This document shows positions 1-64,000 of a stretch of DNA of 64,000 nucleotides, in pieces. Positions within the stretch are counted from its first letter, which is position 1. Every line of letters begins with the position of its first letter. The DNA lies in assembly GCA_019638185.1 (NCBI GenBank), contig JAHBUH010000001.1:1-64000 (forward strand), in the 5' to 3' direction. The notes below the pieces were generated by a model that ran no database searches, was not told the origin of the DNA, and was given only the letters and a program-made list of their open reading frames with translations. The position numbers and the translations under genes are program-made. This DNA comes from Leadbetterella sp. GTDB taxonomy: Bacteria > Bacteroidota > Bacteroidia > Cytophagales > Spirosomataceae.

Positions 1-1307
1 CTTACTATTGGGGAAAATATTGATCCAAGATTTTCAAAGGAAATTGCTTTTGAAAGAGTAATATTAAAGAAGGGTTCACGATCTTTAAACATTATATTAC
101 TAAATTCTGCTTGAAGAGTTATTCCAGATTTTGGTTCGGTTATCCACGCTTTTGCGCTTGCAATAAATCTATATTGTGAATCAAAGCCTCTATCAATACT
201 GCCCCTAGGACTAATCAATCTTGAGCTTGAATAACGCATTCTTAACCCTACCATACATTGAAATCGAATACTTATATTTTCATTCTCATGAATTAGAAAA
301 GCACTTAAAGGTGAAATATTCCAATCATACTTGTCGTAAGAGTCCTTTTTAATAGGTGGTGTTAATTCTATAGTATATGGGGCGGAAGAATATTCTTTAG
401 TGCGACCAATCTCTTTTATATCTTTATATTCTCTTGTGGTTGTATATCTTTTCCGAATGAATTCTATTTGTGGAGACCAAAATATTTTAATTATTCTATT
501 ATCTTTTCCTAAATTAAAGAGATCTATCAAAGGACTTAGCGAAGCACCTAAATTATCAACAACTTTACTCTCTACCAGAAGTCCTTCCTCTTCAATTTTT
601 GTTACACTATCCTTTCCAGGCACTATAACAAACCCCTTTGTGTATGGTTTTCGACCAAATTCTTCGGTCATAGTTATTGCTCGATTCCCATAAATTGTAG
701 AATTAAAGCCAAAACCATAGTTCTTGTTTTCATTATTTTTCTTCTTGGGGATTTGATAAAAATTTGTTGCAAAAAACAAATTATTTGCTCTGATGCCATC
801 GACTAAATCAAAATTAGTACCTACGTATGCCAGATAATTGTATTGCTTCAAATTGTCCTGTTGATTTATTCCTATTCTAATAATAAATTCTGAAATTGAA
901 GATGTGTTTTTGATTTTTTCTAAGTCAGGATCAAGCTCACTTTCAAATTTAACCACCAGATTAATTTCCCTTGGCGCATCTAATTTATTATTTGGGTATA
1001 GAATAATGAAGAATCTGGTTTCCTCATCAATTTCAGATAATCGAGTAGGTTTAAAATCGACCTCAAATTCTGAAAAGGGTAAGCTACATTTTTTCAGATC
1101 AGGTACGACTGTTACGACATAGTTCTTTAAAAAAACCAAATTTTTATTATTCAATTTGGTTTTTAATGTGTAAGAGTATATGCTCTTTTTAACTTTATCT
1201 CTCTGTAGGATAGTAGTATCAATAAGAATTTGAGATTCCACTTTTACTTGACTTTTAGCAAACAAGGGAATAAGAATAATACTCATGAGAATAATTTGCG
1301 TTTTCAT
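1..1307 (-). CDS. Exported protein of unknown function, C-terminus cut off by window edge
   Basis: I translated this frame by hand: an ATG at 1307-1305 opens a reading frame that runs without a stop for about 435 codons to the left edge. The N-terminus (MKTQIILMSIILIPLFAKSQ) is a signal peptide ending at a plausible SPase I site. The body is rich in alternating polar and hydrophobic residues, which suggests a beta-rich periplasmic or outer-membrane protein, but I recognise no family. Base composition is strikingly AT-rich compared with everything from 1636 onward, and codon choice follows suit (AAT, ATT, TTA, AGA are frequent). This suggests recent acquisition. The gene points away from the response regulator at 1636, so the two are divergent. 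Confidence 0.75.
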   Translation of the reverse strand, partial: MKTQIILMSIILIPLFAKSQVKVESQILIDTTILQRDKVKKSIYSYTLKTKLNNKNLVFLKNYVVTVVPDLKKCSLPFSEFEVDFKPTRLSEIDEETRFFIILYPNNKLDAPREINLVVKFESELDPDLEKIKNTSSISEFIIRIGINQQDNLKQYNYLAYVGTNFDLVDGIRANNLFFATNFYQIPKKKNNENKNYGFGFNSTIYGNRAITMTEEFGRKPYTKGFVIVPGKDSVTKIEEEGLLVESKVVDNLGASLSPLIDLFNLGKDNRIIKIFWSPQIEFIRKRYTTTREYKDIKEIGRTKEYSSAPYTIELTPPIKKDSYDKYDWNISPLSAFLIHENENISIRFQCMVGLRMRYSSSRLISPRGSIDRGFDSQYRFIASAKAWITEPKSGITLQAEFSNIMFKDREPFFNITLSKAISFENLGSIFSPIV

Positions 1308-1635
1308 TTTTATAGGGTTTAAAAGTAAAAATATTTATACTTGTAGCGAACTGAGTACGGCTGATTTACCAGCTTGTGATATATAGTTCAAGAGACCATT
1401 TGCCTCAAATACCCGGCTGTAAAGCTTTTTCTCGGTTTTTCATAAGAACAATGGTTTATTTCAGGGGCCCTCGCCGTGGTCAGTCCCGTTTTTTGAGGGC
1501 TGAGCGGGGTTGGTTTCTACAAAGTTGGTGATGAATCTTTTAAGCCTTTTCCCCCTGCAGGGGGAGGAAGGGATATTTTTTTTCTGCTTTTTCATTTTCT
1601 TTCATAACTTAGCCTTATAGAACCCTTTAGCTCCC
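1308..1635. other. Intergenic region between divergent genes
   Basis: This 328-bp stretch separates the AT-rich exported-protein gene from the response regulator. Base composition changes inside it: it is AT-rich up to about 1430 and then approaches the level of the rest of the window, so the boundary of the foreign-looking segment probably lies here. A 14-bp perfect palindrome (CCCCCTGCAGGGGG) sits at 1551-1564. I see no coding frame, tRNA or convincing promoter. Confidence 0.5.
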
Positions 1636-2244
1636 GTGAAAATTGTCATAGCTGATGACCATCAGATGTTCAGCGATGCAGTGAAAGATCTGCTGGCGGC
1701 CAGGGGGTACCTGGTGACGCAGGAGAAAAATCCCGGGAATCTGGTTTACCGGCTGCAGAAAGAGAGGCCTCAACTGTTGTTGCTGGATATCCGGTTTCCT
1801 GATGCTAATGGGCTGGAACTGGCGGGCGTGGTTAAAAGTATGTTTCCGGCCGTAAAGATCATCATGGTGACCATGTATAACGAGCTACGCATGATACGGC
1901 TTTCACAGCAGGTGGGTGCGGATGGGTATGTGCTGAAAGATTCGCCGCCGCAAATCCTGTTTGAGGCTATTGAGGAGATTCTGTCCGGAGGCCGGTATTA
2001 TGACCCTAAGTTAAAGCAGGAAAAATATGGGGCTTCAGGTCAATGGGAGCTGACGGAAAAGGAGAAACTGATCATCAGCCGCCTGGTGAAGGGCAAAAAA
2101 GCCTCTGAAATAGCGCAGGAACTGGGTGTAGGCTATGAAACGGTCAAGACGCACCGGAAAAATATCTACCTGAAACTGAATATCAATAGCCTGGCAGAGC
2201 TGATGCTTAAAGTGAGTGCGGCGGATTGGGATCCGGGTATGTAA
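1636..2244 (+). CDS. NarL/FixJ-type response regulator (REC + LuxR HTH)
   Basis: A 202-residue two-component response regulator that binds DNA when phosphorylated. The receiver domain (about 1-115) has the acidic pair D7/D8, phospho-acceptor D51 (LLLLDIRFPD), T79 and the conserved K101. The C-terminal LuxR-type helix-turn-helix (about 138-192) contains the usual TEKEKLIISRLVKGKKASEI and YETVKTHRKNI stretches. The start is GTG at 1636; no better start exists, and MKIVIADDHQM is the normal family N-terminus. No histidine kinase lies next to it, so its partner is encoded elsewhere. Targets cannot be inferred from this window. Confidence 0.9.
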   Translation: MKIVIADDHQMFSDAVKDLLAARGYLVTQEKNPGNLVYRLQKERPQLLLLDIRFPDANGLELAGVVKSMFPAVKIIMVTMYNELRMIRLSQQVGADGYVLKDSPPQILFEAIEEILSGGRYYDPKLKQEKYGASGQWELTEKEKLIISRLVKGKKASEIAQELGVGYETVKTHRKNIYLKLNINSLAELMLKVSAADWDPGM

Positions 2245-2307
2245 AAAACGCCGGTACGTCATTTTCATTTTTGACGACCGCTCTACCCTGCCTCACCGCT
2301 TCCGGCC

Positions 2308-2464
2308 CCTTATTCCACTGAAAACGTATACACCCCGCTCACTACCTCATGCACCGCCCTTCTTATTCCACTGAAAATGCATACACCCCGCTTACTACCT
2401 CATACACCACCCTTCTTACTCCACCGAAAACACATACACCCCGCTCACTACCTCCAGAACCGCC
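2308..2464. repeat. 53-bp tandem repeat, three copies, covering the 3' end of the rhamnosidase gene
   Basis: Three copies with an exact 53-bp period begin near 2308, 2361 and 2414. The last copy is the true 3' end and stop codon of the GH78 gene on the minus strand. The two outer copies repeat its terminal codons plus downstream sequence. Read on the minus strand, each copy encodes EVVSGVYxFSVE followed by TAA, with x = Val (gene), Ala and Thr. Most other differences fall at third codon positions (TCG/TCA, GAG/GAA). Because 53 is not a multiple of three, the extra copies are in other frames than the gene and follow its stop codon, so they are not translated with it. Confidence 0.85.
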
Positions 2465-5184
2465 GTATTCTCTTCCCGTTTCACGAAAGTCACGCCGGGG
2501 ACCTTGGTTTTAGCGGCTGCTTTCCCGTCAAAGACCACTTTGCCGGATTCCTTGATCACCGGCACTGTTTTTCCGTCCAGGGGCAGCTGCACGCGGGCGG
2601 TGCTGTTAGGCGGCACGGTACATTTGAGGGTGAATTTCTCCGGGGTTTTGTCCCAGCGACTGGCTATTTTTCCGTAGGGAGAATGGTAGGTGGCTTCGGC
2701 CCACTGCAGGTTACCGGCGGGCATCGGGGCCAGGAGGAAGTGCCTGAAGCCTTCGCTGGCGGGATCACGGCGGATACCGGCCAGGTATTCGTAGAGCCAC
2801 TCGCCCAGGGAACCGTAGGCGAAGTGATTACGGGAGTTCATGCCTTCCGGTTTTTCCTTGTCGGAATTCCACAGTTCCCACATGGTGGTGGCGCCGTTAT
2901 CGATCATGTAGCCCCAGGAGGGGTAGGTTCTCTGCGTGGCTACCTGGTAGGCCAGTTCGTGCCGGCCGGCATCGCTGAGGGCGGGTAGCAGCATCTGGGT
3001 GGCGATGAAGCCGGTGCTCAGGTGGGTGCCTTTTTCGATCACGTTTTTGGCGATATTGGCGGCTACGGGGCCTTTTTCCGTGGCGATGCCCAGGCTCAGC
3101 GGGATGAGGTTAGCGCCCTGGGTGCCACCGGAGTAATTGGCGGTGGCTTTATCAAAATACAGCTCGTTATAGCGGTCGGCGGTCTTCCGGGCTACGGCGT
3201 CGTATTTTTCCGCATCGGTCTTTTTCTTCAGGATGCCCGCTATTTCAGCCAGCAGCTGATTGGAATAAAACTGGTAAGCGCCGCCGATGGGCTTGGAAGG
3301 GGAGGCTTCCACCGGTACCCAGTCGCCATACCCGTACCAGGCCTTGTCGCCCTCACCGGCCTGGAAATGGTAAATCCCGTGCTGGCGGGTGGAGGGGTGG
3401 TTATTCATGTATTCCACCCAGGCCTGCATGGCGGCGTAATTATCCTCCAGGATGCGTTTGTCGCCATAAAAACGGTACATCTGGTAGGGAATGATGACCA
3501 CGGCATCGCCCCAGGCGGGTTTTGAGGGACCGCCCACCACCATTTTGGGGTTTACGTCGTATACGTAGCCAGAAGAATGCTGGCCGTCTGTAATGTCTTT
3601 TTCCCATTTGGCCAGGAACCCGTTCATGTTCATGAGGTAGGAGGCCGTGGGGGCAAAGATCTGGGCATCGCCCATCCAGCCGAGGCGCTCGTCACGCTGG
3701 GGGCAGTCAGTAGGTACACCCATCAGGTTCCCTTTCAGGCTCCACGTGGTGATCTTGTAAATCTGGTTCAGCAGGTCTTCGGAGCAGGAAAAATGGCCTG
3801 CTTCGGGGAGGTCGGAGTGGATCACCCGGGCGGTAATGGTGCCCGGATCCGGTTTTTTGGAAAGGCCTTCCACTTCCACGTAGCGGAACCCGTGATACGT
3901 GAATTTAGGCTCCCATTCTTCTACCCCGTAGCCTTTAAAAATGTACTTGTCGGTAGGGCGGATGCTGCGGAGGTTTGCCTGGTCGGCCAGGCCTTTGTCG
4001 GTCAGCAGTTCAGCAAACTTCATGGTCACTTCCTTACCGGCTTTCCCTTCGGCCTTCAGGTGCACATACCCCACCAGGTTCTGGCCGAAATCCAGCACAT
4101 ACCGCCCTTTACGGGGTTCGGTGATGGCTACGGGCTGCAGCTCCTGCGTAACCCGCACGGGCGGTGCCGGCGAGGCGATGAGCCGGAGCCCGGCTGTGCT
4201 GAAAGTGCCGGCCTCTTCGGCCCGGTTCGCTTCGGGCTTGTCGCTGAAAAGCGTGGTGGGATTGGACTCCCCATCCAGCAGGCTGGCCTTTACCCAGGCG
4301 TTGTTGTATTCCAGGCGGGCGTCATACACTTCTCCGTCATAGAGGGTATTGGAAACGATGGGCGAGAGGCGCGCCTGCCAGGTGTCGTCAGAAACGATGG
4401 CCTGTTTAGTACCGTCATAAAACTCCAGTTCCAGTTGGAAAAGCAGGCGACAGGGCCCCTGGCTGTAAGAAAATTTCCCACCGCCCCAGCCCAGGCCGCT
4501 GCTCCACCAGGCATTACCCAGGGTGGCAGAAATGAAATTAGTACCGGAGCTGAATTCATCGGCGGGCAGCTCATAGGTCTGGTAATGCAGGGTTTTGAGG
4601 TAGTGGGTCCAGCCGGGCGTAAGGACCTCACGGCCTACCCTGGAGCCGTTGATATTGAGGTGATAGGCGCCCAGCCCGGTGACGTAGGCGCGGGCTCTGA
4701 CCACCCGTTTCCGAAGGGTAAATTCTTTCTGAAGCTCCACGGATTTCGGCGGCTTGCCTTCCGTGCCTTTCATTCCGATCCAGTAGGCCTGCCAGTCTTC
4801 TTTTTTCAGCAGCCCGGTTTCAAACCAGGCCTGCTGGCTGATGACCTTATTTTTCTCATTCCACACCCGCACTTTCCAGTAGTAGCGCTTGCGAGATTCC
4901 AGCGTTTTCCCTTTGTACTCTATCCACGTGCTTTGATCGGATTTCACCACGCCGGAGTTCCAGACATCGCCGGTATTCCGGGCCAGGTTTTCCTCTTTAT
5001 CAGTTACCAGCACCTGGTAGGCTGTCTGGCGGCTTCCGCGTGCCGGGCTATTCATTTCCCAGGAAAAGCGGGGCCGGGCTACATCCATTCCCAGGGGATT
5101 TTCCAGGTATTCGGTCCGGAGATTCTCTACGGTTTGAGCGGAAACAGAAAAGCAGAGGAGCAGGAGGAAGAGTATTTGTTTCAT
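2416..5184 (-). CDS. Alpha-L-rhamnosidase, GH78 family, exported
   Basis: A 922-residue inverting glycoside hydrolase that removes terminal alpha-L-rhamnose from glycans or plant glycosides. Residues 1-16 form a signal peptide (MKQILFLLLLCFSVSA), so it acts in the periplasm or outside. An Ig-like N-terminal domain (TEYLENPLGMDVARPRFSW) is followed by a beta-sandwich, the (alpha/alpha)6 catalytic barrel and a C-terminal beta domain. The GH78 catalytic signature TDCPQRDERLGWMGD lies at about 490-504, with its Glu (about 498) as the expected general acid. The second conserved Glu is in TTMWELWNS near 768. Length and domain order are normal for bacterial GH78. It stands alone here, with no SusC/D beside it. 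Its 3' end lies in the 53-bp tandem array. Confidence 0.93.
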   Translation of the reverse strand: MKQILFLLLLCFSVSAQTVENLRTEYLENPLGMDVARPRFSWEMNSPARGSRQTAYQVLVTDKEENLARNTGDVWNSGVVKSDQSTWIEYKGKTLESRKRYYWKVRVWNEKNKVISQQAWFETGLLKKEDWQAYWIGMKGTEGKPPKSVELQKEFTLRKRVVRARAYVTGLGAYHLNINGSRVGREVLTPGWTHYLKTLHYQTYELPADEFSSGTNFISATLGNAWWSSGLGWGGGKFSYSQGPCRLLFQLELEFYDGTKQAIVSDDTWQARLSPIVSNTLYDGEVYDARLEYNNAWVKASLLDGESNPTTLFSDKPEANRAEEAGTFSTAGLRLIASPAPPVRVTQELQPVAITEPRKGRYVLDFGQNLVGYVHLKAEGKAGKEVTMKFAELLTDKGLADQANLRSIRPTDKYIFKGYGVEEWEPKFTYHGFRYVEVEGLSKKPDPGTITARVIHSDLPEAGHFSCSEDLLNQIYKITTWSLKGNLMGVPTDCPQRDERLGWMGDAQIFAPTASYLMNMNGFLAKWEKDITDGQHSSGYVYDVNPKMVVGGPSKPAWGDAVVIIPYQMYRFYGDKRILEDNYAAMQAWVEYMNNHPSTRQHGIYHFQAGEGDKAWYGYGDWVPVEASPSKPIGGAYQFYSNQLLAEIAGILKKKTDAEKYDAVARKTADRYNELYFDKATANYSGGTQGANLIPLSLGIATEKGPVAANIAKNVIEKGTHLSTGFIATQMLLPALSDAGRHELAYQVATQRTYPSWGYMIDNGATTMWELWNSDKEKPEGMNSRNHFAYGSLGEWLYEYLAGIRRDPASEGFRHFLLAPMPAGNLQWAEATYHSPYGKIASRWDKTPEKFTLKCTVPPNSTARVQLPLDGKTVPVIKESGKVVFDGKAAAKTKVPGVTFVKREENTAVLEVVSGVYVFSVE

Positions 5185-5285
5185 TGGTATAAAAATTTAG
5201 CTGCGAGCAGCCGTGAACACCTCTAAAATTAAAGCAGATCCGTCAGTAAACCTAAAACTGCCGGGCTGTTTTTTTTAAAATCCGG

Positions 5286-6629
5286 TTACACCGGCGGGGC
5301 GGGTGGTGATAAAACCGGGTTATTTAAAATACCGATTACCTTTTCTATCACGGCCTTTGATGTGAAGAGGTAACGGTGATGCCGGGCAAATTTCCCGTTA
5401 TTGAGCACCAGTGTAAGCGTATCGCCCACATCCAGGTAGCTGGCTTTGCCCTCCATGAGCCTGTCCATCCGCTTTCTCCATTTGGGGCGGTCATACAGGT
5501 TTTTGAACCGGCCCTGGTCCGAGCTGGTGGCCAGTAAGGCCTGCAGGTTATGGTAGTAAATCCCAGGGCTGCCCGTGTATTTCGGGCCGTAGTTCCCCAG
5601 GTTGCGGTAGTTGGGTATTTCCTTTTCTTCTTCCGGTGTACCCAGTATTTTCTGGGCAAATTTCCGGGTGCTTACATGCAGGAGGTAGTCGTATTTGTCC
5701 CAGAATACATGCGTTTCCCCGGCTATTTTATTAATTCCGCTGAGGTTGTAGTGACTCTTTTCGTTAGCGCCGTAGTAATTGGTTAAGTCCACACCGTTCG
5801 GGGAGGCCATGGATCCTTCTACGATATCCGGCGCCATTAAAAAGATACGGTGGAAGACGCGGGAGCTGCTGTTAAAGGTGACACCCGAATTCAGGAAGCC
5901 GTTCAGCAGCTGATGCCCGAACGAGTGCACCACGAGGTTAAGCGTTTTACCGATGTCGGCCAACTGCCCCGAAAGTTTCCGGATGACCTCATAAAGCCGG
6001 TTTGCCCCGAACAGCTGCCCGGCGCTGAGGGCACGATCGTCAATGGTCTTACGTCCCAGCTGGTGGCTGGGCCAGGTAAAGAAGATGACTTTGGCTACCG
6101 ACTGACCGGGGTGTTCCATGTAGTTTTGTACAAAATTTTCCCAGAGCTCAAAACTTAGGTTAGGCAGGGGCTGATAACCGGGAACATACAGGATCACGTG
6201 CCGTTTGCCGGCATTCTGAAGGTTTTGGAGGTCATTGATTATATTTCCTACAAAAAAATCCACGTCATCGTGCAGGTTCAGGTTTTCATAGAGGGCGGGC
6301 AAAACCAGGCGCTGAAAGCTAAGACTATCGGGAATATCCGTACTGTCGGTTTTAGGTTTCCCGTAGGGGTTGGTTTTCCGGTAAGAGATTAAATATTGGG
6401 TAAAATCTTCCCTATCCTTAAGATCCAGGAGGCTATCCGGCTTAACGGCCTCGCTACAGACAAAACCCTGGTTTTCCAGCATGTACCATTCGTCATTCTC
6501 GTCTACCTCGTCGCCCAAAACAATATCCTGAATAAGAACGGTTTCGTGGATATCCAGGTAAGCCAGGATAGGTGCATTTACACTGGGCCGGCTTCGGAGG
6601 TGGGTGTATTTTATGATAATGCCTTTCAT
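5286..6629 (-). CDS. SH3-like domain fused to alpha/beta hydrolase (DUF900-like)
   Basis: This 447-residue protein has two parts. Residues 1-65 look like a bacterial SH3 domain (LRSRPSVNAPILAYL... WYMLENQGFVCSEAV). The rest (about 100-440) is an alpha/beta hydrolase with the nucleophile elbow VVHSFGHQLL (Ser at about 236), preceded by strands ILYVPGYQPL and VIFFTWPS and followed by FLMAPDIVEG and THVFWDKYDYLL, as in the DUF900 hydrolases. There is no signal peptide, so the hydrolase is cytoplasmic unless held by its partner. It starts inside the stop codon of the upstream membrane-protein gene (ATGA, 6626-6629), so the two are translationally coupled. The substrate is unknown. Confidence 0.75.
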   Translation of the reverse strand: MKGIIIKYTHLRSRPSVNAPILAYLDIHETVLIQDIVLGDEVDENDEWYMLENQGFVCSEAVKPDSLLDLKDREDFTQYLISYRKTNPYGKPKTDSTDIPDSLSFQRLVLPALYENLNLHDDVDFFVGNIINDLQNLQNAGKRHVILYVPGYQPLPNLSFELWENFVQNYMEHPGQSVAKVIFFTWPSHQLGRKTIDDRALSAGQLFGANRLYEVIRKLSGQLADIGKTLNLVVHSFGHQLLNGFLNSGVTFNSSSRVFHRIFLMAPDIVEGSMASPNGVDLTNYYGANEKSHYNLSGINKIAGETHVFWDKYDYLLHVSTRKFAQKILGTPEEEKEIPNYRNLGNYGPKYTGSPGIYYHNLQALLATSSDQGRFKNLYDRPKWRKRMDRLMEGKASYLDVGDTLTLVLNNGKFARHHRYLFTSKAVIEKVIGILNNPVLSPPAPPV

Positions 6630-7675
6630 CCTATCCGGTTGATTTTCTTGTTACGGTCTGATACGGCCTCTGAAACAGACGGATAAGCAGGCGGAGCCGG
6701 CTGGGTGACGGCCTGAGCGCTACGCAGCCCGACAAATTTATTCAACAGATCAAACCAGAAAGGAGCCCCCAGTGACAGGGCCAGGATGGTCAGGAGATAG
6801 CCGGGAGAAGCCATTCTTTTCAGCTTTTTCCATAACGGCAGCTTAGCGGAGGCTTCATCTTTATTTTCCGGCACCAGTATGTAACGTAACTTGCTGGTCT
6901 CTTCCTGGATGGTTTTAAGGCTGGCCTCGGGCTTTTCAGCAGGGAGTCCTTTGGCGATTTCCACGACGGCCGCCCGGCTTTCGGCATCGGTAGACAGCTT
7001 CCGGGCTATCTGCAGTGTATCCAGGTCAAAATAGAGGGTCAGAACTATGCCGATGATGAAAATGATGAGCTGGGTGGTCTTTTTGTACCAGCCGGCCGCC
7101 CGCTCCATGGAATCATCAAACCAGCGCTCCAGCATGTACCGGAATTTCTGGACGTCACGGTCGGCATCTTTAAAGAGCGACCGGATGTATTGCAGCGTTT
7201 CGGAGTCCTGCTTGTGCTCCAGGAGATTTTCTTCGCGCTTCAGAAAGCCCAGCTCCAGCCTGGAAGCCAGATCCAGGCCTTCTTCATCTACCTGGAGCGA
7301 GTCAATAAGCGCTTTGGAGAAAAATTCGGCGTGAATATAGGAAGCCGAGCGATTCGTGATGAGGCTCCCGCCATTACTCAGGTATTTAATGGTGGGCTGG
7401 TTAATAAAGGTGTCAAAAAGCTCCGGGTTTTTCATATTAGCGGTCATCCCCACCATCTGGGTGAAGGAGTTGAGGGTCCGGAGCAGGTAGCCTTCTATCA
7501 TCCCCACGTCACTTTTCTCATCCATCAGCATACGTTTCAGGGCATAATGCAGGTTTTCAGCCCGCAGCCCCAGGCTGGATGAAATCACTTCCATGGCGAT
7601 GGAGGCATACATACTGTAGAGCAGGTAGGTCAGGGACAGACCGATAAAGACATCGAGGACAATGTGCTGGGTCAT
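6626..7675 (-). CDS. Conserved membrane protein of unknown function, partner of the SH3/hydrolase
   Basis: A roughly 349-residue membrane protein. Hydrophobic segments are visible near the N-terminus (DVFIGLSLTYLLYSMYASIA), in the middle (LIIFIIGIVLTLYF) and near the C-terminus (YLLTILALSLGAPFWFDLLN). Between the first two lies a long soluble helical region with acidic runs. I place the start at the ATG at 7675 rather than the TTG at 7684, because it sits at a sensible distance from the -7 box at 7700-7707. The C-terminal GAPFWFDLLNKFVGLRS is, as I recall it, the conserved signature of an uncharacterised bacterial family. The next gene overlaps by 4 bp, so the two products probably work together at the membrane. 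Confidence 0.7.
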   Translation of the reverse strand: MTQHIVLDVFIGLSLTYLLYSMYASIAMEVISSSLGLRAENLHYALKRMLMDEKSDVGMIEGYLLRTLNSFTQMVGMTANMKNPELFDTFINQPTIKYLSNGGSLITNRSASYIHAEFFSKALIDSLQVDEEGLDLASRLELGFLKREENLLEHKQDSETLQYIRSLFKDADRDVQKFRYMLERWFDDSMERAAGWYKKTTQLIIFIIGIVLTLYFDLDTLQIARKLSTDAESRAAVVEIAKGLPAEKPEASLKTIQEETSKLRYILVPENKDEASAKLPLWKKLKRMASPGYLLTILALSLGAPFWFDLLNKFVGLRSAQAVTQPAPPAYPSVSEAVSDRNKKINRIG

Positions 7676-7699
7676 GGCTTTCAATTTTAGGGTACCCTA

Positions 7700-7707
7700 C
7701 AAAATTA
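7700..7707 (-). promoter_or_regulatory. Bacteroidota -7 promoter element (TAATTTTG) for the 7675 gene
   Basis: The minus strand reads TAATTTTG here, matching TAnnTTTG. A start site about 7 nt downstream would leave a leader of under 20 nt before the ATG at 7675. The centre of the palindrome at 7721-7756 lies 31.5 bp upstream of the first T of this box, so the palindrome covers the expected -33 region. Confidence 0.55.
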
Positions 7708-7720
7708 AGCCATTTATTCT

Positions 7721-7756
7721 CCCGGAAAAATACTGTCTGAACAGTATTTTTCCGGG
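7721..7756. promoter_or_regulatory. Perfect 16-bp inverted repeat, candidate operator
   Basis: Arms CCCGGAAAAATACTGT and ACAGTATTTTTCCGGG flank a 4-base spacer (CTGA). The core half-site AAAAATACTGT recurs as a palindrome at 10779-10804, and a weaker version lies at 10748-10771. The latter sits at exactly the same distance from its -7 box, which supports a protein-binding site. It also lies between two same-strand genes, so a transcription terminator or attenuator after the YitT gene is the alternative, although the stem is AT-rich in its middle and lacks a T-run after it. Confidence 0.6.
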
Positions 7757-7863
7757 AAGCCGGTAGAAATCAGTGCTTAACGGCCCGGATCCGGTATCCG
7801 GAGGAGGGACTGGTGCGGCCGGTGGGCGTTATAAAAAGAGCAGTGGCCGGAGAATCCCGGTGC

Positions 7864-8739
7864 TTAGTGCTTAACGATCTCCTTCACGATACCGCCCTGC
7901 GGTTCCCGTACGGTTTGGGTAAAGATGAAGGCCTTGGGGTCTATGTCATACACCGTGTCTTTCAGGCGGCGGATCTCCAGGCGGGTGACCACCGTGAAGA
8001 TAATGTCTACTTCTATACTTTTTTCAAAGGATTCCTTCATGAAACCCCTTTCGCCCTTATAGATGGTGATGCCGCGATCCAGTTCCAACACCAGCGCCCG
8101 TTTGATCTCCTCGCTTTTACCCGAAACGATGGTCACGCCGGTATAGGCCTCAATACCCTCTATGACGTATTTAGTGGTTTGCCCGGCAATAATGTAGGTC
8201 AGGATGGCATAAAGGGCGGTTTCTATTTTCATGAAGATGGCTGCAATGATAAAGATCACGATGTTCATGCCCAGGATGACCTCGGTGATGGAAAAGCTGC
8301 TCCTTTTGGTGGTCATCAGTACCAGCACTTCCATGCCGTCAAAGGTACCGCCGCCCCGCATGCCCAGCCCCACGGCAATGCCCATGAAAAACCCGCCGAA
8401 CATGGCCACCAGCAGCTTGTCATGGGTGAGTTCGGGAAATTCCACAAACTGCATGGTAAGAGCTATAAGCACCACGGTGAGAGTGCTCCGGAGGGCAAAA
8501 TTCCGGCCTACCTTGAAGAGGGAAAGGACAATAAACGGAATATTGAGGAGGATGAGCACCAGGCCCAGGTCCCAGCCGTAGATTTCGTAAAGCAGGATGG
8601 AAATACCGGTAACGCCACCGTCCAGGAAGTGATTGGGCACCAGGAAACTCTTCAGCGCAAAACTGGCTGAAAGTACGCTCAGGATCAGGAAAATGATGTC
8701 AGAAACGGTAAATAAAGGACCTTGATGCTTTATAGACAT
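7864..8739 (-). CDS. YitT family membrane protein (DUF161 + DUF2179)
   Basis: A 291-residue integral membrane protein. About five hydrophobic segments fill residues 10-200 (e.g. IIFLILSVLSASFALKSF, LGLVLILLNIPFIVLSLF). The family hallmark is the gly-rich loop GGVTGISILLYEIYGWDLG. A soluble C-terminal DUF2179 domain (about 205-285) follows, with GVTIVSGKSEEIKRAL and DIIFTVVTRLEIRRLK. The family is widespread in Firmicutes and Bacteroidota, and its transport or signalling role is not established. The gene is last in a tight minus-strand run after the lipoprotein and HD-domain genes, starting 3 bp after the HD stop codon. Confidence 0.88.
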   Translation of the reverse strand: MSIKHQGPLFTVSDIIFLILSVLSASFALKSFLVPNHFLDGGVTGISILLYEIYGWDLGLVLILLNIPFIVLSLFKVGRNFALRSTLTVVLIALTMQFVEFPELTHDKLLVAMFGGFFMGIAVGLGMRGGGTFDGMEVLVLMTTKRSSFSITEVILGMNIVIFIIAAIFMKIETALYAILTYIIAGQTTKYVIEGIEAYTGVTIVSGKSEEIKRALVLELDRGITIYKGERGFMKESFEKSIEVDIIFTVVTRLEIRRLKDTVYDIDPKAFIFTQTVREPQGGIVKEIVKH

Positions 8740-8742
8740 ATT

Positions 8743-9327
8743 TTACACGGGGGTTAATTTTGACCGGATGACCTGCAGGTTTTCCGCCTTTTTTTTATTT
8801 CTGTTTTCCCGGGAAGTTCCGGTAAAGTAGGTATGTTTTTCCAGGAACTTCTCTTGCAGGGCGTTCCATTCGTTTTCATTTTTGACTACTCCGGTATGCA
8901 GCAGTTCCCGGAACAGCCGGTTTCCGACCGTAAAGAAATCATCTCTTCCCAAATAATCCAAATCTGCGTCAGCCAGAATTTTCTCCGCCAGGGTTTCGGC
9001 ATGCTGGGGGATCCTGGTGGCCAGGATCATTCCCCGGATTTTATGAATGTCTGCATCGGTATAGCCGTACCGGGGCAGGTATTCACCGGCCAGCCGGCAG
9101 GAGTGTTCTTCGTGGCCTTCAGCCCCAAAGAGGAAGCCGGTGTCATGAAACAGGGCTGCGGTTTTTAACCGCCTGAGCTCTTCGCCCCGGATACCTTCTT
9201 TCGCCGCGATCTCCCGTGCCGCCCGGATCACATCCCTCACATGGCCGGTATTGTGGTAGGTCAGGTGGGGAGGCAGCTCCTCCCGGAGCCGCTTCATGAC
9301 CACTTTCTTCAGGGATCCGTAATCCAT
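8743..9327 (-). CDS. HD-domain phosphohydrolase
   Basis: A 194-residue cytoplasmic protein with the metal-binding HD signature: HNTGHVRDV (first His), ALFHDTGFLF (the HD pair) and a later ILADADLDYLG Asp. This is the arrangement of small HD phosphohydrolases, which are often active on nucleotides or cyclic nucleotides. There is no partner synthetase domain and no membrane segment. It lies between a lipoprotein gene (1 bp upstream) and yitT (3 bp downstream), so the three are co-transcribed. The substrate cannot be inferred. Confidence 0.85.
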   Translation of the reverse strand: MDYGSLKKVVMKRLREELPPHLTYHNTGHVRDVIRAAREIAAKEGIRGEELRRLKTAALFHDTGFLFGAEGHEEHSCRLAGEYLPRYGYTDADIHKIRGMILATRIPQHAETLAEKILADADLDYLGRDDFFTVGNRLFRELLHTGVVKNENEWNALQEKFLEKHTYFTGTSRENRNKKKAENLQVIRSKLTPV

Positions 9328-9328
9328 T

Positions 9329-9913
9329 CTAGCGGATACTTTTCAGCTGCAGCTTTCCTTTGGTAGGCGAATGGATGGAAACGCCGGTTTCACTGACTTC
9401 TATCTTTTTATCCGGGGCCATCTGGATATTGTAGGCGGAATCAATGGCCATGTTTTCCCAATGTTCGCCGGAGAGGTAGATGCGGTTACCGGCTATAGCC
9501 AGTACGCTGAAGCCCCGGCCGTTGCCGTCAAAGGGCCCGAAAATAAGGGAGGTGAGCGTGAGAGGCTCTTTATTCTGGCCGGTGACCTGCACGTTTTCTC
9601 CCTCTTCCACCACATCCCATTCATTGAAGCCAATGGCATTCCGGAGGGCCAGTGCCAGGCCGGGTGCGTCTTTGGCATTTACGCCTCGGGCCTCCAGGAT
9701 GGCTTCCAGCTCGCTTTTCCGGCTGGCCGAAAGCTCATCGGCTTTCGCTTTTCCGTAAGGGGCAAAGTCGCCGTCGGCACGGGAGCCGTCTTCTATAGCA
9801 GCGGTGCTGTCGCTCAGTACGGCGAGCTCGTCTATGTTGGTGTCGGTGTTCTGTGTACTGTTACAGCTGTTTAAAATAAGGAGGGCAAAAAAGCCTGCCA
9901 ATGTCTTTTTCAT
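9329..9913 (-). CDS. Lipoprotein of unknown function
   Basis: This 194-residue protein starts with a lipoprotein signal (MKKTLAGFFALLILNSC; lipobox LNSC, Cys 17) followed by a low-complexity acidic linker (NTDTNIDELAVLSDSTAAIEDG). The mature part has a short helical region (SASRKSELEAILEARGVNAK) and then a beta-rich tail. I do not recognise the family. It is the first gene of the lipoprotein-HD-YitT run. The gene structure is clear but the function is not. Confidence 0.75.
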   Translation of the reverse strand: MKKTLAGFFALLILNSCNSTQNTDTNIDELAVLSDSTAAIEDGSRADGDFAPYGKAKADELSASRKSELEAILEARGVNAKDAPGLALALRNAIGFNEWDVVEEGENVQVTGQNKEPLTLTSLIFGPFDGNGRGFSVLAIAGNRIYLSGEHWENMAIDSAYNIQMAPDKKIEVSETGVSIHSPTKGKLQLKSIR

Positions 9914-9979
9914 GTTGGAAACAAATTAGTTTGCCAAAAATAGGCAGGGATATTCAATAGGCAATGGGTCGGGGAAAAT

Positions 9980-10195
9980 TTAGCTGTGGCTTTCTGCCTT
10001 CAGGGTTCCCCAGACGATCCAGTGGTTCTGGTCAATGAACGCAGGGTATCGCTCCAGGCTGCCCGCCAGCATTTTCATCTCCGCGGCGTCCAGGTGGCGA
10101 AAGGCGTGACGAACCCCGTCCTCATCCAGGAGGGTGAGGTACCCGGCTTTCCCGCGGATGTCCCAGCCAAAAGTGAAAGTAATGATGCGTTTCAT
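9980..10195 (-). CDS. Small hypothetical protein
   Basis: A 71-residue protein with ATG start, no signal peptide and no membrane segment. Sequence such as GYLTLLDEDGVRHAFRHLDAAEMKML suggests a compact alpha/beta fold. Codon usage matches the neighbours, which supports it being real. It stands alone between the lipoprotein operon and the LytTR gene. No function can be assigned. Confidence 0.55.
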   Translation of the reverse strand: MKRIITFTFGWDIRGKAGYLTLLDEDGVRHAFRHLDAAEMKMLAGSLERYPAFIDQNHWIVWGTLKAESHS

Positions 10196-10263
10196 GCGTA
10201 TAAAATTTAGCTTTGAGCTGATTGCTAAAGCCTCTGGCCACCCCGCGTGTTCATCCCCCGCAT

Positions 10264-10318
10264 CCCCTGCGCGGCCGGCCGGCTGCTGATGTGCGCTGCT
10301 AAACGGCCTACGCAGGGG
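10264..10318. repeat. GC-rich imperfect hairpin in intergenic DNA
   Basis: CCCCTGCG at 10264-10271 and CGCAGGGG at 10311-10318 are inverted, enclosing a 39-base GC-rich loop with its own CGGCCGG repeats. It lies between the LytTR gene stop and the small ORF at 10195. It may be a terminator-like or REP-like structure, but no T-run follows on either strand. Confidence 0.3.
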
Positions 10319-10343
10319 AGGAGGATCTCCGGTATATTTGAAT

Positions 10344-10667
10344 TTAATAGTGGCGAGCCTGGAAACCGGTGTTCTTTAATATATCCAGAACGCCGTTCTG
10401 TCTTCTCCGGGAGACAGTGACCTCGGTGCCGTCTTTCAGGCGGACCACCGAGGCCGCTCTCCTCCTGCTGATGCTGTCGATATACGAAGGATTCAGCAGA
10501 AAAGAATTACTCACCCTCACAAAATGCTTCATAAGCAGATTGTCCTGATGATGCTTTAATGTGCGTGGCGAAAGTTTCGTTTGTCCGTCAAGGAGGTGAA
10601 ACTCGGTGTAATTGGAGTTTGCCTTGAGAAATATGATTTCACCAGGTGGGATGGATGTCTTTAACAT
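10344..10667 (-). CDS. Stand-alone LytTR DNA-binding protein
   Basis: A 107-residue protein made almost entirely of a LytTR domain: EIIFLKANSNYTEFHLLDGQ, then LKHHQDNLLMKHFVRVSNSFLLNPSYIDS and RLKDGTEVTVSRRR. There is no receiver domain, so it is not a classical response regulator and must be controlled by abundance, a partner protein or a ligand. Two palindromes lie just upstream of its own promoter (10748-10771 and 10779-10804), which suggests autoregulation. A related palindrome lies before the membrane-protein gene at 7675. Confidence 0.88.
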   Translation of the reverse strand: MLKTSIPPGEIIFLKANSNYTEFHLLDGQTKLSPRTLKHHQDNLLMKHFVRVSNSFLLNPSYIDSISRRRAASVVRLKDGTEVTVSRRRQNGVLDILKNTGFQARHY

Positions 10668-10720
10668 GATTGTGTTTGTTTTATGATGGCTATTTTAGAG
10701 GTTGATTAAAAACCTCAGTG

Positions 10721-10728
10721 CAAAATTA
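10721..10728 (-). promoter_or_regulatory. -7 promoter element (TAATTTTG) of the LytTR gene
   Basis: The minus strand reads TAATTTTG, a perfect TAnnTTTG match and the same 8 bases as at 7700-7707. The proximal palindrome is centred 31.5 bp upstream of the first T, exactly as at the 7.7-kb promoter. Confidence 0.55.
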
Positions 10729-10747
10729 GGGCCGGCGGGGGAGGTAT

Positions 10748-10804
10748 AAAATACCCGGAAAACGGTATTTTTAGGGCTAAAAATACTGTCATGACAGTAT
10801 TTTT
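10748..10804. promoter_or_regulatory. Pair of palindromic operators upstream of the LytTR gene
   Basis: The proximal site is AAAATACC (10748-10755) facing GGTATTTT (10764-10771). The distal site is AAAAATACTGT (10779-10789) facing ACAGTATTTTT (10794-10804) across CATG. Their centres are 32 bp apart, about three helical turns, so both face the same side of the DNA. The distal site matches the core of the palindrome at 7721-7756. I infer cooperative binding by one regulator, possibly the LytTR product itself. Confidence 0.6.
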
Positions 10805-10979
10805 TAATTCAAAAAGGTGCTGAGGAAGAAAACAGGAGGGCGGATAAAGAGAGAAGCTGCCCGGAAAACCGGCCGGCCGGGTGTATCAGGAGCCAGGGTA
10901 CAGGTACCTTATTGTCCGGCTTACACAGCAGGCGGGTTTTTCAGACAGCTTCGCGGGTTCTGCTATACTTCCCGATCTT

Positions 10980-12296
10980 CTATACTTCAATATACCGGCC
11001 GGTATCTACCCCGGGCACAGCCACCGGGTAAAAGCCGTCGGCATTAGGCAGCACCTTAGGCAGTGCATCCCAGGCATAACGGTCCGGCATCAGGCTGATA
11101 TTCGACTGGATGGCTTTCTCCCATTTGATGGGTTTACCGGTATAACAGGCCAGCCGGCCTATGATTCCCGTAAGCGTACTGTAGGCACCGTATTCGGCAT
11201 TGGCAAACTTGTATTCGCCTTTGGAAATGGCCTCAAACAGCTCTTTGTGCTCCTGCTCGTACGGGTTAGGGTTTCCTTTGCCGTTATGGCGGTAGATCTC
11301 TTTACCGCTCCAGTCGTAGAGCACGGCCCGGTTACCGTTAGCGGTCATGTACACCCGGCCTTTGGTGGCCTGGAAGGTTTCATCCACCCGGTAGGCCGCT
11401 CCCTCAAAGTGCGCACACTGGCTGTAAACCGCGGAGCCGTCAGCGTAGGTCAGTTCAAGGGCGAAATTATCGTATATCTCGCCGTATTCCTTGCCCGTAC
11501 GGTGAGCCCGGCTGCCAGTGCCCTGGATAGTGACGGGGTAAGCGCCTTTTACCCAGTTTACCACGTCCAACTGGTGTACGTGCTGCTCCACGATGTGGTC
11601 GCCGCACAGCCAGTTAAAATAGTACCAGTTGCGCATCTGGTATTCCATTTCGGTCTGCTGAGGCTGGCGGGGCCGAACCCATACGCCACCGGAGTTCCAG
11701 TACACCTGCCCGGCTACTACGTCACCAATGGCCCCGTCCTGGATACGCTTTATGGCCTCCCGGTAGTTATCCTGGTAGCGCCGCTGCAGGCCCACCACCA
11801 CGTTCAGCTTCTTCTGCTTGGCGATCTCCGCCGCTGCCAGTACTTTCCGGATTCCGGGGATATCCACCGCTACCGGCTTTTCCATAAAAATGTGCTTGCC
11901 CTGGCGTACGGCCTCTTCAAAATGAATGGGCCGGAAACCGGGTGAAGTAGCCAGGATCACCACATCCGCATCGGCAATGGCGCTCTTGTAGCCGTCGAAA
12001 CCCACGTATTTGCGGCTGTCCGGCACGTCGATCTTGTCGCTGAAACGCTTTTTCAGCGAGTCATAGGCCCTGTCCAGGTTATCTTTAAAGGCATCGCACA
12101 GGGCGGTGATCTTTAGGTTATGGCCTGATTTCAGGGCGTCAAAAGCCGCGCCGGTGCCGCGTCCGCCACAGCCTATGACGGCTACGCGGATGATGTCGCT
12201 ACCGGCAGCATATACGCTCTGGAAAGGCAGGCTGTTTACTAATGCGGCCCCGGATAATAAGGCGGAGGCCTTCAGAAATTCTCTGCGTCCGTTCAT
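10980..12296 (-). CDS. Gfo/Idh/MocA family oxidoreductase, Tat-exported
   Basis: A 438-residue NAD(P)-dependent sugar dehydrogenase-like protein. The N-terminus has a twin-arginine signal (NGRREFLKASALLSGAALV), so it is probably exported folded with its cofactor. The Rossmann motif VAVIGCGGRGTGAAFD follows, and the family signature EKPVAVDIPG is at about 139-148. A C-terminal beta-sheet domain carries YNWEQ-like substrate residues (AYPVTIQGTGS, EIYDNFALEL). It is the third gene of a tight operon after the symporter and SUMF1-fold genes (3-bp gap), suggesting catabolism of an imported sugar or uronate derivative. The exact substrate is unknown. Confidence 0.88.
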   Translation of the reverse strand: MNGRREFLKASALLSGAALVNSLPFQSVYAAGSDIIRVAVIGCGGRGTGAAFDALKSGHNLKITALCDAFKDNLDRAYDSLKKRFSDKIDVPDSRKYVGFDGYKSAIADADVVILATSPGFRPIHFEEAVRQGKHIFMEKPVAVDIPGIRKVLAAAEIAKQKKLNVVVGLQRRYQDNYREAIKRIQDGAIGDVVAGQVYWNSGGVWVRPRQPQQTEMEYQMRNWYYFNWLCGDHIVEQHVHQLDVVNWVKGAYPVTIQGTGSRAHRTGKEYGEIYDNFALELTYADGSAVYSQCAHFEGAAYRVDETFQATKGRVYMTANGNRAVLYDWSGKEIYRHNGKGNPNPYEQEHKELFEAISKGEYKFANAEYGAYSTLTGIIGRLACYTGKPIKWEKAIQSNISLMPDRYAWDALPKVLPNADGFYPVAVPGVDTGRYIEV

Positions 12297-12299
12297 AAT

Positions 12300-13238
12300 T
12301 CAATAGTCTTTTATAGGTGCTTTGTCGTAATACAATAAAATTTCTTCTTCAGAGGGTGCTTTCAAAGGCCGCACCAGCCGTATGCCCACAAAGGGCGCGT
12401 CAGGCATCCACCAGTTGCTCTTAGGCACCTGCGGATCAATCTGCTTCCAGGAGGGATCCGAGTAGTCGCGGGCGGTAGGCGTTAGGTAGCGGAGGTCGCT
12501 CTGGTAAGACCCGCCCCGCACCACGTGCGGGTAAAGCTCCTTCGGCGGATTTACAGGATTTACCGCCGTTTTCCCGGCCAGTGAAGCGTAAAAATCAGGA
12601 CTGTACTGGTCGTAGGTCCATTCGGCCACATTGCCCAGGAGGTCATAGATCCCGTATTTATTAGGTGCCCGGGTGCCCACTTTCTGCGTGGTGTTATCGC
12701 TGTTACCGGTATTCCAGGCCTGCTGGTCCAGCGGGCCTTCTGCCTGTCCCTGTTTAGCGGCAAATTCCCATTCGGCTTCGGTAGGCAGGCGGTAAAAAAC
12801 GCCGGTGCGGGCATAAAGCCACTTGCAGAACTGGATGGCATTATACTGGGTCATGGCCAGGGCGGGATAGCCCTGCTTGCCCATGCCAAAGGTCATATCC
12901 AGGTAGGGTTTGCTGGGCCGCGACACGGCGTCTACCCGGGCCGGCAGTGATTTATCCGTACTGTGGGTGATCTCCAGGTCTTTGTAGACAAAAAGCTCAA
13001 AAAGATCCCAGGTTACCTCATGGGTGCTCATCCAGAAAGGGCTGACCTCTACGGTATGCTCGGGTTTTTCATCGTCCTGGCCGGCGTTATTGCCCATGGT
13101 AAAGGTACCGCCCGGTACGGCCGCCAGGTCAAAGGCCAGCTGGGTGCCCGCTATCTTCTGGCGGTAAGGCCCGAAATCCTGCTGGGCGGAAAGCGGAAAT
13201 GTAATGATCAGGAAAAAATAAAAACGAAATCTAAACAT
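12300..13238 (-). CDS. SUMF1/formylglycine-generating-enzyme-fold protein, exported
   Basis: A 312-residue protein with a signal peptide (MFRFRFYFFLIITFPLSA). It contains the whole SUMF1 fold: VPGGTFTMGNNAGQDDEKPEH, EVTWDLFELF, YRLPTEAEWEFAAKQG, DLLGNVAEWTYDQY and VVRGGSYQSD. The two redox-active Cys residues that true formylglycine-generating enzymes carry after RGGS are absent (RGGSYQSDLRYLTPTARD). It is therefore unlikely to make formylglycine, and no sulfatase gene is nearby. It sits between the symporter gene (1-bp gap) and the Gfo/Idh gene, so a role in the same substrate pathway, perhaps as a binding or scaffold protein, is inferred. Confidence 0.85.
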   Translation of the reverse strand: MFRFRFYFFLIITFPLSAQQDFGPYRQKIAGTQLAFDLAAVPGGTFTMGNNAGQDDEKPEHTVEVSPFWMSTHEVTWDLFELFVYKDLEITHSTDKSLPARVDAVSRPSKPYLDMTFGMGKQGYPALAMTQYNAIQFCKWLYARTGVFYRLPTEAEWEFAAKQGQAEGPLDQQAWNTGNSDNTTQKVGTRAPNKYGIYDLLGNVAEWTYDQYSPDFYASLAGKTAVNPVNPPKELYPHVVRGGSYQSDLRYLTPTARDYSDPSWKQIDPQVPKSNWWMPDAPFVGIRLVRPLKAPSEEEILLYYDKAPIKDY

Positions 13239-13239
13239 A

Positions 13240-14706
13240 TTAGTCCTTCTTGTGAAACAGGGCCAGCCCTATAATGGTGATCAGTCCATTCAGCAGCAGG
13301 TTTTCAAACCCGAATTTATAACCGGTGGTATTCTGGATCACCTGCTCCAGGATATAGGTGAGCACCGGTGAAGCCAGGCAGATGTAAGGAACGGCCTTGT
13401 CGATCACCGCCCTTTTGCTGAAAATGCCGAAGGCAAACAGCCCCAGCAGCGGACCATAAGTATAGCTGGCTATTTTGTAAATGGCCGTGATCAGGTCGGT
13501 GTTATTCAGGGCGTGGAAGATCAGGATCACCACCACAAACCCCACTGAAAAACCCACGTGTACCCGGTTTTTGATCCGGATGGTCTCTTCTTCGGTTTTG
13601 CTCTGCACGTTCATGAAATCTATGGAAAATGAAGTGGTCAGGGCGGTCAGGGCCGAGTCAGAGCTGGCATAGGTGGCGGCGGTGATCCCCACCAGGAAAG
13701 TAATGCCTACCAGGGTTCCGGCCAGTCCGAAGCCCGGGCTGTTAAAGACATCCAGGGCCATCATGGGGTAAAATTCATCGCTGTTAGCCGGAACCTGCAG
13801 GCCGGCTTTATGCGCGTACATAAACAGCATGGCGCCCAGGCTCAGGAAAAGCAGGTTTACCACCACCAGCGTTACGGTAAACCACATCATGTTTTTCTGG
13901 GCTTCGCCGATGTTCTTGCAGGAGAGGTTTTTCTGCATCAGGTCCTGGTCCATACCGGTCATCACAATGGTAATGAACATCCCGCTGATGAAGAGCTTGA
14001 AGAAATTCTGCTTGTCGCCCCAGCCCTGGTCAAAGTGGAAGATCCGTGAGTAGCCGGAATCCGAGATCTGGCTGACCATCTCACTGAAGTTCCAGCCCAT
14101 CTGGCCCTTGATCAGGAAGATGGTGGTGATCAGCGCCGCAATCAGGAAGAAGGTCTGCAAGGTATCCGTGATAAGAATGGTTTTTACGCCACCTTTAAAG
14201 GTATAGACCCAGATCAGCAGGATAGTAAAGATCACCGAAAGCTCAAAGGGGATACCGATGGGCGTGAAAATAGCCATCTGGAGCACACTCACCGCTACGT
14301 AGAGCCTTACGGCTGATCCTATAGTTCTGGAAACCAGGAAGATGGCTGAGCCGGTTTTATAAGACCAGTAGCCGAAACGCTTATTGAAAAACTGGTAAAT
14401 GGAGATCAGGTTAAGCCGGTAGTACAGCGGCATCAGCACGGTTCCTATGAAAAGATAACCCAGCACAAAGCCCAGCACCATCTGGAAGTAGCCGAAGCCT
14501 TCTGCGCCTACTTTACCCGGAACAGACACAAACGTCACCCCGGAAATGCTGGTGCCGATCATCCCGAAGGCCACCAGGTACCACGGGGCGGCTTTGTTAG
14601 CCTGGAAGAAGGCGCCGGAATCAGCGTTTTTAGAAGTGCATATTGAAATAATGATGAGTATGGCAAAGTATACGAAAAGTATGCCCAGGGCTAAATAAGG
14701 ACTCAT
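13240..14706 (-). CDS. Sodium:solute symporter (SSS family)
   Basis: A 488-residue polytopic transporter with about 13 hydrophobic segments. It opens with MSPYLALGILFVYFAILIII and has the SSS hallmark FGMIGTSISGVTFVSVPG in TM2. ATYASSDSALTALTTSFSIDF in the central region matches the sodium-site helix (serines after Ala-Thr). It imports an organic solute with sodium, and the neighbouring Gfo/Idh gene suggests a sugar or sugar acid. It is the first gene of the three-gene operon and would carry the promoter at about 14710-14760. Confidence 0.9.
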   Translation of the reverse strand: MSPYLALGILFVYFAILIIISICTSKNADSGAFFQANKAAPWYLVAFGMIGTSISGVTFVSVPGKVGAEGFGYFQMVLGFVLGYLFIGTVLMPLYYRLNLISIYQFFNKRFGYWSYKTGSAIFLVSRTIGSAVRLYVAVSVLQMAIFTPIGIPFELSVIFTILLIWVYTFKGGVKTILITDTLQTFFLIAALITTIFLIKGQMGWNFSEMVSQISDSGYSRIFHFDQGWGDKQNFFKLFISGMFITIVMTGMDQDLMQKNLSCKNIGEAQKNMMWFTVTLVVVNLLFLSLGAMLFMYAHKAGLQVPANSDEFYPMMALDVFNSPGFGLAGTLVGITFLVGITAATYASSDSALTALTTSFSIDFMNVQSKTEEETIRIKNRVHVGFSVGFVVVILIFHALNNTDLITAIYKIASYTYGPLLGLFAFGIFSKRAVIDKAVPYICLASPVLTYILEQVIQNTTGYKFGFENLLLNGLITIIGLALFHKKD

Positions 14707-14850
14707 AGATCAGGGTTGAAAGATGGTTATACGATAACAAATATCTGAAAATAAATCATACGTCCATGCGGTTCTCCCTTTTTTTAAAACAGGCGGGCCT
14801 CCCCGAAACTATTTTGAGATGGATTTGGTTAAAAATTGGAAAAACTTACC

Positions 14851-14858
14851 TATTTTTG
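14851..14858 (+). promoter_or_regulatory. Candidate -7 promoter element (TATTTTTG) for clpS
   Basis: TATTTTTG matches TAnnTTTG and lies 26 bp upstream of the clpS ATG. The best -33 candidate (TTTG ending at 14827) is a few bases further away than usual, so the call is moderate. Confidence 0.4.
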
Positions 14859-14884
14859 GGTATTAGAGAAAGAGAAACTTATCT

Positions 14885-15172
14885 ATGAGACCGGCACCGG
14901 AATTAGACGTATGGGTGGAAGAGGAGATAATCCTGGATGATGTTAAACTGTATTCGTTGGTTGTTTTTAATGATGATGTAAACACGTTTGACCACGTGAT
15001 CGATACCCTGGTGGAGTACTGCGGCCACACGTTTGAGCAGGCGGAGCAGTGCACGCTCATTATCCATTTCAAAGGCAAGTGCGCAGTGAAAAACGGGGAT
15101 TTTGAAGAGCTGGCGCCGATCCGCCAGGCCATTACCGGCCGGGGTATCTCGGCAGAAATATTATTACGATAA
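14885..15172 (+). CDS. clpS: ATP-dependent Clp protease adaptor ClpS
   Basis: A 95-residue cytosolic adaptor that binds N-terminal destabilising residues and delivers N-degron substrates to ClpAP. The core motif LVVFNDDVNTFDHVIDTL supplies the substrate-pocket Asn and Asp residues, and EQCTLIIHFKGKCAVKNG the conserved His-Lys-Gly strand. Length and layout are normal. recR begins 4 bp after its stop codon, so the two are probably co-transcribed. Confidence 0.93.
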   Translation: MRPAPELDVWVEEEIILDDVKLYSLVVFNDDVNTFDHVIDTLVEYCGHTFEQAEQCTLIIHFKGKCAVKNGDFEELAPIRQAITGRGISAEILLR

Positions 15173-15176
15173 AGCC

Positions 15177-15779
15177 TTGAATTATCCGTCCAGAACCATA
15201 GAAGAGGCCGTACAGGAAATCGCTAAGCTCCCCGGCATCGGGAAGAAGTCAGCACTGCGAATGGCCCTGCACCTGTTAAAAGCGGATAAATCACAGGCTT
15301 ATGGCCTCAGCCGGTCCCTGCTGAACCTCATTGAAAAAACTACCTATTGCCGGGAATGTTTTAACATTTCCGATAGCGATCTTTGTCAGATATGCAGTTC
15401 CCACCGGCGCGATGCCACGGTTCTGGCGGTGGTCCAGGACACCAAAGACGTACTGGCCATTGAAAATACGGGCCAGTTTACCGGAAAATACCACGTTTTA
15501 GGCGGTGTGATCTCTCCCGTACAGGGCATCGGGCCCCACCAGCTGAATATTGAGGCCCTCATCAGCCGTATCGCCGCGCATCCTGATCTCCGGGAAGTAA
15601 TTCTGGCCCTCAGCCCTACAATGGAAGGGGATACCACGGCGTTTTATATTAAGAAAAAATTAGCCGGTTTCGACCTGAAGGTGAGCACCATTGCCCGCGG
15701 GATACCCGTAGGCGGCGACCTGGAGTATACCGATGAGATCACCTTGGGAAGAAGTATTCTGAGCAGGATAGATTTTTAA
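15177..15779 (+). CDS. recR: Recombination mediator protein RecR
   Basis: A 200-residue DNA-repair protein that, with RecO and RecF, loads RecA at gaps. I chose the TTG at 15177 because it gives the family N-terminus (xNYPSRTIEEAVQEIAKLPG) and the standard length of about 200 residues. The upstream ATG at 15102 lies inside clpS and would add 25 unrelated residues. Features in order are the helix-hairpin-helix (KLPGIGKKSALRMA), a C4 zinc finger (CRECFNISDSDLCQIC), the Toprim domain (VVQDTKDVLAIENT) and the C-terminal GGDLEYTDEITLGRSI. A TTG start suggests low expression. Confidence 0.93.
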   Translation: MNYPSRTIEEAVQEIAKLPGIGKKSALRMALHLLKADKSQAYGLSRSLLNLIEKTTYCRECFNISDSDLCQICSSHRRDATVLAVVQDTKDVLAIENTGQFTGKYHVLGGVISPVQGIGPHQLNIEALISRIAAHPDLREVILALSPTMEGDTTAFYIKKKLAGFDLKVSTIARGIPVGGDLEYTDEITLGRSILSRIDF

Positions 15780-15801
15780 ACTAAAAGCGGTCTCCGCATT
15801 A

Positions 15802-16512
15802 ATGAATATGAAAAGAAAAAGTTTTCTGGCTACACTGGCCTTAGGCCTGGCAGCTACCCGTACTTCATGGGCTAATTTACCGGGTGAAACGGTAGAAGGG
15901 AAATTTGTATTGGCGCCCCTGCCTTATGCTTATAATGCGCTGGAACCTTACGTGGATGCCCAAACCATGGAGATCCACTATTCGCGCCACCACAAAGCCT
16001 ACGTGGATAACCTGAATAAGGCGCTGGCCGATACGAACGTGTCCGGCCTCAGCCTGGAAGATATCATTAAGAATATTTCCAAATACAGCACAGCCGTGCG
16101 CAATAACGGCGGCGGGCACTGGAACCACTCGTTTTTCTGGGAGATCCTGAGCCCGAAAAAAACGGCTCCGTCCGGGAAGCTGCTGAAAAAGATCAATGAG
16201 GATTTCGGCAGTGTGGATAAGATGAAGGAAGAGTTTAACAAGGCGGCGGCATCACGTTTCGGTTCCGGCTGGGCTTGGCTTATCCTTCAGAAAGACGGCG
16301 CCCTGAAGGTGGTGTCTACCCCTAACCAGGATAACCCCTACATGGATGTGGCTGAAGTAAAAGGCTGCCCCATCCTGGGTGTGGACGTCTGGGAACATGC
16401 GTATTACCTGAAGTACCAGAATAAGCGGGCCGATTACGTAAATGCCTTCTGGAACCTGGTTAACTGGGATCAGGCTGAGAAGAATTATACCGCGGGCCTG
16501 AAGAAAAAATAA
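15802..16512 (+). CDS. Exported Fe/Mn superoxide dismutase
   Basis: A 236-residue superoxide dismutase converting superoxide to oxygen and peroxide. Metal ligands are visible: H59 (EIHYSRHH), H109 (HWNHSFFW), D195 and H199 (VDVWEHAYY). Unlike cytosolic SODs it has an N-terminal signal peptide (MKRKSFLATLALGLAATRTSWA), so the enzyme acts in the periplasm. The ATG at 15808 (MKRKS) is an equally good start. It lies 22 bp after recR and may share its transcript. A hairpin terminator follows at 16516-16550. Confidence 0.93.
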   Translation: MNMKRKSFLATLALGLAATRTSWANLPGETVEGKFVLAPLPYAYNALEPYVDAQTMEIHYSRHHKAYVDNLNKALADTNVSGLSLEDIIKNISKYSTAVRNNGGGHWNHSFFWEILSPKKTAPSGKLLKKINEDFGSVDKMKEEFNKAAASRFGSGWAWLILQKDGALKVVSTPNQDNPYMDVAEVKGCPILGVDVWEHAYYLKYQNKRADYVNAFWNLVNWDQAEKNYTAGLKKK

Positions 16513-16515
16513 GAT

Positions 16516-16550
16516 AATTCCGGGCGCTCAGTTACCGGGTGCCCGGAATT
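16516..16550. terminator. Bidirectional hairpin terminator
   Basis: Perfect 10-bp arms AATTCCGGGC and GCCCGGAATT flank a 15-base loop. It sits between the convergent SOD and glycosyltransferase-like genes, overlapping the stop codon of the latter by 2 bp. Confidence 0.7.
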
Positions 16551-17343
16551 AAAACAGGAAACCCGGCGCTACTTTCCGCAAGACATTACCGGTCAGCCGC
16601 TTCATCCGGCTTTTAAAGGAATTTTGTTTTTCAGCAAATGAAAAGGCCGGGATCAGGCTTCCTTCCAGTCCGCCAAAGTGCGGCTCCCGGTCAAAACGAT
16701 AAACCAGCTGCCGGTTTTGCATCTGGGGTTTGATCAGGTTATACATCAGGCCTTCAAACAGCCTGCCTTCATTGTCATTCAGCTTGTATTTTTCGGGAAC
16801 CACGTAGTTCAGGAAAAACGCCTGAGAAGCCCCAAAAAGCCGCACGTCGGCAAAATGGCTGCTCCATCCCAGGCCCAGCTTCCGGTAGAGGTCGTGATCC
16901 TTGATGTCGATGTACAGATCCTTCCCGTTTTCCAGGATCTCCCATGTGGCACAATCCAGGAAATACCCGATGTTAAAGACCGGGTACCGGCCGGTAACCT
17001 TTAAAAAGGCACGGGCTTCCCGGAGGAAGACCGACTGCTCCAGGGCCCTTTCCATCAGCAGGATCTCATTATATCCTTTCCCACGGGAAATGTCAAAGCC
17101 GTGGGGACCCACCGACAGAAATTCCGTGTTCAGGAGGTATTTATCCGGTAAGGAAGACTTAATACGGTTCAAATCCCACCCGGAATTATCCGTAAAGACC
17201 AGGGGGTGGTCAGGAAGTTTCCGGCTGTAGAAACGAAGGGTGTTTATATACATTTCTTCCCGCTCCTGCGGGCTGAAACGCGCCTGAGGCATACCACGCG
17301 TATTTACTGTGGCCGTCAGTAGTAAAGGTAATTTTTGATTCAC
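16549..17343 (-). CDS. Glycosyltransferase-like protein (capsule/LPS type), tentative
   Basis: A 264-residue protein with GTG start and no signal peptide. Several stretches fit a GT-A-like sugar transferase of surface-polysaccharide loci: LLLTATVNTRGMPQ at the N-terminus, HPLVFTDNSGWDL, the GKGYNE motif, KVTGRYPVFNI and SSHFADVRLFGAS. No classical DxD is obvious, so the call rests on pattern resemblance only. It stands alone between the SOD and queG genes rather than in a polysaccharide cluster. Confidence 0.55.
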   Translation of the reverse strand: MNQKLPLLLTATVNTRGMPQARFSPQEREEMYINTLRFYSRKLPDHPLVFTDNSGWDLNRIKSSLPDKYLLNTEFLSVGPHGFDISRGKGYNEILLMERALEQSVFLREARAFLKVTGRYPVFNIGYFLDCATWEILENGKDLYIDIKDHDLYRKLGLGWSSHFADVRLFGASQAFFLNYVVPEKYKLNDNEGRLFEGLMYNLIKPQMQNRQLVYRFDREPHFGGLEGSLIPAFSFAEKQNSFKSRMKRLTGNVLRKVAPGFLF

Positions 17344-17463
17344 AGTCTTTTAGGACGTCTTATTAAAAAGGGTAGGGGTAAAATTAATAAAAATTTATTT
17401 ACGAATAGAAAAAAGCTAATAATTTGAGAGAAAGCGGGTTGCTCATTGTAATTTTGCAACCGT

Positions 17464-18384
17464 ATGGATAATGCCAAAAGAAATACGGGGATTGTAAAGC
17501 GACTGGCAGCGGAGGCCGGGTTTGATTTTTGCGGCATTTCCAAAGCGGAATTCCTGGAAGAGGAAGCCCCCCGGCTGGAAAGCTGGTTAAATAAGAATTA
17601 CCACGGGAAGATGGCCTACATGGCTAATTATTTCGATAAGCGGCTGGATCCCCGCCTGCTGGTCGATGACGCGCGCTCGGTCATTACCGTTATCCTTAAT
17701 TATTTCCCCGAAGAAGAGCTGACCGAAAGCGAATATAAGATCTCGAAATACGCCTACGGGGTAGATTACCATTATGTAATCAAAGACAAACTAAAAGCCC
17801 TTATGGAGGGTATCCGGGCCGAAATAGGGGAGGTGAACGGCCGGGCTTTTGTAGACTCCGCACCGGTGATGGACAAGGCCTGGGCCCGGCGCTCCGGCCT
17901 GGGCTGGGTAGGCAAAAACAGCAATATCATTAACCGGAAGATCGGCAGCTTCTTTTTCATCGGGGAGCTGATCACGGACCTGGCGCTGGAGCCTGACGGA
18001 CCCATAAAAGATTATTGCGGCAGCTGCACGGCCTGCATAGATGCCTGCCCCACAGACGCTATCGTGGAGCCCTACCGCGTAGACGGCAGCCGGTGCATCA
18101 GCTACCTGACCATTGAGCTGAAAGACCAGATCCCGGAGGAGTTCCGGGGAAAAATGGAAAACTGGGCGTTCGGATGCGATATCTGCCAGGATGTATGCCC
18201 CTGGAATTCCTTTGCCCGCCCTCACCTGACCCCTGAATTTTCTCCCCAGCAAAGCCTGAAAGAGTTCAAAGACTGGGAGGAGATCACCCAGGAGGTTTTT
18301 AACATGCTGTTTAAAAACTCACCGGTTAAACGCGCTAAGTTGGACGGCTTAAAACGAAATATCCGTTTTATCCGGGAGAATTAA
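17464..18384 (+). CDS. queG: Epoxyqueuosine reductase QueG
   Basis: A 306-residue cobalamin-dependent enzyme performing the last step of queuosine synthesis on tRNA wobble position 34. Visible marks are [20 protein letters not shown] (with the catalytic Asp region), [19 protein letters not shown] and two 4Fe-4S cluster binding sets, [15 protein letters not shown] and [11 protein letters not shown]. Length is typical of the short form lacking HEAT repeats. Its last 4 bases overlap the gdhA stop on the opposite strand. Confidence 0.95.
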
Positions 18385-19709
18385 ACCACGCCCTGGTCTA
18401 TCATGGCGTCAGCTACCTTCACAAAACCGCCGATATTGGCCCCTTTTTCGTAATTGATGTGCCCGTCTGCTTCCCGGCCGTACTGCACGCAGGTATCGTG
18501 GATGTTCCGCATGATGATCCGGAGACGGTCATCTACCTTTTCCTTAAACCAGGCATAACGCAGGGAGTTCTGGGTCATTTCCAGCCCGGATACGGCCACG
18601 CCGCCGGCATTAGCCGCTTTACCGGGTACATAATATACTTTTTCCTTATTAAACAGGGCAATGGCCTCCGTGGTGCTGGGCATGTTAGCCCCCTCGGCTA
18701 CAAACCGGCAGCCGTTATCCACCAGCCGGCGGGCATCGGCACCGTCCAGTTCATTCTGAGTGGCGCAGGGAAGGGCGATATCGCACTTCACGCCCCAGGG
18801 TTTTTCATTTTCAAAGAAGCGGGCCTCGGGGTATTGGTTTATGTATTCCCGGATGCGGCCTCTTTTTACTTCCTTCAGTTCAGTGATGAAGGCCAGCTTT
18901 TCTTCCGTAATGCCGGCTTCGTCATAAATATAGCCGTCAGAGTCTGACATAGTCAGCACTTTAGCACCGCACTGAATAGACTTTTCGGCGGCAAACTGGG
19001 CTACGTTGCCCGAGCCGGAGATGGTGATGCGCTTGCCTTCCCAGGTTTCACCGATGGTCTTGAAGATTTCCTGCACAAAGTAAATGAGCCCGTAACCGGT
19101 GGCTTCCGGGCGTATCCGGCTTCCGCCCCACTCGAATCCCTTGCCGGTCAGTACGCCGGTAAACTCGTTTTTGATTCTTTTGTATTGACCAAACATATAG
19201 CCGATCTCCCGTTTTCCCACGCCGATGTCTCCCGCCGGTACATCCAGGTCAGGGCCGATGTGGCGGTAAAGCTCGGTCATAAAGCTCTGGCAGAAACGCA
19301 TCACTTCGGCGTCTGATTTTCCCTTGGGATCAAAGTCGGATCCGCCCTTTCCGCCGCCCATGGGAAGTCCCGTCAGGCTGTTTTTAAAGGTCTGTTCAAA
19401 GGCCAGGAACTTCAGTACGCTCAGGGTTACGGAAGGGTGAAAGCGGAGGCCACCCTTGTACGGCCCGATGACCGAGCTCATCTGCACCCGGTAGCCCCGG
19501 TTAATCTGGATCTCGCCGGAGTCATCCACCCAGGGCACCCGGAAGATGATCACTCTTTCCGGCTCTGCCATCCTTTCAAACACCTTGAAGGCGTTATAAC
19601 GGGGATTCTCCTCTATAAAAGGTATAATGTATTCGGCCACTTCGTGTACGGCCTGTAAGAATTCGGGTTCGCCGGGGTTTCTCTCCCGGATGGTAGTAAG
19701 TATATTCAA
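18381..19709 (-). CDS. gdhA: NADP-type glutamate dehydrogenase
   Basis: A 442-residue enzyme for reductive amination of 2-oxoglutarate to glutamate. Diagnostic stretches are [38 protein letters not shown] (catalytic Lys region), [19 protein letters not shown] and [13 protein letters not shown]. The start appears to be TTG at 19709. The frame continues upstream for 17 codons to a stop without any ATG or GTG, and the next ATG is too far inside. The length matches the hexameric bacterial type. Confidence 0.94.
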
Positions 19710-20163
19710 GACTTTGTTATATTGTATATTGTCTTCAAATATAAATACGATATATTATTCAGGCTTTTTTTGTTTTAATAAATTTTTATATTGAAATGGA
19801 ATAATTAAATTCTATCTTGTTATTGTTCTGTTTTTTGGGGAAAGCCAGTTCGTTTTTTGCGGAAAATCCAAATTTTGTAGTAACCGGCCACCCATGTGGC
19901 AGGAGGAAATTTTGTGGAAGGGTGCTTTGGATGCAGAAAAATATCCGGCCGGGGGCGCCGTGTGCCTGCTGCTTAGGGGGCGTCGGTTCGGACGGCATGC
20001 GGTTCCGGCGGCTGACCTTCCGTACCTGGTGCCGGCATCCGCTCCCGGCCCGTCCCCGCCGCGGGGTACAGAAGCTCCGGAGGAACGGATATCCGCTATT
20101 TCCGCTGCGCGATAGGGGATTCCATGATATTTTTGTCTAATTTTGAGACCTTATAGCTACCGC
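19710..20163. other. Divergent intergenic region between gdhA and the GH3 gene
   Basis: The left 150 bp are very AT-rich and presumably hold the gdhA promoter. The right part is GC-rich. A frame at 19894-20115 (73 codons, ATG start) has codon usage like real genes but a low-complexity Pro/Ala/Arg-rich translation, and I do not accept it as a gene. TAATTTTG at 20138-20145 is a -7 match that would start transcription just before the ATG at 20164. Confidence 0.45.
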
Positions 20164-22497
20164 ATGTTTCAGAGAATACCGGCTCTTTTATTTTGCCTTT
20201 TGGGATTTACGGCCGGCGGACAAACACCCGCCTATAAAAACCCGCGTCTGAGCCCGGAGGCACGGACCCGTGACCTGCTGACCCGGATGACGGTGGATGA
20301 AAAGGTAGGCCAGCTACTGTGTCCCATGGGATGGGAGATGTATGAGAAAAACGGGAGTACGGTAAATCCTTCCCCGGCGTTCCGGGAAATGATGAATAAC
20401 CGGCCGGTGGGGACTTTCTGGGGCGTGTACCGGGCCGATCCCTGGACCCGGAAAACGCTGGAAACGGGGCTGAACCCGGAACTGGCCGCCCGCACGGGAA
20501 ACGCCCTTCAGAAATACGCCAGAGAAAATACCCGGCTGGGCATCCCGCTGTTCCTGGCGGAGGAGTCGCCCCACGGGCACATGGCCATTGGTACCACGGT
20601 GTTTCCCACGGGCCTGGGCCAGGCCGCTACCTGGAATCCCGGGCTGATCCGGAGGGCTGCGGCGGCCATGGCCAAAGAAATCCGGCTCCAGGGCGCACAC
20701 ATCAGCTACGGTCCGGTGATGGACCTCTCGCGTGATCCGCGCTGGTCACGGGTGGAGGAGAGCTTCGGCGAAGACCCGGTGCTGACGTCTGCCATAGGCG
20801 TGGCGGCTGTTCAGGGTGGCGGCGGGGGAGACCTCTCCCAGCCCTACAGCGTGGTGGCTACCCTGAAGCACTTTATTGCTTACGGCATCCCCGAAGGCGG
20901 GCATAACGGCAATACCGCCCTGATCGGTCCGCGGGAGTTGCACGAGAATTTTTTCCCGCCTTTCCGGGCCGCAGTGAAGGCCGGGGCGCTCTCGGTGATG
21001 ACGGCCTATAATTCCATTGACGGCGTGCCCTGTACGGCCGATCCCTACCTCTACCGTGACCTGCTCAAAACCCAATGGGGCTTCCGGGGTTTCGTGGTTT
21101 CTGACCTCTTCAGCATTAACGGCCTTTCCGGCAGCCACCGGGTGGCCCAAAACCTGGAAGAAGCCGGTGAGCTTTCCCTGGGTGCCGGCGTGGATATGGA
21201 CCTGGGGGCCAGTGGCTTTGCAGGTCTGAAAAAATCACTGGAAACCGGGAAGATCACTCCCCAGCAACTGGATGAGGCCGTAGGGCGTATCCTGAAGCTG
21301 AAATTTGAAATGGGACTGTTTGAGAATCCTTACACAGACCCGGCGCTGGCGGCTAAAACCGTGCGTTCGGCAGAGCATATAGCCCTGGCCCGTGAAGTGG
21401 CCCGGGAGTCAGTGGTGTTACTGGAAAATAAGAATAGTACGCTGCCCCTTTCTTCCAAACTGAAACGCATAGCCGTCATAGGCCCGAATGCGGATAATCG
21501 CTATAATCAGCTGGGCGACTACACCGCTCCTCAGGAAGATCGTAATGTGATCACGGTTTATGAGGGCATAAAACGGCGTTTCAAGGAGGCCGCCGTGACG
21601 TATGTGAAAGGCGTGGCCATCCGGGATACCTTACATACGGATATCCCCGCGGCGGTAAAAGCCGCCCGGGAGGCGGACGTGGCTATAGTGGTGGTGGGCG
21701 GCTCCAGCGCGCGCGATTTCAAAACGAAGTATATCGAAACCGGTGCGGCCGTGAGTGATCAGGCGTCGGTACAGGACATGGAAAGCGGAGAGGGTTTTGA
21801 CCGGGCCACGCTCAGCCTGCTGGGAAAACAACAGGCCCTGCTGGAGGCGGTCCGGGCTACCGGAACACCCCTGGTGGTGATTTATATCCAGGGAAGACCC
21901 CTGGAAATGAACTGGGCAGCGGAATACGCCGACGCCCTGCTGACGGCCTGGTACCCGGGACAGGAGGGCGGGAATGCCCTGGCCGATGTGCTCTCCGGGG
22001 ATACGGACCCTTCCGGCCGGCTGCCCATCTCGGTGCCCCGCTCCGTAGGCCAGCTACCGGTATACTACAATAAAAAACACCCTAAAGGGCATGATTATGT
22101 GGAGATGGCCGCGGCGCCGCTGTATGCTTTCGGTTACGGGAAAAGTTATACTACCTTTGCCTGGTCAGACCTGGAAATAGAAAAGAAGGCGGAAACTACT
22201 TTTGAGGTGAGCTTCCGCCTGAAAAATACCGGCGGACGTGCGGGTACGGAAGTGGTTCAGCTTTATATTCGCGATGAGGTAGCCTCCGTGGTGCAGCCGC
22301 TGAAGCAGCTGAAACAGTTCCGGAAAGTGAATCTGAAGCCGGGTGAGGAGCAGCAGCTGTCTTTTACGCTTACCGTGGCTGACCTGGAGATAGTGAATAA
22401 AGAAATGCAGCGTGTGGTAGAGCCCGGCGGATTCCGGGTGATGGTGGGGGCCTCGTCAGCGGATATCCGGCTGGAGGGAACAGCCCGGGTGGAGTAA
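20164..22497 (+). CDS. Beta-glucosidase-like glycoside hydrolase, GH3 family, exported
   Basis: A roughly 777-residue retaining exo-glycosidase. I use the ATG at 20164, which opens the signal peptide MFQRIPALLFCLLGFTAGG; the frame extends upstream to a TTG at 20143 that overlaps the promoter. The GH3 N-terminal barrel includes LATLKHFIAYG-type residues (TLKHFIAYGIPEGG) and the nucleophile region FVVSDLFSING (Asp at about 314). The second domain starts near LKRIAVIGPNADNRYNQLGDY. A fibronectin III-like domain closes the protein (LKNTGGRAGTEVVQLYIRD). Substrate specificity (beta-glucose, xylose or other) cannot be read. It stands alone between gdhA and feoA. Confidence 0.92.
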   Translation: MFQRIPALLFCLLGFTAGGQTPAYKNPRLSPEARTRDLLTRMTVDEKVGQLLCPMGWEMYEKNGSTVNPSPAFREMMNNRPVGTFWGVYRADPWTRKTLETGLNPELAARTGNALQKYARENTRLGIPLFLAEESPHGHMAIGTTVFPTGLGQAATWNPGLIRRAAAAMAKEIRLQGAHISYGPVMDLSRDPRWSRVEESFGEDPVLTSAIGVAAVQGGGGGDLSQPYSVVATLKHFIAYGIPEGGHNGNTALIGPRELHENFFPPFRAAVKAGALSVMTAYNSIDGVPCTADPYLYRDLLKTQWGFRGFVVSDLFSINGLSGSHRVAQNLEEAGELSLGAGVDMDLGASGFAGLKKSLETGKITPQQLDEAVGRILKLKFEMGLFENPYTDPALAAKTVRSAEHIALAREVARESVVLLENKNSTLPLSSKLKRIAVIGPNADNRYNQLGDYTAPQEDRNVITVYEGIKRRFKEAAVTYVKGVAIRDTLHTDIPAAVKAAREADVAIVVVGGSSARDFKTKYIETGAAVSDQASVQDMESGEGFDRATLSLLGKQQALLEAVRATGTPLVVIYIQGRPLEMNWAAEYADALLTAWYPGQEGGNALADVLSGDTDPSGRLPISVPRSVGQLPVYYNKKHPKGHDYVEMAAAPLYAFGYGKSYTTFAWSDLEIEKKAETTFEVSFRLKNTGGRAGTEVVQLYIRDEVASVVQPLKQLKQFRKVNLKPGEEQQLSFTLTVADLEIVNKEMQRVVEPGGFRVMVGASSADIRLEGTARVE

Positions 22498-22540
22498 TAA
22501 GAAGCCTATATCCGGCACGTCCTGCTTTTGTATATATAGA

Positions 22541-22551
22541 ATTAGTCTAAT
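22541..22551. promoter_or_regulatory. Candidate metal-regulator palindrome before feoA
   Basis: ATTAG-T-CTAAT is a perfect 11-bp palindrome 6 bp before the feoA ATG. TTAG/CTAA half-sites resemble DtxR/MntR-type boxes, which would make sense for an iron-uptake operon. The site is short, so chance is possible. Confidence 0.3.
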
Positions 22552-22557
22552 GATAAA

Positions 22558-22800
22558 ATGAAATTACACGAATTAAAACCCGGGCAGAAAGCGGTGGTCC
22601 GGCACCTGGATGTGGACCGCCTGCCCATGAAGCTGGTGGAAATGGGCTGTTTTCCCGGAAGTGAGGTGGAGCTGATCCTGAAGGCGCCCCTGGGTGACCC
22701 CTACTATCTGCGGATAGACGGCATGCCGCTTTGTATCCGCAAGGATATGGCCATGCAGGTAGATGTGGAATTATTAACGTACGGAATACATGGAAGTTAA
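22558..22800 (+). CDS. feoA: Ferrous iron transport protein FeoA
   Basis: An 80-residue SH3-like cytosolic protein that supports FeoB. MKLHELKPGQKAVVRHLD, LPMKLVEMGCFPGSEVELI and YYLRIDGMPLCIRKDMA follow the family pattern. It overlaps feoB by 11 bp, indicating translational coupling. Confidence 0.93.
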   Translation: MKLHELKPGQKAVVRHLDVDRLPMKLVEMGCFPGSEVELILKAPLGDPYYLRIDGMPLCIRKDMAMQVDVELLTYGIHGS

Positions 22801-24844
22801 GGTAGCCCTGGTAGGGAACCCGAATGTAGGCAAGACATCGGTTTTTAATACCCTTACCGGACTCAATCAGAAAGTGGGAAATTACCCCGGAATCACCGTA
22901 GACCGGAAAACGGGAGTTTCCAGGATGGGTGATACGCTGAAAGTGAGGATCATAGACCTCCCCGGCATTTATTCCATCCAGCCTAACTCGCGTGACGAGG
23001 AAGTGGTGCTGGAGACCCTGTTTGACCGCCACAATACCTACTACCCGGATGTGGTGGTGGTGGTTACCGAGGTGGAAAACCTGAAGAGAAACCTGCTGCT
23101 GTTCACCCAGATCAAAGACCTGGGCTTCCCTACGGTGCTGGCCATCAATATGGCCGATCAACTTCCCGTTAAAGGCATCCGGATCGACCTGGAAGCCCTG
23201 TCGGAAAAGCTCAGAACGGAAGTGGTGCTGATCTCTACCCGCACCGGACAGGGGATAAGCCAGCTGAAAGCGGCCATCTCGCGGTATGTGGAGGCAGACA
23301 AGCGCCCCCTGCTGGACCTGGCTTCTGTAGATGAAACGTATTTCCGGTCTATGGATTATAAAAGCTGGCTGACCCGCTCCCAGGGCGCAGTTTTTGAGGG
23401 CGTGGAACCCGTCAGCGACGGGCTTTCGGAAAGTGAGATCAAGCGGCTTCAGCAGAAAGAGACGGTCCGGCGCTACCAGCAGATCGGCGAGGTCCTGAAA
23501 GCAGCCTATACCAAAGACGCGTCTGTGGCCACCGGCTGGCAGGCGCGGGCGGATCGCCTCCTGACCCACCGGGTATGGGGTTACCTGATCTTTTTTGCGG
23601 TGATGATGCTGGTTTTCCAGGCCATATTTTCGTGGTCATCCATCCCTATGGACTGGATCGATGAGAAATTTGCACAACTGTCCGCCTGGGTATCTGCCAC
23701 CCTGCCCGAAGGCAAGTTTACGGAGCTGCTGGCGGAGGGGGTGATCCCGGGGATCGGGGGGGTGGTGATCTTTATTCCGCAGATCGCCATCCTGTTTATG
23801 TTTATTGCCCTGCTGGAAGAGAGCGGGTATATGAGCCGGGTGGTTTTCCTGATGGATAAGCTGATGCGGCCTTTCGGGCTGAGCGGGAAATCAGTGGTGC
23901 CCCTGATCTCGGGCGTGGCCTGCGCCATTCCGGCCATCATGTCGGCGCGCAACATTGAAAATTCACGGGAGCGGCTGATCACTATGCTGGTCACGCCTTT
24001 TGCCACCTGTTCAGCGCGTATACCGGTGTATGTGATCATCATATCGCTGGTGATCCCGGAGCAGATGGTCTTCGGGTTTATCGGCCTGCAGGGGCTGGTG
24101 ATGACCCTGATGTATTTCCTGGGTTTCCTGGCGGCCCTCACTACGGCGTGGCTCCTGAAAATGGTAATTAAAGCCCGGAGCAGGAGCTACCTGATCATTG
24201 AAATGCCTCCTTACCGGCGGCCGCTGCTTAAGAACGTTCTGAGCACCATGGTGGAAAAGACCCGGGCCTTTGTGGAAGGAGCGGGCAAGATCATCCTGGC
24301 GCTGTCGGTGCTGCTTTGGTTCCTGGGCTCACACGGACCGGCGTCTACCTTTGGTAAGGCAGAAGAGACGGTGATAGAGAATTTTGCAGGAAAGAACCTT
24401 TCTGACGACGAACTGCAGGATGAAATAGAGGGCTATAAGCTGCGCAATTCCTACATCGGTATATTGGGAAGCGGCATTGAGCCGGTTTTCCGGCCGCTGG
24501 GGTACGACTGGAAGATCAGCATTGCGGTGCTGACGTCTTTTGCGGCGCGGGAGGTGTTTGTAGGAAACCTGGCTACCCTGTACAATATCGGCAGCCACGG
24601 CGAAGAAGAAACGCGTATTGTGGAACGCATGGAGCAGGAGCGGCGGCCGGATGGCAGCCGGGTGTTTGACCTGGCTACGGGCGTATCCCTGTTACTTTTT
24701 TACGCTTTTGCCATGCAGTGTATTTCCACGGTGGCCATTATGCGGCGGGAAACCAATTCCTGGAAGTGGACATTCATCCAGATTATTTTTATGACCGGCC
24801 TGGCCTATTTTTCAGCCATGCTGGCGTATAACCTATTGAAATGA
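22790..24844 (+). CDS. feoB: Ferrous iron transporter FeoB
   Basis: A 684-residue inner-membrane Fe(II) transporter. The N-terminal G domain has GNPNVGKTS (G1), IDLPGIYSI (G3) and AINMADQL (G4). The membrane part starts near residue 265 and includes the Gate motifs VPLISGVACAIPAIMSARN and TPFATCSARIPVYVIII (with the conserved Cys). A periplasmic loop around GKAEETVIENFAGKNLSDDE and a further Gate region (LTSFAAREVFVGN) complete it. Length is normal. It is coupled to feoA upstream and to a tiny Cys-rich protein downstream (overlap at 24841-24844). Confidence 0.96.
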   Translation: MEVKVALVGNPNVGKTSVFNTLTGLNQKVGNYPGITVDRKTGVSRMGDTLKVRIIDLPGIYSIQPNSRDEEVVLETLFDRHNTYYPDVVVVVTEVENLKRNLLLFTQIKDLGFPTVLAINMADQLPVKGIRIDLEALSEKLRTEVVLISTRTGQGISQLKAAISRYVEADKRPLLDLASVDETYFRSMDYKSWLTRSQGAVFEGVEPVSDGLSESEIKRLQQKETVRRYQQIGEVLKAAYTKDASVATGWQARADRLLTHRVWGYLIFFAVMMLVFQAIFSWSSIPMDWIDEKFAQLSAWVSATLPEGKFTELLAEGVIPGIGGVVIFIPQIAILFMFIALLEESGYMSRVVFLMDKLMRPFGLSGKSVVPLISGVACAIPAIMSARNIENSRERLITMLVTPFATCSARIPVYVIIISLVIPEQMVFGFIGLQGLVMTLMYFLGFLAALTTAWLLKMVIKARSRSYLIIEMPPYRRPLLKNVLSTMVEKTRAFVEGAGKIILALSVLLWFLGSHGPASTFGKAEETVIENFAGKNLSDDELQDEIEGYKLRNSYIGILGSGIEPVFRPLGYDWKISIAVLTSFAAREVFVGNLATLYNIGSHGEEETRIVERMEQERRPDGSRVFDLATGVSLLLFYAFAMQCISTVAIMRRETNSWKWTFIQIIFMTGLAYFSAMLAYNLLK

Positions 24845-24963
24845 TGCAGGAGATCCTGATGTACGGAGCGGTAGGGGCTGCCGCAGTTTTCCTGGGCTGG
24901 AAGTGGTTTTGGCCCCGCAAGCCTAAAAAGCCGGGCTGCGGGCCGGATTGCGGCTGCGGCTGA
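24841..24963 (+). CDS. FeoB-associated Cys-rich membrane protein
   Basis: A 40-residue protein read by hand. It has a single N-terminal membrane helix (ILMYGAVGAAAVFLGWKWFW), a basic stop-transfer segment (PRKPKKP) and a Cys-rich tail GCGPDCGCG. Position and layout match the FeoB-associated Cys-rich family, which probably helps metal hand-off at the transporter. The ATG overlaps the feoB stop codon by 4 bp. Confidence 0.85.
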   Translation: MMQEILMYGAVGAAAVFLGWKWFWPRKPKKPGCGPDCGCG

Positions 24964-25101
24964 AAACCCGGGCGGCGAGAACCCGGCGCCCGTAGAGGTA
25001 AAAACATGATAAAAGTCACCTGAATAGCCCGGGAAAACTGAGGGTCCTCATGCCCGTGAACCTTAAAATAATTCGAAATTTGCAGCTTCAAAAAACAGGA
25101 T

Positions 25102-26622
25102 ATGTCAAACGATAGAATAAAAATCCCTGAGCTCTTCTCCAAAGTGATGGATGCCCAGACCGCCGCCGCCTTTATCCAGGATAACATGGTAGTAGGGGCC
25201 AGTGGCTTCACTAAAGCCGGAGACAGTAAAGTGGTGCTCCCGGCTTTTGCCGAACGCGCCAAAGAAGAAAATATAAAGATCATCCTGATGACCGGAGCCT
25301 CACTGGGCCACGATACCGACGGTAAGCTGGCCGCCGCCGGTGCCCTGAAGAAGCGTATGCCTTTCCAGGTAGACCGGGTGCTGCGCCAGAAGATCAATGC
25401 CGGCGAAGTCCTGTTCATAGACCAGCACCTCAGTGAAAGCGCCGAGCTGCTTCATAATAAAAACCTGCCACCGGTAGATATCGCCGTGATTGAAGCGGCG
25501 GGCATTGAGCGGGACGGCAGCCTGATCCCCACTACTTCCGTGGGTAACTCGGCCACGTTTGCCGCGCTGGCCAGGAAGGTGATCATCGAGATCAACACCG
25601 CTGTACCCACCAGTATTTTCGGGATCCATGATATTTACCAGGCCGAAGAGTACCCACATCGCAACGTGATCCCTATCGTGGCGGCAGAGAACAAGATAGG
25701 CCGGCGGACCATCCCGCTGGATCCTCAGAAAATAGTGGGTATTGTCTTTACCGATATCAAAGACAGCCCGGCAGATGTGGCCGAGCCGGACGCCAAAACC
25801 ACGGCCATAGCCCATCACATCCTGCATTTCTTTGAAAATGAGGTCAGGCTGGGCCATTTAACGGAAAGGCTGCTGCCCATCCAGGCGGGGATCGGGAAAG
25901 TGGCGAATGCCGTGCTGAGCGGCTTTAAGGACAGCTCCTTTTATGACCTGACCATGTTTTCGGAAGTATTGCAGGACAGCACCTTTGATCTCATTGATGC
26001 CGGTAAGCTTTCTGTGGCATCGGCGTCTTCCATCACCGTGTCAGAAGCCTGCTATAACCGGGTTTTTAATAACCTGCAGAATTACCGGGATAAGATCGTG
26101 CTGCGGCCGCAGAATATTTCCAATACCCCGGGACTGATCCGGCGGCTGGGGATTATAGCCATTAACACGGCCATTGAATTTGATATCTATGGCAATGTGA
26201 ACTCCACGCACATTTCCGGAACGAATATTATGAACGGGATTGGTGGCTCGGGCGACTTCGCCCGGAATGCCTACCTGAGTATTTTTGTAACCCAGGCCGC
26301 TTCCAAAAATAATGCGATCTCGCACGCGCTACCCATGGTTTCGCATGTGGATCATACCGAGCACGATGTAGACATCATTGTGACTGACGTGGGTCTGGCG
26401 GACCTCCGGGGCCTGGCACCGCGGGAACGCGCCCAGGTGATCATTGATAACTGCGTGCACCCGGATTACCGCGAGCAGCTCCAGTCGTATTTTGACCGGG
26501 CCAAAGAAAGAGGCGGCCACACCCCGCATATCCTGGAAGAAGCCTTCAGCTGGCACGTGAACCTGAAGAACAAGGGAACCATGATGCTGGAATCGGTGGA
26601 AGAAACTGTTCAAAGAAATTAG
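25102..26622 (+). CDS. Acetyl-CoA hydrolase/transferase family (succinate CoA-transferase-like)
   Basis: A 506-residue class I CoA-transferase that moves CoA between acetate and a dicarboxylate such as succinate, or hydrolyses acetyl-CoA. GASGFTKAGDSKVVLPAFAE opens the first lobe. GIGKVANAVLSGF and LTMFSEVLQD carry the region of the catalytic Glu, and GGSGDFARNAYLSIFV is the second-lobe glycine-rich motif. There is no signal peptide. It is monocistronic by spacing and followed by the repeat-rich spacer at 26640-26733. Confidence 0.9.
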   Translation: MSNDRIKIPELFSKVMDAQTAAAFIQDNMVVGASGFTKAGDSKVVLPAFAERAKEENIKIILMTGASLGHDTDGKLAAAGALKKRMPFQVDRVLRQKINAGEVLFIDQHLSESAELLHNKNLPPVDIAVIEAAGIERDGSLIPTTSVGNSATFAALARKVIIEINTAVPTSIFGIHDIYQAEEYPHRNVIPIVAAENKIGRRTIPLDPQKIVGIVFTDIKDSPADVAEPDAKTTAIAHHILHFFENEVRLGHLTERLLPIQAGIGKVANAVLSGFKDSSFYDLTMFSEVLQDSTFDLIDAGKLSVASASSITVSEACYNRVFNNLQNYRDKIVLRPQNISNTPGLIRRLGIIAINTAIEFDIYGNVNSTHISGTNIMNGIGGSGDFARNAYLSIFVTQAASKNNAISHALPMVSHVDHTEHDVDIIVTDVGLADLRGLAPRERAQVIIDNCVHPDYREQLQSYFDRAKERGGHTPHILEEAFSWHVNLKNKGTMMLESVEETVQRN

Positions 26623-26639
26623 ATATTCGGAATTAGTTT

Positions 26640-26733
26640 TTAGATATTAGCGCGTTAATCAGTAAAAAGCAGTCAGCCGCTACGGTTAACCGCTAATATC
26701 TAATTGCTAACATCTAACTGCTAACAGCTATGA
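26640..26733. repeat. Inverted repeat plus 14-bp tandem repeats running into a start codon
   Basis: TTAGATATTAGCG (26640-26652) and CGCTAATATCTAA (26691-26703) are perfect 13-bp arms, extendable with one indel through GTTAA/TTAAC. The right arm opens three 14-bp units: GCTAATATCTAATT, GCTAACATCTAACT and GCTAACAGCTATGA (26692-26733). The last unit contains the ATG of the next gene. Confidence 0.7.
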
Positions 26734-27623
26734 AATTCGGCCAGGTACCTGACCCTTCGGTGATTGATTTCCGCATTCCGGAGACCCCGGAGGTTACCCT
26801 TGAACTGCTTAACCATTTTAAGACCGGTGAGCCGCATGAGGTACATGTAGGCTGTGCTAAATGGAATAAGACGGACCTGAAGGGCTTTTATCCCAAAGGC
26901 GTAAAAGATGAACTGGTCTACTACTCTGGCCAGTTTAATTCCATTGAGCTGAACGCCACGTTTTATAATTCCCCCACTCCCCAGCAGGTGGAGACCTGGA
27001 AGGCCAAGACGCCGCCGGCCTTTAAGTTTTTCCCCAAGCTGCCCCAAACCATCAGCCATTTCGGCCGCCTGCTGAATACCGATGATAAAGTCAGGGATTT
27101 TGTGGATGCCACACTGCTCTTTGAAGAGAAGCTGGGCATGGCCTTCCTGCAGATGCACGATAATTACAAACCCAAAGATTTCAGGCGCCTGGAAGATTTT
27201 CTCCATGCCTTTCCGAAGGGCTATCCGCTGGCCCTGGAGGTCAGGAATGCGGAATGGTTTTCTAACCCGGAGGTCAGTAAAAACCTGTACCGCCTGCTGG
27301 AAGAAACCGGGGTGACTAACGTGCTGGTGGATACCGCCGGGCGCCGGGACCTGATGCACATGCGGCTCACCACGCCGGTGGCTTTTGTACGGTACGTGGG
27401 CGCTAATCATCCTTCGGATTACACCCGCCTGGACGAGTGGATCAGCACCCTGAAAAAATGGAAAGAGGCCGGGCTTCAGAAGCTGTACTTCTTTATCCAC
27501 CAGAACGTGGAACTGGAATCACCCCTGCTGGCGGCTCATTTCATCCAAAACCTGAACCGCGAGCTGGGTACAGATCTGCACATCCCGGTGAAGCCGGAAA
27601 CGCCTCCCGGCCTGTTCAGCTGA
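26730..27623 (+). CDS. DUF72 domain protein
   Basis: A 297-residue TIM-barrel protein of the DUF72 (YecE-like) family. The signatures are HVGCAKWNKTDLKGFYPKG, YYSGQFNSIELNATFYNSPT and PKLPQTISHFGRL. It is cytoplasmic with no catalytic function established. Its last 8 bases overlap the convergent recombinase gene. The ATG lies within the third unit of the 14-bp repeat, so the repeat shapes its translation start region. Confidence 0.9.
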   Translation: MKFGQVPDPSVIDFRIPETPEVTLELLNHFKTGEPHEVHVGCAKWNKTDLKGFYPKGVKDELVYYSGQFNSIELNATFYNSPTPQQVETWKAKTPPAFKFFPKLPQTISHFGRLLNTDDKVRDFVDATLLFEEKLGMAFLQMHDNYKPKDFRRLEDFLHAFPKGYPLALEVRNAEWFSNPEVSKNLYRLLEETGVTNVLVDTAGRRDLMHMRLTTPVAFVRYVGANHPSDYTRLDEWISTLKKWKEAGLQKLYFFIHQNVELESPLLAAHFIQNLNRELGTDLHIPVKPETPPGLFS

Positions 27624-28446
27624 TCAGGTCTTCGTAAGGTGAACGGATCCGGCTGAGGTCGGTTTTGGCAAAAGGAACATAGAAAGAGGTGGTCTGGATA
27701 TTGCTGTGCCCCAGGATCTTCTGCAGGTGGTTAATGGATATGCCGTTTTCCAGCAAGTGTACCGCAAAACTATGCCTCAGGGTAGTGAGCTTGGCGGTCT
27801 TGGCTATGCCGGATTCCTTCAGAGCCTTCTGGAAAACCAGTTGGATATTCCGTGCCGAATAATGCCCCACTCCACCGGATCCGGGGAAAAACACATCGTT
27901 GGGCTTATACTTGTTCCGGTATTCTTCAATGAGCGGGTTCAGCTCCGGACTGAGCCGGAGAAGCCGCGCTTTCCGGGGCTGATCCGCTTCCACCCGGATG
28001 GTGTGATCTTCCGTATTAATATCTTCCACCCTCAGGTTAATGGCCTCGTTCACCTTCAGGCCGTTATTGTAGATCAGGATGAGCAGAAGCTTATGTTTGA
28101 GGTTTTTGATCCCGGAAAAGAGGGTTTCCAGCTCGCTTCTGGAGAGGATTTCCACGGATTGTTCGTCTTTGAGCTTACCGGTGGCTTTGATATTCAGCTT
28201 CCGGTTATAGATCTTGTCAAAGAAAAGGATGATGGCTTTGCCCGTTTGTGCTGCTACCTGGGGAGAGGTCCGTTTGCTAAGTCCCAGGATGTATTCAGAG
28301 ATGAGTTCTTCGGTAAACTTATTCTGAGGATAATCCCGGAAATTATTGTAAAAAACAAAAATGGCGTTACGGTAGGCGGCTATGGTGGCAGAGTTATACT
28401 TACCTTTTTTTAGTATTTCGGTAAATCGTTCAATTAAATGGGTCAC
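27616..28446 (-). CDS. Tyrosine recombinase with atypical active site
   Basis: This 276-residue protein has a SAM-like N-terminal core-binding domain (1-90) and a catalytic domain. By alignment with XerC/D motifs, the first catalytic Arg is Lys131 (GLKVNEAINL where GLRxSE is expected). The HxxR motif is TTLR (Thr221 for His, Arg224 kept), His247 (LGHSNIQTT) and the nucleophile Tyr256 (SFYVP) are present. Two of the conserved active-site residues are therefore changed, which predicts weak or altered strand-exchange activity. GTG start. No att-like repeat or cargo was found next to it, so it looks like a domesticated or orphan recombinase. Confidence 0.85.
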   Translation of the reverse strand: MTHLIERFTEILKKGKYNSATIAAYRNAIFVFYNNFRDYPQNKFTEELISEYILGLSKRTSPQVAAQTGKAIILFFDKIYNRKLNIKATGKLKDEQSVEILSRSELETLFSGIKNLKHKLLLILIYNNGLKVNEAINLRVEDINTEDHTIRVEADQPRKARLLRLSPELNPLIEEYRNKYKPNDVFFPGSGGVGHYSARNIQLVFQKALKESGIAKTAKLTTLRHSFAVHLLENGISINHLQKILGHSNIQTTSFYVPFAKTDLSRIRSPYEDLIS

Positions 28447-28508
28447 AGTTTTCTAAATGGTTATAAGTCTTGATTCAAAAATAGAGTATTCACTAAAAAA
28501 TAGCAAAC

Positions 28509-29732
28509 TTAAATGCTGTATTTTCGGAAAATATGCTCCGAAATCAGCCATCCGGCTGTCCAGGCCGCCTGGAAATTGAAGCCTCCGGTCACGGCATCAA
28601 TATCCAGCACTTCGCCCCCCAGGTAAAGGCCGGGGTGCCGGTGCGAGGCAAAATGGTCATGGCTGATTTCGGCCAGACTCACTCCGCCGGCGGTAACAAA
28701 TTCTTCTTTAAAAGTGCTTTTCCCGTTTACGCTGAACTTAGCGGCGGTGAGATTCTCCAGGAGGCCTGCTATTTGCTTCTTACCACTCTCGGCTCCTTTC
28801 TGAAATTCGGATATACCTGATCTGTCACAAATATAAGTCCAGAATCGTTGGGAAAGTCCCGAAACGGGTAACATTCTTATATTTTTTTTAGGGTTTTCGC
28901 TGAAGTTGCGCTTCAACTCCTGTTCCAGGTCAGGACGGGGCCGCTGCGCCAGCCAGTTGACCTCCACCTCAAAAGCATAACCGGCCGCTTTCAGGCTATA
29001 GGCCCCCCAGGCCGAGAGCTTCAGTATGGCCGGCCCTGACAGCCCCCAATGGGTGATCAGCAGGGGCCCGCGCTGCTTCAGCGGCGGCCGGATGTTCCTG
29101 ACATAGACTTCGGCTTCGTTAAAGCTGATGCCCTGGAGGGCGGTCAGCTGCGGGTCGGGGATATTAAAGGTAAAGAGGGAAGGCACGGCTTCGGAAATGG
29201 CCAGCCCCAGCTCTTCCAGGGTGCTCCATACCCGGGCGTCACTGCCGGTGGCGATCATCAGGTTATGGGTGCTGTACGCTTTGCCATCGGCGGTCAGTAT
29301 CTCCCATCCGGCCTCCGAACGGGTAATTTTTTCCACCCGGCAGTGAAGGAAGAGATCCACCCCGCGGGCTTCCTTCATAAAACAGTCAATGATGGTCTGG
29401 GAGGAGTCCGACACGGGAAAAACCCGCCCGTCTTTTTCCGTTTTAAGGGCCACGCCTCTCTCCCGGAACCAGTGCCGGGTATCTTCAGCGCTGAACAGGG
29501 CAAAGGCCTCTCTCAGGAAATCTTCCCCGCGGGGATAGTTCCGGGCCAGCTCCGCGGGATCGGAGACGGTATTGGTCACGTTACAGCGGCCCCCGCCGGA
29601 AACCTTCACTTTCTGAAGCACCTTGCCCTGCTTTTCCAGGATGGCCACCTTCAGGCCGGGTACTTTGTTTTTTACGTTAATTGCGGCAAAAAAGCCGGCT
29701 GCACCTCCTCCTATCACAAGGAAGTCATACAT
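28509..29732 (-). CDS. NAD(P)/FAD-dependent oxidoreductase (HI0933/BaiN family)
   Basis: A 407-residue flavoprotein. The FAD dinucleotide-binding motif (FLVIGGGAAGFFAAI) is at the N-terminus, KVSGGGRCNVTN is the family hallmark, and GGEVLDIDAVTGGFNFQAAW closes the FAD site. Family members are usually annotated as aminoacetone-oxidase or BaiN-like, and the physiological reaction is uncertain. It starts 1 bp after the stop codon of a lipoprotein gene. Confidence 0.92.
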   Translation of the reverse strand: MYDFLVIGGGAAGFFAAINVKNKVPGLKVAILEKQGKVLQKVKVSGGGRCNVTNTVSDPAELARNYPRGEDFLREAFALFSAEDTRHWFRERGVALKTEKDGRVFPVSDSSQTIIDCFMKEARGVDLFLHCRVEKITRSEAGWEILTADGKAYSTHNLMIATGSDARVWSTLEELGLAISEAVPSLFTFNIPDPQLTALQGISFNEAEVYVRNIRPPLKQRGPLLITHWGLSGPAILKLSAWGAYSLKAAGYAFEVEVNWLAQRPRPDLEQELKRNFSENPKKNIRMLPVSGLSQRFWTYICDRSGISEFQKGAESGKKQIAGLLENLTAAKFSVNGKSTFKEEFVTAGGVSLAEISHDHFASHRHPGLYLGGEVLDIDAVTGGFNFQAAWTAGWLISEHIFRKYSI

Positions 29733-29733
29733 A

Positions 29734-30216
29734 CTACCTATATTTTTCCATCAAAGATAGCCGGTGGGTGCGAAGGGAGGAAATGATTTTTTCAAAACCC
29801 TCTACGGAGTCGCCGTACTCAAACGTTACTTTCTTTACCGTACCGTCACTAAACTGCACTTCCAGCCATTCCGAACCGCCATCGGCGCAGTCGGGACAGC
29901 CGTACACTTCTTTCAGGTTCACAAATTTTTCTTTCCGGAAACCGTTCAGGTCGCTTTTGATCAGGTGGAGGCGGGAGTCATCGCTGTGCTCGGTGGTTTC
30001 GGTTTCACCGCCCCGCTCTTTTCTTTCTATTTGTTTCAGTATCACGGCGTTATTTTCCACGATGAGCTCATTGTAACATTTGCCCATGCACATCCCGAAA
30101 GACTGCCCGGATTTTACCCGGAGGATATTACCGTTAAAGGGTTCCACGGAAGTTTTGTCTTCGCAGGAAAATGCCATGAGAATTATGGCGGAAAAGGAAA
30201 TGAATAGCTTTTTCAT
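29734..30216 (-). CDS. Lipoprotein of unknown function with CxxC pairs
   Basis: About 160 residues from the ATG at 30216 (MKKLFISFSAIILMAFSC; lipobox AFSC). An upstream in-frame start at 30243 would put unrelated residues before the signal and is not used. The mature protein has Cys clusters (GMCMGKC and GCPDCADGG) that could bind metal or form disulfides. It is the first gene of a two-gene unit with the flavoprotein. I do not recognise the family. Confidence 0.7.
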   Translation of the reverse strand: MKKLFISFSAIILMAFSCEDKTSVEPFNGNILRVKSGQSFGMCMGKCYNELIVENNAVILKQIERKERGGETETTEHSDDSRLHLIKSDLNGFRKEKFVNLKEVYGCPDCADGGSEWLEVQFSDGTVKKVTFEYGDSVEGFEKIISSLRTHRLSLMEKYR

Positions 30217-30312
30217 AATTATTTTTGTGTCCCGGCAGGCCACTGAGGAAAGGCCGCCCGGGTATAGGTTATTATTTACGAATTAGACAAGGTTTACTGA
30301 TAAAAGGTTGGA

Positions 30313-32433
30313 ATGAGATCCTTAAATTATATTGCTGAAACATTAAAAATTTCTACTTCACAGGTATCCAAAACCGTAGCGCTGCTGGATTCGGGCGCCA
30401 CGGTGCCGTTTATTGCCCGGTACCGCAAGGAGGTCACCGGCAGCCTGGACGAAGTGGCCATCCTGGAGATCCGGAAAATCCATGAAAAGCTGAAGGAGGC
30501 CGATAAGCGGCGGGTGGCCATCCTGGAGTCTATTGACAGCCAGGGAAAGCTCACGCCCGAGCTCCGGAAGAAGCTGGAAGAAGCGCTCTTTGTGCAGGAA
30601 CTGGAGGAGATCTATCTGCCTTACCGGCCCAAAAAGAAGACCCGCGCCTCCGTGGCGGTGGAAGCGGGGCTGGAGCCGCTGGCCCGGCTGCTTTTTGAGC
30701 AGAAAGAGCGTTTTGTGGAACCCCTGGCCGCCCGCTACCTGAATGGGAAGATCACCACGGTGGAGGAGGCCCTTGCCGGCGCCCGCGATATCATGGCCGA
30801 GTGGATCTCGGAAGACGCAGAATGCCGGAAGAAGGTCCGGAACCTGTTTGAGAAAAGCGGGGTGCTGGAGGTGAAGGTAAAGAAAGGCAAAGACACGGAA
30901 GGGCAGAAGTTCAAGGATTATTTTGACTACTCGGAAGCGGCTAAAAATATTCCCTCGCACCGTTACCTGGCCATCCGGCGGGGCGAGGAAGAAGGTTTCC
31001 TGAAGGTGGGCATCGGTATTGATAACGAAGAGGCCCTGGAAAAACTGGGACGAGGGCTGCTGCGCGGGATGCCCGAATCCAAAGAGCAGGTGGAGCTGGC
31101 CCTGGAAGATTCCCTGAAGCGGCTTATGCTGCCCGCACTGGAAAAAGAATACGATAATGCCCTGAAAGATAAGGCCGACAAGGCCGCCATAACCATATTC
31201 ACCACGAACCTGCGCCAACTGCTGCTCTCGCCACCCATGGGGCAGAAGCGGGTGATGGGCATAGATCCCGGTTTCCGTACGGGCTGCAAGGTGGTGGTGC
31301 TGGATGAGCAGGGAAACCTGAAAGAAGATGAAGTGATTTACCCCCAGGGGAAAAGCCAGGAAGCGGAGGCGAAGCTGCAGTATTTCTGGAATAAATATAA
31401 AACCGAGGTGGTGGCCATCGGTAACGGCACCGCCGGCCGGGAAACGGAGCAGTTTGTGAAGGAGATCATTCGCCGGAAGCCGGAGTTTAAGGCCCTGAAA
31501 GTGGTGATGGTTTCCGAGCAGGGCGCTTCGGTGTATTCAGCCTCCGAGGTAGCACGGGAGGAATTTCCCCACAAAGACATTACCGTGCGTGGTGCGGTAT
31601 CCATCGCCCGCCGGCTGATGGATCCGCTGGCCGAGCTGGTGAAAATAGACCCCAAGTCCATAGGCGTGGGGCAGTACCAGCACGATGTAAACCAGAAGGA
31701 GCTGAAGGAATCCCTGGATACGGTGGTGGAATCCTGCGTAAACCTGGTAGGGGTGGAGCTGAACACGGCCAGTAAGCACCTGCTGAGTTATGTGTCAGGC
31801 ATAGGGCCTTCCATAGCCCAGAATATAGTGGATTACCGGGCGGCGAACGGCCAGTTCAGAAGCCGGAAAGAGCTGAAAAAAGTACCGCGACTGGGAGAAA
31901 AGGTATTTGAGCAGGCGGCGGGTTTCCTCCGGATCCACGGGGCGGAGAATCCCCTGGATAACTCGGCCGTGCACCCGGAATCCTATGGCCTGGTAGAAAA
32001 GATGGCCAAAGACTTGAAAACCGACCTGAAGACCTTCCTGGCTTCGGAGGAGATTCAGAAGCAGGTGGAGGTTAAGCGCTACGTTTCCGGGGAGGTGGGG
32101 ATGCCTACGCTCCAGGATATCCTCCAGGAGATCCGCAAACCAGGAAGAGACCCACGTGAGCCGTTTGAAAGCGTGGAATTTGCGGATGTGAACGCCATCA
32201 GTGACCTCCGGACGGGCATGGTGCTGCCGGGCGTGGTGACTAACATCACGGCCTTTGGCTGTTTTGTGGATATCGGCGTACACCAGGACGGCCTCGTGCA
32301 CCTGTCTAACCTCGCTAACCGTTTCGTACGGGATCCGAACGAGGTGGTAAAAGTGCATCAGAAGGTGATGGTGAAGGTGCTGGAAGTGGATGAGAGGCGG
32401 AAGCGGATTGGTCTTAGTATGAAGGAAGTGTGA
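30313..32433 (+). CDS. tex: Tex family transcription accessory protein
   Basis: A 706-residue RNA/DNA-binding protein linked to transcription and stress tolerance. It has an N-terminal helical region, a YqgF-like RNase H fold (VMGIDPGFRTGCKVVVLDE), helix-hairpin-helix motifs (SGIGPSIAQNIVDYRAANGQ and VPRLGEKVFEQAAGFLRI) and a C-terminal S1 domain (GVVTNITAFGCFVDIGVHQ). Length and order are standard. Confidence 0.95.
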   Translation: MRSLNYIAETLKISTSQVSKTVALLDSGATVPFIARYRKEVTGSLDEVAILEIRKIHEKLKEADKRRVAILESIDSQGKLTPELRKKLEEALFVQELEEIYLPYRPKKKTRASVAVEAGLEPLARLLFEQKERFVEPLAARYLNGKITTVEEALAGARDIMAEWISEDAECRKKVRNLFEKSGVLEVKVKKGKDTEGQKFKDYFDYSEAAKNIPSHRYLAIRRGEEEGFLKVGIGIDNEEALEKLGRGLLRGMPESKEQVELALEDSLKRLMLPALEKEYDNALKDKADKAAITIFTTNLRQLLLSPPMGQKRVMGIDPGFRTGCKVVVLDEQGNLKEDEVIYPQGKSQEAEAKLQYFWNKYKTEVVAIGNGTAGRETEQFVKEIIRRKPEFKALKVVMVSEQGASVYSASEVAREEFPHKDITVRGAVSIARRLMDPLAELVKIDPKSIGVGQYQHDVNQKELKESLDTVVESCVNLVGVELNTASKHLLSYVSGIGPSIAQNIVDYRAANGQFRSRKELKKVPRLGEKVFEQAAGFLRIHGAENPLDNSAVHPESYGLVEKMAKDLKTDLKTFLASEEIQKQVEVKRYVSGEVGMPTLQDILQEIRKPGRDPREPFESVEFADVNAISDLRTGMVLPGVVTNITAFGCFVDIGVHQDGLVHLSNLANRFVRDPNEVVKVHQKVMVKVLEVDERRKRIGLSMKEV

Positions 32434-32450
32434 CTAATGGTTAATTGTTA

Positions 32451-33212
32451 ATGGTTAATGAGGCATTGGCCCTTATTCCGGGCCCTTCTGCGTGGGCACT
32501 GTATTTTCTGTGTGCTATGTTTATTGGTATGTCGAAAACCGGTATACTGAACATCGGGACGCTGGCTATTCCTTTTTTTGCCCTGCTTTTCGGGGCGCGG
32601 TATTCTACGGGCATTGTGCTGATCCTGCTGTGTTTTGCTGACCTGGTGGCTGTGATTTATTATCGCAAGGCTTTCCTGTGGGATGAAGTGAAGAAACTGC
32701 TGCCTATGGCTCTTACCGGGCTGGTGGCCGGTCTGCTGCTGGGCCGCTACATAGACGACCGCACCTTTAAGGTGCTGATCAGTTTTTGTATCCTGCTGGG
32801 GATGGGCATCATGATCTGGACGGAGGCCAGTCCGCGGTTTGCCCGCCTGGTGAATAACCGTTGGTACTCGCCGGTTTTCGGGTTTATCATGGGTTTTTCC
32901 ACCATGATCGGTAATGCGGCGGGCCCGGCGCTGTCGGTGTACATGCTGTCTAAAAAACTGGACAAGATTACCTTCACGGCTACCGCTGCCTGGTTTATCA
33001 TGATCCTGAATTTTACCAAGATCCCGCTGCAGCTTTTTGTCTGGCATAACCTGAGCTGGCCCGGGCTGATCCTGAATGTGATGGCCCTGCCGTTTATTTT
33101 GCTGGGGGGCTTCCTGGGGATTAAGATTCTGAAGATTTTACCGGAAAATAGATTCCGGCAGGTGATCATCGGGATGGTGGTGATCTCCGCTCTTTTTCTT
33201 ATTTTTAAGTGA
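32451..33212 (+). CDS. TauE/SafE family sulfite/anion exporter
   Basis: A roughly 253-residue polytopic membrane protein with about eight helices. AMFIGMSKTGILNIGTLAIP is the first family repeat and FIMGFSTMIGNAAGPALSVYM the second, the usual duplicated pattern. The frame opens at a TTG at 32445, but the ATG at 32451 is preferred. A short direct repeat (TAATGGTTAAT twice) lies at 32436-32459 and includes this ATG. It follows tex by only 17 bp and may be co-transcribed. Confidence 0.88.
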   Translation: MVNEALALIPGPSAWALYFLCAMFIGMSKTGILNIGTLAIPFFALLFGARYSTGIVLILLCFADLVAVIYYRKAFLWDEVKKLLPMALTGLVAGLLLGRYIDDRTFKVLISFCILLGMGIMIWTEASPRFARLVNNRWYSPVFGFIMGFSTMIGNAAGPALSVYMLSKKLDKITFTATAAWFIMILNFTKIPLQLFVWHNLSWPGLILNVMALPFILLGGFLGIKILKILPENRFRQVIIGMVVISALFLIFK

Positions 33213-33240
33213 GAGCGCTGAAAGCTTAAATTTGATACGC

Positions 33241-34248
33241 ATGAAAAAACTTATAACCCTATTACTAATGAGCCAGCTAACGGCAGCACAGGATATGGTG
33301 GGAACCGCGGCGCTGACCCGGCAGAACGGGCAGGAGGACGTCCGGCTGAGTGGGGTGGAGGTGCAGGGCAAAAGCGCAAGGGTGAGCCTGCATACGAACT
33401 TCCGGATGGCTTCCGTTTCCAAGCAGTTCACGGCGGCCTGCATTATCCTGCTGAAAAACCAGGGGAAATTGTCGTATGAAGACCCCTTAAACCTTTTTTT
33501 TCCGGATTTTAAAACCGGCGGTAGCGTACGGCTGAAGCATCTTCTTACCCATACCTCCGGGGTGCAGGATTACGAGTCGCTGATTCCTGCTGATCAGCAA
33601 ACGCAGGTCTCTGACGCCAATGTGCTGAAGTGGGTGTCCGGAACGGACAGCACCTATTTCCCGCCGGGAACCCGTTACCGCTATAGTAATTCGGGGTTTT
33701 GTATCCTGGCGCAGGTGGTGGAGAAGGTTTCGGGGGTGTCCTTTGCAGCGTTTATGAAAGCGCATATCCTGACACCATTGGCCATGGATAGTTCTTTTGT
33801 GTACGAAGCCGGAAAACCCATGCCTGCACGGGCGCTGGGCTACGCACTTCGGACGGGTAAAATAACAGAATCGGACCAGAGCATCACTTCAGCCACCAAG
33901 GGCGACGGCTGCCTTTATACTTCCCTGGCCGACTACAAAAAATGGATAACCGCCGTTACCCAAAACCGGCTTTTTAACCTGGAAGAAGAATTACGGCTGG
34001 TAAATTTTCCCATTTCAAAGGAGCTTTCCTACGGGTTGGGCTGGTTCAATACCGGTGATGAACTTTTTCATACCGGCTCCACCTGCGGGTTCAGCAATGT
34101 GGTGTGGTTTACGCTGGACGGCCGGAATGCCCTGGTTTATTTTTCTAACCTGGCGGATCACCACCGGCCGGCCGTGGCCCTGGAAAAGACATTGGAAGTA
34201 CGGAAACCGGCGGTTTCCCTGGAGAAGGTGCTGGGCCTGACCGACTGA
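33241..34248 (+). CDS. Serine hydrolase, class C beta-lactamase fold
   Basis: A roughly 335-residue exported enzyme with a signal peptide (MKKLITLLLMSQLTAAQ). The SxxK motif is S58-V-S-K61 in RMASVSKQF, the YxN motif is Y147-S-N in YRYSNSGF, and HTGSTCG near the C-terminus serves as the KTG equivalent. Such proteins are penicillin-binding-like peptidases or esterases as often as beta-lactamases. The start is the ATG at 33241, not the TTG at 33232. Confidence 0.9.
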   Translation: MKKLITLLLMSQLTAAQDMVGTAALTRQNGQEDVRLSGVEVQGKSARVSLHTNFRMASVSKQFTAACIILLKNQGKLSYEDPLNLFFPDFKTGGSVRLKHLLTHTSGVQDYESLIPADQQTQVSDANVLKWVSGTDSTYFPPGTRYRYSNSGFCILAQVVEKVSGVSFAAFMKAHILTPLAMDSSFVYEAGKPMPARALGYALRTGKITESDQSITSATKGDGCLYTSLADYKKWITAVTQNRLFNLEEELRLVNFPISKELSYGLGWFNTGDELFHTGSTCGFSNVVWFTLDGRNALVYFSNLADHHRPAVALEKTLEVRKPAVSLEKVLGLTD

Positions 34249-34249
34249 T

Positions 34250-34771
34250 TCACCCCAGCAGCGGGTAATACCGCTCCACCAGCACCGCTTTATGATGCAC
34301 GGCATGCCCCAGCACCAGGAAAGCCAGCGCCAGCGGCGTTATAGGGGCATTATTAGCCGTACCCGCCTTCAGGATCATGACTTCACTCATGTGCTGAAAC
34401 AGCATCCGGGTGGCCTGGCGCACGGTTTTGTATTCTTCCAGCAGGTCTTCCACGGTGCGCCCCGCCGCTACCGTATTTTCCGCATACAGGTTTTCATCAA
34501 AACCCGGCAGGCTGACGGTTTCACCCCTGGAAATACACAGTGCCCGGTAGGTCATGATCCGTTCTGTGTCAATGCAGTGCTGCAGGATATCTTTTACAGT
34601 CCATTTTCCGGGAGCGTAAACCCGGTCTCCCAGTCGAACCAGCTCAGCATCGCCGAAGATTTTTTCAGGGGCAAATCGCTCAAACGCGTCCTGCAGGTCC
34701 AGGTCTTCCGGGATCTGCGTGATGTACCGGTCAAAATACGGGGGGAGAAAAGGGAGGTCTTGGATGTTCAT
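34250..34771 (-). CDS. DinB-family protein
   Basis: A 173-residue four-helix-bundle protein of the DinB/YfiT group, often metal-dependent thiol transferases or uncharacterised. The His residues expected to bind metal are visible in KDILQHCIDTERI (first) and LGHAVHHKAV (second and third). It is the last gene of the GPx-menA-DinB run on the minus strand and ends 1 bp from the convergent serine hydrolase gene. Confidence 0.85.
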   Translation of the reverse strand: MNIQDLPFLPPYFDRYITQIPEDLDLQDAFERFAPEKIFGDAELVRLGDRVYAPGKWTVKDILQHCIDTERIMTYRALCISRGETVSLPGFDENLYAENTVAAGRTVEDLLEEYKTVRQATRMLFQHMSEVMILKAGTANNAPITPLALAFLVLGHAVHHKAVLVERYYPLLG

Positions 34772-34786
34772 TGTCTATAGCTTTTT

Positions 34787-35659
34787 TTATACCAGGCTAA
34801 GCCCGAAGAGGATCACAAATGCCAGCGAAGTCAGGGCCAGTGTCTTCAGGTAAGGGTCGGGATTAGCGCTTTTACTCACCTGGATACCGTTTAAAAAGAT
34901 CAGCGGGAAGCTCAGCAGGTAATACCAGCTGCCATTTTTTAAATGAATATACGCGGAAGCGGCGGTCATGGCCACCGCCAGCAGGAACCAGTGATAAGCC
35001 AGGGCATTTCTGCGGCCCAGGCGCACCGGCAGGGTGATCTTCCCCGCTTTTTTATCCGAATCCATGTCCCGGATATTATTAATGTTCAGCACACCCGCCG
35101 CCAGGGCGCCACAGGCCGTGCCGGGCAGCAGCAGCGCCCACTCGAAATACAGGGTGTACAGGAAATACCCGGCCACCACGCCCGTAAGTCCGAAAAACAG
35201 GAATACCGAAATATCCCCCAGCCCGATATACCCGTAAGGGCGTTTCCCGGCGGTATAGGTATATGCAGCCACCATGGCCAGCAGGCCCAGCCCCAGGAAG
35301 ATCCGGAAATAAACCGATGAGAAGCCACCGAAGGCCACATACAGGAGGTAAATGCCTGAAAGAAAGGCGGTACCGCCCGTGATCAGGATGGCGTTTAACA
35401 TTTGCTTCGGAGTGATCTCGCCGCTCTGCACGGCCCGGGCCGGGCCGATGCGTTCGGCAGAATCGGCCCCGTTTTTCGTATCGCCGTAGTCGTTCGCAAA
35501 GTTAGACATCACCTGCAGCAGAACCGTGGTGAGCACGGACCAGATGAAAACGTCCCGGCGAAACATATACACACTTTGAGCCAGGAAGGCTCCCATGATA
35601 ATACTTGACAAAGCCAGGGGCAGTGTCCGGAGCCTGGCCGCGGAGATCCATTTTTTCAT
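34787..35659 (-). CDS. menA: 1,4-dihydroxy-2-naphthoate polyprenyltransferase
   Basis: A 290-residue UbiA-type membrane enzyme of menaquinone synthesis that prenylates and decarboxylates DHNA. The Asp-rich motif NFANDYGDTKNGAD and the second motif NNIRDMDSDKKAGK are clear, with about eight hydrophobic segments. It starts directly after the GPx stop codon (0 bp gap). No other men gene is near. Confidence 0.93.
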   Translation of the reverse strand: MKKWISAARLRTLPLALSSIIMGAFLAQSVYMFRRDVFIWSVLTTVLLQVMSNFANDYGDTKNGADSAERIGPARAVQSGEITPKQMLNAILITGGTAFLSGIYLLYVAFGGFSSVYFRIFLGLGLLAMVAAYTYTAGKRPYGYIGLGDISVFLFFGLTGVVAGYFLYTLYFEWALLLPGTACGALAAGVLNINNIRDMDSDKKAGKITLPVRLGRRNALAYHWFLLAVAMTAASAYIHLKNGSWYYLLSFPLIFLNGIQVSKSANPDPYLKTLALTSLAFVILFGLSLV

Positions 35660-36274
35660 TTACACACCTACCGCCTTGCGGAACGCTTCATTATCCGGAG
35701 TGATCTTAGATTCAAAGAAATGCGTGAGGTTCCCGTCTTTGTCCACCACGTATTTGCAGAAATTCCAGGTAGGCTCTTTATCATTCCAGCCGTTCAGTTC
35801 CTTTTCCGAAAGCCACTTATACAGGGGTGCCTTGTCATTGCCTTTGACGTCCAGCTTGGCAAACATCTTAAAGGTGACGCCGTAATTTTTCTGGCAAAAC
35901 TCAGCGATCTCCTCGTTACTGCCCGGTTCCTGGCTCATGAAATTATTAGCCGGGAAGCCCAGTACGGTCACTTTACTGCCGTATTGTTCATGAAATTTCT
36001 GCCAGTCGGCATACTGGGGGGTAAAACCGCACTTGGAGGCCACGTTAATGATCACCACGGGTTTCCCCTTGTAATCTGAAAGCTTTACCGGGTTTCCCTG
36101 GAGGTCATTCACTGTAAAGTTATAGAGAGAACCTTTGTGTTCCTGAGCGGCATCGATCATAGCTATACTGTTCTTTTTTGAAAAAATATTTTTAATTAAG
36201 CCAAAATTGCAGGAAATCAGCAGAGCCGCCGCTGCGGCTGCTGCTACTAAGAATATCGTTTTCATTTTTTTCAT
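35660..36274 (-). CDS. Glutathione peroxidase-family lipoprotein
   Basis: About 204 residues, starting at the ATG at 36274 (MKKMKTIFLVAAAAAAALLISC). The lipobox Cys anchors it to the envelope. The thioredoxin-fold body has the peroxidatic Cys in NVASKCGFTPQY, the LGFPANNF strand and the catalytic Trp/Asn region EPTWNFCKYVVD. A Cys-type GPx in Bacteroidota most likely uses thioredoxin-like donors. A TTG at 36286 is possible but adds only a few residues. It is first of three tightly spaced genes. Confidence 0.92.
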   Translation of the reverse strand: MKKMKTIFLVAAAAAAALLISCNFGLIKNIFSKKNSIAMIDAAQEHKGSLYNFTVNDLQGNPVKLSDYKGKPVVIINVASKCGFTPQYADWQKFHEQYGSKVTVLGFPANNFMSQEPGSNEEIAEFCQKNYGVTFKMFAKLDVKGNDKAPLYKWLSEKELNGWNDKEPTWNFCKYVVDKDGNLTHFFESKITPDNEAFRKAVGV

Positions 36275-36410
36275 TTTTTTCTTCAAACAAATTTAAGTTT
36301 TTCATTTTTAAATTGGGCGGATCCGGCGGAAAATATATTCGTGTTTTTATGTAAAGTATTGGTGACTTATGACTTACGCTGGCGTCTTATCGGTAATAAA
36401 CATCAAACCT

Positions 36411-37229
36411 ATGCTGAAAAATACAGATCAACTTCTTAACACGGCCGATCTCTGGATGCAGAAACTGATTGATTTTGCGCCCAGCCTGGTCATTTCTCTG
36501 CTGGTACTGGTTATTGGTTTCTGGATAGCCGGTAAACTGGGTAGCCTGATCCGGTCTTTCCTGTATAAACGCGGGGTAGATTCCTCCATCATCCCATTCC
36601 TGACTAACATCATTGTGGTGCTGATGAAGGTGCTGGTGCTGATCAGTGTGGCGGACAGACTGGGCGTGAAAACCGCTTCTTTTATTGCACTGCTGGGGGG
36701 CGCCGGACTGGCTATAGGCCTGGCGCTTCAAGGATCTTTGCAGCATTTTGCTTCCGGGGTGATGATCCTGATCTTTAAGCCGTATAAGGTAGGTGACCTG
36801 GTAGACATAAAGGGCACCTTCGGAAATGTGGAGGAGATCCAGACCTTTAATACGGTGATCCGTACCCCGGATAATAAGAAGGTGGTGATCCCGAACGGCA
36901 TTGCCACCAGTGATATTATGACTAATCTCAGCGCTAACGGCAAGCTGCGCGTAGACCTCCAGGTGACCATGCCCTATGAAGAGGATTTTGATAAGGTCAG
37001 ATATGTGATCCGGGAGGCCCTGGATAAGGTGACTAGCCGTTTACCCGATGAGCCGACTATTGAAATCAACCATTTCGGTGAAAGCAGCGTGGTGCTGGAT
37101 GTGCGGCCTTTCGCCACCGATGCCACCTACTGGGACGTGTATTACGCCTCCTACCGCGAGATCAAAAAAGCGCTGAGCGGGGCGGGTATACGGGTGCCGT
37201 ACCCGGTGGAATTGGAGAGGCCGCTCTAA
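36411..37229 (+). CDS. Small-conductance mechanosensitive channel, MscS family
   Basis: About 272 residues from the ATG at 36411 (an ATG at 36369 would add 14 residues). It has three N-terminal membrane helices: SLVISLLVLVIGFWIAG, IVVLMKVLVLISVA and the pore-lining TM3 with SFIALLGGAGLAIGLALQGS. A cytosolic beta domain follows (FNTVIRTPDNKKVVIPNG) and a C-terminal alpha/beta vestibule. Length matches E. coli MscS. Confidence 0.93.
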   Translation: MLKNTDQLLNTADLWMQKLIDFAPSLVISLLVLVIGFWIAGKLGSLIRSFLYKRGVDSSIIPFLTNIIVVLMKVLVLISVADRLGVKTASFIALLGGAGLAIGLALQGSLQHFASGVMILIFKPYKVGDLVDIKGTFGNVEEIQTFNTVIRTPDNKKVVIPNGIATSDIMTNLSANGKLRVDLQVTMPYEEDFDKVRYVIREALDKVTSRLPDEPTIEINHFGESSVVLDVRPFATDATYWDVYYASYREIKKALSGAGIRVPYPVELERPL

Positions 37230-39124
37230 AACAGCATCCTGAACCGGATTGTCTCCTCAATGCCCCTGATCTCCTGCACAAATTCGCGGGAGTAGGACTT
37301 CTCAATGTCTACGATCACGTAACCGATCTCCGCACTGGTTTTCAGGTACTGACCGCGGATGTTGATATTGTGCTTCGCAAAGATATTGTTCAACTTGGCC
37401 AGGATGCCGGGCACATTGCGATGAATATGTAGCAGCCGGTGCGAATCCTGGAGGAGGGGAAGGCTCAGTTCCGGGAAATTCACCGTGCCGGTGGTACTTC
37501 CGTTATTGATGTATTCCAGCAGGCGCTCGGGCACGTACGCGCCTATGCTGTGCTGGGCCTCTTCCGTACTACCGCCGATATGCGGTGTGAGAATCACATT
37601 TTCTATGCCCATTAGTTCGGAAACGAAGGGATCAATATTGGTTTTGGGCTCTTCGGGAAACACGTCTACCCCGGCACCAGCCACTTTTCCGGACTTCAGC
37701 GCACCTACCAGCGCGGGGATATCCACCACGTGGCCGCGGGCCAGGTTCATGAAGATCACACCTTCTTTCATTTGCTCAAACTGGCGCGCACCGATGAGAT
37801 TGGTGTTTTCCGGGCGACCGTCTATGTGCAGGCTGACGATATCCGCTACCTTGAAGACATCCTCCATGGTCCTGCATTTTTTGGCGTTACCGATGGGCAT
37901 TTTGTCGGCAATATCATAAAAATAAACCTCCATACCCATGGCCTCCCCGATCACCGAGAGCTGCGTTCCGATATGGCCGTAGCCTATCATGCCCAGCTTT
38001 TTGCCGCGTACCTCAAAACTGTTTACCGCTGATTTATCCCAGATGCCCCGGTGCATGCCGGCGCTTTTCACAAACACCTTACGGATCAGCATGATCATCT
38101 CACCGATCACCAGCTCCACTACTGAGCGGGTGTTACTGTACGGCGCATTAAAAACAGCAATGCCTTTTTTCTCCGCTTCGCGCAGGGCGATCTGGTTAGT
38201 TCCGATACAGAAGGCGCCGATGGCCAGGAGCTTATCGGCATGGGCCAGCACTTTTTCCGTGATCCGGGTTTTGGAACGGATCCCGATGATGGATACGTCC
38301 TTTATTTTTTCGCAGAGCTCGTCTTCATCCATGGCTCCCTTATGGAATTCCACGTTAAAGCCCTGCTCTTCAAAGGCCGCAATGGCCGCCGGGTGTACAT
38401 TTTCCAGCAGCAGCACCTTGATCATGCTTTTCGGGTAGGAATAGCCGCGGGGAAGCTGGTTATAAAACAGGAATTCGTCCAGGCTTTTGATCACAAAATC
38501 AGCCACTCCTGTTACAGACGGCCGCTCCACATTTTCCACGAAGGCGTAAAAACGCTGGGCCAGGCCGCTCTTTTTGATCTCGTAATCCGTGAAGCCGTCG
38601 CCGATGACCGAAACGTGACCGTCCAGCTGAAGGGACTTCACTACTTCTATTTTCCCTCCCGTACGGGATAGCGGGTTTTCAGTATCCACACCGGTAATAT
38701 CGCCCTGTTCATTGTACACAAATGTATTGGCGTACACGTTCTCGGGCTTCAGGCCCAGGTATTCTGCTATGGGTAGGATAAAATCTTTAAACCCGCTGGA
38801 AATGATCAGGATATTATCAGCGTATTCCGAGAGGAAAGCCCGGTTCCGTAGAAAAGAGCCGGTGATATTTTCCTTCAGGAACTCCACCAGGATATCTACG
38901 TGGCTCCGGTTAGCGTTCAGCAGGGCCAGACGCTGCGTTAAGGATTCGGAAAAGGTCAGTTCCCCGGCCATGCCTTTATCGGTAAGGGCTTTGATGGCAG
39001 CTACCTTCCGGTCGCCGTCAGGATCGGCCTTCAGGGCTATGGCGGCTAATTCGTCCAGTCCTTCCACGCGGGTAAGGGTACTGTCAAAATCAATCAGGAA
39101 ATACTTTTTCGGGTCTTCAATCAC
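37226..39124 (-). CDS. Fused phosphoserine phosphatase / phosphoglycerate dehydrogenase (SerB-SerA)
   Basis: A 632-residue two-enzyme fusion of serine synthesis. Residues 1-225 are a HAD phosphatase (IDFDSTLTRVEG with D12/D14, LIISSGFK, VSVIGDGFTDYE). Residues 235-630 are a D-3-phosphoglycerate dehydrogenase: GMIGYGHIGTQLSVIGEAMG (NAD site), NLARGHVVDIPAL, EEPKTNIDPF and ILTPHIGGST. A C-terminal ACT domain (RNVPGILAKLNNIFA) may bind serine. The steps are first and third in the pathway, and the middle enzyme (SerC) is not nearby. GTG start. Its 3' end overlaps mscS by 4 bp. Confidence 0.92.
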   Translation of the reverse strand: MIEDPKKYFLIDFDSTLTRVEGLDELAAIALKADPDGDRKVAAIKALTDKGMAGELTFSESLTQRLALLNANRSHVDILVEFLKENITGSFLRNRAFLSEYADNILIISSGFKDFILPIAEYLGLKPENVYANTFVYNEQGDITGVDTENPLSRTGGKIEVVKSLQLDGHVSVIGDGFTDYEIKKSGLAQRFYAFVENVERPSVTGVADFVIKSLDEFLFYNQLPRGYSYPKSMIKVLLLENVHPAAIAAFEEQGFNVEFHKGAMDEDELCEKIKDVSIIGIRSKTRITEKVLAHADKLLAIGAFCIGTNQIALREAEKKGIAVFNAPYSNTRSVVELVIGEMIMLIRKVFVKSAGMHRGIWDKSAVNSFEVRGKKLGMIGYGHIGTQLSVIGEAMGMEVYFYDIADKMPIGNAKKCRTMEDVFKVADIVSLHIDGRPENTNLIGARQFEQMKEGVIFMNLARGHVVDIPALVGALKSGKVAGAGVDVFPEEPKTNIDPFVSELMGIENVILTPHIGGSTEEAQHSIGAYVPERLLEYINNGSTTGTVNFPELSLPLLQDSHRLLHIHRNVPGILAKLNNIFAKHNINIRGQYLKTSAEIGYVIVDIEKSYSREFVQEIRGIEETIRFRMLF

Positions 39125-39230
39125 GGTTTAATCTAAATATTTGTAAAAATACTTCCCGGGAAGCTTAAAAGATGAAGATTGTTTCAACTTCACGGTTATT
39201 TACTATAAATTATTTAAAAAAGAATACGTT

Positions 39231-39473
39231 TTAATCAATAGAATCCAGTATCTCCTCGAAATCCTCGCTCATATCTTTGAAGCGTTGCATCACTTTTTTC
39301 ATGAAAGTGTCACCCAGCATTTCCTCGATGTCGTCCTCACCGGATACATCTAATTCAGATACTTTATAAATTTGTTCCAGGTTTCCCGCTTCGAACTTGA
39401 TGATGTATTTGTTGTTAAAGGAATACAGGTTAGCGGAGCAAAAATCGTTTTCAATGTTTTTTACTAATCTCAT
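39231..39473 (-). CDS. Small conserved protein of unknown function
   Basis: About 80 residues (MRLVKNIENDFCSANLYSFN...). The middle NKYIIKFEAGNLEQIYKVSE and the acidic C-terminus resemble a small cytosolic protein found widely in Bacteroidota, recalled from family pattern, function unknown. I choose the ATG at 39473. An upstream in-frame ATG at 39524 would overlap the divergent TPR gene further. Its start codon and that of the TPR gene share the 4-bp palindrome CATG at 39471-39474. Confidence 0.65.
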   Translation of the reverse strand: MRLVKNIENDFCSANLYSFNNKYIIKFEAGNLEQIYKVSELDVSGEDDIEEMLGDTFMKKVMQRFKDMSEDFEEILDSID

Positions 39474-40479
39474 GAGAATATTTTTAATTGTTATCGGTAT
39501 ATGTTTGACCAGCTTATCCTGCAAAAATAAAAAAGAATCGGCTGAGTTTTTTACCCGGGGAAATTTTCATTTTAAAATGAAGGAATATGACCGGGCTGAA
39601 CATTTTTTCTCAGAGGCTATCCGGAAGGATCCGGGGCTGGCAGATGCCTATAATAACCGGGGGCTGATCTACCTGCACCGGGGCGATTGGGAGAAGGCCG
39701 GAAAGGATTTTGAGGAGGCTGTCCGACTGGACAAGACCTTCACCGATGCCCGCTATAACCTGGCTAAATTTTATACGGAAACAGGTCGTGCCGATGCCGG
39801 CAAACAGCTGTTTAAAGAACTGGAGAGCCAGTTGGATACCTCCAGCGCTTTTCATAACGCCTACGGCCAGAACTTTATCATGCTGAACCACTATGCAGAA
39901 GGGGAGCAGCAGTTTAGGCGGGCCCTGGAGATTCACCCGGATAACGTGGAAGCCCTGACTAACCTGGCCTATGTAAAAACGGTGAACCACCGCTACGAAG
40001 AGGCCCGGGAGCTGCTGGAAAAAGCCCTGAAACTGGCGCCCGGCTTCGTATTTGCCCTGAATAACCGGGCCGTACTTTATGGCCAGGAAAAGGATTGGAG
40101 CCGTGCCGTTTCCCTACTGGAAAAAGCCGGGAAGACCGAACCGGATAACCTGATAGTGGTGAATAACCTGGCCCTGTTTTACCTGGAAAGCGGGAACCTG
40201 GCAGCAGGTGAAGAAAAAGTGCTGCGGGGCGAGAAGCTGGATGAGCGTAACGAATATACTCAGCGGAACCGGGCCGTGCTGCTTCTGAAGCAGGGAAAGG
40301 CAGCGGAGGCGCTGGAAATACTGAAAAAAACCGAAGCTACGCACCCCGAAGTAGATCACATCTATTATTACCTGGGCCAGGCCAGTGAGGCCCTGGGCCG
40401 GAAGGACGAAGCCTGTAAATACTACGAAACGGGTAGCCGGCTCAATGACCCCTGGACCGCAGGGCGATGTGGTCAATAA
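39472..40479 (+). CDS. TPR-repeat lipoprotein
   Basis: A roughly 335-residue envelope lipoprotein. The signal MRIFLIVIGICLTSLSC ends in a lipobox (SLSC). At least seven tetratricopeptide repeats follow (DAYNNRGLIYLHRGDWEKAG, DARYNLAKFYTETGRADAG, EALTNLAYVKTVNHRYEEAR and so on), giving a protein-docking superhelix. The frame extends upstream into the divergent gene, but the lipobox fixes the start at 39472. The last residues (NDPWTAGRCGQ) overlap an antisense gene remnant (40442-40549) and may not be the original C-terminus. Confidence 0.88.
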   Translation: MRIFLIVIGICLTSLSCKNKKESAEFFTRGNFHFKMKEYDRAEHFFSEAIRKDPGLADAYNNRGLIYLHRGDWEKAGKDFEEAVRLDKTFTDARYNLAKFYTETGRADAGKQLFKELESQLDTSSAFHNAYGQNFIMLNHYAEGEQQFRRALEIHPDNVEALTNLAYVKTVNHRYEEARELLEKALKLAPGFVFALNNRAVLYGQEKDWSRAVSLLEKAGKTEPDNLIVVNNLALFYLESGNLAAGEEKVLRGEKLDERNEYTQRNRAVLLLKQGKAAEALEILKKTEATHPEVDHIYYYLGQASEALGRKDEACKYYETGSRLNDPWTAGRCGQ

Positions 40480-40549
40480 CTAGTTTCACGGAATCCCAGG
40501 TAACGCTGTAGGTACCGAATATCCCCAGGCCGCCACCGTCTATATTGCA
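40442..40549 (-). pseudogene. Possible remnant of a lost gene (35 codons)
   Basis: On the minus strand a 35-codon open stretch reads CNIDGGGLGIFGTYSVTW and ends DHIALRSRGH then TGA. GGxGIFGxY is reminiscent of the C-terminal strand pattern of DUF4249-like Bacteroidota lipoproteins. There is no start codon: it begins right after the stop codon of the Uma2 gene and runs antisense into the TPR gene. It may be the tail of a deleted gene, but chance is possible. Confidence 0.3.
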
Positions 40550-40553
40550 GGAC

Positions 40554-41822
40554 TTACACAAAAACTTCGCCCAGGTGGAACTTTAATTCCGGGAACAGGA
40601 CCGAGCGGATCTCATCTTCTTCCGTGAATGTGTCCGGATCAGTATATTTCCGGTCATGGAGGGTGTACAGCCGGATGGTCTTCAGCAGGGGATCAGCTAT
40701 CCAGTATTCTTTTACACCGTTTTCTTCATACAGGTCAAATTTAAGGTGGGTATCTTTTTTGGAATTATGAGGGGAAAGAACTTCTATGATCAGATCAGGG
40801 GCGCCTACTACCCCGCGTTCGTCTATTTTGGAGGAATCACAAAGGATGCAGAGGTCCGGCTGAACCACGGTATAAATGGCGGAATCATCGGTTTTCTTTT
40901 TGGAATCCGGGAGCCGTACATCCAGGGGCGCTATAAGTGCCTGACAGGCCTTATGCTTAAAATGAGTGTGGATGTGACACAAAAGGTTCCCGGAAACAAT
41001 CTGGTGTTTAGGGCTGGGTGCGGGGCTCATTTTATGGATGAACCCTTTGATCAGCTCCACTCTCTCCTCAAATTTCCAGCGAAAATAATCAGCATAGGAG
41101 TACAGTTTTGAGAAATCCAACTGCTCCAAGGAGGTGATATCGGGACCGTAAGCCAGCGCAGGTTCATGGACTATATTTCCACTAAACGGCCGGATACCCT
41201 TAAACAGCTCTTTTACGTTTAATTTCAGCCCGGGAAACCGTACGGAACAGACTTCATCATCGGCAGAGGGCCGCGCCCCGGTATACCGGCCATTTTTAAG
41301 GGTATAGACATCCACCATCTCTTCCAGGGGATCTACTAACCAGTATTCCTTTACTCCATGCTCTTCATAGAGGTGGAATTTCAGGCCCATTTCTTTATAG
41401 GCGCTCTCCTGTGACAGAACCTCAATGATCAGGTCAGGCGCACCCGTATAGCCGTGGTCATTTATTTTAGCGGGATCACTGATCACGCAAAGATCCGGCT
41501 GGATCACATTAAATATACTGGCGTCTTCAGCGGAGCCTTCGGGATCAGGAAGCCGCACATGAAACGGGGCAAAAAGCACTTCACCTTCCCAGTGCTCAAA
41601 ATAAGCCTCCAATTCCCGGATCAGCCTGGCGGATGTTTCCTGGTGGATATAAGGGGCCGGCAGGTTTGTTTTTTGAATAATGCCCCTGATGAGCTCTACC
41701 TGCTCCTTAAAGGGCCATCGCAGGTAATCAGCATAGGAATAGTGTTTAGATATACCCAGCTGATCTAAAGATAAAGTTTCAGAAGCATAAGCCTCCAGCG
41801 GTTTTTCATTTCCAGGTCTCAT
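40554..41822 (-). CDS. Tandem Uma2 (DUF820) nuclease-fold protein
   Basis: A 422-residue protein with two Uma2-type PD-(D/E)xK nuclease-fold domains in a row (about 25-205 and 225-420). Each has the pattern PDLCVISDPAKIND ... GAPDLIIEVLS ... LKFHLYEEHGVKEYWLVDP, with the catalytic Asp, Glu and Lys in place. Single-domain Uma2 proteins are common, so an in-frame tandem is less usual. A second tandem gene occurs at 61789. The domain-2 start (SYADYFRWKFEERVELIKG) resembles domain 1 of that gene more than its own domain 1. The role is unknown; Uma2 is classed as a putative restriction-like endonuclease. Confidence 0.85.
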   Translation of the reverse strand: MRPGNEKPLEAYASETLSLDQLGISKHYSYADYLRWPFKEQVELIRGIIQKTNLPAPYIHQETSARLIRELEAYFEHWEGEVLFAPFHVRLPDPEGSAEDASIFNVIQPDLCVISDPAKINDHGYTGAPDLIIEVLSQESAYKEMGLKFHLYEEHGVKEYWLVDPLEEMVDVYTLKNGRYTGARPSADDEVCSVRFPGLKLNVKELFKGIRPFSGNIVHEPALAYGPDITSLEQLDFSKLYSYADYFRWKFEERVELIKGFIHKMSPAPSPKHQIVSGNLLCHIHTHFKHKACQALIAPLDVRLPDSKKKTDDSAIYTVVQPDLCILCDSSKIDERGVVGAPDLIIEVLSPHNSKKDTHLKFDLYEENGVKEYWIADPLLKTIRLYTLHDRKYTDPDTFTEEDEIRSVLFPELKFHLGEVFV

Positions 41823-41841
41823 TGTGTTCTTAATTTTTCCA

Positions 41842-41899
41842 CAAAGTTAAACCCCTCCCGTGGGATTTATCTTCCGTTCAGATAAGAAGAAACTTATCT
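41842..41899 (-). promoter_or_regulatory. Promoter block of the first tandem Uma2 gene
   Basis: The minus strand has a -7 box TAACTTTG (41849-41842), placing the start site about 13 nt before the ATG. An inverted repeat AGATAAG/CTTATCT with a 6-bp spacer lies at 41880-41899. The block from about 41835 to 41910 is visibly homologous to the region upstream of the second Uma2 gene (63057-63135). Confidence 0.55.
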
Positions 41900-41931
41900 A
41901 AAAGCAATAAATAGATAATCGGATTCCGGAT

Positions 41932-42363
41932 CTAATGCCGGATTACGGCCTCGCACCCGTCCAGCACATAGTTACACTCGTCCAGGTTATCGGCGTTAAG
42001 ACGGAATTTCCCTTTCACGGTCCAGATTTCATCCGTTCTGAATTTTTTCCGGGTTTTCAGGTTGAGCTGGATAATAGTCTCCGGCCCGGAGCCGCCACAG
42101 AAAAAGCAGGAAGCCATAGGCCGGGCCGAAAGCACATACACCTTATCTTCCGGATCCACCGGGATCATGTAGCCTTTGATCTGCAGCTCCGTACCGTTCA
42201 ACTTCTTTACTTTCTCGCCAAACGTGGGAAACAGGAAGTACATATCCTCTTCCTTGATAAACTTCCGGGTAAATTTTACATCCTTCAGGTCATCCCAGGA
42301 AACCGTACGGGCATCGGCCAGCCAGAGGGAAACAATGAAAAAAGACAGGGCAAGTATTTTCAT
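41932..42363 (-). CDS. Exported small protein of a putative zinc-responsive locus
   Basis: About 143 residues from the ATG at 42363 (MKILALSFFIVSLWLADA, signal peptide). The mature part has LQIKGYMIPVDPEDKVYVLS, then PMASCFFCGGSGPETIIQLN with a CxxC motif, and DECNYVLDGCEA. GYMIP followed by a Cys motif is reminiscent of DUF3299-like periplasmic proteins. It is divergent from a MerC-like membrane gene across an intergenic region holding a Fur-family-like palindrome, which suggests a role in metal supply. Confidence 0.7.
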   Translation of the reverse strand: MKILALSFFIVSLWLADARTVSWDDLKDVKFTRKFIKEEDMYFLFPTFGEKVKKLNGTELQIKGYMIPVDPEDKVYVLSARPMASCFFCGGSGPETIIQLNLKTRKKFRTDEIWTVKGKFRLNADNLDECNYVLDGCEAVIRH

Positions 42364-42379
42364 GCATATAAAATTTGTT

Positions 42380-42400
42380 AAATGCAACTATGTTGCATTT
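42380..42400. promoter_or_regulatory. Fur/Zur-family-like palindromic operator
   Basis: Perfect 9-bp arms AAATGCAAC and GTTGCATTT flank TAT (21 bp in all). The site lies in an 80-bp divergent promoter region and its right arm overlaps the -33 region (TTG 42393-42395) of the MerC-like gene, the arrangement of a repressor site. Similar palindromes are typical of Fur-family metalloregulators, and Zur is favoured by the His-rich lipoprotein downstream. Confidence 0.6.
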
Positions 42401-42415
42401 GCAAATATTGTATAT

Positions 42416-42423
42416 TACTTTTG
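42416..42423 (+). promoter_or_regulatory. -7 promoter element (TACTTTTG) of the MerC-like gene
   Basis: TACTTTTG matches TAnnTTTG. The TTG at 42393-42395 lies 20 bp upstream as a -33 box. The ATG of the next gene is at 42444. Confidence 0.55.
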
Positions 42424-42443
42424 CATTTCAAAAGTATTTTCAC

Positions 42444-42794
42444 ATGAAAAAAGCAGGCATTGCATTAAACGTGATTTCAATGGCGCTACTTCACCTGGTA
42501 TGCTGCGGGCTGCCATTGATCATAGCGTTAGGAGGGAGTATCGGCCTCTATTTGTCCCTTAGGTCTTACACCGGCTGGTTTTTGGGTTTTCACCTGTTGA
42601 CCGTAGCCGTTATGACCTGGTTTTTTTACCGGCCGGGCCATGCGGGAAAGCTGAAGTGGCAGAAGCGGGTATTCTGGATTTTTACGGTTCTCACGCTGGG
42701 CACCTATGTGTTTAAGCACAGTAACCTCTTTAAATCAGAGGAGGAAATTTTAAAACAGCAGCACCTGGAACGTATTTTTAACCATATAAAATAA
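42444..42794 (+). CDS. MerC-like small membrane protein
   Basis: About 116 residues with three or four hydrophobic segments. The vicinal Cys motif HLVCCGLPLIIALGGSIGLY at the first helix recalls MerC/MerT-type metal transport proteins. Further helices are GWFLGFHLLTVAVMTWFF and RVFWIFTVLTLGTYVF. The ATG at 42444 follows the promoter; an in-frame ATG at 42375 lies inside the operator and is unlikely. The next gene starts 2 bp after its stop. Confidence 0.75.
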   Translation: MKKAGIALNVISMALLHLVCCGLPLIIALGGSIGLYLSLRSYTGWFLGFHLLTVAVMTWFFYRPGHAGKLKWQKRVFWIFTVLTLGTYVFKHSNLFKSEEEILKQQHLERIFNHIK

Positions 42795-42796
42795 CG

Positions 42797-43204
42797 ATGA
42801 AACTGAAATGGATTACCCTGGCCGCACTGCTGGCGCTGTCGTGCGGAGGAAAAAAGAAAACCCCGGTTCTTGATGAAGCCTTTGAGGTGCATAAAGAACT
42901 GCGTGAAATTCAGAAAGAAGTGATCTCCCAGTGGGGAAAGCTGGATTCCTTACAGCACAGCCCGGGGGCTTATCCCGGCCTGGATTCGGCGGTAACGGCA
43001 CATAAGGCAGAATACGATGACTGGAAGCACGATCTCCTGGAAGTACCGGGTTATCCGCACATTCACCTGGAAGGGGATGAGCACCAGCACCATCACCAGG
43101 AGCAGACCCAGCTTCCTGACGGGCAGATCCTTGAAATTCAGAAGGCAGCTAAGGAAGGTATCGGGAAGATTTCAGCTGCAAACCAGCGTTTATTCCAAAA
43201 ATAA
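42797..43204 (+). CDS. His-rich lipoprotein, probable metal binder
   Basis: A 135-residue lipoprotein (MKLKWITLAALLALSC). The middle has a His-rich stretch (PHIHLEGDEHQHHHQEQ, residues about 91-107), suitable for binding Zn(II), between helical segments. It is the second gene of the MerC-like unit. A terminator hairpin follows at once. Confidence 0.75.
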   Translation: MKLKWITLAALLALSCGGKKKTPVLDEAFEVHKELREIQKEVISQWGKLDSLQHSPGAYPGLDSAVTAHKAEYDDWKHDLLEVPGYPHIHLEGDEHQHHHQEQTQLPDGQILEIQKAAKEGIGKISAANQRLFQK

Positions 43205-43206
43205 AA

Positions 43207-43243
43207 GTGGCTCAAAAGTAGCATTTCGCCACTTTTGAGCCAC
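43207..43243. terminator. Bidirectional hairpin terminator
   Basis: Perfect 13-bp arms GTGGCTCAAAAGT and ACTTTTGAGCCAC with an 11-base loop. It sits between the convergent His-rich lipoprotein and susD genes. Confidence 0.75.
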
Positions 43244-43274
43244 CTTCGGTGTTTCCACCGCGAGGCCTTAGCCC

Positions 43275-44615
43275 TTAATTATACCCTTCGTTCTGCGTAA
43301 GGCTTTTGTTGCTGTCCATTTCCCGTAATGGAATAGGCAGAACTAAAGAAGGTGCGTTATACGGCAGGGAGCCTATATTTTTCTTCAGTCGCTTGGCATC
43401 AAATACCTGCTGCCCTTCAAAAGCCAGCTCCAGCTTTCTCTCCGCCAGGATGGTTTCCAGGTTTACCGTCTTCAGTTCGGCAGCGCCGGCCCGGGTGCGA
43501 ATGGCATTCACATCATTGAGAGGCGAATTTCCCGTGGCGGTTCCGAGGCGTTGGTTCGCCTCTGCCCGGATCAGGTACATTTCAGCCAGGCGAACTACCA
43601 GCACATCACCGAACCGGTCCAGGAATTTTCCGGAGAAGGTATTGTTAGATGCCCGCACAAAGAAGGTTCCCCGGGTATCCTTCTCGGAATACAAGGCTAA
43701 AAACTTAGGCTGCACCCGGATATCTCCCCGGCCCTGGTAAGAGGCAGGAGCATAAAAAGTATTCAGGTCATTGGTACCGTCCTGTTCAGTCACCACTATG
43801 CTGAAAATAGTTTCGGGGCTGGCATCTTTAAAGGCGTCAGCAAAACTGCCTGCCAGGGAAAAATTACCGCTTTCTATGACCGCATTAGCCGCATCACGGG
43901 CTCCGGCATAGTTACCTTGCTGTAAATATATCCTGGCCAGGATGGCCTGAGCGGCTTCCTTAGAACCGAAACCGGTCACCGGGTCACCGCTGAAAAGCGA
44001 AACAGCACGAGTTAAATCGCTGATTGCCTGGGTATATACCGCTGCTACCGAAGCTCTTGGCCGGGCATCCGCTTCTGTCACCACTTTAGTGGGTTCCGTC
44101 ACCAGGGGCACGCCCGGATTAGAGGTATTGGTGCCGTCTGAGAAGTCCTTACCCCAGAGTCTCACCAGGTCAAAATACGTCAGGCCTCTCAGGAATAAGG
44201 CTTTGGCCTCTACTTCATCTCTTTCTGATTCTGCCACTTTATCAATGGCCGCCAACACGTTATTTATCCGGTTAATGGTAGAGTACGCCTGGAGCCAGGT
44301 AGCCTGAATCTGGGTGTTATTGGTGGTCATGGTTTTCCTCCAGAGCTCATCCAGGGTGGCGTATGATCCGCCGAACCGTACATCACCGTCATCGCCTAAA
44401 AGATCACCCATATACTGGATAGCCCCGCCATACAGGTTAATGCTGGAGGCTCCGTCATACGCTCCGTTCAGGGTAACGATCACATCCTGGGAGGTAGCAA
44501 GAGCCGTGGTCTCATCTATGGACTGATGCGGCATCAGGTCTAATTTACTATCGCAGGAAATACCAGAGATGCCAATTACTCCTAAAATCAATCCTCTTTT
44601 TATTAATACTTTCAT
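43275..44615 (-). CDS. RagB/SusD family glycan/nutrient-binding lipoprotein
   Basis: A 446-residue outer-membrane lipoprotein (lipobox SGISC in MKVLIKRGLILGVIGISGISC). It has TPR-like helical scaffolding (EVEAKALFLRGLTYFDLVRLWG) and the C-terminal SusD region (RLAEMYLIRAEANQRLG, ILAERKLELAFEGQQVFDAKR). It forms the lid of the SusC transporter encoded just upstream (22-bp gap). No hydrolase is linked, so the substrate is unknown and may be peptide or glycan. Confidence 0.94.
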   Translation of the reverse strand: MKVLIKRGLILGVIGISGISCDSKLDLMPHQSIDETTALATSQDVIVTLNGAYDGASSINLYGGAIQYMGDLLGDDGDVRFGGSYATLDELWRKTMTTNNTQIQATWLQAYSTINRINNVLAAIDKVAESERDEVEAKALFLRGLTYFDLVRLWGKDFSDGTNTSNPGVPLVTEPTKVVTEADARPRASVAAVYTQAISDLTRAVSLFSGDPVTGFGSKEAAQAILARIYLQQGNYAGARDAANAVIESGNFSLAGSFADAFKDASPETIFSIVVTEQDGTNDLNTFYAPASYQGRGDIRVQPKFLALYSEKDTRGTFFVRASNNTFSGKFLDRFGDVLVVRLAEMYLIRAEANQRLGTATGNSPLNDVNAIRTRAGAAELKTVNLETILAERKLELAFEGQQVFDAKRLKKNIGSLPYNAPSLVLPIPLREMDSNKSLTQNEGYN

Positions 44616-44637
44616 TATCTCTTTGGGTTAAAATAAA

Positions 44638-47600
44638 TTAGAATCCTACATTCAAACCAAACAAAAATGTTTTTGCCTGAGGGGTGGAGTAAAAGTCATA
44701 GCCCAGCCCGATATTAGAAGCAAAATCATCCGAGTTCACTTCCGGATCCCATCCTGAATATTTCGTAAATGTGAGCAGGTTCTGGCCGGTAACGTACACT
44801 CTTACCGAGTTAAGTTTGGCTTTGCTGATCATATTTTTAGGTAAATTATATCCTAATGTTACATTTCTCAAACGGATAAATGAGCCGTCTTCAATAAACC
44901 TGCTGGATGCCTGGGCGCCGTTATTGTAAAAAAGACGGGCCTGAGGCACGTTGGTGTTCCGGTTGTCAGGTGTCCATGCAGCTAACTGGTTCACCGTCTG
45001 GTTATCCTCAAACCGGCCGTTAGCAGAAGAGTAGCGACCTACCCCGTAGAAGTTCAGCTTATTGCCGAATACCCCGTTAAACAGGATGCTCAGATCCAGG
45101 CCTTTATAACTGAAGGTGTTCGATAAACCGCCTGTCCATTTCGGCAGGGCATTTCCTACTACTACACGTTCCGCTTCGTTATACCGGTTAGTGGTGGAGC
45201 GGTCTATGGTGCCATCCGGGCTTTTCTTGTTTTTATAAAACAGGGCATTCCCGTTTGCAGGATCCACGCCCGCATATTCTACCGTAAAGAATGTTCCCAG
45301 CGGGTAACCTTCCATGGCACGGCTCATGCTGCTTACCCCGCCTTCTATGATCTGGCCATTAAGTTCAGAGATCTTGTTACGGTTAATGGACATATTAAAC
45401 CCGGTTTTCCATTTGAACTTGCCCACCAGGTTATCGGAATTGATCACCAGCTCGAAACCTTTGTTTGACAATGAACCCACGTTTTTAACAATAGAGGTGA
45501 AACCGGTAGTACCCGGTACGTTTACGGCCAGTAAGAGGCCAGTGGTTTGCTTGCTGTAGATATCGATTTCCCCGTTAATCCGGTTTCTCAGGAAGCCGAA
45601 GTCAATACCCAGGTCTACCTGTTTGGTGGTTTCCCAGCCCAGGTCAGGGTTTCCGATCTGGGATGGTCTCTGGCCCGGAAGCCCGCTGTATCCGGCATCT
45701 CCGGAGAATAGTCCCAGCTGAGGGAAGTTACCGATTTCCGCATTACCGGTCACACCCCAGCTTCCGCGGATCTTCAGGAAGCTCAGCACACCTGAACTTT
45801 TTAAGAAATCCTCTTCAGAAACTACCCATCCGGCAGAAACCGCAGGGAAGAAACCGTAGCGGTTATTGGCTCCGAAGCGCGATGAACCATCCACCCGGCC
45901 GCTTAATCCCAGCAGGTATTTCTCATTCCACTTATAATTTACCCGGGCAAAATACGATACAAAGCTAAAGTCTGTACGGGTAGAGCGGGCGTCGGTTTTA
46001 CGGGCTGCACTTTCTATTTGCTTATAGGCATCTGAAGGGAAATCCTGGCCCTCGGCATAGATATCCTTAGCCGTAGAATTCTGGAATGACATACCCAGTG
46101 TGGCGTTTATGCCGTGAAGGCCCATGTCTTTGGTATAGGAGAAATAATTATTGGTATTATAGTTCTCCACTTTTCTGAAGGTCTGATCAGCTATGCCCAG
46201 GGGAGCTCCCGTATTCCGCTGCGTATTACTGTTATAATAACGCTCCACATGCGAGTTCAGGAAATCCAGCGCAAACTCCGTCCGGAACCGCAGCCCTTTC
46301 AGGATCTCATAATCACCATAGACATTAGCGATATTCCGGAGATTGGTAGTGTTAAAATACGAGTTGCCAATATAAAGCATACTGTTAAAATACATCGGGA
46401 TAGACACGTCACCCGGAGGCGAGCCTGTAGGCAGCCCGGTGGCCGGGTCAATAGCCGGTGTCATAGGCGGCAGGGCCACCAGCTGAAGCGGGTTACCAAA
46501 GCTGTTATCGCCGGATACACGCTCATTTAAAGACCGCGAAAGTCCCAGGTTTACCCCGATGTTCATTTTCTTCGACACCTTATGATTCAGGTTCATTCTT
46601 CCAGAAATCCTTCCGAAAGCATTGCCGAGCAAAATACCCGTCTGGTCTAAAACCTGTCCCGAGATATAGAAGCTGGTCTTTTCAGAACCGCCGCTGATGC
46701 TCAGGTCATACTGACGCTGCGGTGCATCCTGGAAAGCCAGTGAACCCCAGTCGGTATCGGCCTGCTTAGCCGTGCCGAAAGTACCCACGCTCTGGGTTAC
46801 GAAAAAGTCTTCCATGTAGGCTGAATTCGACTCCGGGTCCGAAGGGTCCATTTCATCCAAAACGTCCGCATTGGCCGCGGCCATTCGGTAGAAATCAATA
46901 TACTGTTTGGTATTCAGGAACTTAAGGATATTGGTAGGCTTGCTGGACCCGAACTGCATGCCGAAGTTGACATTGGTTCTGCCGCTTTTTCCGCTTTTAG
47001 TAGTGATCAGGATCACCCCGTTAGCGGCCCTTGCTCCGTAAATAGCACCGGCAGAAGCATCTTTCAGGATTTCGATAGACTCAATATCCTGGGGGTTAAT
47101 ATCCGCCATCATGTTCACGTCCCGCCGGCCCGTATTCTGGGTCATGGGAATACCGTCTATTACATAAAGCGGTTCATTGGATGCTGAAACGGAAGATTGT
47201 CCCCGTACGCTGATCCGCATAGTCTGGCCTATTTTTCCCGAGCCCTGGTTGATTTGAACACCGGCCGCTTTACCCTGGATACCCTGCTCAAAGCTGGTCA
47301 TGGGCATCTCGGCACTTTCAGACATCTTCAGCCGGGCGATATTCCCGGTCAGCTCTCTTTTGATCTGGGAACCAAAACCGGTAACAATCACCTCATCCAG
47401 TGCCTGAAGGTCACTTGCCAGCGTAATGTTAATTACTGACCGACCGTTTACAGCCACTTCCTGCTCTTTGAACCCGATATAGGTAAAGACCAGTGTACCG
47501 TTAGCCGGAACGGAAATGGAATACTTTCCGTCTGAGCCAGTCAAAACCCCACGTGTAGTGCCTTTTAACACTACATTTACCCCTGGTAGTGCACCACCGT

Positions 47601-47706
47601 CTTCATCCGATGTCACTACACCACTAACATCCGTGTTTTGTCCGAAGCCCTGAAAACTGAGCAATACGAACGAAAACACCGAAAAAAGTTGTAAAGCTTT
47701 CTTCAT
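44638..47706 (-). CDS. SusC/RagA TonB-linked outer-membrane transporter
   Basis: A 1022-residue TonB-dependent porin with a signal peptide (MKKALQLFSVFSFVLLSFQGFG). Residues about 27-105 are a carboxypeptidase-D-like domain (VVTSDEDGGALPGVNVVLKG). A TonB box-like stretch (LDEVIVTGFGSQ) and the plug domain (PLYVIDGIP, IEILKDASAGAIYGARAANG) follow, then the 22-strand barrel ending in LFGLNVGF with the terminal Phe. It pairs with SusD to import a large nutrient. No ECF sigma or anti-sigma gene is adjacent, so control is elsewhere. Confidence 0.95.
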   Translation of the reverse strand: MKKALQLFSVFSFVLLSFQGFGQNTDVSGVVTSDEDGGALPGVNVVLKGTTRGVLTGSDGKYSISVPANGTLVFTYIGFKEQEVAVNGRSVINITLASDLQALDEVIVTGFGSQIKRELTGNIARLKMSESAEMPMTSFEQGIQGKAAGVQINQGSGKIGQTMRISVRGQSSVSASNEPLYVIDGIPMTQNTGRRDVNMMADINPQDIESIEILKDASAGAIYGARAANGVILITTKSGKSGRTNVNFGMQFGSSKPTNILKFLNTKQYIDFYRMAAANADVLDEMDPSDPESNSAYMEDFFVTQSVGTFGTAKQADTDWGSLAFQDAPQRQYDLSISGGSEKTSFYISGQVLDQTGILLGNAFGRISGRMNLNHKVSKKMNIGVNLGLSRSLNERVSGDNSFGNPLQLVALPPMTPAIDPATGLPTGSPPGDVSIPMYFNSMLYIGNSYFNTTNLRNIANVYGDYEILKGLRFRTEFALDFLNSHVERYYNSNTQRNTGAPLGIADQTFRKVENYNTNNYFSYTKDMGLHGINATLGMSFQNSTAKDIYAEGQDFPSDAYKQIESAARKTDARSTRTDFSFVSYFARVNYKWNEKYLLGLSGRVDGSSRFGANNRYGFFPAVSAGWVVSEEDFLKSSGVLSFLKIRGSWGVTGNAEIGNFPQLGLFSGDAGYSGLPGQRPSQIGNPDLGWETTKQVDLGIDFGFLRNRINGEIDIYSKQTTGLLLAVNVPGTTGFTSIVKNVGSLSNKGFELVINSDNLVGKFKWKTGFNMSINRNKISELNGQIIEGGVSSMSRAMEGYPLGTFFTVEYAGVDPANGNALFYKNKKSPDGTIDRSTTNRYNEAERVVVGNALPKWTGGLSNTFSYKGLDLSILFNGVFGNKLNFYGVGRYSSANGRFEDNQTVNQLAAWTPDNRNTNVPQARLFYNNGAQASSRFIEDGSFIRLRNVTLGYNLPKNMISKAKLNSVRVYVTGQNLLTFTKYSGWDPEVNSDDFASNIGLGYDFYSTPQAKTFLFGLNVGF

Positions 47707-47727
47707 ACAATTTCATGAAATTTTGGT

Positions 47728-47757
47728 TAAACTTAGATTTAATTATATTCTTGCAAA
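47728..47757 (-). promoter_or_regulatory. Candidate susC promoter
   Basis: Minus strand: TTTG (47757-47754), 18-bp spacer, TAAGTTTA (47735-47728), a 7/8 match to TAnnTTTG. The start site would be about 15 nt before the susC ATG. Confidence 0.4.
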
Positions 47758-47976
47758 TATTGAAAATTATATTCTGAAATATAAGACCAGGGCCAAAATT
47801 TATTGCGCTTCGTTGGAAACTATATATATATTGTTGGTTTTGTCATATTCGTAAAAACCCTGTTACTAGGGATATAGTTCCCCGATTATACCTGCTGAAA
47901 TTTGTCCGCTGGCCCGTCCCTGATTTGGATATTTCGCAGAAATATGGGATATTCACCCGGGTAAAATAAGATTTTT

Positions 47977-49332
47977 ATGAGTATTTTCAAAGATATCCGG
48001 GGTGCCCTGGAGCTCCTGAAGCAGGTAGATTTAAAACAGCTGAGTGCCTTAAGCCGCAAAGTAGACCTGGGAGCCGCCATGCAGCAGCTTTCCCGGATGG
48101 ACGAAAAGCAGCTCCAGGGCCTGATGAAGATGTTAAATTCTTCCGGCGGGAAAAAGGAACTACCCGAGATCAACCCTGATTTTTACGAATTAAGCGATAA
48201 GCTCACACCCGAGCAGCGCGCCCTGCAGCTGAAAGTAAGGGACTTTATGGAAACTGAAGTGGCGCCTGTGGTGAATGATTTCTGGCTGCGCGATGAGTTT
48301 CCTTATGAACTGATCCCCAAGATGGGCCAGCTGCGACTAGCCGGGATCACCTACCAGGGCTATGACTGCCCTGACCTGCCCTTCCTTATGGAGGGTGTTC
48401 TGGCCATGGAAATGGCCCGGGTGGACTCCTCCATCGCCACGTTTTTCGGGGTGCAGAGCGGCCTCACCATGGGCTCCATCTACTATTGCGGTTCGGAAGA
48501 GCAGAAGCAGGAATGGCTGCCGGCCATGAACCGCATGGAGAAGATTGGGGCGTTTGGCCTGACGGAACCGGAGGTGGGCTCAGGAGCTGCTGGTGGCTTG
48601 ACCACTACCTGTAAACTGACAGCCGACGGCTGGGTGCTGAACGGGCAGAAAAAGTGGATCGGTAACGCCACTTTCGCCGATGTGATAGTGATCTGGGCCC
48701 GGGATGAGGCGGACGGGGAAGTAAAAGGCTTCCTGGTGCGCAAGGATAACCCCGGCTTTAAAGTGGAAAAGATCCGGGGAAAAATGGCGCTGAGAATTGT
48801 GCAAAACGGGCTGATCACGCTGACTAACTGCGTGGTGGAAGAAAAAGACCGCCTGCCTCATGCCCGCTCCTTTAAAGATACGGCTAATGTGCTGCGCATG
48901 ACCCGGGCGGGAGTGGCCTGGATGGCTGTGGGATGCGCCCGCGGGGCCTATGAAAATGCACTGGCCTATACCCAAACCCGCAAGCAGTTCGGTAAGCCCA
49001 TCGCCTCTTTTCAGTTGATTCAGAACCACCTGGTAGAAATGATCTCGAACCTTACCGCCATGCAAACCCTGGTGTTCCGCTTGTCAGAGCTCCAGGACCT
49101 GGGCCAGCTGAAAGATGAGCACGCCTCCCTGGCCAAGGTTTTCTGTACCCTCAGAACCCGGGATATCGTACGCGGTGCCCGCGAGGTGATGGGCGGAAAC
49201 GGCATCCTGCTGGATTATAACGTGGCCCGCTTCGTGGCGGATGCGGAAGCCATTTATTCTTACGAAGGCACCAAGGAGATCAATACGCTGATTGTAGGGC
49301 GATCTATTACCGGCTTTAGCGCGTTTGTATAA
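47977..49332 (+). CDS. Acyl-CoA dehydrogenase (glutaryl-CoA dehydrogenase-like) with N-terminal extension
   Basis: A 451-residue FAD enzyme. The dehydrogenase core begins near LTPEQRALQLKVRDFMETEV (about residue 77). IGAFGLTEPEVGSGA and WVLNGQKKWIGNATFADV form the FAD/substrate sheet, and the catalytic Glu region is AIYSYEGTKEINTLIVG. Overall it resembles the glutaryl-CoA dehydrogenase branch. The first 60 residues are a helical extension (DIRGALELLKQVDLKQLSAL, QQLSRMDEKQLQGLMKML) not found in the core family. It is transcribed alone. Confidence 0.9.
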   Translation: MSIFKDIRGALELLKQVDLKQLSALSRKVDLGAAMQQLSRMDEKQLQGLMKMLNSSGGKKELPEINPDFYELSDKLTPEQRALQLKVRDFMETEVAPVVNDFWLRDEFPYELIPKMGQLRLAGITYQGYDCPDLPFLMEGVLAMEMARVDSSIATFFGVQSGLTMGSIYYCGSEEQKQEWLPAMNRMEKIGAFGLTEPEVGSGAAGGLTTTCKLTADGWVLNGQKKWIGNATFADVIVIWARDEADGEVKGFLVRKDNPGFKVEKIRGKMALRIVQNGLITLTNCVVEEKDRLPHARSFKDTANVLRMTRAGVAWMAVGCARGAYENALAYTQTRKQFGKPIASFQLIQNHLVEMISNLTAMQTLVFRLSELQDLGQLKDEHASLAKVFCTLRTRDIVRGAREVMGGNGILLDYNVARFVADAEAIYSYEGTKEINTLIVGRSITGFSAFV

Positions 49333-49448
49333 AGGGAACCGGCCAGACCATGAATGGGGTGTGAGGAAGCAGAACAGGGAATGCGGGCCGGTCATGGTGG
49401 ATACCGAAGGCGCTTATGTATACCGCAAGGGGCTGACCCCGGCAGAAA

Positions 49449-50744
49449 TTATAGAGTCACCGCGTTGCCGTTTTGGGGCTTCAGGCGTACATCTTTTACG
49501 GCTCCGGAACCTTTCAGGTAAAACTGCACCCCGAGCAGATCGCCTAGTTTTCCGGTATAGGGCTCTTCTATCAGTACTTTCCCGTTTAAAGAGATCCGGA
49601 AAGTGTTATTTTGGGTAGCGACTTCCAGCTTACTCCAATCGCTGAGTTTTACACCCAGCTGGCTGAGCAGGTAAGAGTGGTCGCTCAGGGATAAATCAGT
49701 TTCTGCTACTTTCAGCCTGCTGTAGATAACGGCGTCAGGGCTTAGCAGGTTAAAGGTCATATTCCCCCGTGCGCCTAACAGATCCACACTCACGTCATAC
49801 GCCCAGATCCCCCCGATATCCGCATTATTAATCACTTCGGCCGTCAGCGTGAGATGATCAGCATCCATATCAAAGGCCTTGAAATACATGAAGGATATGT
49901 AGGGTTCTTCATGGGTCCCGGTTGTATTATGAGAACCGGTAAATTGCATGATGCCGTTTTTCATAAAAGACTCCCTGTGCAGGGGTATCTTATTATTTAT
50001 GCTTCCGTACCAGCCGTCAGACGGAATCACCAATACTACTTCCCGGACCAGGTTATCGTCCAGGAAAAGTTTGATGCGTGACTTTTTAGGAATGAATGTA
50101 CGGAGGCTGATTTCTCCACTGGCGTCTCCCAGGCTCACTTTTTCATTGTCTATAAAAATCCGGGCGGTCTTGTATTTCATGTTTCCCAGGTTATAGTCAA
50201 TCCGGATGTTTTTGGGGAAACCCTCGGAAGGGAGGACGTCTGCCGAGAAATGGAAATCGTCTGTGTTTTCGTGTTTTTGTAAATACCACGAGCTAGCGGC
50301 AAGGCACAGGAGCACCACTAAGGCCGCTGCCATCACCCGCCGGGAGGTGAACCATGACATTCCGCCCGGCGTGAGTGCAGTGGAAAGCGCCCCTTCCCGG
50401 TATTCGTCCCAAGTGCTTTCCGCGCCGGTCAGCACCAGGAAAGCCTCCATTACCTTATCGTCAAAGCTCATCTTGCTTTGCAAAAGAAACCGCCGGATGG
50501 AATCGGTGCTGATGGTCTTTTTAGCGGCGGTTAGCAGGCCGTATTTTTGGGTCAGGCGTTCGTCGATCTCCTCTTTGACATCTTCAAAAAAGCTGCTTTT
50601 ATTATGGATTTTCTCAAAACCTTCAAAATGGGAGCCATGCTGTAACCAGGCACCGGCCCAGTTTTTTTGGAACCAGGAGGTAACATGGGCGTGCAGTTGC
50701 AATACAGCATTTATATCCTCCTTTGAGGGGCGGAGACGGGCCAT
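49449..50744 (-). CDS. Membrane-anchored protein with regulator-like N-domain and periplasmic beta domain
   Basis: About 431 residues from the ATG at 50744. The cytosolic part (1-135) contains TISTDSIRRFLLQSK followed by an acidic helix and FLVLTGAESTWDEYR. This pattern recalls a small helical, HTH-like domain common in Bacteroidota. A single membrane helix (VMAAALVVLLCLAASSWYL) follows. The periplasmic part (about 170-431) is beta-rich with a laminin/concanavalin-like look (NNTFRISLNGKVLIEE, GVQFYLKGSGAVKDVRLKP). It is divergent from the kinase gene at 50859, 114 bp away. I recognise no named family; it may sense an envelope signal. Confidence 0.6.
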   Translation of the reverse strand: MARLRPSKEDINAVLQLHAHVTSWFQKNWAGAWLQHGSHFEGFEKIHNKSSFFEDVKEEIDERLTQKYGLLTAAKKTISTDSIRRFLLQSKMSFDDKVMEAFLVLTGAESTWDEYREGALSTALTPGGMSWFTSRRVMAAALVVLLCLAASSWYLQKHENTDDFHFSADVLPSEGFPKNIRIDYNLGNMKYKTARIFIDNEKVSLGDASGEISLRTFIPKKSRIKLFLDDNLVREVVLVIPSDGWYGSINNKIPLHRESFMKNGIMQFTGSHNTTGTHEEPYISFMYFKAFDMDADHLTLTAEVINNADIGGIWAYDVSVDLLGARGNMTFNLLSPDAVIYSRLKVAETDLSLSDHSYLLSQLGVKLSDWSKLEVATQNNTFRISLNGKVLIEEPYTGKLGDLLGVQFYLKGSGAVKDVRLKPQNGNAVTL

Positions 50745-50858
50745 GATGACAGGTTTATTTCTGCAAAATAACTGCAATAAAGCTAAAATAAAAGTGCTAA
50801 GGCCCTAAAAACTTCTTATGGTACCTTTGGCCCACTGATTTCCGTACTGCCTGTAAAA

Positions 50859-53852
50859 ATGAGAACCCCTAAAATAAACCGTTTCCTTCTCAGCCTTTTA
50901 TGGCTTTCAGCCTTTCCCGCTACGGGCCAGCGGTACCCCATAAAGGAATATACCATACATGACGGTCTTCCACAGATGCAGGTATTTGATGTATATGAAG
51001 ATAGCCGTGGCTATATCTGGGCTAATACTAATCTGGGCCTGAGCCGGTTTAACGGGGATAAATTTGAAAACTTTAATCTCAAAGACAGCCTGTTCAGTTA
51101 TTTCATACGGGATATCACTGAAGACTCACATCATAATATTTGGGTAAGATACCCTAACCGGGGGTATAGCCGTTTTGATGGCCGCACGTTTACTCATATT
51201 TTATTTCCATCAGGTGAACTGTCTGAAATTACGGAATACAGGGGGCGTATGGTTTTTATGCGAAACGACTCACTTTTCAGCTTGCACCATGATGTGCCCC
51301 GGTATACCGGGATCCGGCAGACGGTAAAAGAGACGCATTCCCAGCTAAAAACAGAACCCGGTAGCGGTGTTCTTTACTATCATACCTTTGAGTCTCTTTA
51401 TTACCTGGATGAAACGGCTAAAAGCTTCGTGAAATTGGACAGTATGAAGCAGCAGGGCGGAGCTTTCAGGCTGATTCAACAGGGTGGAAAACTGTTCTAC
51501 TTCAACAGGAGCAGTGAAGAGGTGTTTCTCCTGGAAGGCAAAACCCGGAGAAAAGTGTTCGGAATAAAAGACGGGCGGGCGGAAGTGTATTTTAACCCGG
51601 GAACTAACGTGTTCTTTTCGGATGATCATACCCGTCATTGGCTTTACAATATCCATAGTAACACGCTTGAAACGGTATTGATGGAGAAAGCATCCGATGT
51701 GACAACCTCTTTTCCTGCTGCTGCGGGACAGCGACTCTATTTTGGAACAGAAAAGGGATTGAAGTGTATTTTTGTAAATGGTTTCCGGTATTTTCCCCAG
51801 GAGGAGGTACCCTATGCCTGGGGAGTTACGGAAGATGACCGGAAAAATATCTGGATCAGTAGCTTTGGCCACCCCTTACAGAAGTTTGACGGGCATAGGC
51901 TCACCACCGTGAAAGGCTATGAGAAGGTAAGGGAAAGGGTACTGCTCAAAAACGGTGTGAAGCCTCCCATTATACCCAATGATTGGTATTTCTATCCCCT
52001 CAGAGACGTTTCCGGCAAGCTGTGGTTCCCCGATTTCAGGGGAGTTTTAACGGTAGGTAACGGCCGGTTTGATTATATAAGTTCAAAAGAAGGTTATTAT
52101 TTTTTCTCCCTGGCGGAAGACCGGAAAAGAAAAACGATCATAGGCGTAGGTCAGGGCGGGGCCATGCTGATCAGGAACGGCCGGACGGAAGTACTGAAAG
52201 ACACCTCCGGGATGTTTTATAAACGGCTGCTTATCTTATCTGCTGCTGTGACCCCTTCAGGAGATTATTGGTTAGGAGGCTATGGACTGACCCTGTATAA
52301 CCCGGAGACCCGGCGTTTTACATACTATGCCGCAAAATCAGGTAGAAACCCCTTTACAAATGTAGCCATCCTGTTTTTTGATCACAAAGGCGGGCTTTGG
52401 GCCGGTAGTCTGTGGGAGGGACTCCTGAAATACAACGAGAAAAGTGACCGTTTTGAACCTGTATTTGAAAAATACCTGAAAGACCGGCCTGCCACCTCCA
52501 TCATCCAGCTGTCGGAAAAATACCTGATGGTCACTAACGGCCGGGAACTGCTGGTACTGGACCTGGAAGCCTTCTATAAAAACGGGACGGAAAAGGTGGT
52601 AAAAGTATTGAATCAATATAACGGGTTCATTGGGATGGATACCGGGCAGAACGGCCTTTTTAAGGATTCAAAAGGGCGTATCTGGATTACCTCAGGAACC
52701 GTACTCTCCGTTTTAGACCCTGCGCAGCTCAGCCTGGAACCCCAACCCCTGAAAACCTTTATCCGGGGCATTAACGGCCAGAAAGTCCCCTTTGATTATG
52801 AAAAAAGCTTTGTCCCCGAAGTGCAGAACCAGGTCAGGGTTAAAGTGGAGTCCGTAGGGGAGGACAAGAGCGCGGTTTCGGAGTACAGCTACCGGCTGCC
52901 CGGCTATGCGGAAGAGTGGTCTGAATGGCAGCCGGATGACGTACTCTACCTGAACCAGCTTCCCTCCGGCAGCTATACCCTGGAAGTCAGGAGCCGGCAT
53001 GGGCTGGATGGGCTTCATTCGGTTACCCGTATGCAGTTTAGGGTGTCGGTGCCTTTATACCGGTCGCCGGCGTTTTATAAATATGTCCTGGTGGCCGGCG
53101 GCCTTTTACTGGTTTTTTTACTGTTCCTGGGCGTGAATAATTACCTGCAGGGCAGGCGGCTGCGCCGGCAGCAGGAGCGCTCTGCTGACCTTGATCGCAA
53201 AATGAAGCTGCTGCAGATCCAGACGGCGCAGTCGCAGCTGAATCCTCATTTTATTTTTAATGTGCTTCAGACCATGCAGAGCCAGATCCTGGCCGGCGAC
53301 CGGGAGGATGCCGCAGAAAATGTGGTGAAGCTCTCCCACCTGATCAGGGGTTTCCTGAATGCATCGGTTTTAGACGAGGAGGCGCCCATCAGCGTGCCGG
53401 GCCTGGAAATCCCGCTTTCAGAAGAGGTAGAAATGCTGAAAACCTATATTGAATTTGAGAAAGAGCAGAAAGATAATTTTGATTATGAGATCATAGCACG
53501 GCCTGAGCTTTCAGGTTTTAGGATTCAGCCGCTTTTGATCCAGCCTTTTGTGGAAAACGCCATCAAGCACGGTTTCCAGGATATGCGCTACCGGGGCCGG
53601 CTCACGATAGCGTTTCGTGAAGAAGACGACGAAGTACTGGTATGCACGGTGGAAGATAATGGCATAGGCATGGACGCGGCCCGCGAGATCCAGAAAAACT
53701 CCATTAAAAAGTATAAATCATTAGGAACAAAAGTGGTCATGAAACGGATAGCCAGCCTGAATGAAACCAGCTATAACATATCGGTAGAAACGAGCGTCCC
53801 TGCGGGCGGCGGCACCTGTATCAAGATACGAATGGACTATAAAGAGATATGA
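50859..53852 (+). CDS. Propeller-type sensor histidine kinase (LytS-like His_kinase)
   Basis: A 997-residue transmembrane sensor. After a signal peptide, the periplasmic part has repeated regulator-propeller motifs (VFDVYEDSRGYIWANTNLG, DITEDSHHNIWVR, GVTEDDRKNIWIS, LFFDHKGGLWAGS, GLFKDSKGRIWIT) and a Y_Y_Y-like domain (EYSYRLPGYAEEWSEW). One membrane helix (YVLVAGGLLLVFLLFLGV, about 741-763) leads to a coiled coil and a His_kinase domain with the phospho-His at about 797 (SQLNPHFIFNVLQTM) and an ATPase domain (FVENAIKHGF, VEDNGIGM). There is no receiver or AraC domain, so it signals through the LytTR regulator 43 bp downstream. Confidence 0.95.
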   Translation: MRTPKINRFLLSLLWLSAFPATGQRYPIKEYTIHDGLPQMQVFDVYEDSRGYIWANTNLGLSRFNGDKFENFNLKDSLFSYFIRDITEDSHHNIWVRYPNRGYSRFDGRTFTHILFPSGELSEITEYRGRMVFMRNDSLFSLHHDVPRYTGIRQTVKETHSQLKTEPGSGVLYYHTFESLYYLDETAKSFVKLDSMKQQGGAFRLIQQGGKLFYFNRSSEEVFLLEGKTRRKVFGIKDGRAEVYFNPGTNVFFSDDHTRHWLYNIHSNTLETVLMEKASDVTTSFPAAAGQRLYFGTEKGLKCIFVNGFRYFPQEEVPYAWGVTEDDRKNIWISSFGHPLQKFDGHRLTTVKGYEKVRERVLLKNGVKPPIIPNDWYFYPLRDVSGKLWFPDFRGVLTVGNGRFDYISSKEGYYFFSLAEDRKRKTIIGVGQGGAMLIRNGRTEVLKDTSGMFYKRLLILSAAVTPSGDYWLGGYGLTLYNPETRRFTYYAAKSGRNPFTNVAILFFDHKGGLWAGSLWEGLLKYNEKSDRFEPVFEKYLKDRPATSIIQLSEKYLMVTNGRELLVLDLEAFYKNGTEKVVKVLNQYNGFIGMDTGQNGLFKDSKGRIWITSGTVLSVLDPAQLSLEPQPLKTFIRGINGQKVPFDYEKSFVPEVQNQVRVKVESVGEDKSAVSEYSYRLPGYAEEWSEWQPDDVLYLNQLPSGSYTLEVRSRHGLDGLHSVTRMQFRVSVPLYRSPAFYKYVLVAGGLLLVFLLFLGVNNYLQGRRLRRQQERSADLDRKMKLLQIQTAQSQLNPHFIFNVLQTMQSQILAGDREDAAENVVKLSHLIRGFLNASVLDEEAPISVPGLEIPLSEEVEMLKTYIEFEKEQKDNFDYEIIARPELSGFRIQPLLIQPFVENAIKHGFQDMRYRGRLTIAFREEDDEVLVCTVEDNGIGMDAAREIQKNSIKKYKSLGTKVVMKRIASLNETSYNISVETSVPAGGGTCIKIRMDYKEI

Positions 53853-53895
53853 AATAGCTGATAGCTCAAGGCTCATAGCTTAAAACTTGTACATA

Positions 53896-54726
53896 ATGAA
53901 AACCCTGATCATTGAAGATGTGCAGAAAGACAGCGAACTGCTGCAGTTGCTGCTCACCCGGAATCACCCGGAAATAGAAATTACAGGTACGGCGCGCGGC
54001 GCATTAAGCGGGTATAAGCTTATTTTGGAGCAGCGGCCCCACCTGGTGTTCATGGATATCGAAATAGAAGAGCGGGGCACGTCATTTGATATCATAGACC
54101 GCCTGCTGAATGAGGGCATTCCCATCAACTTCGATGTGGTGTTTATGACTGCCCATAAGCAGTACGACTACACCACCCGGGCCTTTGAATATGCCGCCGT
54201 AGACTACATCACCAAGCCCATAGACCCGCACAGCCTGGCGCGGGCCATAGAGCGTACCCGTGACCGGCAGCAGCACAAAAACGCCGGCCGGGTTTTGCAG
54301 GAACTGGTGAATATCCTGAAAGCGGATGGCTCCAAAAGCTCCGTGCTCTCCCTGCCGTTGGCCCACCATGACCTCAGAATGGTTCAGATAGAAGACATCC
54401 GGTACATCAAAGCCGATTCCGTGGTATCCCACTTTTATATGTCTAACGGTGAAAAGATCATCGCTTTCCGGCCCCTTTCCGTTTACCGGAAACTCCTGGA
54501 AGCCGACCATAACTTCTTTTCCATCAGCCAGAGCCTCACCGTGAATTTAAACTACATGGAACGCTATAACCATAAACACAAAACCCTGAACCTCACAGAC
54601 GGCGAAGTGCTTCATGCCTCCCGCATGTACGGCACAAAACTATACACCCACCTCCGGGATACGAACCGGATAAAGCCGCCTTCTCTCCTGGAAAGAATCC
54701 GGCAGAAGCTGCTGACTTCGTTCTGA
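53896..54726 (+). CDS. LytTR response regulator
   Basis: A 276-residue DNA-binding response regulator. The receiver domain (1-120) has E7/D8, phospho-acceptor D54 (LVFMDIEIEERG), T85 (VVFMTAHKQ) and K107 (YITKPID). The LytTR domain (about 155-260) has MVQIEDIRYIKADSVVSHFY and FFSISQSLTVNLNYMERY. The start is the ATG at 53896; the frame opens earlier at a TTG (53887). It follows the propeller kinase and is followed at once by LytTR-type direct repeats (54731-54760), so it most likely controls the operon that begins at 54904. Confidence 0.95.
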   Translation: MKTLIIEDVQKDSELLQLLLTRNHPEIEITGTARGALSGYKLILEQRPHLVFMDIEIEERGTSFDIIDRLLNEGIPINFDVVFMTAHKQYDYTTRAFEYAAVDYITKPIDPHSLARAIERTRDRQQHKNAGRVLQELVNILKADGSKSSVLSLPLAHHDLRMVQIEDIRYIKADSVVSHFYMSNGEKIIAFRPLSVYRKLLEADHNFFSISQSLTVNLNYMERYNHKHKTLNLTDGEVLHASRMYGTKLYTHLRDTNRIKPPSLLERIRQKLLTSF

Positions 54727-54730
54727 AAAC

Positions 54731-54769
54731 TACCGGATTCTTTAAAAAATGACCGGATTCTATTTTTTT
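54731..54769. promoter_or_regulatory. LytTR-type direct-repeat operator, copy 1
   Basis: TACCGGATTC (54731) and GACCGGATTC (54751) are direct repeats with a 20-bp period, separated by TTTAAAAAAT and followed by TATTTTTTT. The stretch matches the one at 60034-60071 at all but a few positions. The second repeat lies 43 bp upstream of the -7 box in both cases. Confidence 0.8.
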
Positions 54770-54793
54770 CGTTAGAATGCGTGAAGATATTTT

Positions 54794-54801
54794 TAGGTTT
54801 G
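54794..54801 (+). promoter_or_regulatory. -7 promoter element (TAGGTTTG) for the barrel/OmpA operon
   Basis: TAGGTTTG matches TAnnTTTG. No TTG is present at the -33 position, which fits an activator-dependent promoter. The bases after it (AGAAAAACCAT) resemble those after the second copy (GAAAAAAACCAT at 60105). The leader to the ATG at 54904 is about 95 nt. Confidence 0.65.
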
Positions 54802-54903
54802 AGAAAAACCATGACCCCTCTGTAGAAGGAGCTTTGATCTACCCCCTGAATAACAAATAAATAAACAAACTATACGCCCTTTTGTACCCAAAAATAAAAC
54901 CCT

Positions 54904-56874
54904 ATGAAGAAGATCCTGCTTCTGATACTTTGGGCCAGTACCTCGTTAAGTGCCCAGTTTCTTCCTTTTATAGATAACTACTCCGGATCAAACCAGGTAT
55001 ATCTTAACCCCTCATCCCTGGCCGGATCGAAATGGAAATCGTATTTTAATGTGGCTTCAGGAAGTTTCCAGTCGTCGGTGACCGGCATCCGGAATGAAAT
55101 GATCCCTTTTTCCCAAAAAAACATAAAACTGGGTAAAAATTATCATACCCTTAGCAGCGTGAACATGGCAGGACCCGCCTTAATGGTGCAGCTGAGAAAT
55201 AACCATGCCTTTTCTATTAATACCCGTTATGTTTCCGCTCAGACTTTCCTGGGTACAGCGGCGTTTGCTTCATGGATAAACGGGAAAAATAAGGAGAGTG
55301 GTACGGTGTCTGATCCGGCCCTTTATCAAAATGCCTTTACGGAATACGGAATTTATTATGCCGCACCTGTATTTGATAAAGACCGGCATTACCTCAAAGT
55401 GGGAGCGGGGTATTCCGTATTAAAAGGAGGCTTGTACTCTGATTTTTACATTTCGGGAAATGTGGATTATGCGCTGAAGAATATGTCGTACTCCTTAAAC
55501 AGCTACCAGGCTTTCACTACGGCAGGGGATTACCCCACGGATTATAAATTTACGGATTACCTGCTGGGGAATTTCAATGCCGGAAGCGGCAGCGCATTTT
55601 CAGGCGGTATTACGTATGAGTTTAGGAAAGCTGAGCCCCGCTATCATTATACCATAGACGGCAAAGTAAGGAGTGATCCCGCTGAGAATGCCTACCTGGT
55701 AAAAGCCGGTATAGCCCTGAATAATGTAGGCACGCTGAAATATAAGGGTTCCGCTTACAGTGCCGGCCCCCAAACCGGGAACCTGTCTCTGGATCAACTG
55801 AAAGGAGGTACCGGGGGTGTGGTGCAGCTCCTGGAAGACCAACTGGATGCGGAGAGGGCCGAGAGCCGTTCAGAATATAAATTACCTCGTAACCTGGTGG
55901 TGCATGCGGATGTGAATTTTTATAAAAACTGGTATGCAGGAGTCATGCACGTTAAAACGGGTGCTTTCTCGAAGACGTACATCGGCCCCCGGAAGGAAAG
56001 TTATGAGAGCGCATTCAGTGTGATGGCCGTTTATGATTCTTTCCTGAAAAAGGTGGGCTGGGGAGCTAACTTCCGGGGCGGAATATTTACGGTGGGGTCA
56101 GAAAATATAGAAGGTTTCTTTAGTAAGAAGGCCACTTCCGCCCAGGTTTTTGTGGGGGTGGCGTTTTCCTTAAAGAGAGCCGTGAAACCTTCGGATGGGG
56201 ACGGTGACGGCGTATCTGACCGGAAAGATGAATGCCCTGCCATACCGGGCCTCTGGGCCTTCAAAGGCTGCCCTGATACGGATGGTGACGGTATAGAAGA
56301 CCGCGCTGACAACTGCCCTAACGAGGCCGGCCCCCGCGAGACCCGCGGCTGCCCGGATACCGACGGAGACGGGATTTTTGACAAAAACGACGCCTGTCCG
56401 AAGGCGGCCGGACCCCTTAAATTTAACGGCTGCCCGGATACCGATAATGACGGCATTCCGGATACCGAAGACAAATGCCCGGAGCAGGCCGGCCTGCCTG
56501 AAAACGGCGGCTGCCCGGATGCTGACGGGGACGGCTACCCGAATCAGGAAGATGCCTGCCCCGCTGAGAAGGGAATTAAGGCCCTGGGTGGCTGTCCCTT
56601 AGAGGTCAGCAGAGGGCAGGAGGTAAGTTCCGCCCTGGCAGAAGCTATACGGGAAGAACTGAGCATAAAAACGCGGATGTCTTCCGCGCTGGCTGAAAAA
56701 CTACAGCAGGCCGGCCCTCTGAATTTTGTGTTCACGGGTGAAAACCGGGGAAAACTCCTGGAGCTGGCTGGTATTTATAAAGATGAGCTGCCCGAGGCCC
56801 TGGCTGACCGGATCACGTTTACCGTAAGGCTGGCGGCTCAGAAAAATTATACCTTAATTATTGAAAAGAAATGA
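54904..56874 (+). CDS. Outer-membrane beta-barrel with thrombospondin type 3 repeats (DUF5723-like)
   Basis: A 656-residue protein. After a signal peptide (MKKILLLILWASTSLSA) comes a barrel of about 400 residues with the YLNPSSLAGSKWKSYFN opening and NHAFSINTRY strand typical of DUF5723-like and PorP-like Bacteroidota proteins. Residues about 429-560 are five calcium-binding thrombospondin type 3 units (GCPDTDGDGIEDRADNCPN and relatives, each with DxDxDG). In many relatives such repeats lead into an OmpA domain, but here a non-OmpA tail follows and the OmpA domain is in the next gene, which overlaps by 4 bp (ATGA). Confidence 0.85.
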   Translation: MKKILLLILWASTSLSAQFLPFIDNYSGSNQVYLNPSSLAGSKWKSYFNVASGSFQSSVTGIRNEMIPFSQKNIKLGKNYHTLSSVNMAGPALMVQLRNNHAFSINTRYVSAQTFLGTAAFASWINGKNKESGTVSDPALYQNAFTEYGIYYAAPVFDKDRHYLKVGAGYSVLKGGLYSDFYISGNVDYALKNMSYSLNSYQAFTTAGDYPTDYKFTDYLLGNFNAGSGSAFSGGITYEFRKAEPRYHYTIDGKVRSDPAENAYLVKAGIALNNVGTLKYKGSAYSAGPQTGNLSLDQLKGGTGGVVQLLEDQLDAERAESRSEYKLPRNLVVHADVNFYKNWYAGVMHVKTGAFSKTYIGPRKESYESAFSVMAVYDSFLKKVGWGANFRGGIFTVGSENIEGFFSKKATSAQVFVGVAFSLKRAVKPSDGDGDGVSDRKDECPAIPGLWAFKGCPDTDGDGIEDRADNCPNEAGPRETRGCPDTDGDGIFDKNDACPKAAGPLKFNGCPDTDNDGIPDTEDKCPEQAGLPENGGCPDADGDGYPNQEDACPAEKGIKALGGCPLEVSRGQEVSSALAEAIREELSIKTRMSSALAEKLQQAGPLNFVFTGENRGKLLELAGIYKDELPEALADRITFTVRLAAQKNYTLIIEKK

Positions 56875-59800
56875 GGCCACTTCTCCGGGTATGCCTGTTG
56901 CTGGGAATTTCGATATCCGTAGCAGCCCAGAAAAAGACCCGCCTGCCGGAACCCATTAATCTTTGGGATTATGAAGAATATGCCCCTTCTGTCAGTGCTG
57001 ACGGAAAAACGCTGATTTTCCAGTCGGACCGCTACGGCGTTTTGGTCAGCGGTGCTAAAAAAGTACCCGAGATTGATTCGGAAGGGCATAAAAACCGTAC
57101 ACTTAACCGGGAGGCCACGTCTTTTTTCGGGATTTATGAAACCCGGCTGCATCCCAGCGGCCAATGGAGCCGGCCCGAGCCGGTAGACGCCATTAACCGG
57201 TACAGCGCCGGTATGACCCCCGTAATGGGTGGCCCCAGCATCAGCTATGACGGTAATTACCTGTATTTCTTTGCCAATTTTCCGGATGATAAATCGGCTT
57301 ACGGTAAAGAAGACCTCTATTATTCGGTTCGTGAAAAATATGGGTGGAGTAAGCCCATTAACCTGGGACCCGAAGTCAATACCCCCGGTTATGAGGGTTT
57401 CCCCAGTATCTCATCGGATGGCCGGCACCTGTATTTTGTCAGGGAAGACCTCACTAAAAAGGCATTGGGCGAAGAACGGTGCTACCGGATCATGCGTTCG
57501 GAGAAAGATGCCGGCGGAAACTGGAAAAGGCCTATAGAACTGCCTTCTCCCGTCAATATGGATTGTGAGAAGGCTCCCCGCATCATGGCCGATAACAAAA
57601 CACTGGTTTTCTCTTCCATTAAAAAGAAGAACAAAGGGGGTTTTGATCTGTATATCAGCAGGCTGGGAGAGGACGGTCACTGGTCAGAACCCAAAGCCCT
57701 GGATTTTGTTAACTCGAAATATGCCGACCAGTCGGTGGCCATCAGTGCCTGCGGCGACGAAATGTATTATATTTCTAACGGGGATATTTACACCATCAGC
57801 ATCCCGGAAGAGCTTAGGCCCGAAAAGATGATGACCATCCAGGGTTTTGTGGCCGATGCTGAAAATCAGAATCCCGTTTCTACCCGGGTGGCACTCAGGG
57901 ACGTAAAGACCGATAAGATCATCGCTTCAGTAGAAACTAACCCCACTGACGGGAGATACACCTTACTGGCACCCCAGGGCGGGCTCTATGAGGTGGAAGT
58001 AGACCACCGTAATTACCGCACGGCCCGGAAAAAAGCAGATTTGCAGAACATTAACCACTGTGAAATTATCCGGAGTGACTTCCAGCTGGAAAAGAGCGGG
58101 GACCGGGCCCGGAGATCGGATATTATCATTGAAGAAGTGGCGGCTAACCCTTCCCCGGCAGCGTCAAAGCAGACCGTAAAAACCGATTCCGCCCGGGCGG
58201 AATTAACTTCCACCGGATCCGGGGTAGAAACAGAGGTCATTGCTGGCCGGCGTTCAGCCCCGAAAGTGGTCAATATCGTAGAAGAAGAAAGAGCACACCT
58301 GACAGAAGGAAAACAGGTGGTAACGGATTCACTCAAAGAAGCAGAGAAGGTAGCCAGAAAGGTAAATATCCCGGAAAAGAAGGTTATTCATACGATAACG
58401 CTCCTGGTACGCGATGGCGAAAATAATTCGGTGATTAAAGATGTAAAGCTTTCGGCGGATGGTGTTAAGTATGAATTTGATGCCGAAAGAAATGCTTTTG
58501 AAGTTAAAGTTTCGGAATCGGATAACTACCGTATCGTGGTGTCGGCACCCGGTTACCAGCCGGAAGAATACAGGATTCAGGATGTCAATGCCTCCAAAAA
58601 AGTGGTGGTACAGCTATACCCCGAGCTGCCGTCAAACCTCACCGTGATGGTTACCGATATTCATACCGGTGATGCTCTTTCCTCCACCATTGATATAAAA
58701 AGTGCTGTGGCCGGCTACTCCATGGAAAACCCCTCCGGGAAGAGTGTGATTGAGTTTAACCAGGCTCAGCAGATAGAATTAACCATACAGGCGCCCGGCT
58801 ATACCACCCTGAAAAAGGTGTTAAACATAGAGGTGGCTCCTGAGGGGCGCGTGTACCAGCTGGATGCCCGGCTGGAGAAGGTTAGCTATACCCTCAGGGC
58901 ATCCGCTATAGATAAAGAAACCCGCCAGGCGCTTACGACAGCGGAGTTTTATGTAAGCTCTCCCGATCATGCTAACCTGGAAACGGCTGCCCGCCCGGCA
59001 GGGGAATATGTTATTCCGGGTTTTGGTAAATACAGGGTCAAGAGCCTGGTTTCGGGCTACCAGGACCAATTTTTAGAACTGGAGGTAGATAAAAATATTA
59101 CGGAAGTGGTTTTTGAGATGGTGAAAAAAGCAAAAGCCAACAAAGAGATAGCCCTGCTTATCCGGGATGAATACACGAAGGAGCCACTGGTAGCTACGGT
59201 TAAAACCAGTGCCCGCCTGCTTCAGCAAAACCCGCCGGTCATCCAGTTGGAAGAAGGTGCTGCTGCCGAAGCAGAAATACAGGTAAACGCTTATCCTTCT
59301 CAAAAAATACAGTTGGACTACCGTACCTCCTCCGACCAGGTAGAGGTCAGCCTCAAAAAAGAACTGTACCCATTCCGCTTCCGGGTAATTTCTGAGGTGA
59401 ACCGGCGGGGACTGACCGAGGCCCGGATAAATATCCTGGAAGATAAAACGCGGGCACGGTTTGAAGTACATGACGGGGTGGCAGAAGCCCTGCTGGCACC
59501 GGGAAAAGAATATTCCATACTGGTGAGTGCTGAAGGGCACTCCGGCAGCCAGCTGAAATTCCAGACTCTCCAGGCCTTATACGATAACCTGCGGGAACGG
59601 ATCATTGCTTTGAAACCGGTGGCTACTGCGACCGCCACAGAAGAAAATAGCATCCGGATAGAGACCAAAGAATTCGGGGTGATCGAAAAGGGCCGGTCCG
59701 TGCAGTTGAATAACATCTATTTTGACCAGAGCAGCCCGGTTTTAAAGCCGGAATCGCACACCGAGCTGGATCACCTGGCCCGGGTTTTGGGCGATAACAC

Positions 59801-60029
59801 CACTATCCGGATTGAGGTACGGGGTTATACGGATAACCAGGGCGATTTTAATAAAAACATCCAGCTCTCCAAAGACCGCTGCCAGGCGGTCATAGATTAC
59901 CTGGTATCAAAGGGAATAGCCGCCGGCCGTATGGCTCCGGTGGGGAGAGGTCCGTTAGACCCTGTAGCGCCTAATAGCTCCGAAGAAAACCGCAGTAAAA
60001 ACAGGCGGGTGGAGTTTGTGGTGCTTTAG
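56871..60029 (+). CDS. OmpA-family protein with PD40 repeats and carboxypeptidase-like domains
   Basis: A 1052-residue envelope protein. After the signal peptide, residues about 35-315 contain PD40/TolB-type propeller repeats (APSVSADGKTLIFQSDRYG, GPSISYDGNYLYFF, FPSISSDGRHLYFV, MADNKTLVFSSIKKK). Several carboxypeptidase-regulatory-like beta modules follow (VSTRVALRDVKTDKIIASVE and later ones). The C-terminal OmpA domain (about 945-1052: NNIYFDQSSPVLKPESHTEL, IEVRGYTDNQGD, NRSKNRRVEFVVL) binds peptidoglycan. The layout recalls PorE-like T9SS proteins. It is coupled to the barrel gene, and the two probably form an outer-membrane to peptidoglycan bridge. Confidence 0.9.
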   Translation: MRPLLRVCLLLGISISVAAQKKTRLPEPINLWDYEEYAPSVSADGKTLIFQSDRYGVLVSGAKKVPEIDSEGHKNRTLNREATSFFGIYETRLHPSGQWSRPEPVDAINRYSAGMTPVMGGPSISYDGNYLYFFANFPDDKSAYGKEDLYYSVREKYGWSKPINLGPEVNTPGYEGFPSISSDGRHLYFVREDLTKKALGEERCYRIMRSEKDAGGNWKRPIELPSPVNMDCEKAPRIMADNKTLVFSSIKKKNKGGFDLYISRLGEDGHWSEPKALDFVNSKYADQSVAISACGDEMYYISNGDIYTISIPEELRPEKMMTIQGFVADAENQNPVSTRVALRDVKTDKIIASVETNPTDGRYTLLAPQGGLYEVEVDHRNYRTARKKADLQNINHCEIIRSDFQLEKSGDRARRSDIIIEEVAANPSPAASKQTVKTDSARAELTSTGSGVETEVIAGRRSAPKVVNIVEEERAHLTEGKQVVTDSLKEAEKVARKVNIPEKKVIHTITLLVRDGENNSVIKDVKLSADGVKYEFDAERNAFEVKVSESDNYRIVVSAPGYQPEEYRIQDVNASKKVVVQLYPELPSNLTVMVTDIHTGDALSSTIDIKSAVAGYSMENPSGKSVIEFNQAQQIELTIQAPGYTTLKKVLNIEVAPEGRVYQLDARLEKVSYTLRASAIDKETRQALTTAEFYVSSPDHANLETAARPAGEYVIPGFGKYRVKSLVSGYQDQFLELEVDKNITEVVFEMVKKAKANKEIALLIRDEYTKEPLVATVKTSARLLQQNPPVIQLEEGAAAEAEIQVNAYPSQKIQLDYRTSSDQVEVSLKKELYPFRFRVISEVNRRGLTEARINILEDKTRARFEVHDGVAEALLAPGKEYSILVSAEGHSGSQLKFQTLQALYDNLRERIIALKPVATATATEENSIRIETKEFGVIEKGRSVQLNNIYFDQSSPVLKPESHTELDHLARVLGDNTTIRIEVRGYTDNQGDFNKNIQLSKDRCQAVIDYLVSKGIAAGRMAPVGRGPLDPVAPNSSEENRSKNRRVEFVVL

Positions 60030-60033
60030 AAAA

Positions 60034-60071
60034 TACCGGATTCTTTAAAAAAATACCGGATTTTATTTTTT
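60034..60071. promoter_or_regulatory. LytTR-type direct-repeat operator, copy 2
   Basis: TACCGGATT occurs at 60034 and 60054 (20-bp period), separated by CTTTAAAAAAA and followed by TTATTTTTT. It is nearly identical to 54731-54769, begins 4 bp after the OmpA stop codon and precedes the collagen-like lipoprotein gene. Confidence 0.8.
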
Positions 60072-60096
60072 AAAAAATAGTCAGGAAAGAGGGAGT

Positions 60097-60104
60097 TAAG
60101 TTTG
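60097..60104 (+). promoter_or_regulatory. -7 promoter element (TAAGTTTG) for the collagen-like lipoprotein
   Basis: TAAGTTTG matches TAnnTTTG and begins 43 bp after the start of the second operator repeat, the same distance as in copy 1. The start site would be about 10-12 nt before the ATG at 60122. Confidence 0.65.
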
Positions 60105-60121
60105 GAAAAAAACCATTTGAT

Positions 60122-60907
60122 ATGAGACCAAATTTACTACTTTCAGCTGTATTGTCAGCTGCCCTTTTTATGTTCAGTTGTGAAGGACCCGAAGGTCCGC
60201 AAGGCCCTGCCGGTACTGCCGGTAAAGACGGCGTAGCCGGCACGAAGGGCGACAAAGGCGACAAGGGCGAAGCCGGCCTGAACGGCAAAGATGCCTCCTC
60301 TTCTGTAAACTCCACACCCTGGATCAAGCTGGATTTTAAGTCAGAAGGAGCTACCACCATTTATACCCAGAATAATACCTCTTTCGGGGCTATTTACCAG
60401 ACCTATGTAAATCTTAGTTTGAAAGATAAGTCGCAACCCCTCCTTACCAAAGAGATCATGGAACAGGGCATGTACCTGGTTTACATCAAATATAAGGTTA
60501 CAATGTATGATTCTGGGGAATCTTCCTACTACCTCGAAGATCGGATAATCGGTGGGGTAGGTACCGGAGCGACTAGCTCTTTCAAAATCCCTGGCCGGGA
60601 GACCAGTAAAGCAAGCGATTTTGCAAACCTCGTTTTCGGAGTTGTGGATTTAGGAGAGAAAACCTGGAGCCCTTATCTTTATTTCAACTCTCCCAGTCAG
60701 CAGGTGTATGAAAATAACCAATATGTGAATAAATCCACGGCACCTGAACTGCTGAATAAGAGCAATGCCTTTTACCGTGAACTCCTTTCCGCCAATGTGC
60801 CTGAGGTACGTTTAGTTACCGTAAAAGGTGCCTTAGCCGGCCGTCTGAAAAACATAGATTTTTCAGACTATGAGGCGGTTAAGAAGGCGTTTGACCTGGA
60901 AGATTAA
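60122..60907 (+). CDS. Collagen-like repeat lipoprotein
   Basis: A 261-residue lipoprotein (MRPNLLLSAVLSAALFMFSC). Immediately after the lipid-anchored Cys come about 12 Gly-X-Y triplets (EGPEGPQGPAGTAGKDG, TKGDKGDKGEAGLNGKD), enough for a short collagen-type triple helix that would make the protein trimeric. The C-terminal 200 residues form a beta-rich head of unknown function (YYLEDRIIGGVGTGATS). It has its own copy of the LytTR-type operator, so it is predicted to be induced together with the barrel/OmpA operon. Confidence 0.9.
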   Translation: MRPNLLLSAVLSAALFMFSCEGPEGPQGPAGTAGKDGVAGTKGDKGDKGEAGLNGKDASSSVNSTPWIKLDFKSEGATTIYTQNNTSFGAIYQTYVNLSLKDKSQPLLTKEIMEQGMYLVYIKYKVTMYDSGESSYYLEDRIIGGVGTGATSSFKIPGRETSKASDFANLVFGVVDLGEKTWSPYLYFNSPSQQVYENNQYVNKSTAPELLNKSNAFYRELLSANVPEVRLVTVKGALAGRLKNIDFSDYEAVKKAFDLED

Positions 60908-60936
60908 TTACCTCAGTTACATTTTTTCCGAAAGAG

Positions 60937-60959
60937 CAGGCGGAGTGATTCACCGCCTG
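60937..60959 (+). terminator. Hairpin terminator after the collagen-like gene
   Basis: CAGGCGG (60937-60943) pairs with CCGCCTG (60953-60959) around a 9-base loop, extendable by flanking AGAG/CTCT. The T-run is weak. Confidence 0.45.
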
Positions 60960-61028
60960 TCTCTTCCCGGCTTTAATCAACCCCTAAAATAAATCATCAT
61001 TCTTTAACCCCTTTAATAAACCGTTCGC

Positions 61029-61719
61029 ATGAAAAGAAATCTATTCTCTTTCGTAAGCCTTGCTGTATATCGCTGCGTTTGTATTGTGGCCGTGATGTGC
61101 TTTTATACGGGGGCGGCATTGGCGCAGTGTGATAACGCAATCCTACTCTTACAGGCGCAAGTGACTAATTTTTCCACGGACTACCCGGGGTGTACAAACG
61201 TGGGTAACTTAGCTATTAGTGGGAATGATATCACGAATTTGGATGGACTGTCCTCTATTCAGGCAGTAAACGGGGCCTTGAATATATATAACTGCCCTGC
61301 ATTAAAAGGTAAATTAGGTGGCGGATAAAATCCGGGGAGGCCGGAACACCCATTGGGCCGGCGGAGGCGTACTCTGCATTGGTAATGAGGAAGAGGTTCC
61401 TGTAACTCAGAAAGTGAAAAACGCCCGGCAAATCCCTGATGAAGAAACCCGGGTGGATAGTATTTCTACTGAAGGCTTTATGAAAGTAAGTGTGTCTCCC
61501 AACCCTGCTTCTGAAAATATACGGGTGGAAATACACAGTGGCAGCAATGGGGGAGAACTCCTGCTGACGGATTTAATGAGGAATGTAAAATTGAGAAGAG
61601 CGTATACGGGCAGCTCTACTCTACAGGATATTAACATCCGGAAATATCCTACGGGGCTTTACATTCTTAAAGTTAGTAGTAAGGAGACATTCAGAACAGT
61701 AAGAATTTTTAAAGAATAG
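61029..61719 (+). pseudogene. Decayed T9SS cargo gene (signal peptide + Receptor-L-like repeat, frameshift, sorting domain)
   Basis: The first frame (61029-61328) encodes a signal peptide and a Receptor-L/leucine-rich-like repeat (GNLAISGNDITNLDGLSSIQ, ALNIYNCPAL), then stops. In a different frame (61318-61719) lies a type A T9SS C-terminal sorting domain (VSVSPNPASENIRVEIHS, YPTGLYILKVSSKETFRTVRI). Together they look like the two ends of one secreted protein whose middle was deleted out of frame. The second half has no signal peptide, so it could not be secreted alone. If translated by frameshifting it would give a protein of about 220 residues. Confidence 0.65.
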
Positions 61720-61744
61720 CAAACGGTAAAAGGGAATAATTTGA

Positions 61745-61771
61745 AATAGCCGGGGGTATCTCCCGGCTATT
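61745..61771. terminator. Bidirectional hairpin terminator
   Basis: AATAGCCGGG and CCCGGCTATT form a perfect 10-bp stem with a 7-base loop, followed by a T-run on the plus strand. It separates the decayed cargo gene from the convergent Uma2 gene. Confidence 0.8.
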
Positions 61772-61788
61772 TTTTTCATTCCATCTCT

Positions 61789-63042
61789 TCAATCAAATAC
61801 CTCCCTCACCCCAAACCTCAGCCCCGTAAATAAAGAAGAACATACCTCATCCTCTTCTGTGAAGGGTGCCAACACCACATATTTACGGCCCTGAAGCACA
61901 TTAATAAGGATGACCTTATCTTCGGGATCTACCAGCCAGTATTCTTTTACGCCGTGCTCTTCGTAGATTTTATATTTTACGCCTACGTCTGTGGAGGCGC
62001 TTTGAGGAGTAAGGATTTCAATGACCAGGTCAGGCGTGGGCACCGGCTTATCTTTTTTAAGCGGATCAGATACCACGGCGAAATCTGGGTGAACTACGGT
62101 GAATACTTCATCATCTTCAGAATCCCGAAAGCAGAGGGCTGAGGGAGAGGTGATTAATTCAGAAGCTTTATTCTTAAAAAAAGGCTCTAGCAGGGAGGTG
62201 AGCTGCCGGGCTACCTTCTGATGGGCGCCAGGAGAGGGCGGGCCCATTCTGTGGATGTCTCCCTTAATCAGCTCCAGCCGGTCTCTGAAATCCCATTGAA
62301 GATAATCTGTATAAGTGTATTTCCCCTGGGGACCGGCCGGAAGGGGGATATCAGGACCGTAAGCCACTTCCGGTTCTCTGACTATATTTTCAAACCACTC
62401 AAACAGTTTCCTGTCAAAGGCTTCCCCCACGCTGAATTTCAATTCCGGGAACCGTACCGAGCTGACCTCTTCTTTTTCAGAGAAATGGTTTCCCGTATAT
62501 TTCCCGTTTTGAAGGGAGTACACGGTAATGGTCTTTTTAGAAGGATGCACAAACCAGTATTCTTTTATCCCGTTTTCTTCATACAGCCTGAACTTAAGCC
62601 CCATTTCCTTCTGGGTGTTACCGGGTGAAAGCACCTCCACCACCAGGTCAGGAGCTCCCAGGCACCCGCGCTTATCTATTTTATCCAGATCGCAGATCAC
62701 GCAGAGATCCGGCTGAACCACTGTATAGATCAGCTCATCTGCGGTTTGTTTTTCAGAATCAGGGAGCCTGACATCAAAAGGTGCCGCGAAAAAGGTGCAG
62801 GGCCGGCCTTTGAAGAAATTAAAGAAAGTACCGGTGAGAAAACCGGATACCGACTGGTGGGTAGGGCCGGGCGCCGGGCACATTTTGTGAATAAAGCCTT
62901 TAATCAGCTCCACTCTTTCTTCAAACTTCCAGCGGAAATAATCAGCAAAGGTGTACTGCCGGGAAAGATCCAGCTGATCCAGGGATAAAATTTCAGGAAT
63001 ATAAGCCACCTGGGGCTCCCGGGCTACGTTTTCAGATTCCAT
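61789..63042 (-). CDS. Second tandem Uma2 (DUF820) nuclease-fold protein
   Basis: About 417 residues from the ATG at 63042, chosen because it lies 20-25 bp after the -7 box and gives the same layout as the paralogue at 40554. An upstream start at 63108 would lie beyond the promoter. Two Uma2 domains are present: the first with VQPDLCVICDLDKIDKRG, GAPDLVVEVLSPGN and LYEENGIKEYWFVHP, the second with VHPDFAVVSDPLKKDK, TPDLVIEILTPQ and IYEEHGVKEYWLVDP. The catalytic Asp/Glu/Lys pattern is kept in both. Confidence 0.85.
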   Translation of the reverse strand: MESENVAREPQVAYIPEILSLDQLDLSRQYTFADYFRWKFEERVELIKGFIHKMCPAPGPTHQSVSGFLTGTFFNFFKGRPCTFFAAPFDVRLPDSEKQTADELIYTVVQPDLCVICDLDKIDKRGCLGAPDLVVEVLSPGNTQKEMGLKFRLYEENGIKEYWFVHPSKKTITVYSLQNGKYTGNHFSEKEEVSSVRFPELKFSVGEAFDRKLFEWFENIVREPEVAYGPDIPLPAGPQGKYTYTDYLQWDFRDRLELIKGDIHRMGPPSPGAHQKVARQLTSLLEPFFKNKASELITSPSALCFRDSEDDEVFTVVHPDFAVVSDPLKKDKPVPTPDLVIEILTPQSASTDVGVKYKIYEEHGVKEYWLVDPEDKVILINVLQGRKYVVLAPFTEEDEVCSSLFTGLRFGVREVFD

Positions 63043-63056
63043 AAGTTTTACATGTT

Positions 63057-63135
63057 TTCCCCACAAAGGTACAGCCCCCTCTTCCGCATTTTGCTTCCGT
63101 CCAGGCAAGAAAAAAGTTATCTCAAAGCAATAAAT
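63057..63135 (-). promoter_or_regulatory. Promoter block of the second tandem Uma2 gene
   Basis: The minus strand has a -7 box TACCTTTG (63071-63064). The upstream sequence, including AAAGCAATAAAT near 63125-63135 and CTTCCGT at 63094-63100, is homologous to the block before the 41822 gene. The GATAAG inverted repeat is less perfect here. Confidence 0.5.
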
Positions 63136-63139
63136 TCAC

Positions 63140-63766
63140 TTAAAACTCCACTTCGCCCAGCCCTTCCCGCACTACTTCAAAGTGGTCAGGATCCGTGCAG
63201 TCAATGATGGTGGAGGGAATAATGCCGCTCCACCCCCCGTCAATGATGATGTCAGCAATGTACTGGTTCTCTTCGTAAATGACCTCTATTTCATTCGGGT
63301 ATTCCAGGATGTTTTCCTCGTCGTACTTTACGGAAGAGGTGATAATGGGTTTCCCCAGTTCGCGTATCAGCGTTTCGGGGATATTATGGTCAGGAACCCG
63401 GATACCGATGGTCTTCCGGTTCGTTTGCAGGATCCGCGGCAGTTCATTGGTGGAAGGAAGAATAAAGGTGTAGGGGCCGGGCAGGTATTGCTTCATCAGC
63501 CGGAAGGCCTCATTGGAAACTTTGGCGTAGGTGGCGATATCGCTCAGGTCGTGGCACACGATAGAGAATTTGTTCTGGTTAGGCTTGATGCCCTTGATCC
63601 TGCACAGCTTCTCCACCGCCCGGGTGTGATAGCTGTTGCAGCCCATAGAATATACGGTATCGGTGGGATAAATGATGATCCCACCGTCTTCCAGGCACTC
63701 TACTACCCGTTTGATCTTCCGCATGTCCGGGTTACCCGGGATAATTTCTATGAGTTCAGCGGCCAT
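63140..63766 (-). CDS. Sua5/YciO/YrdC family threonylcarbamoyladenylate synthase-like protein
   Basis: About 208 residues from the ATG at 63766 (MAAELIEIIPGNPD). It has the family motifs GGIIIYPTDTVYSMGCN, KGIKPNQNKFSIVCHD, YLPGPYTFILPST, GIRVPDHNIP and a C-terminal SGIIPSTIIDCT. The enzyme makes the L-threonylcarbamoyl-AMP used for t6A37 of tRNA. The YciO-like branch is an alternative. It overlaps the end of the upstream peptidase gene by 11 bp. Confidence 0.88.
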   Translation of the reverse strand: MAAELIEIIPGNPDMRKIKRVVECLEDGGIIIYPTDTVYSMGCNSYHTRAVEKLCRIKGIKPNQNKFSIVCHDLSDIATYAKVSNEAFRLMKQYLPGPYTFILPSTNELPRILQTNRKTIGIRVPDHNIPETLIRELGKPIITSSVKYDEENILEYPNEIEVIYEENQYIADIIIDGGWSGIIPSTIIDCTDPDHFEVVREGLGEVEF

Positions 63767-64000
63767 TCGGTTTAGCGTTATGAAGGTCAGCATAATTGAT
63801 GACCAGGTTACAGAGCGTCCTCACCCCGTTTTTAAAGCCCGATTCGTCCAGGTAAAAATCGGGCGTGTGATGCGGCGCGGCTTTCTCCTCCGGTGTGCCC
63901 GCCGGCCGGCCACCCAGGAAAAAGAACACGCCCGGTACCTTCTCCTGGTAATAACTGAAGTCTTCGGCTCCCATCACGGCGGGAATCTCCCTGACCATAT
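63756..64000 (-). CDS. M20-family metallopeptidase/amidohydrolase, C-terminal part only
   Basis: The frame is open to the right window edge, so only the last 81 or so residues are visible. AVMGAEDFSYYQEKVPGVFFFLGG is the typical C-terminal signature of M20 amidohydrolases (hippurate hydrolase/aminoacylase type), with the metal-binding Glu in GAEDF. HHTPDFYLDE is the second conserved element. The stop codon overlaps the start of the YrdC gene. Confidence 0.85.
   Translation of the reverse strand, partial: MVREIPAVMGAEDFSYYQEKVPGVFFFLGGRPAGTPEEKAAPHHTPDFYLDESGFKNGVRTLCNLVINYADLHNAKPNGR

Follow-up and report, generated by a model that had tools for sequence, protein, structure and literature searches.

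Probable twin LytTR-type direct-repeat operators at matched distances from predicted promoters in a Leadbetterella gene cluster

Introduction

Does a single LytTR response regulator switch on two neighboring transcription units through a matched pair of operators? This question is raised by a gene cluster in the window, the whole 64,000-nucleotide stretch of Leadbetterella sp. DNA analyzed here, where a kinase gene and a regulator gene are followed by genes for probable surface proteins and where two near-identical stretches occupy gaps between genes. A sequence-only reading of this DNA had proposed that one regulator activates both units.

In its canonical form, a LytTR site consists of two 9-bp direct repeats separated by 10-13 bp; for the most part, LytTR regulators bind 5' of the -35 element and act as activators (PMC11347149). 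The repeats are mostly 12 bp apart, with a minority at 11 or 13 bp, they lie a few bp upstream of the -35 element, and their sequence is poorly conserved (PMC6193735); the repeats bound by AgrA are found at about -60 (PMC4227749).

Results

Two matched repeat pairs in a head-to-tail cluster

The cluster (50859-60907) runs head to tail on the + strand in the order kinase, regulator, barrel, PD40/OmpA, and collagen-like gene (Table 1). The start of the PD40/OmpA gene overlaps the stop of the barrel gene, and the model of the barrel protein (pLDDT 59) is too weak for a family name. Each operator starts 4 nt past the stop codon of the gene before it (the regulator gene and the OmpA-like gene, respectively), so that the regulator gene does adjoin the first copy as had been claimed, at a distance of 4 nt and not 5. 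The claim that the two operators lie in the only sizeable gaps holds from the kinase gene to the collagen-like gene and fails just beyond it, where a 121-bp gap (60908-61028) follows; ACCGG is absent from this gap. The window motif search found no operator copy upstream of the kinase gene, and no Rfam family was found in 50000-64000.

Table 1. Features of the cluster, in window coordinates
Feature	Position	Strand	Basis
Sensor histidine kinase	50859..53852	+	Pfam Reg_prop propeller, Y_Y_Y, His_kinase (PF06580), HATPase_c; ORF listing
Response regulator with receiver and LytTR domains, proposed to bind both operators	53896..54726	+	Pfam Response_reg, LytTR; predicted model
Putative operator 1, direct repeat TACCGGATT / GACCGGATT, 20-bp period	54731..54759	+	Motif and block comparison
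TAnnTTTG -7 box, promoter 1 (predicted)	54794..54801	+	Box scan; PMC9723704
Probable outer-membrane barrel protein, thrombospondin type 3 repeats	54904..56874	+	Pfam TSP_3; low-confidence barrel model
PD40 / carboxypeptidase-regulatory / OmpA protein	56871..60029	+	Pfam; ORF listing
Putative operator 2, direct repeat TACCGGATT / TACCGGATT, 20-bp period	60034..60062	+	Motif and block comparison
TAnnTTTG -7 box, promoter 2 (predicted)	60097..60104	+	Box scan; PMC9723704
Collagen-like protein, lipoprotein-type signal (LFMFSC, by eye)	60122..60907	+	Pfam Collagen 1.9e-6; ORF listing

The 9-bp direct repeats (TACCGGATT) were found where the sequence-only reading had placed them, at 54731/54751 and 60034/60054, with a 20-bp period and an 11-bp spacer that falls within the canonical LytTR range at both sites. 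When up to 3 mismatches in 18 were allowed, the motif search of the window returned 2 matches, compared with a mean of 0.05 in shuffled sequence, and none of 100 shuffles contained 2. The 38-bp blocks that include the repeats are identical at 35 of 38 positions (repeat 1, 9/9; spacer, 10/11; repeat 2, 8/9; T-run, 8/9), in agreement with the near-identity claimed earlier. The next best place for this block in the window, on the opposite strand, reaches 25 of 38, and the best 38-bp blocks in 40 simulated windows matched at 22-25 positions. A sigma-70-like match at 54749-54778 overlaps repeat 2 of operator 1, and such matches occur at the frequency expected by chance.

At both loci, repeat 2 starts 43 bp before a TAnnTTTG box (at 54794 and 60097), the equal distance that had been reported, which leaves 34 bp between the end of this repeat and the box (54760-54793 and 60063-60096). 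These boxes are the sole + strand TAnnTTTG matches in 54700-54910 and 60025-60125, respectively. Because the + strand of the 64 kb holds 30 such boxes, an equal 43-bp distance would arise by chance about once in 2000 cases, and more often in A+T-rich DNA. By eye, both promoters have the -7 box and no clear -33 element, and both repeat pairs lie upstream of the predicted core promoter of their putative target. As the Bacteroidota box is placed at -12 to -5 (PMC9723704), transcription would start near 54806 and 60109, with the operators centered at -61 and predicted leaders of 98 and 13 nt.

Beyond the T-run, the two loci are alike at only 9 of the 25 positions before the box and at 7 of 8 positions in the box itself. 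The downstream block described earlier is also common to both loci, in shifted positions (GAAAAACCAT from 54803 versus GAAAAAAACCAT from 60105). A stretch that keeps its length but not its sequence, between ends that are both conserved, points to selection for the boxes and for the spacing between them.

The adjoining regulator has a LytTR domain with an unusual recognition segment

The product of the regulator gene has a receiver and a LytTR domain above the respective Pfam cut-offs (Response_reg, 9.4e-15, 55.2 bits, cut-off 30.2; LytTR, 1e-8, 35.7 bits, cut-off 22.6). Its predicted model (pLDDT 83.5) has the LytTR fold, which aligns with AgrA LytTR structures at a TM score of 0.81-0.87 by target length and an rmsd of 1.5-1.9; full-length ComE was the top match by E-value, the two domains not being superposable as one body (rmsd about 15). 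The gene that precedes the regulator gene encodes a histidine kinase instead of the membrane inhibitor of a LytTR Regulatory System (LRS).

The genome encodes 28 LytTR domains, of which that of the window regulator has the lowest score. Its recognition segment reads FFSISQS, so that the R, H, and R of FhRhHRS, which has been called the most conserved LytTR motif (PMC4227749), are replaced by S, S, and Q. R is present in 51 and H in 43 rows of a 62-row alignment that includes the window regulator two times and a misaligned row (L112). The segments of the five nearest relatives (L015-L019) are likewise altered (FFPISQS, FFSISNS, FFPISQS, FFSISSS, and FSSVSNS), which makes the unusual segment a trait of this group. 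AgrA itself has FFRCHNS, and FhRhHRS is therefore not a strict requirement. The R, N, and S of AgrA at the corresponding places contact DNA (PMC4227749), so a particular half-site for the window regulator would not be surprising.

Exact copies of the operator are confined to the cluster

The sequence-only reading had proposed a genome-wide motif search. In the source genome (4.22 Mb in 39 contigs, 95% complete), two 8-bp half-sites (ACCGGATT) at the operator spacing were found in 2 exact copies, both in the cluster. The pair occurred at 3 places with at most 1 mismatch, and at 15 places with at most 3 mismatches in 18, compared with 1 for a reversed control. Eight of the 13 non-window places in this last set were checked; seven fall within called ORFs, and the eighth (L006, 2 mismatches in 18) lies in non-coding DNA, with no TAnnTTTG box found nearby on either strand. 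A scattered repeat family is ruled out by these counts, since no other place in the genome has both half-sites exact and most of the looser matches that were checked are in ORFs.

Searches of 390 order genomes and 395 phylum genomes for the combination of half-sites and -7 box found only the two window sites. Exact half-sites are present in 3 of 222 family genomes, the source genome included, and in the other two (L065 and L066) the spacers are unrelated. Of the 28 LytTR genes in the source genome, 3, the window regulator gene among them, have 20-bp repeats nearby, where 0.55 were expected. The 40 gaps near these genes gave 3 matches each at periods 20 and 21 (expected, 0.55 and 0.32), and 3-4 also at periods 14, 15, 17, 25, and 30, the expectation having been computed for 20 and 21 only; period 20 gave a single match in the 27 LytTR loci of congeners and was no commoner there than other periods. 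In the source genome, the excess of 20-bp repeats beside LytTR genes is weak.

Among searches of other kinds, viral contigs scanned for exact 19-base matches gave three stretches, plasmid tblastn matches were 27-31% identical among the 10 of 164 listed, and a related-locus search gave one weak match (28%).

Related loci lack the operator

Among 121 family genomes, the LytTR protein was matched at 1e-40 in the source genome and by relatives in 5 of the other 120 (best, 42% identity), and at 1e-45 in the source genome and in 1 of 390 order genomes. Each of the five nearest relatives adjoins a kinase similar to that of the window. A 20-bp repeat with at most 1 mismatch was found in the non-coding DNA of none of these five loci, as far as the stretches compared extend (for L016 and L017, from the kinase gene onward). 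Weak 7-of-9 repeat pairs lie 3' of the regulator gene in L015, L016, and L019, and a sixth, more distant relative (L054) has a pair, AGGATTTAC/AGGATTTAG, that spans the end of its gene. The barrel protein has 11 homologues, 8 of them with an OmpA-like gene alongside, and the window operator was found upstream of none of the 11; the three congeneric barrel/OmpA operons examined lack it. A 20-bp pair is present upstream of one barrel homologue (L061), but it is unrelated (CAAAAGCAA/CAAAATCAA).

For co-activation by one regulator, this comparison is neutral to negative. Because these relatives and barrel homologues are without the operator, the regulator-operator pair appears to be specific to the source species among the genomes searched, and it is position, geometry, and uniqueness that link the regulator to the operators.

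Discussion

The matched repeats, their spacing, and their distance to the predicted promoters make it very likely that both blocks are LytTR-type operators; the paired-repeat geometry that the sequence-only reading attributed to LytTR regulators agrees with published descriptions (PMC11347149, PMC6193735, and PMC4227749). If they are such operators, the adjacent regulator is likely to be the protein that binds them, and, once bound, it would very likely act as an activator. Taken as a whole, the proposal that the kinase and the LytTR regulator activate the barrel/OmpA operon together with the collagen-like lipoprotein gene, through both operators, is probably correct: the geometry, the receiver-LytTR neighbor, and the confinement of exact sites speak for it, and the comparison with relatives does not. 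In this mechanism, the kinase (50859-53852) would sense some signal and phosphorylate the adjoining regulator, and two regulator molecules would bind the two ACCGGATT half-sites, one at each repeat. Separated by about two helical turns and centered near -61, the bound molecules would sit on the same side of the DNA and bring RNA polymerase to promoters in which a -7 box is present and a clear -33 element is not. The barrel/OmpA operon and the collagen-like lipoprotein gene would then be switched on together as a small local surface regulon.

With 28 LytTR domains in the genome, the neighbor is not the sole candidate binder, and its unusual recognition segment could also be taken to favor binding by other LytTR regulators, of which there are 27. 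We consider this unlikely, as a regulator encoded elsewhere should have further targets and the exact sites are confined to the neighbor's own cluster, one of them 4 nt past its stop codon. Repression of both promoters by the regulator has a precedent in CoxC, a LytTR protein that represses from three direct repeats overlapping the -35 element (PMC11347149). In the window, however, 34 bp separate the repeats from the -7 box, and the repeats occupy the position upstream of the core promoter that most LytTR activators use; repressor operators are therefore quite improbable.

Two further readings do without a LytTR regulator. The blocks could be intrinsic terminators of the upstream genes, in which CCGG pairs with CCGG ahead of the T-run; their location directly past stop codons (4 nt) fits such a role, and operator 2 folds to -7.9 kcal/mol (z -1.56). 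This reading is weakened by operator 1, which folds no better than shuffled sequence (z -0.09), by a common stem that consists mainly of four CCGG pairs, and by a terminator scan that picked neither site. Termination, moreover, would require no exact 20-bp direct repeat and no constant spacing to a -7 box, and we regard this reading as highly improbable. The 35/38 identity could also mean that a promoter segment was recently copied, with no special regulator involved. That the stretch from T-run to box is unrelated while its ends are alike and its length is kept argues for selection on the boxes instead, and makes a recent copy under no special regulator barely credible.

The operator architecture favored here, a LytTR-bound direct-repeat pair upstream of a promoter, is known, and the twin operators are a clear but ordinary case of this kind of gene switch; what sets the window apart is its exact half-site, its divergent regulator, and its predicted targets. 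The AgrA operators differ from the window sites in their sigma-70-type promoter and in their half-site, which is ACAGTTAAG-like, and the half-sites of BtsR and YpdB also differ from that of the window. The AgrA operators at agr P2/P3 of Staphylococcus aureus are similar in that a direct-repeat pair near -60 is bound by a LytTR dimer (PMC4227749). The HdrR/BrsR LytTR Regulatory Systems of Streptococcus mutans share 9-bp direct repeats 11-12 bp apart, just 5' of the promoter, but they consist of a regulator and an inhibitory membrane protein and control their own operon (PMC6193735). BtsS/BtsR and YpdA/YpdB of E. coli resemble the window pair in combining a LytS-type kinase with a LytTR regulator and differ from it in their pyruvate signals and transporter targets (PMC5552118; PMC4847170).

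A closer parallel is found in the repeats predicted for LRS-like operons of Bacteroides thetaiotaomicron and B. ovatus (TCCGGTATTCA/ACCGGAAATCA and TCCGGCATTCA/ACCGTAAATCA, 11 bp apart), which are of the TCCGG/ACCGG or ACCGT type and are followed by 11 bp, TGTA or TGTG, 19 bp, and then TATCTTTG (PMC6193735, Table 3). Like both window sites, these predictions have a CCG core, repeats 11 bp apart, and 34 bp to a TAnnTTTG-type box of a Bacteroidota promoter. They differ in having 11-bp repeats with a 22-bp period, compared with 9-bp repeats and a 20-bp period, and in preceding the regulator's own operon, whereas the window sites precede two target units and are not arranged for self-control; the Bacteroides regulators are also membrane-bound, with a membrane protein partner, in place of a kinase and a receiver-LytTR regulator.

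It is possible, as a tentative generalization, that a LytTR subfamily whose recognition motif has lost its R and H (FFSISQS, FFPISQS, FFSISNS) nevertheless recognizes tandem half-sites with a CCGG core, in this case ACCGGATT at a 20-bp period, acts from -61 on TAnnTTTG promoters, and controls a species-specific regulon of barrel, OmpA-like, and collagen-like surface proteins. LytTR domains are plentiful in the genus, with 11 to 51 matches per genome in 10 genomes including that of the source. In the literature searched, which included few subscription papers, the LytTR sites described for Bacteroidota are the predictions for the two Bacteroides operons (PMC6193735). A matched pair of sites beside one regulator gene provides a concrete, testable half-site, spacing, and promoter distance, and the CCG core and 34-bp distance that the window shares with the Bacteroides predictions hint that a common operator geometry may exist in the phylum.

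LytTR-type repeats and other features

In locus L077 of the window's own genome (G000), the AGCGACGCA/TGCGACGCA repeat lies within the gap upstream of a LytTR regulator gene. The GATTTTAGG repeat of L091, another locus of this genome, is found directly upstream of a small LytTR-only gene (108-aa ORF), and a related copy of it is present 25 bp further on. The L091 repeat is likely to be an autoregulatory LytTR operator.

Beyond the collagen-like gene, the window contains a short ORF whose start is signal-like and which matches Recep_L only weakly, below the cut-off. A T9SS sorting tail (TIGR04183) comes after this ORF in a different frame; the segment looks like a secreted surface protein that is broken or shortened. 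The minus-strand ORF appears, by eye, to hold a tandemly duplicated, putatively Uma2-like domain.

Coordinates of repeats and ORFs
Feature	Location	Positions	Strand
AGCGACGCA/TGCGACGCA repeat, 20-bp period	L077 (G000 contig C21)	962-990	
Exact 9-bp repeat GATTTTAGG, 20-bp period	L091 (G000 contig C23)	1814-1842	
Short ORF and T9SS sorting tail, different frames	Window	61029-61719	
Single ORF, two apparent tandem domain copies (by eye)	Window	61789-63108	-

A conserved element before the barrel gene in congeners

Another conserved element of the barrel operon, CCCCACAAATTTATTATTCGGTAACC, was observed ∼70 nt upstream of the barrel gene ATG in three congeneric loci, L054 (G009), L055 (G003), and L056 (G008). 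Its core, AATTTATTATTCGG, was found in 5 of 9 congeners at 2–4 copies each, and all 14 of these places are outside called ORFs; in L054, the core also occurs, reversed, upstream of the kinase gene. AATTTATTATTCGG is absent from the window's genome. In the congeners, CCCCACAAATTTATTATTCGGTAACC is possibly a different operator for the same barrel operon.
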